34,152 bases of DNA from a virus, in the IMG/VR virus record IMGVR_UViG_3300046787_000037, positions 1 through 34,152 of that record; one strand, written 5' to 3'. Within the stretch, counting starts at the first letter, position 1. Each line of letters begins with the position of its first letter. Shown here piece after piece: positions 1 through 34,152 of this stretch. Under the pieces are notes generated by a model. It had not been told where the DNA came from and did no database searches. It saw only the letters and a list, made by a program, of their open reading frames with translations. A program made the translations under genes and the position numbers.

Positions 1-1
1 C

Positions 2-107
2 GCTGTAGGTTATCAGGCGGGGTATAGCAACACTACTGGTACAAATACTGTGGCAATTGGCTATCAAGCAGGATTCAGTAATTCAACCAGTAACAACAAT
101 GTATTTA
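2..107. repeat. Terminal overlap, left copy (identical to window end)
   Basis: These 106 bases are identical to the last 106 bases of the window. Base 1 (c) does not match the corresponding base 34046 (g). The overlap lies inside a repeat-rich stretch of the tail-fibre gene, and the reading frame is kept when the two ends are joined. The simplest reading is a circular assembly of a circularly permuted phage genome. A collapsed coding repeat is the alternative. Confidence 0.85.
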
Positions 108-754
108 TTGGCGACAGGACTGGATTTTCAACAACGGGAGCAAACAATACTTTTGTTGGTGAGTATGCTGGTAATGCCGCTTCCACAGGCACAACCAACA
201 CCTTCTTTGGGTATGGCTCTGGCTATCTGATGACCACGGGTTCCAAAAACACCATCCTTGGAGCATTCAACGGCAATCAAGGTGGCTTAGACATCCGCAC
301 AGCAAGCAACTACATCGTGCTGTCTGATGGGGATGGGAATCCACGGGCATGGTTTCAGTCAGGCGGAGTTTTTAATTGCACTGGTGTGCGTGACAACACT
401 ACGGCTACTGCTGGCAACGTAGGCGTAGATGGTGACGGACTTTTCTATCGTTCAACTTCTGCCCTTAAATACAAACAAGACATCCGTGATGTTGAAGATT
501 TTGACATTAACTTATTGCGGCCTGTTCGTTATAAATCTAAATGTGAACGTGATGACAAAACCAAAGACCATTTAGGATTGATTGCTGATGAAGCGGCTGA
601 AGCTGGTTTTGAAGAACTTGTCACTCGTGGAGTAGCTGGCGAAATTGAAGGTTTCCAATATGAGCGTTTGACTGTTGTATTGCTCAAGAAATTGCAAGTT
701 CAAGATGCGTTAATCACTCAACTCAAGGCACGTTTGGATGCCGCTAATCTTTAA
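2..754 (+). CDS. Tail fibre, C-terminal part, with S74 chaperone domain
   Basis: This is the 3' part of the gene that begins at 32778. Joined across the ends it would encode about 673 residues. The first ~85 residues here continue a ladder of NxxVAIG-type repeats resembling YadA-head beta-roll repeats. A linker with a probable strand-rich knob follows. From base 452 onward there is a Peptidase_S74 intramolecular chaperone domain of about 100 residues. Its predicted catalytic Ser (codon 452-454) and Lys (codon 467-469) keep the S-x4-K spacing of the family. In that family the domain helps the fibre trimerise and then cuts itself off before the Ser. The end is a coiled coil (LLKKLQVQDALITQLKARL). 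The protein is the likely receptor-binding fibre. A small-gene pair follows after 9 bases. Confidence 0.9.
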   Translation, partial: AVGYQAGYSNTTGTNTVAIGYQAGFSNSTSNNNVFIGDRTGFSTTGANNTFVGEYAGNAASTGTTNTFFGYGSGYLMTTGSKNTILGAFNGNQGGLDIRTASNYIVLSDGDGNPRAWFQSGGVFNCTGVRDNTTATAGNVGVDGDGLFYRSTSALKYKQDIRDVEDFDINLLRPVRYKSKCERDDKTKDHLGLIADEAAEAGFEELVTRGVAGEIEGFQYERLTVVLLKKLQVQDALITQLKARLDAANL

Positions 755-763
755 AGGACTAAC

Positions 764-1081
764 ATGACCACTTTTACAACCCGCATCACAGCTATGTACA
801 CCCTGCAACAGCCTGACCCTAACTATGTGGTCAATGCTTTGTGGGAAGTCACTGGCGTAGATGGCACTTACACTGCCTCTATCGGTGGCAACACGCAGTT
901 CAACTCTGCTGACCAAGAGGGTACATTTATCCCTTACGCTAATTTGACTGAGGCCATTGTGATTGGTTGGATTCCCGCTGACCAAATTGCAAGCGCACAA
1001 GCGTGTGTTCAAGGCCAGATCGACAGCCAGATCACACCGCCTGTTAGTCCCCAAAACACACCTTTGCCTTGGTCAGCATGA
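764..1081 (+). CDS. Conserved small protein after tail fibre, paralogue 1
   Basis: 105 residues of unknown function. The start has an AAAGGACTAAC ribosome site. The protein contains a short beta-rich core (ALWEVTGVDGTYTASIGG), a TEAIVIGWI segment and ends with LPW. Small proteins of this look often follow tail-fibre genes in phages, which hints at a fibre-assembly or virion role, but that is inference. The next gene encodes a diverged protein with the same order of elements (VT-core, TE-x2-V-x-WI, PPW end), so the two look like an old tandem duplication. The stop overlaps the next start as ATGA. Confidence 0.75.
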   Translation: MTTFTTRITAMYTLQQPDPNYVVNALWEVTGVDGTYTASIGGNTQFNSADQEGTFIPYANLTEAIVIGWIPADQIASAQACVQGQIDSQITPPVSPQNTPLPWSA

Positions 1082-1392
1082 TCTGCCAATGGTCAATCAC
1101 AGAAACTCAAACCCAAGACGGCTTGATTCTCTGTGCTAAATACCATGTGACTGCAAAGGAAGATGACCTATCTGTTGAAACAGAGGGTTATTGGACATTT
1201 GACAGTCCCAAACTATCTACTCCTTTTGATCAAGTGACAGAGGAAATGATTGTTAGTTGGATTGAAAAAGAGACTATGCGAGATGGCGTTTGCATCATAA
1301 AATCTAGGCTAAAAGAGCAATTAGATTCTCTGAGCAAAAGCCAATTTACGCCCCCTCCTTGGCAACCTCAGACTTTCACCGTGAAACTGTAA
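1078..1392 (+). CDS. Conserved small protein after tail fibre, paralogue 2
   Basis: 104 residues of unknown function. The ATG at 1078 overlaps the previous stop (ATGA), so the two are probably translationally coupled. A TTG three codons upstream is possible but less likely. The order of elements matches the preceding protein: a beta segment ending in VT, an acidic stretch, then TEEMIVSWIEKE, a helix with KEQLDSL and a C-terminal PPPW. Overall identity is low. It lies between tail-fibre and tail-closure genes, so a virion-associated or assembly role is likely but unproven. Confidence 0.7.
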   Translation: MICQWSITETQTQDGLILCAKYHVTAKEDDLSVETEGYWTFDSPKLSTPFDQVTEEMIVSWIEKETMRDGVCIIKSRLKEQLDSLSKSQFTPPPWQPQTFTVKL

Positions 1393-1401
1393 GGAATAAC
1401 T

Positions 1402-2382
1402 ATGGCTGTGCCGTATGACATTGTTAGCCGAGCGCTAAAAGACATTGGCGCATTGGAGGCGGGTGAGACTCCAAGTCCAGACGCAGCGCTTGATGCGTTT
1501 GAGATGCTGAACGACATAATTGACCAATGGTCAAACGAAAACATGATGGTTTTCAATGTCACAGAGATCATTTGCCCTGTCATTGCGGGTCAAACCCAAT
1601 ACACAATTGGCCCAAACCCATCAACCGTCAACTTTATCGGTGCGTCTTTCACAGGCTCAATTGCGGGAAATATCCTCACGGTGACTGCCATTGCTTCAGG
1701 CGCTATTGCTCAAGGGCAGACGCTAAGTGGAACAGGGATCGCTGCGGGAACAAAGATTACGCAGTTTTTGACGGGTGCGGGTGGCAACATCAATGAAGTG
1801 GGTACATACCAAATCAACATCCCCCAAACCGTTGCATCAACATCAATTACGGCTTACTATCAAAAGCCTTTGAACATTGATTCAGCTTTCGTTCGTGTGA
1901 ACACCACATCCAACGGTCAACCGATTACAGGCGGTGGTTTGGATTACCCAATGTCGGTGTTGGAATTGCACAGCTATCAAATGATTGGTTTAAAGACGCT
2001 AAGTGGCCCGTGGCCCAAGGCGGTTTACTTTAACCCTGGCGCTGATTCGGGCAACCTATTTATTTGGCCTAGCCCATCACAAGGTGAACTCCATTTGTTC
2101 GCTAATACGTTGTTCAGCCGTTATGAATCCATGTATGAGGATTTGGTACTGCCACAAGGCTACTCAATGGCCCTCAGATGGTGTTTAGCAGAACGTTTGA
2201 TGCCCATGTACGGCAAAGCCTCTGCAACGCAAATAACAATGATTCAGACGTTTGCGGGTCAAGCCAAAGCGACTCTGAAACGCACCAATATGTCACCATT
2301 GCAAACCGCACGTTATCCTGATGCTTTGCTTACGGGTAAGGCAAAAGATGCTGGATGGATACTCACAGGCGGCTTCATTTAA
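1402..2382 (+). CDS. P22 gp4-like tail accessory / head-completion protein with inserted domain
   Basis: 326 residues. The N-terminus ([15 protein letters not shown], then [17 protein letters not shown]) and the following Q-x-YTIG segment match the P22 tail accessory factor gp4 family. That protein attaches under the portal and closes the packaged head. P22 gp4 is much shorter (about 166 residues). Part of the difference is a Gly/Thr-rich insertion at about residues 77-153 (bases ~1630-1860), carrying [17 protein letters not shown] and [13 protein letters not shown]. The gp4-like sequence resumes at [10 protein letters not shown]. The same domain occurs twice in the next gene. Ribosome site AAGGAATAACT. 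The 9-base gap to the next gene indicates one operon. Confidence 0.85.
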
Positions 2383-2391
2383 GGGACTACC

Positions 2392-4377
2392 ATGCCAGAT
2401 TTCGGTTTTGTCGGCCCATCATACGAAGCACCAAGCATTTACCAAGATGCTCAAGAGTGCATCAACTTTTTTCCTGAGATTGATCCTGTAAAACAGCCAG
2501 GTGAGCGAGGGGTGGTGGCGCTGTACCCAACGCCAGGTCTCACCGTCAAGGCCGTTTTCCCCAATCAACAAGAAGTGCGTGGGCTTCATTCGGTTTCTGG
2601 TGGTGAACAGCTGATTGCGGTGTGTGGGCCTTACGTCTATGCGCTGACAGCCAATCTTGTTCCATCTGTAATTGGTCAACTTAATTCCAGTTCTGGAATA
2701 GTTCGGATCACCGACAACGGGGTCAATGTTTACATTGTGGACGGTGCTTATCGTTACACCTGGTATATCTCAAGCCCAGCAGCTGCTGTGTTTACTGGAT
2801 CGACAAGCGGGACAACATTGACGGTTACAAGCGTTTCTAGCGGAACAATTGCCATTAACCAGTCTTTGTATGGCATTGGGATATTGCCAGAAACCGTGAT
2901 CACAGCCCTTGGAACAGGAACTGGCGGGACTGGCACTTATACGATCAACAGAAGTCAAACTGTGGCTTCTGGGTCTTTAAGTTCTGCAACCGTGGGCGCT
3001 GTGGTGACTGCAACAATTGCAGGGACAACCATGACCGTTTCTGCGGTCACATCAGGCGTTCTCCATGTTGGACAGACCGTTCAAGGCGCGGGCGTTACCC
3101 TTGGAACAATCATTACCGCTTTGGGTACGGGATCGGGCGGTGTTGGAACTTACACATTGAGTGTGGCAAGTACGGTAGCTGTTGGCGTGACCATGTTTGG
3201 TCTTAACTTCTCTGTTCTGCCATCAACTGACGGGGCATTTAGCGGTGCAAACACCGTGGACATTATTGACAACTACTTTGTCTATAACAACCCAACAACC
3301 CAGCAATGGGGCGCTAGTGACCTTTTGTCGCCTATTTCACCCTCAACTAGCTACTCACTAAAAGATGGCGCACCAGACGATTTGGTGGCGTTGATCGTTG
3401 ATCACCGTGAAGTTTATTTGATGGGTGAGATTTCCTCAGAGGTGTGGACAGATGTAGGAACTGTGCCGTTTCCATTCCAAAGGATTCCTGGCACATCAAC
3501 GCAACACGGTATTGCTGCGCCCTTTTCTTTGTATCGCCTTGGCAACTCATTTGCGTATGTTTCACGCAACAACCGTGGTCAAGCGCAGATCATGCAAATG
3601 CAGGGTTACATCCCACAAAGAATTTCCACTCATGCGGTTGAGAACACCCTAGCCAATAAATATGTTGAAGATGCGGTGGCGTGGACTTATCAGCTTGAGG
3701 GCCATGAAGTTTATGTGGTGACATTCCCCACATTGAATTTGACATGGGCTTATGACGCAACCACTCAGATGTGGCACAAATGGCTTTACACGGCAACAGA
3801 CAGCACTTACCAGCGTCATCGTGGCAATTGCTGCGCTGTGTTTCAGGGCTTAGTCTTGATTGGTGACTATGCAAACGGCAAACTGTACGAATTGGATAAA
3901 ACCAATTACACAGACGATGGTCAGACTGTGCGCAGATTACGCAGAGCGCCTCATTTGGTGACTGAGTTTCAGCGTCAATATTTTGATGAATTGCAGATTC
4001 AGTTTCAGCCAGGCGTGGGAACAACTGGATTGTCAGCCCCGTTTGGTCGATATATTCAGAATCCTTATTACATTCCGCCAGATGGCACGTTAACCATTGG
4101 GCCATTGGACACGGTTTATTTGAGCGATTTAGCTACAATCAATCAAACCACACCGACAACTTATCCACAAGCAATGTTGCGGTGGTCAAATGATGGTGGT
4201 TCTACTTGGTCAAACGAGCATTGGACGGGTGTTGGTCAGCTTGGAAAGTACAGAAATCGTGCCATTTGGCGCAGATTGGGAACAGCCCGTGACCGTATTT
4301 TTGAAGTGGTGGTGACTGATCCTGTGAACTTTGTCATCATTTCAGCAAATCTTAAAGTACAAGGGGCAGATAACTAA
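2392..4377 (+). CDS. P22 gp10-like packaged-DNA stabilisation / tail hub protein with two inserted domains
   Basis: 661 residues. The N-terminus (NFFPEIDP, then LYPTPGL, VRGLHSV and YVYALT) and the C-terminal half ([33 protein letters not shown]) match the Phage_stabilise/gp10 family, the tail-hub protein that plugs the portal after packaging. P22 gp10 is about 472 residues. The extra length is mostly a tandem pair of the Gly/Thr-rich domain seen in the preceding gp4-like protein, at about residues 130-270 (bases ~2779-3200). Each copy carries LTV or MTV, GQ or NQ, ITALGTG and GTYT. The gene directly follows gp4, as expected for interacting tail-machine parts. Its stop overlaps the next start by one base (TAATG). 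Confidence 0.88.
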
Positions 4378-4616
4378 TGGCTACTTCAGGACTCTCAAGT
4401 ACACAACAAGTTAACCCCTATCCACAAGCACCTTTTTTGGATGGGGCGACTAATCGTCCATCACGGGCATGGCAACAGTTCTTTATTAACTTGTTGAATT
4501 TCAGTTCTGCATCAACTGCGACTGCGGGTTCTGCAACGCTACCCGCTAACCCTGTGGGTTTTATGAATGTCACAGTAAATGGTCAGACCTACAAAGTGCC
4601 TTACTACAATGTTTGA
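4377..4616 (+). CDS. Small virion-region protein (unknown)
   Basis: 79 residues. The start shares a base with the preceding stop. The N-terminal half is polar with a RAWQQFFINLL helix. A short Ala/Thr-rich linker leads to LPANPVGFMNVTVNGQTYKVPYY, which looks like a small beta module. Short proteins ending this way are common beside tail or ejection genes, but no function can be assigned from the sequence. It sits between the gp10-like hub and the first candidate ejection protein. Confidence 0.7.
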   Translation: MATSGLSSTQQVNPYPQAPFLDGATNRPSRAWQQFFINLLNFSSASTATAGSATLPANPVGFMNVTVNGQTYKVPYYNV

Positions 4617-4629
4617 GAAAGTTTAAGTC

Positions 4630-6549
4630 ATGGACAACACAATAAATTCATTAGTTTCTAAAGCTGTTGGCGTGACAGATCAACAGATCAGAGACTTTTT
4701 GGCAAACAACCCAAGTGATGAGCAAATTGTCAAGGCAATGGAACAGTACGGTGTTTCACCTACTCAATTGGCTACGGTTGTGGGAATGCCTGAAGGACAA
4801 GTGGTGGCAAGGATTGCTGCGACTGTCCCCCAAGGTCAATCAGTTATCGTTGGTAATACCCGTGTTGCCCCTCAATATCAAACTACTGGTTCTGGTATGG
4901 ATCAGCAGATTGGTGGTCTTGAGAATGTTTATGTTGAAAAAGTACCAACTTCAGATGTTAATTACAAATCTCCCGTTGGCACACCAATTCAGGTTTACAG
5001 TCCTAATGGCGAGTTAGTAAATACAATAAAAACTCAAAAAGATCAATCATTCTTTGGTGGTTTGGTAGATGCTATTAAAGACCCTGTAGTTTTAGCCGCT
5101 TTGGGTGGTGCTGCTTATGGTGGATTGTTGGGCGGTGCGGGCGCTACTACGGGAGGCGCGGCATTAGGTTCATTAGGCGATCTAGGAACTATGGGTGCTT
5201 TGGGTGAGACTTCAACATTAGGCTCACTTGGAACATTAGGCACAACAGGCGCTATTGGCGCAGACTTGGCGGGTACGGGTGCTTTGACAGCAACTGAAAG
5301 TGCTGCTTTGGGTGGCGCGGGTACTGCGGGCTTGATGGGTACAGGCACAGGAATTACGGCAGCGGGTGCGGGTGGTCTTGGCGGTGCAACAGGCGCAGCG
5401 GGGCTTGGAGGTGGTTTAGGAAGTGGTATAACCGCTGCGGGTGCGGGTGGGCTTGGTGGCGCTACGGGTGCTGCGGGTCTTGGCGGTTTGGGAACAGGAC
5501 TTACTACAGCTGCGGGTCTAACAGGCGCAAATTCATTATTGGGCGGTGCGGCTCTTGGCTCTACAGCTGCGGGACTTGGCACTAGCGCACTTGGTTCAAC
5601 TTTGTCAAGCCTTGGCGCGGGTGCTGGTGGTTCTTTATTGGGTTCTACATTAGGCGGCACAGCGGGTTCTGCTTTAGGCTCAACATTAGGAACTGGTGCG
5701 GGTTCTGCGTTGGGTACTAGCCTTGCAACAGGATTGGGCTTGTCTGCGCTTGGTAGTTTGGCGGGTACTGCGGCTAACCAACAAGGCATTTCTGATGCTA
5801 GAAACCTGATCAACCAATATGGTACGCAAGCGGGAACTAACCTTGCAACTGCTTACCAAAACGCACAAAATTTAGGTACTGCAAACCGCACAGATTTAGC
5901 CAATATTTACGCAAATACTGGCACAAATATGCAGAACTTGTATAACCAACAAGTTGGCTATCAGCAACCCTATCAAAGCATTGGTAATCAAGCTGCATCA
6001 GGCTTGGGTGCAAATGCTGATTATTTCAACCGTCAATTTACCAATGCCGATCTAAACGCTAACTTAGCGCCTAACTACGCATTCCAATTGGCTCAAGGTC
6101 AGATGGCTAACCAACGTGCTGCCAACATGGGCGGTGGCAGTTTGGGTGGTAATGCCTTACAAGGTTTGCAACGCTATACGCAAGACTATGCGGGTAATGC
6201 GTATCAAAATGCGTTCAACAACTTCAACACGCAACGTCAAAACATTTATAGCAATTTGTCAGACATGGCTAAAATTGGCAGCAGTTCAGCGGGTCAATTG
6301 GCTGGGTTGGGTACTGCTTACGGTTCTAACATGGGTTCATTGGCATCCAACTACGGTGGCAATTTGACGCAAGGTTACGGTCAGGGTGTTGGCGCTGCAA
6401 ATGCGTATGGTTTGAACACAGCCAATCTTGCAACGGGTATTGGATCGGCTTTGGCAAGCAACGCCACACAATCAGGCGCAAACAATGCAGCCCTTTTGAG
6501 CAACCTTGGCAATACTGCATTACTTGGCTCTATGCTTAAAGCGACATAA
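4630..6549 (+). CDS. Probable DNA ejection (injection) protein, P22 gp7-like position, Gly-rich
   Basis: 639 residues in three parts. Residues 1-130 are a polar head with a small helical segment (QQIRDFLANNPSDEQIVKAM). Residues ~155-390 are a long Gly/Ala/Leu-rich low-complexity hydrophobic stretch, with a 21-residue unit present twice with identical amino acids (5350-5412 and 5425-5487). The C-terminal part is Gln/Asn-rich and helical with YQQPYQSIGNQAASGL, FQLAQGQMANQRAA and LQRYTQDYAGNAYQNAF. That C-terminal pattern recurs in podovirus proteins annotated as DNA transfer or ejection proteins. The hydrophobic middle would suit membrane insertion during DNA delivery (inference). It is followed by two more candidate ejection genes. 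Confidence 0.7.
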   Translation: MDNTINSLVSKAVGVTDQQIRDFLANNPSDEQIVKAMEQYGVSPTQLATVVGMPEGQVVARIAATVPQGQSVIVGNTRVAPQYQTTGSGMDQQIGGLENVYVEKVPTSDVNYKSPVGTPIQVYSPNGELVNTIKTQKDQSFFGGLVDAIKDPVVLAALGGAAYGGLLGGAGATTGGAALGSLGDLGTMGALGETSTLGSLGTLGTTGAIGADLAGTGALTATESAALGGAGTAGLMGTGTGITAAGAGGLGGATGAAGLGGGLGSGITAAGAGGLGGATGAAGLGGLGTGLTTAAGLTGANSLLGGAALGSTAAGLGTSALGSTLSSLGAGAGGSLLGSTLGGTAGSALGSTLGTGAGSALGTSLATGLGLSALGSLAGTAANQQGISDARNLINQYGTQAGTNLATAYQNAQNLGTANRTDLANIYANTGTNMQNLYNQQVGYQQPYQSIGNQAASGLGANADYFNRQFTNADLNANLAPNYAFQLAQGQMANQRAANMGGGSLGGNALQGLQRYTQDYAGNAYQNAFNNFNTQRQNIYSNLSDMAKIGSSSAGQLAGLGTAYGSNMGSLASNYGGNLTQGYGQGVGAANAYGLNTANLATGIGSALASNATQSGANNAALLSNLGNTALLGSMLKAT

Positions 6550-6558
6550 GGACAAATC

Positions 6559-8016
6559 ATGGCTGACTTATCAATGAACGTGAACTACGCCAAGCCCCAG
6601 ACCACAAGTCTTGGGGAAATGGTCAACTTGGCGGGTGGAATTCAGAATTTCCAACAAGCCCAACAGATGAATCCTTTGGCCTTGGAAAAGGCTCAGATTG
6701 AAAATCAAGTGTTGCGTCAAAAGAATGACGAGCGTTTGAAACTACAAGAGTTCACAAGCAATCCTGACAATTGGCAGACCAACGGTCGTATTGACATGGA
6801 CAAGCTGAACTCTGTCATTCCAAAAATTGCCCCGTTGACAGGCGCTGATGTGATTAGTTCGTTTAGTGGATTGCACAAAAGCCAGACAGATGCCACAAAA
6901 GCCAAAAACGCAATGACGCAAGATATGCGTCAAATTATTGGTGGACGTTTGGGAATCTTGGGACGCATGGGCATTGATGATCCAAAAACCATCATGGGTG
7001 AATTGGATCGTTTGAAAGCAGAAAACCCTGACAGCCGTGAAGTGCATGACTTAATTGAGGCTTACAAATTCCCATTAAGCAGGGCAAACCGTGGCCCTAA
7101 TGTTGTCAAAGACTTAATTGCCCAGGAACAATCTTTGTTGTCCCCAGCGCAAAAAGAAACTGCATTGACCCCAAGCATCACCACAACATCACAGGGTCAA
7201 ACAATACTTACGCAGCCAAGCGTGGCGGGTTCTACCCCCACAGCAACTATTGGCGTGGCTGGCGGTCTGCAAAACACGCCTGGTCAGCCTGGTGGTGTGC
7301 CTGTTCAAAAGCCCGTTATTGGCAATTTGCCAATGCCTTACCCTGTTAGAAGCGCCTCACAGCCTTACGCACCAGAGCCAACAGAGGCAGCCGATCAAGC
7401 AGCTGGTCAAGCATTCCGCACACGTTTGGTTGAGGCTCAAGGTGGTTTGCCACAAAGCCGCAGAAACGTTGAGGAAGTTATCAAACAAGCCACAGGGATT
7501 GGTGAAAACCTTAAATTCCCCAGCGGTGGTGTGATGGGCAGATTAGAGCAAAAAGTGCTCATGGCTTTGAAAAGCGATGAATACGATATGCTTGCCAAAG
7601 ACCTGGCTAACATGGCCTTGTCAAACACCAAAGCGATGGGTGGCGTTGGTAATACCGTGGCTGGCCTGGATATGCAAGCCGTGGCTAACGGTACGGTTAA
7701 AGTGCCAACAGGCGTGTTGATCAATATTGCCCGTAGGGTTCAGGCCGATCAAACCAACATTGATATGCAAGCCAATGGCGCACAGAAGTTTGCACAGCAA
7801 TATGGCGACAACAACATGAAGGCTTATCAGCAATTGTGGAATGCAAATGCTGATACTAAGGTTTTTGAAGCCATGAACATTTACCGTGACATAACCGATC
7901 CAACTAAACGCAAGTTTGAGATTGAAAAACTGTTGGGAAATGACCCCGCAAAGCGTCAAGAGTTCTACAATAAGTATCAGAACATTAAGAAATTGTCTGA
8001 AACTGGAGGTTTGTGA
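6559..8016 (+). CDS. Internal virion / ejection protein candidate
   Basis: 485 residues, no recognised domain. The N-terminal third is helical and charged, a Pro/Gly/Thr-rich linker covers about residues 200-265, and the C-terminal part is again helical (FRTRLVEAQGGLPQSRRNVE; LANMALSNTKAMGGVG; IARRVQADQTNIDMQANGAQ). The position between the Gly-rich candidate and the transglycosylase-bearing protein matches the three-gene ejection block (7-20-16) of P22-like phages, so it may be the gp20 counterpart. This rests on position and composition only. The stop overlaps the next start as TGATG. Confidence 0.6.
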   Translation: MADLSMNVNYAKPQTTSLGEMVNLAGGIQNFQQAQQMNPLALEKAQIENQVLRQKNDERLKLQEFTSNPDNWQTNGRIDMDKLNSVIPKIAPLTGADVISSFSGLHKSQTDATKAKNAMTQDMRQIIGGRLGILGRMGIDDPKTIMGELDRLKAENPDSREVHDLIEAYKFPLSRANRGPNVVKDLIAQEQSLLSPAQKETALTPSITTTSQGQTILTQPSVAGSTPTATIGVAGGLQNTPGQPGGVPVQKPVIGNLPMPYPVRSASQPYAPEPTEAADQAAGQAFRTRLVEAQGGLPQSRRNVEEVIKQATGIGENLKFPSGGVMGRLEQKVLMALKSDEYDMLAKDLANMALSNTKAMGGVGNTVAGLDMQAVANGTVKVPTGVLINIARRVQADQTNIDMQANGAQKFAQQYGDNNMKAYQQLWNANADTKVFEAMNIYRDITDPTKRKFEIEKLLGNDPAKRQEFYNKYQNIKKLSETGGL

Positions 8017-10595
8017 TGGATGAACTTGGCGCACTCATTTTAGGCAAAAAGCCAGAAGCCAAATCATCTGTCATTTCTGACGAACTATTAGACAGCTTGA
8101 GGCGTGTTGAGAGTGGCAAAGACCCCTACGCCATCAACAAACAAACTAAGGCTATGGGCGCTTATCAGTTCATGCCTGAGACTGTCCAAATGCTTCATAA
8201 GCAAGGGGTTAAATTTAATCCCTTTGATGAGCAAGAGGCCCGTGGTGCGGCTAAGACTTACCTTGAGCAATTGGTTAAACGCAACAATGGCGATGTAAAC
8301 AAAGCCCTGGCGCAATACGGTGGGTTTATTACTAAAGACCCATCACAGTATGTTCAGAACGTCACACAAGGCGCACAACAAACACAGAAACCACAAGCAC
8401 CTGATGACGAATTGGGCGCTTTGATTCTTGGTAAGTCAGCCAAGACCACACAGCCAACTCAACCTATGCAAGAAAGCACAGGAGGCGCAGGGCGTGGCTC
8501 TTACGCTGGCTTTGATCCACAAGCCAAAGGCATTGCTGAAGGCCAATCAACCCGTGGCCCAAGACAACCAGAGGGGACTGCATTGGGCCGTATGGCTGGC
8601 AATTTCCTGGGACAAGTGCAAGAAGGCAAACGGGCGCTGGGTGAGATCATTACAGCACCCCTGGCTGGCGCTGTAACAAGCGTTCTTGGCCCTGCAACTG
8701 GTATTGTGGCAACAATGCGATCTGGTCAATATGGAACGCCTGAAGGCATCCGCATTGGTCAAGAGCAATCAGAAAACTTACAACGGCAGCTGTCGCCTGA
8801 GATTAGAACACCCCAAGCAAAAGCCGTGTTAGGTGGACTTCAGCAAGCATTTGAAGCAAGCAAGCTGCCTCCAAACATCATGCCTGAATTGGCTGGTTTT
8901 GCACCGTTGGCTGCGCCAGCTGCGCAACAAACACGACAGGCCGTTGGTCAAGCCGTTCAAGCTGGCAAACAAATACCAGGCGCTATCGGTAAACAACTTG
9001 GCGTTGGTGAACTAGAGTTACAACGACAGTTTGAGGCCAAAGGCGGTCAACCCCAAATTCAGCCACAGGCCCAGCCTGGCAGCATTGGCGCTGCCAAAGT
9101 TGACACTAATCCTTATGTTGGTCAGATTACTGGTGAAGAATCAGCAAGGGGTCAATTCCCTCAAGTTAAGTTGTCCAAGACTGCGCAAGATGTGCCAATG
9201 ACTGAACAACAAACCAGGGCGCAAATTGCCAATGAGATTCTTGGCGATACAGGACAAGTTCGCCCAGGCGTGATCACAGGCAACGAAAATCTGTTGCGCA
9301 ATGAACACACCAAAGCAAAGATGGCAAACCCAACGCCAGAAGGTGAACTGTACAAACAGCAAATTGCCAACGAACAAGTGGCGTTGTCTAACTATGCTAA
9401 ACAACGCATTGAGAACACAGGCGCAAGCCCAACGTTGGTTACGCCTTATGAGCGTGGTGAGCGTATCAATGACACGTTTGCTGGTCAGGAAGGTTTGTCT
9501 GGTTTCTTTAAAAATGAGAAAACCAAACTGTATGACGAGGCCAAACAAACCGTTGGTGACAACCCTGTCCAATCTCCGACTTTAGAAAGCCTGATCAATT
9601 CTCCTCAATTTAGGGCTGAATTGAAAATCAGAAAGCAAGCCGATTTTACTGGCGGTTTAAAAGAATTGCTTGACTTGCACACAACACAAGGTTTGGAAGG
9701 CACATTGCCAGGCAGCATTGCTGGCCTAGAAAAGCTGCGCCAATCTTTGAATGCTCAATGGACTCCAGACAATGCATATGCAATCCGCAAAGCTGTTGAA
9801 GCCATTGACTCAGACATTGCCAAAGCTGGTGGCCCTGGTCTTTATGAGAAAGCCAGAAGTTTGCACCAGGCCGAAAAGGTTTTGTTTGGCTCTAAGGGTA
9901 TTAAAGAAATATTCGGTGAAATTGACCCCAATGGCGTTCAGAAAGCAACGGCCTTTGACGCAATCCCACAGAAGCTAAACAGTATGCCCCTTGACCAATG
10001 GCGGCACATTTACGACACAGCCGAAAAAGTTTCTAAGGGAACGATTACTGGCCCTGTTGATAAAGCTACTGGTCTGCCAAAGTGGACTGTTGAAGTTCCT
10101 GAAGAACTGCGGATTTCAGCACAGTCTGCAATGAATGAAATGCGTGGCAATCTGGCCCGTGAAATTTACCAGGCTGGCGCTTCTAAAGCGGGTGAGTGGA
10201 ATCAAAACTCAGTCAACAAGATTTTGAATGCCAGGGCAGACAAGATTAAATTGGCTTTTTCTCCTGAAGAACAAAAAGCATTCCACACATTAAACATGGG
10301 TGGTTACTTGATGCCAGGCGTTCACAGCTATGAGGGCGCTGGTCAGCAGCTCAGACGAGTTGGCATCATTGAAGGCAACCTGGGCAAACTTGGCACGACA
10401 GCTGGCGCTGGCATTGGTGGCGCTATTGCAGGGCCAGGCGGTGCTGCCGTTGGCGGTTATTTGGGCGGTAAAGCTGGCATGGCTGGTTCTGAGAAACTTG
10501 CCACTAGAGCGTTGAGCAAAGAAGCTAAAAAGTCTCAAGAAGAAATGCGTAAAGCCTCTCAACTTGGCACTAAACTTTCAGACTTAGGAAAATAA
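8016..10595 (+). CDS. Ejection protein with N-terminal lytic transglycosylase domain (gp16-like position)
   Basis: 859 residues from the ATG at 8016, which has GGAGGT five bases upstream and overlaps the preceding stop. A GTG one codon earlier is less likely. Residues ~25-125 form an SLT-type lytic transglycosylase domain: the predicted catalytic Glu is E32 in RRVESGKDP, followed by GAYQFMPETV and a late ALAQYGG. Such virion enzymes cut a local hole in peptidoglycan for DNA delivery. The rest is helical with Gln/Pro-rich linkers and a Gly-rich hydrophobic patch near the C-terminus. The decapeptide DELGALILGK occurs at residues 2-11 and again at 131-140, just outside each side of the enzyme domain. 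Confidence 0.85.
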   Translation: MDELGALILGKKPEAKSSVISDELLDSLRRVESGKDPYAINKQTKAMGAYQFMPETVQMLHKQGVKFNPFDEQEARGAAKTYLEQLVKRNNGDVNKALAQYGGFITKDPSQYVQNVTQGAQQTQKPQAPDDELGALILGKSAKTTQPTQPMQESTGGAGRGSYAGFDPQAKGIAEGQSTRGPRQPEGTALGRMAGNFLGQVQEGKRALGEIITAPLAGAVTSVLGPATGIVATMRSGQYGTPEGIRIGQEQSENLQRQLSPEIRTPQAKAVLGGLQQAFEASKLPPNIMPELAGFAPLAAPAAQQTRQAVGQAVQAGKQIPGAIGKQLGVGELELQRQFEAKGGQPQIQPQAQPGSIGAAKVDTNPYVGQITGEESARGQFPQVKLSKTAQDVPMTEQQTRAQIANEILGDTGQVRPGVITGNENLLRNEHTKAKMANPTPEGELYKQQIANEQVALSNYAKQRIENTGASPTLVTPYERGERINDTFAGQEGLSGFFKNEKTKLYDEAKQTVGDNPVQSPTLESLINSPQFRAELKIRKQADFTGGLKELLDLHTTQGLEGTLPGSIAGLEKLRQSLNAQWTPDNAYAIRKAVEAIDSDIAKAGGPGLYEKARSLHQAEKVLFGSKGIKEIFGEIDPNGVQKATAFDAIPQKLNSMPLDQWRHIYDTAEKVSKGTITGPVDKATGLPKWTVEVPEELRISAQSAMNEMRGNLAREIYQAGASKAGEWNQNSVNKILNARADKIKLAFSPEEQKAFHTLNMGGYLMPGVHSYEGAGQQLRRVGIIEGNLGKLGTTAGAGIGGAIAGPGGAAVGGYLGGKAGMAGSEKLATRALSKEAKKSQEEMRKASQLGTKLSDLGK

Positions 10596-10596
10596 A

Positions 10597-11139
10597 ATGG
10601 CAGTCAATCTTTCCCCTATTGGTAACGGTTTCCAGTTTTTTACCAACACAGGCATTCCGCTAAACGGTGGGTATATCTACACTTACCAAGCGGGTTCTAG
10701 CACTCCCTTGGCGACTTACACAACATCAGCGGGAACTATTGCCAACACTAACCCAATCCAGTTGGGGACAAGTGGACGTCCTCCACAAGAGATTTGGCTG
10801 ACTGAAGGTTATTCATACAAGTTTATTCTGACTGATTCTTCAAACGTTCAGATCGCTACTTACGACAACCTTTATGGCATCCTGGGGACAAGCGCCAGCA
10901 CAAACCCAATTCCATCAGGCAGCATCATCATGTGGTCAGGCTCAATCGGTGCTATTCCAACGGGATACTATCTTTGCGATGGTCAAAACGGCACACCCGA
11001 TTTGCGTGACCGCTTTGTGGTGGGTGCGGGTAATACTTATGCTGTCGGAAATACTGGCGGTTTTACATCTGCCGTTGCGGGTTCAGGCGGCACAAACTTG
11101 CCGCTTTACTATGCGCTTGCATTCATCCAAAAGAGTTGA
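10597..11139 (+). CDS. Tail fibre / collar-domain protein
   Basis: 180 residues. The first ~95 residues (LSPIGNGFQFFTNTGIPLNG, then YTYQAGSSTPLATYT and IWLTEGYSYKFIL) match an N-terminal module found in many podovirus tail fibres and spikes. Residues ~105-150 (GSIIMWSGSIGAIPTGYYLC and TPDLRDRFVVGAG) are a phage tail collar-type module. It is much shorter than a full fibre and may be an adaptor or a minimal side fibre. It lies between the ejection genes and the lysis genes, with a one-base gap to the next start. Confidence 0.8.
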   Translation: MAVNLSPIGNGFQFFTNTGIPLNGGYIYTYQAGSSTPLATYTTSAGTIANTNPIQLGTSGRPPQEIWLTEGYSYKFILTDSSNVQIATYDNLYGILGTSASTNPIPSGSIIMWSGSIGAIPTGYYLCDGQNGTPDLRDRFVVGAGNTYAVGNTGGFTSAVAGSGGTNLPLYYALAFIQKS

Positions 11140-11140
11140 T

Positions 11141-11344
11141 ATGTCTGACATTGATTTGGTTAAGTACGGTGTGCTTTGGCAAAAAGTTGAATCAATGGAA
11201 GCCAAGATTGACAAAATGGAAGGCCAACTTGAAACTCTGATTGAATTGGCTAACAAGGGTCGTGGTGGCTTCTGGATGGGCATGACATTTGTGTCGGCTA
11301 TTTCTACTCTCATGGGGTACTTCAGCCATCATTGGACAAAATGA
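11141..11344 (+). CDS. Small coiled-coil protein with one membrane segment (lysis region)
   Basis: 67 residues. An amphipathic coiled coil (VLWQKVESMEAKIDKMEGQL, residues ~9-38) is followed by one hydrophobic segment (FWMGMTFVSAISTLMGYF) and a short C-terminal tail. This layout resembles XhlA-type haemolysin/holin accessory proteins, and the gene opens a run of overlapping lysis-region genes. The stop overlaps the next start as ATGA. Exact function is unknown. Confidence 0.7.
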   Translation: MSDIDLVKYGVLWQKVESMEAKIDKMEGQLETLIELANKGRGGFWMGMTFVSAISTLMGYFSHHWTK

Positions 11345-11625
11345 GGTGGTTTCTTGTTGGGCTGATGGCGGCTTGTGTGTTCGCTATGGCCCAGCAGAAA
11401 TGCGTGATAGCAGACTTTTATGGGCTAAGTTGGCTAGGTAATCCAACAGAACGTCATTTGCGTTTGACTCAATGGCTAAATACAAATGGCGATTCATGCA
11501 CACCTGACCAATTGCTTGCAATTTGGAACAACTTGGCGATGTGGGCGGGCGCTGCGGATAGTTCAGAGTTGCGTGGAAAGATTCTTTATTTTTATGCGAG
11601 GGCGGTTGAGCGTGAAAAAAAATGA
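11341..11625 (+). CDS. Small exported protein of unknown function (lysis region)
   Basis: 94 residues. The ATG at 11341 overlaps the preceding stop (ATGA). A hydrophobic N-terminus (MRWFLVGLMAACVFAMAQQ) looks like a signal peptide with a probable cleavage after AMA. The mature part has two Cys and is mostly helical. There is no lipobox and no Pro-rich composition, so it is not a convincing Rz1 spanin. The place in the lysis block suggests a periplasmic lysis accessory, which is inference only. Confidence 0.6.
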   Translation: MRWFLVGLMAACVFAMAQQKCVIADFYGLSWLGNPTERHLRLTQWLNTNGDSCTPDQLLAIWNNLAMWAGAADSSELRGKILYFYARAVEREKK

Positions 11626-11861
11626 TTCAGCTACGCAAATGGTATCCATTTGTTTTCCCCACTCCTTATGATGTAAAGGCCATAGCTTCTGAGAAACGAG
11701 CCGAGCGTTTGGAATATGAATACAAGTTGGCTGTTGAATACGAAAAAATAAACAAAGCAGTTGACGCACTTGAAATCGAGTTGTACAACAAACGAGCCAG
11801 GCAAAACACAATTGAGTTAGAAATCTTTGGGAACAAAAGAAACTTTGACAAATTTGTATGA
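11622..11861 (+). CDS. Small coiled-coil protein (lysis region)
   Basis: 79 residues, starting in an ATGA overlap with the upstream gene and ending in an ATGA overlap with the downstream gene. After a short aromatic N-terminus it is one long charged helix (EKRAERLEYEYKLAVEYEKI, then ALEIELYNKRARQ). No membrane segment or known family was recognised. The unbroken chain of 4-base overlaps argues that it is translated. Confidence 0.6.
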   Translation: MIQLRKWYPFVFPTPYDVKAIASEKRAERLEYEYKLAVEYEKINKAVDALEIELYNKRARQNTIELEIFGNKRNFDKFV

Positions 11862-12133
11862 CAAAAAAGCCGACACGCAAACCGCCCCAGATCGAGGTAA
11901 AAGACAAGCTGACGCTGTGGGTAACACTAATGGTCAGCGCAACCCTGTGCATCTCTGTATTGGCAATGGTGGTCGCCTTTATGTTGGGTCTGTGGGCCAA
12001 AGAAGTGGACAACGCAGAAATTTTCAAAATGATTTCACCCGCTTTTTCTACTCTTATAGGCGGCATGATTGGATTCCTGTCTGGTATCAAACTCATGCAG
12101 AACGAAGAAACTAAAAAGGAAACTAAATGCTAG
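11858..12133 (+). CDS. Two-transmembrane protein, holin-like
   Basis: 91 residues. A basic N-terminus (MTKKPTRKPP) is followed by a long hydrophobic segment (LWVTLMVSATLCISVLAMVV, residues ~20-47), a short polar loop, and a second segment (FSTLIGGMIGFLSGIKL). The C-terminus is charged. Small proteins with two membrane segments next to an endolysin are candidate holins or antiholins. Here the next gene looks like a recognised holin family, so this one may be the partner. The end overlaps the next start by 7 bases. Confidence 0.65.
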   Translation: MTKKPTRKPPQIEVKDKLTLWVTLMVSATLCISVLAMVVAFMLGLWAKEVDNAEIFKMISPAFSTLIGGMIGFLSGIKLMQNEETKKETKC

Positions 12134-12534
12134 GATTAGAAGCACTTTTAAATGTCGGTGGCAAACTGATTGACAAGTTAATCCCTGACCCAGAAGCCAA
12201 AGCAAAGGCGCAGCTGGAGTTACAAAAGATGGCCCAAGACGGTGAGTTGGCAAAGATGGCTAACGAAACCAAGCTGTTTGAGATTGAGCAAGAAAACGTC
12301 ACCAGGCGGGTTGAAGCGGATATGGCTAGTGACTCCTGGTTGTCCAAAAATATACGCCCTATGACCCTTATATTCCTTTTGGTGGCCTATTCTGGGTTTG
12401 CTATTGCATCCATCTTTGAATATGAAACCCGTGGCGCTTACGTTGAGTTGCTGGGCCAATGGGGAATGCTTGTCATGTCGTTCTACTTTGGTGGACGCAC
12501 AATGGAAAAAATTGCTGATAGGGTGAAAAAATGA
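12127..12534 (+). CDS. Holin, GTA_holin_3TM-like
   Basis: 135 residues. The N-terminal amphipathic helix with LIDKLIPDPEAKAKAQLEL, the charged helix after it, and the segment SDSWLSKNIRPMTLIFLLVA leading into two C-terminal hydrophobic stretches match the 3TM holin family first described in gene-transfer agents. Holins of this type open the inner membrane at lysis so that the endolysin can reach the wall. The gene is immediately upstream of, and overlaps by 4 bases, the endolysin gene, as expected for a lysis cassette. Confidence 0.8.
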   Translation: MLGLEALLNVGGKLIDKLIPDPEAKAKAQLELQKMAQDGELAKMANETKLFEIEQENVTRRVEADMASDSWLSKNIRPMTLIFLLVAYSGFAIASIFEYETRGAYVELLGQWGMLVMSFYFGGRTMEKIADRVKK

Positions 12535-12959
12535 ACTTGACTGAACACTTTACTTTAGAAGAACTGACGCACACAGACCACAGAGAATTTGACAATATCC
12601 CTAATGATGCAGAACTTGAGAACATTAAACGCCTGGCTGAGTTCCTGGAACAACTTAAAACCGTCCTGGGCGGCAAACCCATCATGGTCAATTCAGCTTT
12701 CAGATCAAAGCAAGTCAATGATGCTGTGGGCAGCAAAGACACTTCTCAGCATAGGATCGGCTGCGCTGCTGATATTCGTGTTCCCTCTATGACCCCTGAC
12801 CAGGTGGTCAGAGCCGTTATTGCGTCAGACCTTGAGTTTGACCAGGTGATCCGAGAGTTTGACCGCTGGACGCACATTAGCATCCCTAATGAGGCAGCCC
12901 GTTCACCCCGTAAACAGGCTTTGATCATTGATAAGCAAGGCACTAGGGTGTTTGCTTAA
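12531..12959 (+). CDS. Endolysin, M15-type peptidase
   Basis: 142 residues. The N-terminal FTLEELTHTDH and NIKRLAEFLEQLKTVLGGKP, then VNSAFRSKQVN, SQHRIGCAADI and DRWTHISIP match the Peptidase_M15_3 family of zinc peptidases that cut peptidoglycan cross-links. The predicted zinc ligands H74, D81 and H115 are all present. There is no signal peptide, so export would depend on the holin upstream. The last 17 bases overlap the end of a convergent minus-strand gene. Confidence 0.9.
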   Translation: MNLTEHFTLEELTHTDHREFDNIPNDAELENIKRLAEFLEQLKTVLGGKPIMVNSAFRSKQVNDAVGSKDTSQHRIGCAADIRVPSMTPDQVVRAVIASDLEFDQVIREFDRWTHISIPNEAARSPRKQALIIDKQGTRVFA

Positions 12960-13122
12960 CCTGGTTCTGGCGCAGATATTTGCCTGTTAGACGCATGATC
13001 CAGCAAGTCTGACAAATCCACTTGTGGCCCATGTCAATCCCGCCCTCTGGCGGTTTGCTTTCGTCACACTTACTGCAAGTTTTGTAAGGATGCAGTTGGC
13101 GTGGCTCTGAAATAGGGGTCAT
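12943..13122 (-). CDS. Small zinc-finger protein (59 residues)
   Basis: 59 residues. Start codon 13122-13120 overlaps the stop of the upstream minus-strand gene as ATGA. The protein has two CxxC pairs (CSKC and CQTC, about 18 residues apart) and a C-terminal basic helix (WIMRLTGKYLRQNQ), which suggests a single zinc ribbon. It is the last gene of the leftward early operon and converges with the endolysin, overlapping it by 17 bases. A nucleic-acid-binding role is plausible but not shown. Confidence 0.7.
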   Translation of the reverse strand: MTPISEPRQLHPYKTCSKCDESKPPEGGIDMGHKWICQTCWIMRLTGKYLRQNQVKQTP

Positions 13123-13436
13123 TTAGCTTGCCATTCTCTTTCATTACGTCCTGAATTTGATTTGACTGTGTTGCCAGTCAATTCAATCAGGCCAATTATT
13201 TTCATTTCATTCAAGCGTCTGGCAACCTGGTTGCTGTCCAGGTTTGTTTGCGCTGAAATCCCGTCTTTACCTAAAGGGCCATGTGTTTGGAGACATTCCA
13301 AGATCAACTTGTGATGCTGTGGGACTGTTTCCTTGATCGACTCTGCTGCCTCAAATGAGGTTACTGGATCATTGGCCCTGACCCTGGGAAACTCTGGTAT
13401 GGCAAAAATTCTTTTAAATGTGTCTTTATAGTCCAT
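13119..13436 (-). CDS. Winged-helix DNA-binding protein
   Basis: 105 residues. The N-terminal part holds RVRANDPVTSFEAAESI, followed by HHKLILECLQTHGPLGKDGI, TNLDSNQVARRLNEMKIIGL and a short beta wing ending near the C-terminus. This is the layout of small phage winged-helix proteins often found near recombination or replication genes. It may regulate transcription or assist replication. The start has AGGAA eight bases upstream, and the stop couples to the zinc-finger gene. Confidence 0.75.
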   Translation of the reverse strand: MDYKDTFKRIFAIPEFPRVRANDPVTSFEAAESIKETVPQHHKLILECLQTHGPLGKDGISAQTNLDSNQVARRLNEMKIIGLIELTGNTVKSNSGRNEREWQAK

Positions 13437-13507
13437 GATTATTCCTAAAAGGTGGGGCTACGACTGTTCGTCCGCAAGCTAAATTGCACAGCTTTCACCC
13501 CGTAAAC
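13437..13507 (-). other. Intergenic leader with possible branched fold
   Basis: This 71-base gap is unusual in an operon where most genes overlap. Read on the minus strand it contains GGGG and CCCC arms enclosing two small inverted repeats (AAGCT/AGCTT and GAC/GTC) before an AGGAA ribosome site. There is no run of T, so it is not a standard terminator. It could be a folded 5' leader, an RNA-processing site or simply spacer. The fold has not been calculated. Confidence 0.3.
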
Positions 13508-13744
13508 TCAAAAATCCATGTCATCGTCTTTCGGCAAACCCTGGTATTCCTCTTTGGGTTTGGGTGTGTTCAGATAGGCCCAGCCGTTCCAGCCGCCATC
13601 CATTAAGGGAATATTGTCCAACTTCAACATTGGGCCATTCTTTGTTTCGATTACAGAGCCAATGGTTTGATAGCGGGACTTTTCCACACCATCTTTGTTT
13701 TTGTATTTTCCAGAAACAACGGTGATTTCGTACAGTTTAGACAT
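13508..13744 (-). CDS. Possible small SSB-like protein with acidic tip
   Basis: 78 residues. A beta-rich body (LYEITVVSGKYKNKDGVEKS, YQTIGSVIETKNGPMLKLDN, WNGWAYLNT) is followed by a short Pro/Lys linker and the C-terminal end KDDDMDF. That end closely resembles the acidic DDDIPF tip by which bacterial SSB recruits partner proteins. It lies directly after the exonuclease and ERF genes, where phages often place an SSB. It is shorter than a full OB-fold SSB, so the assignment is tentative. It overlaps the exonuclease gene by 8 bases. Confidence 0.6.
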   Translation of the reverse strand: MSKLYEITVVSGKYKNKDGVEKSRYQTIGSVIETKNGPMLKLDNIPLMDGGWNGWAYLNTPKPKEEYQGLPKDDDMDF

Positions 13745-14363
13745 TCTTGACTTTTATAAGTTTGGTGATTTTGTCATCCAGTTCGGCTAAGAATTGGACA
13801 ATTTCGGCTTCTATTTGTTTGATGAAAGCGTCATCCCGTGGGACACGTTTCACAAACAATTGAAGTTTGTGGGGTAGGCGATTGTCAAAGCTGACAAAAT
13901 CGCACCACTTACGCCCTGTGCAAGCCATCTGGAATTGCATCTGGGTGTTGTATTTGCCTGGCACAGTTTGACTGAGCAAAGTCTCAATGTGCGTGGCGGT
14001 GTTGGGGCATTTGATTTCTATTAGGCCATCATCGTTTACAAGGCCATCAGGGGACGCCCCAGCCATTTCAATTGACGGGTGAGGCACAAACCCCACTTCA
14101 TCAACCAAAACGTTCTGAGCGACTTCATACGACAGCCTGGCAAGCGGTTCTGTTTCTGTGCCATGCTGCATGGCAGCATTGGTAAACGTTTCACCTTTCT
14201 GGCCTGTTAAACGTTCGCACACCAGCTGCGCCATGTAATTGTCCCTGGTGGTTGAATAACCCGTTTTGGTTTTGGCGATAACGTCAGCCACACGGGAGGC
14301 CGTGACTTTGCCAATACGGGCCTCAAACCAGGCGTCTGTGCGTTGTTCAATTATTTCAATCAT
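13737..14363 (-). CDS. Lambda-exonuclease / YqaJ-family recombination nuclease
   Basis: 208 residues from the ATG at 14363, which has GAGGA about six bases upstream. A TTG four codons earlier is less likely. Motifs match the YqaJ viral recombinase fold: WFEARIGKVTASR near the N-terminus, MQHGTETEPLARL, GASPDGLV and LIEIKCPN. The predicted PD-(D/E)xK residues are D106, E116 and K118. Such enzymes resect double-stranded ends to give 3' single strands for a partner annealing protein, and the ERF-family gene lies just upstream. The pair forms a phage single-strand annealing recombination system. Confidence 0.92.
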   Translation of the reverse strand: MIEIIEQRTDAWFEARIGKVTASRVADVIAKTKTGYSTTRDNYMAQLVCERLTGQKGETFTNAAMQHGTETEPLARLSYEVAQNVLVDEVGFVPHPSIEMAGASPDGLVNDDGLIEIKCPNTATHIETLLSQTVPGKYNTQMQFQMACTGRKWCDFVSFDNRLPHKLQLFVKRVPRDDAFIKQIEAEIVQFLAELDDKITKLIKVKNV

Positions 14364-14619
14364 GTTTGTCCTCAAGTGCTGTTTCGGTAATGTGATCGAC
14401 TAAATATTGCAGCAATAAATGGGCAATATCTACGTCAGTATTTTTGACGTAAGCGTTGACCAGTTCCATACTTTCCTGAACGTCAGGCTCATTAGGTAAG
14501 CCACGTTCATCAAGTGAGCCACTTTCAAAAGGCGTGTATTCCAAATAACACACCAGGTCAACGCCCTCAATTTCGCATTCAAATTCAATCAACCCCTTGG
14601 GGCAAGCTGGCGTGTTCAT
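14356..14619 (-). CDS. Conserved small acidic protein (unknown)
   Basis: 87 residues, rich in Glu and Asp. The N-terminus (LIEFECEIEGVDLVCYLEYT) is beta-rich and the C-terminal half helical (VDIAHLLLQYLVDHITETAL). The start overlaps the ERF stop and the end overlaps the exonuclease start by 8 bases, so it is translated between the two partners of the recombination module. No family was recognised. A role as accessory or inhibitor in recombination is possible from position alone. Confidence 0.65.
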   Translation of the reverse strand: MNTPACPKGLIEFECEIEGVDLVCYLEYTPFESGSLDERGLPNEPDVQESMELVNAYVKNTDVDIAHLLLQYLVDHITETALEDKHD

Positions 14620-15176
14620 AGTTTGGCCTTTACTTTGTCTTTGGCTGCAATAACTTTTTTCTGCCAGTCTGCATCACCGTTGCAAGCTGCATAGGCGGCC
14701 TTGTAAGCGGCTTTTAAGCTGTCCTGGTCTGTTGATGCCTCAATAGCTGCCAAGTGATCTACCAGGGCGTTTTGATTGACTGAGGGTTTTTCAACAACCG
14801 TTTTGCGGCTGGCTGCGTTGCCATCATCGTCCTCTGGGGCTATGCCACAGGCCGCCATCAAACTGTAACGCCTGGCATAAGTCAAAGCCGAAGCGTAACC
14901 CTGCGGATCATGTTTGACAGCTGGAAAGTGAACAATCCCGCACTCCAGCATTTCGCCAGATTCGTGAACAAAGACAGTTTCAACCATTACACCGTTGGCG
15001 CAGTCATAGTTTTTCTGAAGTAAGAAAATGCCGTTATCGTTTAAAGCGTCTATAACGGCCTCAACGCAAGCGGATAGGTCAGCATAGCGTGAGCGAAAAT
15101 GCGGGTTTGTAGAGGTCTTTAAAGCTGGCCCAAACGCCTTTTGTGCTTTAACCAATGCCGTGGCTAGATTTTTCAT
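14616..15176 (-). CDS. erf: ERF-family single-strand annealing protein
   Basis: 186 residues from the ATG at 15176, preceded by AAAGGAAC. NLATALVKAQKAFGPALK, then NPHFRSRYADLSACVEAV, a beta stretch and ASALTYARRYSLMAACGI followed by an acidic EDDDGN are characteristic of the ERF superfamily typified by P22 Erf. These ring-forming proteins anneal complementary strands in phage recombination and genome circularisation. The C-terminal Ala/Lys-rich helices replace the second Erf domain. It partners the downstream exonuclease and SSB-like genes. Confidence 0.9.
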   Translation of the reverse strand: MKNLATALVKAQKAFGPALKTSTNPHFRSRYADLSACVEAVIDALNDNGIFLLQKNYDCANGVMVETVFVHESGEMLECGIVHFPAVKHDPQGYASALTYARRYSLMAACGIAPEDDDGNAASRKTVVEKPSVNQNALVDHLAAIEASTDQDSLKAAYKAAYAACNGDADWQKKVIAAKDKVKAKL

Positions 15177-15367
15177 GCTTGTTCCTTTGTAAGTTCCAAT
15201 TGGATTTGTTTCAGTTGATCTGAAGTGACGTTGATCAAATAGCAAAGGCTGCGGATTTTGGCTTGCAGCATTCCGACTTGAAAAGCCAGGCGATCCCGTG
15301 GGTCTTGGTTTTCGTAGATCGTGGCTGCTTGCTGGGCCACTTGCGTGATGATGTAATCTGCGTTCAT
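15173..15367 (-). CDS. Small helical protein (unknown)
   Basis: 64 residues with ATGA overlaps at both ends. Mostly helical, with a heptad-like C-terminal half (LQAKIRSLCYLINVTSDQLK) suggesting a coiled coil or oligomer. No recognised family. It is translated just ahead of the ERF gene. Confidence 0.6.
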   Translation of the reverse strand: MNADYIITQVAQQAATIYENQDPRDRLAFQVGMLQAKIRSLCYLINVTSDQLKQIQLELTKEQA

Positions 15368-15549
15368 GATTCTTCTTTTAAATAAGCTGTTAGGCGTTTA
15401 ATACGGTCAGAGTGATAGTCAGCCATGCGTTTTGCGTATTCCATGCCGCTAAGAGCGTCTAATAGCTTTCGCTGGGCCTCTGAAAGTTCTTTGGCTGCCA
15501 TTTCTTTGGCTGATGGCAAACGCATATATTCTTTGATCTTGTCAATCAT
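15364..15549 (-). CDS. Small helical protein (unknown)
   Basis: 61 residues from the ATG at 15549, which has GGAGG eight bases upstream. Longer in-frame versions would read back through the upstream small membrane gene. The protein is one or two charged amphipathic helices (AKEMAAKELSEAQRKLLDAL; AKRMADYHSDRIKRLTAYL). No family was recognised. The stop overlaps the next start (ATGA). Confidence 0.6.
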   Translation of the reverse strand: MIDKIKEYMRLPSAKEMAAKELSEAQRKLLDALSGMEYAKRMADYHSDRIKRLTAYLKEES

Positions 15550-15551
15550 GA

Positions 15552-15644
15552 TTAGCCCCTCCAGGCCAAGAGAACACCCCAGCCGCCAAAAATAATGATG
15601 GCTAAGACGCATTCAATTAAAGTGGTGATGATTTTTTGTTTCAT
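15552..15644 (-). CDS. Tiny single-membrane-segment protein (30 residues)
   Basis: 30 residues. The start has an AAGGAAAC ribosome site. A short polar N-terminus is followed by one hydrophobic segment (LIECVLAIIIFGGWGVLLAW) and a basic end (RG). The stop lies two bases before the next start. The ribosome site, spacing and clean membrane segment argue that it is a real membrane microprotein. Its role is unknown. Confidence 0.55.
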   Translation of the reverse strand: MKQKIITTLIECVLAIIIFGGWGVLLAWRG

Positions 15645-15657
15645 GGTGTTTCCTTAG

Positions 15658-15671
15658 AGGGCCGAAGCCCT
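15658..15671 (-). other. C(UUCG)G-type hairpin before ribosome site
   Basis: On the minus strand AGGGC-TTCG-GCCCT forms a perfect 5-bp stem with a TTCG tetraloop closed by C-G, an unusually stable RNA hairpin. It ends three bases before the AAGGAAAC ribosome site of the 30-residue membrane gene. There is no T-run, so it is not a clear terminator. It may be an mRNA-stability or processing element. Confidence 0.55.
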
Positions 15672-15677
15672 AGTTAG

Positions 15678-15860
15678 TTAATTTGGGATTAAGTTCTGAG
15701 CAATGGTTCTTTTTGCGTCTTTTAATCTGGCAAAAGTCCAACGAAACTTTCCATCAACAAAAATTTCCCAGCTTGATGAAAGCGTGTTGCAGCGAAAGCC
15801 ATAGTCCTGAACACGAACAATGGAAATGTTGCCCTGGGTAAAAACTGTTTTGCGGTTCAT
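15678..15860 (-). CDS. Small beta-rich protein (unknown)
   Basis: 60 residues from the ATG at 15860, preceded by AAGGGG. The sequence is short beta strands (TVFTQGNISIVRVQDYGF; WEIFVDGKFRWTF) then a helix (LKDAKRTIAQNL). No family was recognised. The ribosome site lies in the 3' arm of a possible hairpin (CAGCCC with GGGCTG, 15857-15888 region), which could limit translation. Confidence 0.6.
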   Translation of the reverse strand: MNRKTVFTQGNISIVRVQDYGFRCNTLSSSWEIFVDGKFRWTFARLKDAKRTIAQNLIPN

Positions 15861-15870
15861 GTGCAGCCCC

Positions 15871-16131
15871 TTAAATGCGTGAGGGCTGTGAGCCAACTAA
15901 TTCACCATCTGCAATCATGAACAGAATGGTTTTGGCAATGTTTAGAGTTTGTCTGGCACGTTCTGTGTCTAATGTCATCAACTCTTGAGCGTCAGACATA
16001 AGGCCAGCAACAACCATGTTGCCGCCTGTAAATTGGTAAGTGAGAGATTCTCTGACTGACTCAATGTAGGAATCAATATCCTCAAAACCATACATTGAAA
16101 CGTTGCGGCTGGATTGTGTTGAAGTTGTCAT
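15871..16131 (-). CDS. Small early protein (unknown)
   Basis: 86 residues from the ATG at 16131, which has AAGGAAATTAAG upstream. The N-terminus is Ser/Thr-rich, and the rest is helical (DIDSYIESVRESLTYQF; ARQTLNIAKTILFMIADG). No family was recognised. It has its own promoter with the operator-like element upstream, so it appears to be part of the regulated leftward early set. Confidence 0.65.
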   Translation of the reverse strand: MTTSTQSSRNVSMYGFEDIDSYIESVRESLTYQFTGGNMVVAGLMSDAQELMTLDTERARQTLNIAKTILFMIADGELVGSQPSRI

Positions 16132-16168
16132 CTTAATTTCCTTAAAAGACCCGTTAGGGCATGAATGA

Positions 16169-16198
16169 ATTGTAAGCCCACTTAACATGGGCTGTCAA
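16169..16198 (-). promoter_or_regulatory. Leftward promoter with operator-like element (third unit)
   Basis: On the minus strand TTGACA (16198-16193), an 18-base spacer and TACAAT (16174-16169) form a sigma70-type promoter. The spacer carries TTAAGTGGGCTTA, a variant of the TTAAG-N4-CTTAA operator. The leader after it (ATTCAT, CATGCCC, GGGTCTTTTAAGGA) is nearly the same as those of two other leftward units. Confidence 0.65.
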
Positions 16199-16207
16199 CA
16201 ATTTAAA

Positions 16208-16378
16208 TTATTTATTTTTGAAAGGGGAATTTGTTTTGAAGTTGTAACCCAGATTTTTTAATTCCTGGGTTGTGTCACTCAAACTCATTGCGTTGACTTG
16301 CTGAGTTGTGTAACCAAAGCCAATCAAAGCCTTGCGCTGGGCAACTGCCAAAGTAACCATCCAATTGCAATTCATCAT
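16208..16378 (-). CDS. Small protein (56 residues, unknown)
   Basis: 56 residues, beginning with a double Met. The start (16378, or 16375) has AAGGAAATAAAA upstream. The body is a helix (VTLAVAQRKALIGFGYTTQQ) and a short polar tail ending FKNK. No family was recognised. It sits alone between two copies of the conserved promoter and leader unit, so it is probably transcribed from its own regulated promoter. Confidence 0.6.
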   Translation of the reverse strand: MMNCNWMVTLAVAQRKALIGFGYTTQQVNAMSLSDTTQELKNLGYNFKTNSPFKNK

Positions 16379-16422
16379 TTTTATTTCCTTAAAAGACCCT
16401 GTGCGATTTGCTAGGGCATGAG

Positions 16423-16444
16423 TGAATTATAAGCCAACTTAACA
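16423..16444 (-). promoter_or_regulatory. Leftward promoter with operator-like element (second unit)
   Basis: On the minus strand a perfect TATAAT -10 box (16431-16426) directly follows GTTAAGTTGGCTTA, a near match to the operator. The -35 region is weak (TAGTTA at 17-base spacing). The transcribed leader has the same CATGCCC and GGGTCTTTTAAGGA blocks as the other two leftward units. Confidence 0.55.
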
Positions 16445-16451
16445 AGATTAA

Positions 16452-16763
16452 CTAGGTGAATTCCCTTAGATTTGCGTAAAAAGCAACACTTTCAGCAATT
16501 ATTTTGTCAATTTGCGCAATGACTGCCTGGTGTTGCGTGGTGATGGCCTTTTCTGTGGCTTTGCCGCTGGTGACAGCCCAGGTCATTTGATAATCTTTTG
16601 TTACGGTGAAGTAATACATCTCACCGTCTTTACGACTGCCCGTCACCGTTGTGGTGATCAGGCCGCTGCTGCGTTTCATTGTTGCAATTGCAATGCGGGT
16701 TTCATCGTCCAGCGCTGCCAGGGTCACAGCTTTCCAGCCGAATGGGGTTTTTGTAATTTGCAT
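16452..16763 (-). CDS. Small early protein (unknown)
   Basis: 103 residues. The start has AAAGGAAC upstream. The N-terminal part is beta-rich (GWKAVTLAALDDETRIAIAT, then MYYFTVTKDYQMTWAV) and the end is one helix (AVIAQIDKIIAESVAFYANL). No family was recognised. It is the third gene after the LPD29 protein and its stop lies just upstream of the second promoter unit. Confidence 0.65.
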   Translation of the reverse strand: MQITKTPFGWKAVTLAALDDETRIAIATMKRSSGLITTTVTGSRKDGEMYYFTVTKDYQMTWAVTSGKATEKAITTQHQAVIAQIDKIIAESVAFYANLREFT

Positions 16764-16774
16764 GATGTGTTCCT

Positions 16775-16978
16775 TTAAACGTTAGCAATTTTTTTTGCGT
16801 AAGCGACTGCCTGGTCAAACATGGTTGGCGGGTAAATTTTGGTTGCGACAATTTGTTCTGCGTCTGTGTCAATCAAAGTGACCGCATAACCTTTTTTCAC
16901 TTTGGTGACCAGGGCGCTGATGCCATACAAAACATTGACAAATGTTGCGTTTTCGGTGGATGTTTGAGAGATGATCAT
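16775..16978 (-). CDS. Small early protein (unknown)
   Basis: 67 residues. AAAGGAAC lies upstream of the start, directly after a strong GCAA-loop hairpin. Beta strands (ENATFVNVLYGISALVTKVK; GYAVTLIDTDAEQIVATKIY) are followed by a short helix (FDQAVAYAKKIANV). No family was recognised. It lies 11 bases upstream of the next early gene. Confidence 0.65.
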   Translation of the reverse strand: MIISQTSTENATFVNVLYGISALVTKVKKGYAVTLIDTDAEQIVATKIYPPTMFDQAVAYAKKIANV

Positions 16979-16991
16979 TTGTGTTCCTTTA

Positions 16992-17005
16992 GGGGCTTGC
17001 GCCCC
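16992..17005 (-). other. GNRA-loop hairpin before ribosome site
   Basis: On the minus strand GGGGC-GCAA-GCCCC forms a perfect 5-bp stem with a GCAA tetraloop. It lies between the stop of the LPD29 gene and the AAAGGAAC ribosome site of the next gene, with no T-run. Its position matches that of the TTCG hairpin at 15658-15671. Confidence 0.55.
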
Positions 17006-17011
17006 GTTGAT

Positions 17012-17557
17012 TTAAGCTGCCAGGCGTCCAACAGAATTAAAGCCGTAACCGTCATCACCTAAGAAGGCAACACGGGCCAATGTGGGGCTGGGTTGTGTCT
17101 CACAAAAACTGGTAGCAGCGACACGATCCATGATGCGTCTTTCGTTGTTGTAATCCATGAAGTCCGCAATGTAAGCGCCACGGTAACCGTCTTTGACAGC
17201 TGGCACTTGCAAACCGTAGTATTGGCAAGCCTCTTGCACAGCTGCTTGCATAACGTCCAGGGTCATTTCACGATTAACAAAAATGTAGTTAGCACCGAAG
17301 CTGGTTTCAACACCGTCCAAGCTGCTGTAGTTGTAACCTTGGTAATCGGTCATCCCGTCAAAGTAAGCGCCCTCAAACATTGCCACAACGTTTTTGACAG
17401 CAGCTGATGTTGGGCCGTTGACGTAACCAACGGTAATTGAAGCGCCCCCGCTGTAAACGCTAGAACGAACAGAAAACTTTACGCCAGGGAAAGATTCTCT
17501 GAGAGCAGCACGAACTAATTTTGCAGTCTCAGCGCAAGAAAGATATTGACTAGCCAT
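17012..17557 (-). CDS. LPD29-domain early protein
   Basis: 181 residues. The N-terminal ~70 residues (YLSCAETAKLVRAALRESFP; VKFSVRSSVYSGGASITVGY; then FEGAYFDGMTD) match the LPD29 domain. That domain is best known from polyvalent proteins that phages and conjugative elements send into new hosts. Here it is nearly alone. The C-terminal part (TLDVMQAAVQEACQYYGL; FMDYNNERRIMDRVAATSF) is unrecognised. It is the first gene of the leftward operon, with a strong AGGAG ribosome site and its own promoter. A host-takeover or counter-defence role is inferred from domain distribution and position. Confidence 0.75.
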   Translation of the reverse strand: MASQYLSCAETAKLVRAALRESFPGVKFSVRSSVYSGGASITVGYVNGPTSAAVKNVVAMFEGAYFDGMTDYQGYNYSSLDGVETSFGANYIFVNREMTLDVMQAAVQEACQYYGLQVPAVKDGYRGAYIADFMDYNNERRIMDRVAATSFCETQPSPTLARVAFLGDDGYGFNSVGRLAA

Positions 17558-17602
17558 TTTGATTTCTCCTTAAAAGACCCCGAAACGTCAGGGCATGGGT
17601 GA

Positions 17603-17631
17603 ATATTAAGCCAGCTTAACTATCATGTCAA
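17603..17631 (-). promoter_or_regulatory. Main leftward early promoter
   Basis: On the minus strand TTGACA (17631-17626), a 17-base spacer and TAATAT (17608-17603) form a near-consensus sigma70 promoter. A perfect TTAAG-N4-CTTAA element fills the spacer and overlaps the -10 box. The predicted start is near 17596, giving a leader of about 40 bases before the LPD29 gene. Confidence 0.75.
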
Positions 17632-17694
17632 ATGGTATTTATTAAGACCCCTTAAATTTGTCGGGTATTTGACTGTTTGAGTAAGTTGGCTTAA
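17606..17694. promoter_or_regulatory. Tripartite operator between divergent promoters
   Basis: Three copies of a 14-base element with arms TTAAG and CTTAA and a 4-base middle lie in this stretch: 17606-17619 (perfect), 17642-17655 (perfect, TTAAGACCCCTTAA) and 17681-17694 (GTAAG in one arm). Centres are 36 and 39 bases apart. The outer two sit in the spacers of the leftward and rightward promoters, and the middle one lies between them. This is the layout of lambdoid operators. The Cro-like product of the adjacent gene is the obvious candidate binder (inference). Confidence 0.65.
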
Positions 17695-17697
17695 TAT
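17669..17697 (+). promoter_or_regulatory. Rightward promoter of cro-like gene
   Basis: TTGACT (17669-17674), a 17-base spacer and TAATAT (17692-17697) form a near-consensus sigma70 promoter. The spacer carries GTAAGTTGGCTTAA, a one-mismatch operator copy. The ATG at 17704 begins seven bases after the -10 box, about where transcription should start. Confidence 0.75.
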
Positions 17698-17703
17698 GCA
17701 AAT

Positions 17704-17862
17704 ATGGATAAATTGCAAGCTATAAAAAACGCTGGTTCTGCCAAAGACCTGGCACAGCTGCTGGGAATAACTAGGGCAGCAATCAGCCAATGGGGTGACA
17801 AAGTTCCCCAGGCTAGGGTGTGGCAGCTAAAAGCGTTGCGGCCTGATTGGTTTATCGGTTAA
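17704..17862 (+). CDS. cro: Cro-like transcription regulator (52 residues), probably leaderless
   Basis: 52 residues with a single helix-turn-helix: SAKDLAQLLGITRAAISQWG at residues ~12-31, then VPQARVWQLKAL. This is the length and pattern of the P22 Cro family. There is no ribosome site upstream, and the ATG falls at the predicted transcription start, so the message is probably leaderless, as known for lambda cI from PRM. It is expected to bind the TTAAG-N4-CTTAA sites and tune both promoters. No CI/C2-type repressor was seen on the other side of the control region. Confidence 0.8.
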   Translation: MDKLQAIKNAGSAKDLAQLLGITRAAISQWGDKVPQARVWQLKALRPDWFIG

Positions 17863-17963
17863 GATATTTTGAAACACGGCTAGGTTGGGATTGATCCCCC
17901 GACTGAAAAGAGTTACCTCCCTCTCCTGCCGCAGTTTCTTTTAAGGGGGTTAAAAGGCGAGTT
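17863..17963 (+). promoter_or_regulatory. Leader between cro-like and replication genes, with palindrome
   Basis: This stretch holds no gene. It contains a small inverted repeat (GGGATTGATCCC near 17887), a pyrimidine-rich run, and a perfect 7-base palindrome CTTTTAA-GGGGG-TTAAAAG at 17938-17956. The palindrome ends eight bases before the next ATG and overlaps its ribosome site (AAAGGCGAG). It could be an RNA hairpin or a protein site controlling the replication gene. Confidence 0.5.
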
Positions 17964-18716
17964 ATGCACTATTACCAGTTTCACATTGGTGACTACAAAA
18001 GTCACACGCACCATCTTTCCTTGATGGAAGATTTGGCATACAGGCGTTTGCTAGATTTCTATTTTTTACATGAGCAACCAATCAAGCATAGAGACATTGC
18101 CCGTCAAATTGGTATGCGTGATCATGAAGAAGATGTGATGACCGTTTTAAATGAATTCTTTTTGTCCACACCTGAAGGCTTTGTAAATCCAAGGGCTGAC
18201 AAGGAAATCAAGCAATACAAAGAGTTTGCAGAAGCGGGTAAACGTGGGGCGGCTAAAAGGTGGTCAAAGCCCCCTCATGGGGAGGCTATTAGCCCCTCTA
18301 ATGCTACCCCAATAGCAACCAATAACCATAAACCATTAACCAATAACCAAGAGAAGAAACAACAGCGAGGCTCACGCCTCTCTCCAGATTTAAGTTTTCC
18401 AGATGAATGGTTTGATTTTTTGGTCAAAGAAAGACCAGAATTAAACGCACAACAAACATTTGCAAAATTTATGGATTACTGGATAGCCCAAGCAGGTCAG
18501 AAGGGTGTGAAACTGGATTGGTTTGCTACATGGCGTAATTGGGTCAGAAACACAACAGCACCAAAAACAAACTTTGCTGACATTGCCAGGGTCACAGTAC
18601 CATCAAAAAATTTGCCTGATCCCGCACTTGAGAAAATTAAAGCTGACGCAAAAAAGGCAGCGCCAATCCCATTAGATGTTTTGGTAAAAATGGCTGAGTT
18701 GAGGAAAAAGGCATGA
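17964..18716 (+). CDS. DUF1376 / YdaU-like phage replication protein
   Basis: 250 residues. The N-terminal 95 residues (YYQFHIGDYKSHTHHLSLME, DLAYRRLLDFYFLHEQPI, then GKRGAAKRWSK) match DUF1376, a winged-helix-type domain common in phage replication proteins that may act like lambda O at the origin. A variable Asn/Pro-rich linker follows. The C-terminal domain (FPDEWFDFLVKERPELNAQQ; AKFMDYWIAQAG; KLDWFATWRNWVRN) resembles DnaT/DnaD-like loader segments. No helicase or separate loader was recognised, so this is the best candidate replication initiator. Confidence 0.85.
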   Translation: MHYYQFHIGDYKSHTHHLSLMEDLAYRRLLDFYFLHEQPIKHRDIARQIGMRDHEEDVMTVLNEFFLSTPEGFVNPRADKEIKQYKEFAEAGKRGAAKRWSKPPHGEAISPSNATPIATNNHKPLTNNQEKKQQRGSRLSPDLSFPDEWFDFLVKERPELNAQQTFAKFMDYWIAQAGQKGVKLDWFATWRNWVRNTTAPKTNFADIARVTVPSKNLPDPALEKIKADAKKAAPIPLDVLVKMAELRKKA

Positions 18717-18949
18717 CACATCATGAAGCAAACAGAATTCTTGACAGAGCCAGAGAAGGCCAACAATTTAGCGAGTTTGTCATCCTCCGAGCGCTTGAAC
18801 TTACAGGAGACTATGAGGCACACCGAAGCCCTGGAATGGATAAAACGCTATCGCAAGAAAGCGCTGGAGGAGGGCAGGGGCGAGGCTCAATACTGGTGGC
18901 AGCAAACCCTGGCAGACATTGCCAAGAAGCGAGGCCAGGCAGCTGCTGA
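18713..18949 (+). CDS. Small phage protein overlapping the next gene
   Basis: 78 residues. The ATG is in an ATGA overlap with the replication gene stop and has GAGG upstream. The first ~38 residues (HHEANRILDRAREGQQFSEF; VILRALELTGDY) look like a conserved short phage helical module. The remaining ~40 residues are read out of frame through the following gene and have low-complexity composition, so the conserved part is probably only the first half. A frameshift or a lost stop codon near 18815 is possible. Confidence 0.55.
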   Translation: MTHHEANRILDRAREGQQFSEFVILRALELTGDYEAHRSPGMDKTLSQESAGGGQGRGSILVAANPGRHCQEARPGSC

Positions 18950-18992
18950 CGATCTGCGCAGACGCATGAACGAACAAAAGGACAAGAAATGA
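18813..18992 (+). CDS. Small helical protein (unknown)
   Basis: 59 residues from the ATG at 18813, which has AGGAG close upstream. A start at 18723 gives 89 residues but lacks a ribosome site and runs in an alternative frame through the upstream gene. The body is charged and helical (EALEWIKRYRKKALEEGRGE; WWQQTLADIAKKRGQAAADD; LRRRMNEQKDKK). Similar short proteins accompany phage replication genes, but the function is unknown. The end overlaps the RusA start by 4 bases. Confidence 0.65.
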   Translation: MRHTEALEWIKRYRKKALEEGRGEAQYWWQQTLADIAKKRGQAAADDLRRRMNEQKDKK

Positions 18993-19408
18993 TTTCAATC
19001 ATGTTTACCGTTTATGGTGAGCCAGTAGCCAAAGGCAGACCGAGGTTTTCAACCAGGGGAAAATTCCCCGTTGCATACACGCCACAAAAGACAAAAACCT
19101 ATGAATCTGAGGTTGCAATGATGGCAAAGGCTGCAATGGGTGCGTCAGAAGCCCTTGAAGGCCCGTTAGAGGCTTATATTTACATTACCTTTCCCGTCCC
19201 AGCGTCTTACTCAAAAAAACGCACAGAAGCCTGTTTAAAAGGTTTTGAACAACACACAAAAAAACCTGACCTGGATAACGTGGTCAAAGCAATCTGTGAT
19301 GGCATGGACAAAATTGTTTTTATGTCGGACGCACAAATAACGTCAATTCATGCCACAAAGGTTTATGGCGACATTGCTAAGGTTGAAGTCCTGGTGAGGC
19401 AAGTATGA
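18989..19408 (+). CDS. rusA: RusA-family Holliday junction resolvase
   Basis: 139 residues. The N-terminus (FTVYGEPVAKGRPRFS) and KKPDLDNVVKAICDGM followed by MSDAQI match RusA. The predicted catalytic residues D94, D96 and D114 and the conserved K100 keep the spacing of the family (D-x-D-x3-K, then D). RusA dimers cut four-way junctions made during recombination and replication, which would help resolve phage DNA before packaging. The start overlaps the preceding stop (ATGA) and the stop overlaps the glutaredoxin start. Confidence 0.92.
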   Translation: MISIMFTVYGEPVAKGRPRFSTRGKFPVAYTPQKTKTYESEVAMMAKAAMGASEALEGPLEAYIYITFPVPASYSKKRTEACLKGFEQHTKKPDLDNVVKAICDGMDKIVFMSDAQITSIHATKVYGDIAKVEVLVRQV

Positions 19409-19641
19409 ACATTTTTATTTACACAAAATCAAAATGCCCAAATTGCGTGGCTGCCAAACAATTGCTGAAATCAAAAGGTTTGCGGTTTATTGAAAATGAC
19501 ATGGACAAAGAAAGCGTCAGACAAGCGTTTAACTTTGCATACCCAGACGTAAAGCAAATGCCGCAAATTTTTATTGATGATCAAAGGATCGGTGGTTTGG
19601 CTGGCCTCCAGGCAGCGTTAAAGCAGCTGGAGGGCAAATGA
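19405..19641 (+). CDS. Glutaredoxin
   Basis: 78 residues, a complete minimal glutaredoxin: FIYTKSKCPNC at the N-terminus with active-site Cys11 and Cys14, the MPQIFID segment with the cis-Pro, and RIGGLAGLQ at the glutathione site. Phage glutaredoxins usually supply electrons to ribonucleotide reductase or keep protein thiols reduced. No ribonucleotide reductase gene is in the window, so it would serve a host enzyme. It overlaps its neighbours by 4 bases each. Confidence 0.9.
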   Translation: MNIFIYTKSKCPNCVAAKQLLKSKGLRFIENDMDKESVRQAFNFAYPDVKQMPQIFIDDQRIGGLAGLQAALKQLEGK

Positions 19642-20039
19642 TCATTACGCTGCATAACAGCGAACAGGCCCATTCAGTTCTTAAAAACTTGTGGCCCAAG
19701 ATCAAAGAAAACTTACAAGCGGGTAAGCAGCTGCGCCTGGAAATAAAAAAAGTCAGACGAAGCACAGACCAAAATCAGATGTTTCACGCACTTTTCAACA
19801 AAATTTCGTTAGAAATGGCAAAAGTGGGGTCATCCTGGGATGCTGATGACTGGAAAAGATTGTTGATTGATGCCTGGGCAAACGAAACAGGCCGCAAGAT
19901 TGGCAAGGTTGTGCCAAGCCTGGACGGTCAAAGAGTTGTGCAGCTGGGCATACAAAGCCACAAATTCACAAAAGAGGAAGGCTCAGAGTTCATTGAATGG
20001 CTCTTGGCCTGGATGACAGAAAAAGGAATAGAAGCATGA
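19638..20039 (+). CDS. ninB: NinB-family recombination protein
   Basis: 133 residues. QLRLEIKKVRRSTDQNQMFH, ISLEMAKVGSSWDADDWKRL and WANETGRKIGKVVPSLDG match NinB (Orf of lambda), which binds single strands and SSB and promotes recombination in the RecBCD/RecFOR context. It sits beside RusA, a common pairing in lambdoid phages. The stop overlaps the next ATG (ATGATG). Confidence 0.88.
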   Translation: MIITLHNSEQAHSVLKNLWPKIKENLQAGKQLRLEIKKVRRSTDQNQMFHALFNKISLEMAKVGSSWDADDWKRLLIDAWANETGRKIGKVVPSLDGQRVVQLGIQSHKFTKEEGSEFIEWLLAWMTEKGIEA

Positions 20040-20266
20040 TGTGTCCCCGTTGTGGGTCTGAACAACTCAAAGTATTAGATACCCGTTCAAACCCCGAATT
20101 TGTCAGCCGCAAGCGTCAATGTGAGAACAACCACAAGTTTTACACCAAAGAATATGCAATACCTGAAACACAAATATGTGAGAAGCCAGAAACTCCTAAA
20201 GTTAGTGGCGGGTCTTTCCTGTCAAAGCTGTGGCATGGACAATGGCGTCCAAGCGGCTCACAGTAA
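20036..20266 (+). CDS. NrdR-like zinc-ribbon protein
   Basis: 76 residues from the ATG at 20036 in the ATGA overlap with ninB. Residues 1-42 (MMCPRCGSEQLKVLDTRS, then SRKRQCENNHKFYTKE) resemble the N-terminal zinc ribbon of NrdR. The second metal pair is unusual: a single Cys and a His replace the second CxxC. The last ~38 residues are read in another frame over the start of the nuclease gene. A nucleic-acid-binding role is likely, and a link to NrdR's control of nucleotide synthesis is only a guess. Confidence 0.6.
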   Translation: MMCPRCGSEQLKVLDTRSNPEFVSRKRQCENNHKFYTKEYAIPETQICEKPETPKVSGGSFLSKLWHGQWRPSGSQ

Positions 20267-20474
20267 TTGGGGTGGTGGTAAGGGTAAAGGCATTAAGGCA
20301 GACGATAACCTGGTGGCTGCGTTGTGCCTGAAATGCCACTATGAGATTGACCAGGGCGCACACTTGACAAAAGACGAGCGCAAAGAAATGTGGTTAAAAG
20401 CCCACACAGCAACAATTGAGGCACTTGGAGACAAATGGCCTCCAGAAGTGCCAGTCCCTCACTTACCCTTGTGA
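20154..20474 (+). CDS. YbcO / DUF1364-like HNH nuclease
   Basis: 106 residues from the ATG at 20154. QKLLKLVAGLSCQSCGMDNG, AAHSNW, then KADDNLVAALCLKCHYEIDQ resemble the YbcO/DUF1364 putative nucleases of lambdoid phages, with CxxC, a candidate catalytic AAHSN and a closing CxxCH. It overlaps the zinc-ribbon gene by 113 bases in another frame. Its last 16 bases overlap a convergent minus-strand gene. It is the last rightward gene of the recombination block. Confidence 0.75.
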   Translation: MQYLKHKYVRSQKLLKLVAGLSCQSCGMDNGVQAAHSNWGGGKGKGIKADDNLVAALCLKCHYEIDQGAHLTKDERKEMWLKAHTATIEALGDKWPPEVPVPHLPL

Positions 20475-20629
20475 GCCTTATCTAAACTTTGGGATTCGTG
20501 GCGCTTCAACTCTTTTTCAACAGCCTTGATGCGTGCCATTTCTGAACGATGTTCAGAAACCTTTTCGTAGTGCATAGGCTCTTTTGGAGTTTTTGATTTT
20601 TCAGCGGTAATTTTGTAATTTGTAGCCAT
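20459..20629 (-). CDS. Small charged protein on the opposite strand
   Basis: 56 residues from the ATG at 20629, with AGGA upstream. Very hydrophilic (ATNYKITAEKSKTPKEPMHY; then MARIKAVEKELKRHESQSLD). No family was recognised. It is isolated: the neighbours on both sides are on the plus strand, and its 3' end overlaps the nuclease gene by 16 bases. The ribosome site and lack of another reading frame support it, but no clear promoter was found. Confidence 0.5.
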   Translation of the reverse strand: MATNYKITAEKSKTPKEPMHYEKVSEHRSEMARIKAVEKELKRHESQSLDKAHKGK

Positions 20630-20652
20630 GACAAATCCTGTTAAAATGGTGA

Positions 20653-20681
20653 TTGACATTGTGCCATATAGCGCATAAAGT
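20653..20681 (+). promoter_or_regulatory. Possible promoter of the late/packaging block
   Basis: TTGACA (20653-20658), a 17-base spacer and TAAAGT (20676-20681) form a plausible sigma70 promoter just upstream of the first gene of the packaging and structural block. It lies within an imperfect TTGAC/GTCAA inverted repeat. Confidence 0.5.
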
Positions 20682-20712
20682 CAAAACCATAACTTCTTTG
20701 CAAGGAAAAATC

Positions 20713-20925
20713 ATGGGAAAAGCTGACACAACAATGGCTAAAAGCACAACTGGTGCAACACCCCCTAAAGGTGCAACATCATCTGACCGCACAGGCGAGC
20801 GCATGGAAAAAATGCGTGGCGGTGTTGCTATGGGTAAAGAGGACAAGACGGGCGCTGACAAGCTGTTCAATACTGGTCGCACAGACGGTATTTGCTACAC
20901 CAAAACCCGTTCAGAGTACCGTTAA
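20713..20925 (+). CDS. Small polar protein (unknown)
   Basis: 70 residues from the ATG at 20713, which has AAGGAAAAATC upstream. Rich in Gly, Thr, Lys and Asp (STTGATPPKGATSSDRTGER; then DKTGADKLFNTGRTDG) and probably largely disordered. No family was recognised. It opens the structural block after the promoter at 20653-20681. Confidence 0.6.
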   Translation: MGKADTTMAKSTTGATPPKGATSSDRTGERMEKMRGGVAMGKEDKTGADKLFNTGRTDGICYTKTRSEYR

Positions 20926-20928
20926 AAA

Positions 20929-21822
20929 ATGGCTGTCCAACTATCCTCCATGATGGGGATGGGACAGCCAGCCCCTGTAAGGGCGCAAGCGGTTGCCCCC
21001 GAACAAGCCCCTACAAACCCAATTGAGCAAGCGTATTTACAGCGCTTGATGCAAGCCTATCCTGAATTACTCCAGGAATATGCAGCCCATCCTGAATCAA
21101 AGGGTGGACGCATTATCAACACCGATGTAGCCAGGGAAATGTCTCCTGAGTACAGAGCAGACCGCACAAAGTCTGCTGACGTTCATGAGCCAGCCAGCGC
21201 TTTCATGAAAAAGGTGTATGCGGAAAAACTAGCCAGGCCCACACCCAAAGGCATGGACAACACCGTTGTCTTTAGTGCTGGTGGAACTGGTGCTGGTAAA
21301 ACCACAGCCTTGGATTTGTTGGAATCTGTCGATCCCGCCTTGAAACGGTCGGAAATGATCTATGACACCAACATGAACAAGTTTGAATCTGCCGACAAAA
21401 AGATCAAACAAGCCCTGGATGCAAAACGCAAGGTTCGTATTGTTTACACATACCGTGACCCAGCTGAAGCCCTGGAGTTTGGCGCATTAAGCCGAGCCAG
21501 CCGCATGGAAAAAGAAAAGGGTTCAGGCCGCACCGTACCAATTGAGGAACATCTAAAGACTCACATTGGCGCACGAAAGGTTATTCAGGAACTCCAAGAG
21601 AAGTACAAAAATAACCCCAGGGTAAACATTCAAATTGTTGATAACTCCAAAGGAAAAGGTAAGGCTATTGCAAGCCAGCTTGACAAGCTGCCTAAACTAG
21701 AGGAGAATGAAGTTCGTAGGAGGTTACATGACACGCTTGAACGAGTTAGAAGCAGCGGCATTGGCGGCAGGGAGAGAATCTCTGATGCCATCTACCGAGG
21801 CACATCAGGAAAAATTCGCTGA
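20929..21822 (+). CDS. Zeta-toxin-like P-loop kinase
   Basis: 297 residues. After a ~100-residue polar N-terminal region comes VVFSAGGTGAGKTTALDLLE with a Walker A motif at residues 118-125, then IYDTNMNKFESADKKIKQAL, IVYTYRDPAEALEFGALSRA and RTVPIEEHLKTH. The order matches the zeta-toxin fold, whose known members phosphorylate UDP-N-acetylglucosamine or related small molecules. There is no obvious ribosome site, so it may depend on translation of the gene three bases upstream. A 66-residue gene overlaps its 3' end. No epsilon/PezA-type antitoxin was recognised. A toxin, a nucleotide-salvage kinase or a virion-linked enzyme are all possible. Confidence 0.75.
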   Translation: MAVQLSSMMGMGQPAPVRAQAVAPEQAPTNPIEQAYLQRLMQAYPELLQEYAAHPESKGGRIINTDVAREMSPEYRADRTKSADVHEPASAFMKKVYAEKLARPTPKGMDNTVVFSAGGTGAGKTTALDLLESVDPALKRSEMIYDTNMNKFESADKKIKQALDAKRKVRIVYTYRDPAEALEFGALSRASRMEKEKGSGRTVPIEEHLKTHIGARKVIQELQEKYKNNPRVNIQIVDNSKGKGKAIASQLDKLPKLEENEVRRRLHDTLERVRSSGIGGRERISDAIYRGTSGKIR

Positions 21823-21928
21823 TTACAAAGAGGGCCGAACTTTTGATTTAGAAAACAAAGGTTTTGCCGAACGCCTAGCTGCTGGATTAAACAAAGCAGT
21901 TTTGGCTAACGAGGCAAAGACCCGATGA
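21728..21928 (+). CDS. Small helical protein overlapping the zeta-like gene
   Basis: 66 residues from the ATG at 21728, with a strong AGGAGG ribosome site four bases upstream inside the zeta-like gene. The first 95 bases overlap that gene in another frame. The protein is helical and mildly charged (LNELEAAALAAGRESL; FAERLAAGLNKAVLANEAKT). No family was recognised. The position makes it a candidate partner of the kinase, which is untested. The end overlaps the next start (ATGA). Confidence 0.65.
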   Translation: MTRLNELEAAALAAGRESLMPSTEAHQEKFADYKEGRTFDLENKGFAERLAAGLNKAVLANEAKTR

Positions 21929-22137
21929 CTGAGAAATGCGAAGTTTGTAAATTCTTTCGTGACTCTCAGATTATGGGTAGTTGCAGACGCTATCCTGTAT
22001 TACAAAACAAACACGCTAATGATTGGTGTGGTGAGTTTGTAGTTGCCATCATCCGTGAGGAGGATGTTTCACCCGCACCAGTTGCGGGTTCTTTTTCGCC
22101 TAAAAAACGAGGCAGACCAGCAAAGGAAGCTAAATGA
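21925..22137 (+). CDS. Cys-rich protein with AT-hook-like tail
   Basis: 70 residues. KCEVCKFFRDSQIMGSCRRY and NDWCGEF place four Cys in a CxxC...C...WCGEF pattern typical of a small metal-binding module of unknown role. The C-terminal tail is basic with KKRGRPAKEAK, which matches the GRP core of AT-hook minor-groove binders. DNA binding is therefore plausible. It overlaps both neighbours by 4 bases. Confidence 0.65.
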   Translation: MTEKCEVCKFFRDSQIMGSCRRYPVLQNKHANDWCGEFVVAIIREEDVSPAPVAGSFSPKKRGRPAKEAK

Positions 22138-22421
22138 ACTTGCAGCCATTGAGAGACAAAATCCTGGTGCGCCCTGAAAAGCGCCTGGTGAGCGACACTC
22201 TTTATATCCAATCTGCTGAAGCTGACAGCCGTGGAACAGTAATTGCTGTCGGCCCAGACGCCCAGGCAGAGGGTTTGAATGTCGGTGACAAAATCGCCTT
22301 TGGTACGTTCCATAAAGACTACAAAGACGAATACCTCAAGTTTGAGGAAATCAAGCACAATGACGAGCGCCTACTCAAAATGAGTTGGCAAGATGTATGT
22401 TTTGTAATGGAAGAATCATGA
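22134..22421 (+). CDS. GroES-like co-chaperonin (Cpn10)
   Basis: 95 residues. LQPLRDKILVRPEKR at the start, SRGTVIAVGPD, NVGDKIAFGTF, then a strand with EYLKFEEIK and the closing SWQDVCFV follow the Cpn10 order. The segment between PEKR and SRG (VSDTLYIQSAE) corresponds to the mobile loop that docks on GroEL, with DTLYI where GroES has GGIVL. Phage co-chaperonins such as T4 gp31 replace GroES so that GroEL can fold the coat protein. A P22-type coat protein is encoded about 5 kb downstream, and P22 coat is a known GroEL client. Overlaps of 4 bases at each end. Confidence 0.88.
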   Translation: MNLQPLRDKILVRPEKRLVSDTLYIQSAEADSRGTVIAVGPDAQAEGLNVGDKIAFGTFHKDYKDEYLKFEEIKHNDERLLKMSWQDVCFVMEES

Positions 22422-22588
22422 ATAAAGAAGCAATCAATAAACAAATCGAAACCTTGATGACCCAAGGCAAACAACTAGAAGTCCAATTGCACATGATCAA
22501 TGGTGCATTACAAGACTGTAATTATTGGTTAGCCGAATTGGAGAAGCAAGATGCCCCTCAAGAAATCAGCCAGCCCGAAAGCGTTTAA
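22418..22588 (+). CDS. Small coiled-coil protein (unknown)
   Basis: 56 residues. The ATG at 22418 overlaps the co-chaperonin stop. One heptad-type helix (INKQIETLMTQGKQLEVQLH; then LQDCNYWLAELEKQ) is followed by a short polar tail. No family was recognised. The last 38 bases overlap the next gene in another frame. Confidence 0.6.
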   Translation: MNKEAINKQIETLMTQGKQLEVQLHMINGALQDCNYWLAELEKQDAPQEISQPESV

Positions 22589-22691
22589 AGAAAACATCAA
22601 AGCGGAAGTTAAGGCGGGCAAGCCCGTCAAACAAGCCGTTGCCATTGCTTATTCTCAAAAGCGAGAAGCTGAAAAGAAAGCAAAGAAATGA
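22551..22691 (+). CDS. Tiny basic protein (46 residues, DUF6496-like)
   Basis: 46 residues. The ATG at 22551 has GGAG about ten bases upstream. LKKSASPKAFKENIKAEVKA, then GKPVKQAVAIAYSQK matches a widespread family of very short Lys-rich phage and bacterial proteins (DUF6496 type) of unknown function. The stop overlaps the terminase small-subunit start as ATGA. Confidence 0.75.
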   Translation: MPLKKSASPKAFKENIKAEVKAGKPVKQAVAIAYSQKREAEKKAKK

Positions 22692-23092
22692 CAGAAGAAA
22701 AACGCCCTGTTGGTCGCCCATCCCTCTACGATCCCAAATATTGTGAGGAAGTAATCGCCCTGGGCAAAATCGGTAAGTCTGTTGAGCAAATAGCATCAAC
22801 TCTTAACGTTTCTTTAAGAACAATGTATTCATGGCGTGATGCTCATGAAGAATTTTTGCACGCCTTGGACGATGCCAAGACTCATGAGCAAGCCTGGTGG
22901 GAAGATCAGGCAGCTGCTTACATGGTTGAGAACAAGGAAAGCGACAGGCTGAATGCGACATTGTGGTCACGGTCAATGGCTGCGCGATTTCCTAAAAAGT
23001 ATCGTGAAAGCACAAAGACTGAGATTACGGGTGCTGATGGTGCGCCTCTCTTGTCAGGCATTCAGGTCAGTTTTGTGAAGCCTAATGAGTGA
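22688..23092 (+). CDS. terS: Terminase small subunit
   Basis: 134 residues. After a VGRPSLYDP start comes a helix-turn-helix (GKIGKSVEQIASTLNVSLRT; MYSWRDAHEEF), then helical WWEDQAAAYMVENKES and a short C-terminal tail. This is the usual build of phage small terminase subunits that recognise the packaging site. The gene is directly upstream of, and overlaps by 8 bases, the large-subunit gene. A headful strategy would fit the circular assembly. Confidence 0.85.
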   Translation: MTEEKRPVGRPSLYDPKYCEEVIALGKIGKSVEQIASTLNVSLRTMYSWRDAHEEFLHALDDAKTHEQAWWEDQAAAYMVENKESDRLNATLWSRSMAARFPKKYRESTKTEITGADGAPLLSGIQVSFVKPNE

Positions 23093-24368
23093 AGTCCAGC
23101 AAGCCATTGCAAAGGCTGAGTTTCCGCTAAAGCTGGAATGCCTGTTCAAACCGTCCCGCTATAAAGTCCTCTACGGTGGACGAGGCGGGGCTAAGTCTTG
23201 GGGTGTTGCCAGGGCGCTTTTAATCCTGGCAGCAAAAGGCACGTTGCGCATTCTTTGCGCCCGTGAATTCCAGACTTCAATTAAAGATTCAGTCCATAAG
23301 CTGCTGTGTGACCAGATCGAGGCTCTGGGCCTTGGGACGTTCTACGAAATCACCCAAACAAGTATCAGGGGCAAGAACGGTTCAGAGTTTAGCTTTGTTG
23401 GCCTCAAGAACAACGTGGCAAACGTGAAGTCTTATGAGGGTGTTGACATTTGCTGGGTGGAGGAAGCGCAGACAACCAGCCGTATGTCCTGGAACGTTCT
23501 TATTCCTACGATTCGTAAAGAGAAGTCAGAAATCTGGATCACGTTTAACCCAGAGTTGGAATCGGATGAGACTTACCAGCGGTTTGTTTTAAACCCGCCT
23601 GATGACTGCATTGTCACGAAGGTCAACTGGTCAGACAATCCCTGGTTTCCTGAAACTCTGAAGCTGGAGAAAGACGCACTCAAACACCGTGATCCACAAG
23701 CCTATAACGTGGTTTGGGAAGGTCTTTGCAGACAGACGGTAGATGGGGCTATCTTTGCCAAAGAAATGCAAATGGCTGAGTTAGATGGACGAATCACAAA
23801 GGTCAACTATGACCCGACTAAACCCGTTCATGCCATTTTTGACCTGGGCTGGTCAGATGCAACAGCAATTTGGTTTCTCCAGTTTATTGGCATGGAAACC
23901 CGCCTGATTCGTTACATAGAAGGCAACCAGCAAACAATGAGCGACTACCTGGCAAAGATGCAGACCTATGGTTACATCTACGACACGTTATGGCTGCCAC
24001 ATGATGCCGAGAATAAAACCCTGGCAGCCAACGGCAGAAGCATTGAGGAAATCGTAAGGGCTGCGGGATACAAGACTAAGATTATTCCCAAGACTCCAAT
24101 TCTGGACTCAATCAATGCTGCCAGGACAATCTTTGTTAACTGTTGGTTTGACCGTGAGAACTGTCACGAGGGCTTGCAATGCTTACGTCATTACCGTTAC
24201 GATGTTGACCCAGACACAAAGCAATTTAGCAGAACGCCAGTCCATGACAACTATTCACATGGCGCTGATGCGTTCAGATACATTGGTCTGATGGTCAATG
24301 AGCCAAGACAGGCTAGAAGGCCAAGGCTTAACACAAATTATGGTAGCCAACATTCATGGATGAGTTAA
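23085..24368 (+). CDS. terL: Terminase large subunit
   Basis: 427 residues. The ATPase half has Walker A GGRGGAKS at residues 31-38 and Walker B in DICWVEEAQT (acidic residues E126/E127). The nuclease half has three predicted metal ligands: D254 in FDLGW, D306 in LPHDAEN and D395 in HGADAFRY. The order fits the PBSX/Terminase_3-type large subunit that pumps DNA into the prohead and cuts it. The portal gene follows after 29 bases. Confidence 0.95.
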   Translation: MSEVQQAIAKAEFPLKLECLFKPSRYKVLYGGRGGAKSWGVARALLILAAKGTLRILCAREFQTSIKDSVHKLLCDQIEALGLGTFYEITQTSIRGKNGSEFSFVGLKNNVANVKSYEGVDICWVEEAQTTSRMSWNVLIPTIRKEKSEIWITFNPELESDETYQRFVLNPPDDCIVTKVNWSDNPWFPETLKLEKDALKHRDPQAYNVVWEGLCRQTVDGAIFAKEMQMAELDGRITKVNYDPTKPVHAIFDLGWSDATAIWFLQFIGMETRLIRYIEGNQQTMSDYLAKMQTYGYIYDTLWLPHDAENKTLAANGRSIEEIVRAAGYKTKIIPKTPILDSINAARTIFVNCWFDRENCHEGLQCLRHYRYDVDPDTKQFSRTPVHDNYSHGADAFRYIGLMVNEPRQARRPRLNTNYGSQHSWMS

Positions 24369-24397
24369 AATGGCTTCAAATCACTTAGGGCAACATC

Positions 24398-26479
24398 ATG
24401 GCTGATGATTACGACTCACGAATTCAGGAAGCAATTGAGTTTCTAAAGTTGGCAAACGATGCCGACACAATGAATCGCCAGGAAGCGCTGGAAGATTTAA
24501 AATTTGGCGGTGGTGATCAATGGCCCGTTGAATTGCAGAACTCACGCAACCTGGAATCACGCCCCGTAATTACGGTGAACAAGGTGGACAACTATTGCCG
24601 CCAAGTTTCCAATCAGCAACGTCAGCAGCGCCCCCGTATTAAAGTTCATGCCACAAACACGCATGAGGACATGGTTGACGCACAGACTATCCAGGGCATT
24701 ATTCGCCACATTGAGGTCAATTCCAACGCTGAATATGCTTACGACAATGCGTTTGATTACGCTGTCCGCATGGGTTGGGGTTTCATTCGTGTTCGCACAG
24801 ACTATGTGTCTGAGGATTCGTTTGATCAGGAAATCTACATTGATGCTGTGGATAACCCATTTACCGTTTATTACGATCCCAATTCGGTAGCACCAGATGG
24901 CTCTGATTGTGAGCGTTGCTTAATTACAACAATGGTTCGTAAAGAGCAATTCCGCAAGATGTACCCAGAAGCGGATGACGGTGGCACAAGTTTCACCCAG
25001 CGTGGAACAGGCGACTCACAGTCTGAATGGATTACCAAAGAGGATATTCGCCTGGCTGAGTATTACTACACAGTCAAAGAAAAGGCCACTCTTTACCTTT
25101 TAAGTGACGGGTCAGCCACATTTGCTGATGATAAGGATTTTTTCCAGCGCCTTGACAACTATGGCATCACCGTTGTTGACAAGCGTGATTCTTACAAAAA
25201 ATCCATCAAATATTGCAAAATGACTGCTGTGGAAATCCTGGAAGAACGTGATTGGGCGGGTAAATACATCCCAATTGTTCCCGTTTACGGTCGCCATCTT
25301 GTCGTTGGTGACAAGCGCAAGAAGTTTGGCATGATTCGCTATGCCAAAGACCCACAGCGGATGTACAACTTTTGGCAGACTTCTATTACCGAAGGCGTGG
25401 CATTAGCGCCAAAGGCCAAATGGTTGCTTGCAGAAGGCCAAGACGAGGGCCATGAGAATGATTGGGCAAACGCCAACATCAAGTCATTTCCATTGCTGCG
25501 CTACAAACAGACAGATATTGACGGTCGCCCCGCACCCGTTCCAACACGCCTACAGCCAGAGCCGCCACAGACAGGCGTGATGGCAGCAGCTGCGGGTGTG
25601 AATGATGACATTAAGTCAATCATGGGCATTTTTGACCCTGCGCAATTAGGCCAAGGCAACATTTCAGGCAAGGCTTTGAACGGTCAGCAACAACAAGTTG
25701 ACCTGACAAACTTTGACTATTACGACAACCTAACCCGTTCAATTGCTCACATTGGCAAAATTTGCTTGGACTTAATTCCCAAAATCTACGACACAGAACG
25801 TGTCATGCGGATTATTGGTGATGATGGCAAGCCAGAACTGTTGACAATTAACCAGCGGGATTCTGTCAATCATGTCCTTAATGATGTGACTGTTGGTCAA
25901 TATGATGTGGTCATGGAGACAGGCCCAGGCTACAACTCCAAGCGCCAGGAAGCCGTTGACAATATGCTGCCATTGTTGTCTGCTGCCCCAGAACTCATGC
26001 AAGTTGCTGGTGACCTGGTGTTTAGAAACATGGACTGGCCTGGTGCTGACATTATTGCTGACCGCCTGGCGGCTGCAAACCCAATGGCACAGATTGATGA
26101 CAAGTCCAAAATTCCTCCCCAGGTTCAAATGCAGCTGGCTATGTCACAGAAGCAAATTCAGGAACTCTCACAAGCACTTCAGGCCAAAGACTTGCTCTTG
26201 AAGAATCGCATGGATGTTGAGCAGATGCGCCAGGAAGCTGAAACACAGCGCACCATGATGAAAGAACAGGGCCGAACAAATGAGGCTCAGATTCGTGAGC
26301 AAAGTGATCGTGCTGAAATGCAAATGCGTGTTGAAGGCCAGGCACACGACACGGTTATCAAGACGCAGACGCAGCTTGAAATTGAAAGAATGAAAACTGA
26401 GATAGCTATTTTGTTGGCTCAAATGGACAGAGCGACATTAAGAAACGCCACGGCAGAAACAACTGAACGGGCTATTTGA
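24398..26479 (+). CDS. Portal protein, P22 gp1-like
   Basis: 693 residues, close to the 725 of P22 gp1. NRQEALEDLKFGGGDQWP, VITVNKVDNYCRQVSNQQRQ, IEVNSNAEYAYDNAFDYAVR and MGWGFIRVRTDYV match the P22-type portal family. The clip and crown region is followed by a long Gln/Glu-rich coiled coil at the C-terminus (QKQIQELSQALQAKDLLLKN and onward). The dodecameric portal is the DNA gate and binds TerL, then the gp4-like and gp10-like proteins. Confidence 0.93.
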   Translation: MADDYDSRIQEAIEFLKLANDADTMNRQEALEDLKFGGGDQWPVELQNSRNLESRPVITVNKVDNYCRQVSNQQRQQRPRIKVHATNTHEDMVDAQTIQGIIRHIEVNSNAEYAYDNAFDYAVRMGWGFIRVRTDYVSEDSFDQEIYIDAVDNPFTVYYDPNSVAPDGSDCERCLITTMVRKEQFRKMYPEADDGGTSFTQRGTGDSQSEWITKEDIRLAEYYYTVKEKATLYLLSDGSATFADDKDFFQRLDNYGITVVDKRDSYKKSIKYCKMTAVEILEERDWAGKYIPIVPVYGRHLVVGDKRKKFGMIRYAKDPQRMYNFWQTSITEGVALAPKAKWLLAEGQDEGHENDWANANIKSFPLLRYKQTDIDGRPAPVPTRLQPEPPQTGVMAAAAGVNDDIKSIMGIFDPAQLGQGNISGKALNGQQQQVDLTNFDYYDNLTRSIAHIGKICLDLIPKIYDTERVMRIIGDDGKPELLTINQRDSVNHVLNDVTVGQYDVVMETGPGYNSKRQEAVDNMLPLLSAAPELMQVAGDLVFRNMDWPGADIIADRLAAANPMAQIDDKSKIPPQVQMQLAMSQKQIQELSQALQAKDLLLKNRMDVEQMRQEAETQRTMMKEQGRTNEAQIREQSDRAEMQMRVEGQAHDTVIKTQTQLEIERMKTEIAILLAQMDRATLRNATAETTERAI

Positions 26480-26553
26480 ATTTAAAAGATTTTGTGGTAG
26501 ATTAACTACAACCTTACCCGTGAGGCACATGGGGTCAAATCGTTGGGAAACGT

Positions 26554-27459
26554 ATGTCCGATAAAGAAGCAAGTCAAGTTTTGACAAGCGAGAATGCAGC
26601 AGAATTTTATGCAAACAGATTAGGTTTAGCTGAATCCCCTGCGGATACTGAGGCGGTAGAAGAAGAATCTGCCGAGCCAGAAGTCCAGGAAGATCAGAGT
26701 GAGCCGAAAGAGGCAGAAAAGGAAGCAAACCAAGAGGGTGAGCGTAAGCAAAATCCTAAACTTGAAAAGCGGTTCTCAGAGATAACCAAGCAACGTGAGG
26801 AAGCTAGGCAAGAAGCCCAGCGGGAACGCCAAGCAAGGTTAGACCTAGAACAGCGTTTGGCGGCACTAGAGCAAAATAGACAGCCTGAACAGGCTTTCAA
26901 CGTTGATCAAGAGCCACAACCAAGCCAATTTGCTGATGCGTTTGAATATGCGAAGGCTCTAGCAGAGTATTCGACAGAAAAGGCGTTAGCAGAACGGGAC
27001 AGGCAAGTTGCCCAGGCTAGAGAGCAAGAAGCGCAGCAAAAGATTATCCAATCTTGGGCGCAGAAAGTTCAAGCAGCCAAAGCAGAAATGCCCGATTTTG
27101 ATGACCTGGTAGCAGCAAGTGACGTAGTTGTAAACAACGCAGTCCGAGATGCAATTTTAGAGAGTGATGTAGGCCCAAAAATCCTGTATCACCTAGCTGA
27201 AAACAATGACCTGGCAAAGAAAATCGCTGGTTTAAGCCCAAATGCAGCGCTTAGAGAGATTGGGAAACTAGAAGCAAGGTTTGAGGCAAAGCCTGAGACT
27301 AAGCAGACAGCCCCTGTTGTTAAAAGTAAAGCACCAGCACCGATTCAACCGATTCGTGGCGGGGCTGGACAACCTGATGTACCGCTATCGACTGATGGAA
27401 ATTGGCATGGCACATATCAGGCTTGGAAGGCCGCACGCAAATCGGGAAAAATTCGGTAA
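26554..27459 (+). CDS. Probable scaffolding protein
   Basis: 301 residues, highly charged. An acidic N-terminal region (ESPADTEAVEEESAEPEVQE) leads into a long coiled coil (ITKQREEARQEAQRERQARL), then helices and a Pro/Lys-rich C-terminal tail. No enzymatic motif. Between portal and coat protein this composition is typical of podovirus scaffold proteins such as P22 gp8 (303 residues). The assignment rests on position, length and composition. The 74 bases upstream hold no gene and carry a small dyad (GTAG-ATTAA-CTAC). Confidence 0.8.
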   Translation: MSDKEASQVLTSENAAEFYANRLGLAESPADTEAVEEESAEPEVQEDQSEPKEAEKEANQEGERKQNPKLEKRFSEITKQREEARQEAQRERQARLDLEQRLAALEQNRQPEQAFNVDQEPQPSQFADAFEYAKALAEYSTEKALAERDRQVAQAREQEAQQKIIQSWAQKVQAAKAEMPDFDDLVAASDVVVNNAVRDAILESDVGPKILYHLAENNDLAKKIAGLSPNAALREIGKLEARFEAKPETKQTAPVVKSKAPAPIQPIRGGAGQPDVPLSTDGNWHGTYQAWKAARKSGKIR

Positions 27460-27485
27460 ACCTAATCTTTTTGGAGTAACTAAAA

Positions 27486-28724
27486 ATGGCTAATAATTTA
27501 TTGACGATTAGCAAGATCACAAACGAAGCGTTGATGGTCTTGGAAAATGAACTGACTTTCACATCGGAAGTTGACCGCAATTACGATGACCAATTCGCTG
27601 TCGTAGGCGCAAAAATCGGTAACACCGTTAACGTCCGCAAACCTGGTCGTTTTATCGGTACTACTGGCCCAGCTTTGAATGTTGAAGATTTCAACGAGAC
27701 TTCAGTTCCCGTGACTCTCAGCACTCAATTCCACGTTGACACACAATTCACAACACAAGACTTGGCTTTGTCCTTGGATATGTTCTCTGACCGTGTGTTG
27801 AAACCCGCTATTGCAGCAATTGCCAATAAGATTGACCGTGACGGTATGTCTATGGCTACCCTGCAAACTGCCAACATCGTTGGTACAGCTGGCACACCCC
27901 CAACTGGCTTGATCACTTATTTGACAGCTGGTGCTTACCTTGATTCTGAAGGCGCACCCCGTGATGGTCGTCGTTCATGTATCGTTGAGCCTTTCACAAG
28001 CGCAACAATCGTGGACAGCCTGAAGGGTTTGTTTGTTCCCCAGGAAGCAATTGGCGAGCAATACCGTAAAGGTTTGATGGGCCGTGACTCTGCTGGTATG
28101 AACTGGAAGATGGATCAGAACGTTGTAAGCCAAACCTTTGGCTCATTCGCTGGTACTGCTGTCTGTTCTACTACTGCTGCTGCGGGTTTCCTGACTTCTG
28201 GTTGGGCATCCTCTAGCACCATCACATTGACTGCAACTGGTACAGTTTCTCTCAATGCTGGTGACACATTCCAGATCGCTGGCGTGTACGCAGTTAACCC
28301 CCAGAATCGCCAGGCTTACGGCTCTAACAAGCTGCGCAATTTTGTTGTGAAACAAACTGTGACTGGAACTGATGGCACTTTGTCTGTTGTTGTTAGCCCT
28401 GCTGTGATTACCGCTGGTCAATTCCAGAACGTGTCAATCCCAACAACTAGCACCACAGCTGCTGTGTCTTTCTTTAACAAGACTGGTACTGTTTCCCCAC
28501 AAAACATCATCATGCACCGCAATGCGTTCACATTGGCAGTAGCCGATCTGGAATTGCCTGAAGGCGTGCATTTTGCTGGTCGTGCAAGCGATAAGGAAAT
28601 CGGTTTGTCAATGCGTGTTGTGCGTCAGTACACCATCAACAATGACTCCATTCCCACACGTTTGGACGTCTTGTATGGCTGGGCGCCTCTGTACCCTGAA
28701 TTGGCTTGCCGAGTGGCAGCCTAA
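27486..28724 (+). CDS. Major capsid (coat) protein, P22 gp5-like
   Basis: 412 residues (P22 gp5 is 430). LTISKITNEALMVLENELTF, RNYDDQFAVVGAKIGNTVNV, then KPGRF match the P22 coat family. A Gly/Thr-rich segment around residues 225-320 (ITLTATGTVSLNAGDTFQIA) is where the family carries its inserted I-domain. The C-terminal end is typical. The 27-base gap from the scaffold gene and its AT-rich start region are consistent with high expression. Confidence 0.93.
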   Translation: MANNLLTISKITNEALMVLENELTFTSEVDRNYDDQFAVVGAKIGNTVNVRKPGRFIGTTGPALNVEDFNETSVPVTLSTQFHVDTQFTTQDLALSLDMFSDRVLKPAIAAIANKIDRDGMSMATLQTANIVGTAGTPPTGLITYLTAGAYLDSEGAPRDGRRSCIVEPFTSATIVDSLKGLFVPQEAIGEQYRKGLMGRDSAGMNWKMDQNVVSQTFGSFAGTAVCSTTAAAGFLTSGWASSSTITLTATGTVSLNAGDTFQIAGVYAVNPQNRQAYGSNKLRNFVVKQTVTGTDGTLSVVVSPAVITAGQFQNVSIPTTSTTAAVSFFNKTGTVSPQNIIMHRNAFTLAVADLELPEGVHFAGRASDKEIGLSMRVVRQYTINNDSIPTRLDVLYGWAPLYPELACRVAA

Positions 28725-28732
28725 TGGTCTAT

Positions 28733-28751
28733 GGGCGGCTAATCACCGCCC
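28733..28751 (+). other. Strong hairpin after coat-protein gene
   Basis: GGGCGG-CTAATCA-CCGCCC is a perfect 6-bp GC stem nine bases after the coat stop. No T-run follows, so it is not a standard terminator. It may protect the coat message from 3' decay or reduce read-through into the next gene. Confidence 0.5.
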
Positions 28752-28779
28752 GTTCTAAACTAAATTTAAGGAAATTATC

Positions 28780-29205
28780 ATGAGCAATCCAGGCCCAGCA
28801 AGTACCACAACGATTCACCCAAGCAATTTGGCATCTAACCAGGCTATTCGCCTGTTGGGTGTTGCTACTGGTGTGAACGTTAACGCCACAGGCGATCAAG
28901 CGGTCATCGCAATCAACAACTCCACAAACTACTCTGTTAGCAATGTGGTTTTCACTAACGCTTCAATTTCATTGACAACTGCTTTGGCGGGTCTGTTTAC
29001 AGCCCCTAGCGCAGCTGGTACTGCTATTGTGGCTAATGCTGCTTTGTCAGCATTGACAGGCTCAACCGTTGTGTCACAGCGCACCGTTGCTTCTACCGCC
29101 ACTCAATCAGCCCAAAATCTGTATTTGAACGTTGGTACAGCACAAGGCGCAGCCGCCACAATGGACGTTTATGTCTATGGCTACGACTTCAGCACATTCA
29201 GCTAA
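28780..29205 (+). CDS. Putative virion decoration protein
   Basis: 141 residues, Ala/Thr/Ser-rich and almost lacking Cys and Lys. Beta-strand pattern throughout (NVNATGDQAVIAINNSTNYS; VSNVVFTNASISLTTALAGL; then MDVYVYGYDFSTF). No family was recognised. Position directly after the coat gene and composition suggest a capsid decoration or head-completion protein. A terminator follows 23 bases later. Confidence 0.6.
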   Translation: MSNPGPASTTTIHPSNLASNQAIRLLGVATGVNVNATGDQAVIAINNSTNYSVSNVVFTNASISLTTALAGLFTAPSAAGTAIVANAALSALTGSTVVSQRTVASTATQSAQNLYLNVGTAQGAAATMDVYVYGYDFSTFS

Positions 29206-29227
29206 ATCCTGATGTGATGTGAGAAAG

Positions 29228-29257
29228 AGCCACTCTTAATAGGGGTGGCTTTTTCTT
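29228..29257 (+). terminator. Rho-independent terminator
   Basis: AGCCACTC, a 7-base loop and GGGTGGCT form an 8-bp stem with one G-T pair, followed directly by TTTTTCTTTATTT. It would end or reduce transcription of the head genes before the decoration and fibre genes. Confidence 0.85.
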
Positions 29258-29298
29258 TATTTGACGTTACAATTTAATCATTCTCTAAAGGAATCATC

Positions 29299-29625
29299 AT
29301 GGCTCTCCAAACGACAATTTTGCGTGGAAACATCTCCAACGCATTCGTTATGGGTGTGACTTTTACAGCCACAACCGTTGCCTCCTCTGGCGCTTCTAAG
29401 ACTGTTACCGTTGCTGGCCTGAAGGTTGGTGATGCTGTCCAGGTTAGTTTGCCAGCTGCCCAAACAACTGGTGTTGGCATTGCCAATGCTTACGTTTCTG
29501 CTGCTGACACTCTGATTGTTCAGTTCACAAATGCAACAGGCTCAAGCGCTTCTGCTGCCGCTGGTACATATACCGTGGTTGTGAATCGTCCTGAGTATTT
29601 GCCACTTGATTCAAACGCTGTTTAA
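29299..29625 (+). CDS. Putative small virion protein (beta-sandwich-like)
   Basis: 108 residues. Predicted beta strands (AFVMGVTFTATTVASSGASK; TVTVAGLKVGDAVQVSLPAA; then YTVVVNRPEYLPL). No Cys. It resembles small Ig-like or decoration proteins but has no recognised family. The start has AAAGGAATCATC upstream, after the terminator. The next gene follows after two bases. Confidence 0.6.
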   Translation: MALQTTILRGNISNAFVMGVTFTATTVASSGASKTVTVAGLKVGDAVQVSLPAAQTTGVGIANAYVSAADTLIVQFTNATGSSASAAAGTYTVVVNRPEYLPLDSNAV

Positions 29626-29627
29626 TC

Positions 29628-29975
29628 ATGTCAAATACAACAGTATTTAGAATTGCAGGGGTCACAACAGCCATTTCGGTTGGTGCGACTTCAACAATTG
29701 CTATTCCAATTACTACCAACACCAATGACCAGGTTAACTATTGCTCATTCATTAACACGGGTGCAACCTATGTTTCGGTGAATATTGGCGATACTAACGT
29801 GGCTGCTGCCGTGTTGCCTGTAAGCGGGTCAACCACAGGAAACTTTGTGTTACCCGCTTCTATGACAGTTCCAATTGTCCTGGCTGTCCCTGCTACAACC
29901 TTTTACGTTCGCATGATTGGTTCAGCCTCTGGCCCATCAATCGTTTATGTGACCCCCGTTGGCGATCAAAGCTAA
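29628..29975 (+). CDS. Putative small virion protein (unknown)
   Basis: 115 residues, Thr/Val/Ala-rich, with a beta pattern (TTAISVGATSTIAIPITTNT; VLAVPATTFYVRMIGSASGP). No recognised family. The composition matches the flanking proteins, so it is probably a structural decoration or fibre-base component. It ends 12 bases before the next gene. Confidence 0.55.
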   Translation: MSNTTVFRIAGVTTAISVGATSTIAIPITTNTNDQVNYCSFINTGATYVSVNIGDTNVAAAVLPVSGSTTGNFVLPASMTVPIVLAVPATTFYVRMIGSASGPSIVYVTPVGDQS

Positions 29976-29987
29976 AGGAAAAAACCC

Positions 29988-30530
29988 ATGTCAAGCACTA
30001 ATTCTGTTGCATATACATCATCTACAAATCTTGTCCCTGTGCAAGCTGAGTTCAATTCAGCTGGTGTTTGCGTGGGTTTGGTTGGCCCAGGCGGGGCTTA
30101 TTTCAGCCCCCCTCTTACTGGCACAACCATTGATAACACCGTCATTGGCGGCATAACCCCTGCGGCTGTGACTGGCACAGACGTTTATGCGTCTGAGGAA
30201 ATCGGTTACAACGCCTCTGCCCAGGGTACGGTTACCCAGGCCACAAGCAAGTCCACAGGCGTGACATTGAACAAATCCTCTGGTCGGATCACAATGAACA
30301 ACGCTTCATTGGCAGCTGGCGCAACGGTTTTGTTTACCCTGACAAACAGCACTTTGTCTGCTAAAGATGTGTTGATTGTGAATGTGGGCAGCGGTGGCAC
30401 TTCAGGCGCTTACTGGCCTTACGTTGCAAACGTGGCTGCTGGTTCTGCGGTTATCGGTGTTTACAACAACACAGCTAGTCCATTGGCTGAAGCTATCGTT
30501 ATCAATTACGCTATCATTCACGGGGCATAA
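29988..30530 (+). CDS. Putative head-fibre or tail-associated protein
   Basis: 180 residues. An N-terminal segment NLVPVQAEFNSAGVCVGLVG is followed by a DNTVIGG segment and a C-terminal beta-rich domain (ITMNNASLAAGATVLFTLTN; DVLIVNVGSGGTSGAYWPYV). The PVQA-x-FN motif recurs at the start of the next protein, which suggests both dock on the same virion part. The C-terminal domain looks like a small lectin- or head-fibre-type fold, but no family was assigned. Confidence 0.6.
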   Translation: MSSTNSVAYTSSTNLVPVQAEFNSAGVCVGLVGPGGAYFSPPLTGTTIDNTVIGGITPAAVTGTDVYASEEIGYNASAQGTVTQATSKSTGVTLNKSSGRITMNNASLAAGATVLFTLTNSTLSAKDVLIVNVGSGGTSGAYWPYVANVAAGSAVIGVYNNTASPLAEAIVINYAIIHGA

Positions 30531-30533
30531 AAC

Positions 30534-32768
30534 ATGGCTGACCCCGCCACAACGGTAGATCAAAACATTCTGCCTGTTCAGGCGCTGTTTAACCTTGATA
30601 ATTCGTTTAATACGTTTATCGGTCAGGGTCAGCCTTTCTACGCCACAGTCAACCCGTCCCAATCGGGTCTGAACATTACGAATAGCACAATTAACAGCAC
30701 CACAATCGGTGCTACTGTGCCATCTACGGGTGTTTTTACAAACATTTTGGCAACAACAGGGCAAGTCACAACTACCCCAAGTGGCAACACAGACATTGCC
30801 AACAAACAATATGTTGACGCTGTTGCAGCAGGGCTAAACCCCAAGCAAGCGGTCAAATGCGCCACAACTGCGTCAATCACGCTGTCTGGCCTCCAAACAA
30901 TCGACACTTACACCACATTGGCGGGTGATCGTGTTTTGGTTAAGAATCAGGGAACATCGTCAGAGAACGGCATTTATGTGGCTTCTGCATCTGCGTGGAC
31001 ACGAGCCACAGACATGGATGTGTGGGCAGAAGTGCCAGGCGCTTATGCGGTTGTTCTATACGGTGGTCAGGCTCAAACTGCGTGGGTTTCCACTTCATCT
31101 GACACGGGAACAATCAACGTCACCCCGATCACGTTTGTTCAGTTTGCGGGAAACAGCACATATTTTGCGGGAACGGGTTTAAGTCTAGCAGCAAATACGT
31201 TTTCAATTACAAACACAGGCGTGACAGCTGCGTCCTATGGGTCTGCATCTAAGACCTTGACAGCGACAGTCAACGCACAAGGCCAATTGACCGCCTTGGC
31301 AGACACAAACATTGCCATTGCAAACACTCAAGTTTCTGGCTTGGGAACAATGTCCACTCAAAATGCTAATTCTGTGACTATCACGGGTGGGACGTTAGAT
31401 GGGGTTACGATTGGTGGCACGACTGCTGGTGCAATAACAGGCACAACCATAACCGCAACCACTTTTAATGGCGCAGGGACGGGTTTAACGGGTACTGCAA
31501 GCGGTTTATCCATTGGTGGGAATGCTGCCACAGCGACAACTGCAACAACGGCTACAACTGCCACAACCGCAACAAATTTAGCGGGTGGTGCAACGGGTTC
31601 TGTGCCTTACCAAAGCGGTGTGGCAACAACAGCAATGTTGGCTGCTGGCTCAAACGGTCAAGTTTTAACCCTAGCAAGCGGTGTTCCATCTTGGGCAACC
31701 CCCACAACAGGGACTGTGACTTCTGTCAGCGGTACAGGGACGGTTTCAGGAATTAGCTTGTCAGGAACGGTCACCAGTTCTGGAAGCCTGACATTGGGTG
31801 GCAGTCTTGATCTGTCATCACCTCCCGTTATTGGTGGAACAACACCCAACACAATCACAGGCACAACGATCACGGCAAACACAAAGTTTGTCAGTTCATA
31901 TTTTGACGCTTCAGGCTCTGGCGGTGGTTCATTAAGAACTGCAAGTGGAACGGCTGTGTTGCAATGGGGTGCGGGCGGTGGAACGAATCTAACGCTTGAC
32001 GGTGCATTCAACATGAATCCCGCCAACTCAGCAATTTCTATTGCGCCAACAGGCACAGGAACGCTGACGATCAACCCCGCCACAGCGGGAACGATCAACG
32101 CCATGTCAATTGGTTTGACAACATCGGCTGCGGCTAAGTTCACAGACTTGAACTTGACAGGCACTTTGTCGGCTAATGGTTCATCAGGCACAACAGGCCA
32201 AGTGCTTCAGTCTAACGGTGCATCAGCCCCAACATGGGTGACCCCAACTGCTTACGCAACGGTTACTGATGACACGACAACCAATGCAACCCGTTATCCG
32301 CTGTTTGCAGCCGCTACAGCGGGTAATTTAACGACTGAGTATGTCAGCTCTACCAAGTACCAATTTAACCCCTCTACAGGCATTCTGACAGCTACAGGGT
32401 TCAGCGGTTCAGGTGCTAATCTGACAAGCATTCCAAACGCGGCATTGGTTAACTCAAGCGTCACGATTGGATCAACCACAATTGCCTTGGGTGCGTCATC
32501 TACGACTTTGGCGGGGCTGACTTCTGTCACATCAACAACCTTTGTGGGTGATCTGTCGGGTAATGCAACAAGCGCAACGACAGCGACAACTGCAACAAAC
32601 GCAACAAATGTGGGCGTGACCGATAACACGACAACGAATGCAACCTATTACCCAACATTTGTAAGCAACACAACGGGTAATTTGCCGATCACGGTTTCAT
32701 CCACAAAGTTAAAATACAACCCAAGCACAGGCGCATTAACCGCCAATCAGCTAATCATTGCACCGTAA
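30534..32768 (+). CDS. Large tail-fibre or fibre-shaft protein
   Basis: 744 residues. The N-terminal ILPVQALFNLDNSFNTFIGQ is shared in part with the previous protein. A T7-phage-like cap region (KQYVDAVAAGLNPKQAVKCA, then NGIYVASASAWTRATDMDVW) is followed by a very long Thr/Gly/Ala/Ser-rich shaft with simple repeats (such as ATTATTATTATN). The C-terminal end is short and has no chaperone domain. It is probably a structural fibre that may need the next protein for assembly. Confidence 0.75.
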   Translation: MADPATTVDQNILPVQALFNLDNSFNTFIGQGQPFYATVNPSQSGLNITNSTINSTTIGATVPSTGVFTNILATTGQVTTTPSGNTDIANKQYVDAVAAGLNPKQAVKCATTASITLSGLQTIDTYTTLAGDRVLVKNQGTSSENGIYVASASAWTRATDMDVWAEVPGAYAVVLYGGQAQTAWVSTSSDTGTINVTPITFVQFAGNSTYFAGTGLSLAANTFSITNTGVTAASYGSASKTLTATVNAQGQLTALADTNIAIANTQVSGLGTMSTQNANSVTITGGTLDGVTIGGTTAGAITGTTITATTFNGAGTGLTGTASGLSIGGNAATATTATTATTATTATNLAGGATGSVPYQSGVATTAMLAAGSNGQVLTLASGVPSWATPTTGTVTSVSGTGTVSGISLSGTVTSSGSLTLGGSLDLSSPPVIGGTTPNTITGTTITANTKFVSSYFDASGSGGGSLRTASGTAVLQWGAGGGTNLTLDGAFNMNPANSAISIAPTGTGTLTINPATAGTINAMSIGLTTSAAAKFTDLNLTGTLSANGSSGTTGQVLQSNGASAPTWVTPTAYATVTDDTTTNATRYPLFAAATAGNLTTEYVSSTKYQFNPSTGILTATGFSGSGANLTSIPNAALVNSSVTIGSTTIALGASSTTLAGLTSVTSTTFVGDLSGNATSATTATTATNATNVGVTDNTTTNATYYPTFVSNTTGNLPITVSSTKLKYNPSTGALTANQLIIAP

Positions 32769-32777
32769 GGAAACATC

Positions 32778-34152
32778 ATGGGAACTTTAGTCTTTCAGGC
32801 AACACTAGGCGGTGCGGTCAATATCATTGGCCCAAACATTGCCTCAACCATTAACTTTACCCTCCCAAGCGCTGATGGCTCAAGCGGTCAGACTTGGACA
32901 ACCAACGGCAGCGGGGTTTTGTCATTTGGAACGTTGGGAATTGGTGGTGGCGGTACAGGCCAAACAACTGCGACAGCTGCGTTTAATGCTTTAGCCCCTA
33001 GCCAAACGGGTAATTCAGGCAAATATCTGACCACAGACGGGACTAATACGTCTTGGGCAACAAATGCGGGTGGTGATGTAGTTGGCCCATCATCTGCAAC
33101 AGATAACGCCTTGGCACGTTTTGACACGACTACTGGCAAACTGATTCAGAATTCTGTTGGCATCTTAAGTGATGCGGGTGTGTTGACTGGCTTGACTGGC
33201 CTCACATCGTCTGGCTCAATCACTTTTTCAGGATTGACTTCTGGGCGTGTCACATACGCAAGCACAGGCGGTTTATTGACTGACTCAGCTAACTTGCTTT
33301 ATAGCGGTACTGACTTGACTGTTTATGGCGTAACTGTAGGCCGTGGTGCGGGTGCTGTATCTACCAATACTGCGGTGGGTGCTGGTGCTATAGCCGCAAC
33401 TGCTACTGGAATTAGAAACGTAGCTGTTGGTAATACTGCACTAACTGCTCTTACATCTGGAAATAATAATGTTGGAGTTGGTTTTCAAGCTGGAGCTGGA
33501 ATTACTTCTGGAAGCCAAAATATTGGACTTGGTAGTTTTGCACTTAGCTCAAACACAACTGCCAATAGCAATGTATCTATTGGTTATGCTTCACTTTTAT
33601 TCAACAGCACAGGATCTAACAATACTGCACTAGGCGACTCTGCCCTGTACTCCAACACCACAGCATCAAGCAACACCGCTGTAGGTTATCAGGCGGGGTA
33701 TAGCAACACTACAGGCGGCGTAACTGCTTTTGGTTATGGTGCTTTGTATGCCAACACCACAGCAACCGCCAATACAGCGGTAGGCTTGCAGGCTAGTTAT
33801 CAAAATACGACTGGCGCTTATAACGTTGCTCTTGGTCAGCAGACGCTTTACACCAGCACCACGGGTTCTAATAACACTGCACTTGGCTATGCCGCACTTT
33901 ACCTAAACACTACTGGATCCAACAACGTTGCTATTGGTGGACTTGGTGGTTCGGCTACTTCGTTAAACTCAAATACAACTGGCTCAAACAACGTGGCTGT
34001 TGGTAATGGGTCATTAGGGTTAAACACTACAGCATCTAACAACACGGCTGTAGGTTATCAGGCGGGGTATAGCAACACTACTGGTACAAATACTGTGGCA
34101 ATTGGCTATCAAGCAGGATTCAGTAATTCAACCAGTAACAACAATGTATTTA
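32778..34152 (+). CDS. Tail fibre, N-terminal part (continues at window start)
   Basis: The frame is open from the ATG at 32778 to the window end (458 codons) and continues in frame from base 2. The first ~190 residues are Gly/Thr/Ser-rich shaft (for example GGGGTGQTTATAAFNAL). From about residue 190 there are some 14-16 copies of a repeat near N-T-A-V-G-x-x-A-L-x-x-N-T-T-G-S-N, comparable to YadA-head beta-roll repeats. Some copies are almost identical in DNA (33677-33712 and 34048-34083). It ends in the S74 chaperone domain encoded at 452-754. This is the best candidate receptor-binding fibre. Confidence 0.88.
   Translation, partial: MGTLVFQATLGGAVNIIGPNIASTINFTLPSADGSSGQTWTTNGSGVLSFGTLGIGGGGTGQTTATAAFNALAPSQTGNSGKYLTTDGTNTSWATNAGGDVVGPSSATDNALARFDTTTGKLIQNSVGILSDAGVLTGLTGLTSSGSITFSGLTSGRVTYASTGGLLTDSANLLYSGTDLTVYGVTVGRGAGAVSTNTAVGAGAIAATATGIRNVAVGNTALTALTSGNNNVGVGFQAGAGITSGSQNIGLGSFALSSNTTANSNVSIGYASLLFNSTGSNNTALGDSALYSNTTASSNTAVGYQAGYSNTTGGVTAFGYGALYANTTATANTAVGLQASYQNTTGAYNVALGQQTLYTSTTGSNNTALGYAALYLNTTGSNNVAIGGLGGSATSLNSNTTGSNNVAVGNGSLGLNTTASNNTAVGYQAGYSNTTGTNTVAIGYQAGFSNSTSNNNVF
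33677..33712 (+). repeat. Internal copy of the terminal repeat sequence
   Basis: These 36 bases equal bases 1-36 of the window, and 34048-34083 matches from the third base onward. They encode an AVGYQAGYSNTT unit of the fibre repeat array. The near-identity of separate units suggests recent duplication or recombination, and it leaves the true unit number uncertain in assembly. Confidence 0.7.
34047..34152. repeat. Terminal overlap, right copy
   Basis: Identical to bases 2-107. In a circular genome one copy should be removed. The junction lies within the tail-fibre repeat array. Confidence 0.85.

Follow-up and report, generated by a model that had tools for sequence, protein, structure and literature searches.

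The intergenic region upstream of a small cro-like gene in IMG/VR record IMGVR_UViG_3300046787_000037 very probably controls the early genes of a P22-like phage in which no genes for lysogeny were detected, with Cro shutting the early promoters. The whole record, 34,152 bases long, was analysed and is referred to below as the window. The computational evidence comprises operator-like sites and the promoters that hold them, the family of the Cro protein, the layout of a regulon, the agreement of cro allele with operator type among relatives, and the lack of a detectable repressor or integrase.

P22-type portal and head-closure proteins, by which a phage is counted as P22-like, are both encoded in the window (profile matches P22_portal, 6e-166, and Hc3 head closure, 9e-96), together with terminase, ERF, YqaJ, RusA, NinB and a DUF1376 primosomal protein. 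The first leftward gene (17012-17557, minus strand) encodes a 181-aa LPD29-domain protein (Pfam LPD29, 4.4e-22), while the distal leftward genes (13737-15179, minus strand) include those for an ERF ssDNA-annealing protein (14616-15179) and a YqaJ exonuclease (13737-14375). Past cro, genes for the DUF1376/primosomal protein, an 89-aa protein and RusA run rightward (17964-19408, plus strand). A glutaredoxin gene is located at 19405-19641, between rusA and ninB, and a zeta-toxin-like kinase gene at 20929-21822, upstream of the terminase genes. The last 106 bases (34047-34152) are a copy of bases 2-107 and form a terminal direct repeat; the record may be complete, while IMG/VR classes it as linear and the repeat falls within a repetitive tail-fibre gene. 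Relatives of the phage are spread over many metagenomes; when the 14-kb region was compared at the nucleotide level with phage records, no match was obtained.

Three copies of a TTAAG-N4-CTTAA element, reported in the initial annotation at 17606, 17642 and 17681, are indeed present at steps of 36 and 39 bp, the first two being exact and the third carrying one mismatch. The OL1-like operator TTAAGCCAGCTTAA (17606-17619, minus strand) lies within the spacer and -10 box of the leftward promoter PL, the middle site TTAAGACCCCTTAA (17642-17655) follows 36 bp from it, and the OR operator GTAAGTTGGCTTAA (17681-17694, plus strand) lies within the spacer and -10 box of the rightward promoter PR. PL consists of TTGACA (17631-17626), 17 nt and TAATAT (17608-17603), with 10 of 12 consensus positions (17603-17631, minus strand), and PR of TTGACT (17669-17674), 17 nt and TAATAT (17692-17697), with 9 of 12 (17669-17697, plus strand). 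The earlier description of near-consensus divergent promoters with the outer sites in their spacers holds for the spacers and the -35 boxes, whereas the -10 boxes match at only four of six positions.

Two further sites, overlooked in the initial annotation, are located inside other leftward promoters: ATAAGCCAACTTAA (16429-16442, minus strand) overlaps a perfect -10 box, TATAAT (16431-16426), which is without a good -35 box, and GTAAGCCCACTTAA (16172-16185, minus strand) lies in a promoter composed of TTGACA (16198-16193), 18 nt and TACAAT (16174-16169). With these two distal sites inside further leftward promoters, the five sites form a regulon. A count over the window confirmed that the element is concentrated here and is not as common elsewhere: there are two exact matches, both within 17606-17655, against about 0.046 expected per record from base composition, and five matches with at most one mismatch, all within 16172-17694. 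A position weight matrix of the five sites found no further site near their score; as it was built from the same sites, the control is not this ranking but Markov simulation, in which at most 0.045 is expected. With two mismatches allowed the element is no commoner than chance (18 matches versus 14.4 expected) and the count is uninformative. A site-like sequence near 21670, TCAAGCTGGCTTGC, which recurs in relatives, was taken as coding, as it lies within the zeta-toxin-like gene.

The cro gene (17704-17862, plus strand) encodes a 52-aa protein of the Pfam P22_Cro family (PF14549; E 2.2e-12), scoring 47 bits, above the curated cut-off of 30.2. A PDB search retrieved P22 Cro (1rzs, E 5e-4), and the AlphaFold model (pLDDT 90, five predicted helices) has N15 Cro, P22 Cro and Xfaso 1 Cro as its nearest folds, with a TM score of 0.77 to both P22 Cro and N15 Cro; the Foldseek E-values are weak (0.07-0.1), the protein being short. 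Lambda Cro aligns with the model over 30 residues only. The model thus predicts an all-alpha, P22/N15-like Cro fold. P22 OL1 TTAAGACTTCTTAA and OR3 TTAAGTCATCTTAA are exact matches to TTAAG-N4-CTTAA, so protein family and operator agree, and by analogy with P22 the 52-aa Cro would bind the TTAAG-type operators. The operators had been called lambda-like; in view of the P22/N15-type operator sequence and fold match this reading was dropped, and we regard them as P22-type.

The proposal that Cro acts here without a partner repressor was borne out by the 21 records of 30-35 kb that were scanned, i.e. this record and 20 relatives: none of them contains a Peptidase_S24, tyrosine integrase or resolvase match, and each has exactly one P22_Cro match, which in one relative (G012) is below cut-off and has an internal stop. 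S24 domains were detected in the positive controls, P22 and Pseudomonas phage YA3. Neither a CI/C2 gene divergent from cro nor an integrase, as known from the switches of lambda and P22, was detected (0/21 each). The region had also been described as a Cro-only control switch, of which the Cro-only part stands; as it has no second repressor, however, negative feedback with early-gene shut-off is a more fitting description than a switch.

The locus might instead be the remnant of a lambdoid switch, with cI and integrase located in missing sequence or unrecognised and the operators shared by Cro and a repressor. We give this little probability. All nine inspected prophage loci with a related P22_Cro (L109, L111, L113, L114, L115, L120, L123, L127 and L157, a selection from bacterial genomes) carry a divergent repressor-like ORF, recognised by eye from the sequence and not by profile scan, and the operator of a Thiothrix prophage, TTAAGTTGGCTTAA, is identical to operators of the present phage group. 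Moreover, a repressor of an unrecognised family would escape detection, and the record, not being certified complete, could be incomplete. Against this stand the 21 records of 30-35 kb that consistently lack S24, tyrosine integrase and resolvase; below cut-off, HTH_3 recovered only the cro genes and, in this record, one weak match in a 639-aa protein of the structural block. In addition, the two close matches among 84,980 bacterial genomes come from short MAG contigs, which could themselves be of phage origin.

The three intergenic sites had been interpreted as a tripartite operator. Three sites are present, but a layout with a single site in each promoter and an OL2-like second site fits better. 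In the OR of lambda and P22 three sites follow at steps of about 20-25 bp across PR and PRM, while the steps here are 36 and 39 bp. Across relatives OL1 keeps its position in the PL spacer, and in most of them the start of the OR site precedes the cro ATG by exactly 23 bp. For the middle site, the distance from OL1 is in most relatives either 36-37 or 22 bp, that from OR is variable, and the P22 OL1-OL2 step is 35 bp; therefore the middle site (17642-17655) is, judging from these distances, best read as OL2 and not as part of an OR1-OR2-OR3 set. A true tripartite switch, in which an unseen leftward transcript would be governed from the middle site in the manner of OR3/PRM, is suggested by the presence of three sites in one intergenic region and by a -10-like TACAAA/TATAAA after the middle site in many relatives. 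It is nevertheless very improbable given the conserved spacing from OL1: a search for a promoter at the middle site found no well-placed -35 box, and Cro-B phages, from which the middle site is absent, manage without a third site.

The cro mRNA is predicted to be leaderless. The predicted +1 of PR, 17704, is the A of the cro ATG; transcription usually starts 7 nt past the -10 box, and in 45 of 46 unique Cro-A upstream regions the -10 box and the ATG are separated by 6 nt (5-8 nt in Cro-B). No Shine-Dalgarno sequence longer than 3 nt was found before cro in the Cro-A regions, and none longer than 4 nt when Cro-B is included. The leftward mRNAs, on the other side, are predicted to open with a covarying hairpin. 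The PL transcript leader (17567-17596, minus strand) has a 5' hairpin GCCCTGACGTTTCGGGGTC and a Shine-Dalgarno AAGGA, and the same module of hairpin and Shine-Dalgarno follows both the 16429 promoter (16386-16419, minus strand) and the 16172 promoter (GCCCTAACGGGTC; 16139-16162, minus strand). For the gene after the last of these the start codon is then ATG 16131, and the mechanical ORF, which opens at 16188, is too long. Among 53 different leader sequences the stems are CCC/GGG in 39, CCG/CGG in 10 and mixed in 4; as the regular expression used already demanded CC[CG] and [CG]GG, what is informative here is that the third base changes in a matched way. An Rfam search with the leader hairpin gave no match.

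The relatives fall into two classes. In the Cro-A group a TTAAG-type (A-type) site with at most two mismatches was found in 49/49 unique upstream regions (shuffled mean 0.15 per region), at least three such sites in 37 of the 49, and B-type sites in none. Cro-B is a different small HTH protein encoded at the same place, whose best Pfam match, YdaS, is below cut-off; its loci have relatives of ERF and YqaJ to the left and a leader hairpin as in Cro-A. A different palindrome, the B-type TCACA-N2-TGTGA, occurs upstream of Cro-B in 60 of 63 unique regions (at most two mismatches), with two copies in 53/63 and three in 0/63 at two mismatches, i.e. one per promoter. None of the 63 has an A-type site at one mismatch or fewer, and at two mismatches a single site appears in five, below the shuffled mean. 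Many Cro-B phages (L233-L312), and also L102, have a conserved element like TAGGTACTTTCCCTAAT between their divergent promoters, and one 33-kb record (IMGVR 3300020042_004684) holds two Cro-B copies, L239 and L263.

The distal leftward modules follow the same pattern. Of 57 Cro-A loci, 54 have an A-type module (two mismatches) and none a B-type one. Of 71 Cro-B loci, 17 have a B-type module and, at two mismatches, none an A-type one; in the other 54 of the 71 no distal module was recognised. When the limit was relaxed to three mismatches, A-like matches appeared in seven Cro-B loci, which look like chance, being located within coding sequence or beside a hairpin of another kind. In strict counts of these sequences the association of cro allele and operator is thus complete, while the independent events are few. 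The ERF tree separates the A and B alleles by one split and one change (support 80/63, weak), and a quick YqaJ tree contains five A/B changes, of which at least two are forced; with so few allele changes, much of the count reflects common ancestry. We can only tentatively propose, and would rather doubt than expect, that the group has a Cro-only regulon with exchangeable specificity classes, i.e. two Cro/operator pairings in one phage group, with the divergent promoters and the recognisable distal operators matching the allele. If true, this would provide an immunity-like specificity without lysogeny, e.g. favouring the first infecting phage over co-infectors with the same Cro.

That the reader of the palindromes is a host regulator and not the adjacent Cro-like protein, or that they are simply promoter architecture, is scarcely credible: the half-site TTAA overlaps the -10 box and its conservation is partly promoter conservation, but the middle site is conserved although it lies outside PL and PR, the operator type differs wholly between Cro-A and Cro-B despite related neighbours and the same leader hairpin, and P22's own operators have the same sequence.

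Returning to Cro as the reader of these sites, and taking its binding, repression and timing from P22 and lambda, we infer the following course of events. Host RNA polymerase would initiate at PL, at the two further leftward promoters and at PR, the last giving a leaderless mRNA with cro as its first gene. Cro, a small all-alpha protein of the P22 type and presumably a dimer, would bind the TTAAG-N4-CTTAA palindromes inside the promoters and thereby exclude RNA polymerase. As it accumulates, it would shut PR, which constitutes negative feedback on cro and on the replication genes behind it, as well as the distal leftward promoters and, aided by the OL2-like site, PL. The early genes would in this way be turned down ahead of late growth in a purely lytic infection, and Cro, without a CI/C2 partner, would do only the late-lytic job known for it from lambda and P22. 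As no second repressor was found, no stable lysogenic state is expected.

Work on the Cro proteins of lambda and P22 has dealt almost exclusively with their part in a bistable switch, of which they form one half. The present phages, a widespread group that keeps Cro and its operators at several early promoters, with no CI or integrase found, offer a natural test of what Cro does alone, and the two Cro classes with matching operator sets a ready-made test of repressor-operator co-evolution. No clear precedent for a Cro-only virulent phage emerged from the part of the literature sampled, which supports such an absence weakly. SA97 was considered and rejected, being without both CI and Cro.

Among known systems, Salmonella phage P22 shares with the present phage the TTAAG half-site with an N4 centre, the P22_Cro family, an OL1 overlapping PL, an OL1-OL2 step of 35-36 bp, an erf-type recombinase, ninB and the P22-like portal. 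The two differ in that here no c2 lies between PL and PR (in P22 it is located on the side held here by the LPD29 gene, the leftward neighbour of cro), no integrase was found, PR has a single site, and there are extra leftward operators; cro is predicted to be leaderless, whereas P22 cro starts about 30 nt past the annotated PR end. In lambda, where cro is the first gene of PR, operators within divergent early promoters likewise block them, but the operator sequence is different, the fold of lambda Cro differs (poor match), and a CI is lacking here.

A leaderless cro mRNA was mapped by RACE in immB of the telomere phage PY54, which is temperate with a cI and whose Cro has a single binding site, near cI, and is not regarded as self-repressing (PMC4488713). 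N15, whose Cro is the best fold match of our model, is related to PY54. In Pantoea phage PdC23 and the spring-water phages MW202520 and MW202462, too, the gene for a Cro-like protein or small regulator lacks an annotated repressor gene as its neighbour, so this arrangement is not unique to the group. MW202520 has four one-mismatch TTAAG-N4-CTTAA sites in 12 kb; near cro the element was not found in PdC23 or MW202462, and the Cro relative of PdC23, having no adjacent TTAAG site, indicates that outside the group Cro and the element do not always occur together. The parts of the system are known, and it is their combination that makes it a variant: neither CI nor integrase was found, there are several leftward operators, and each of the two Cro classes has operators of its own.
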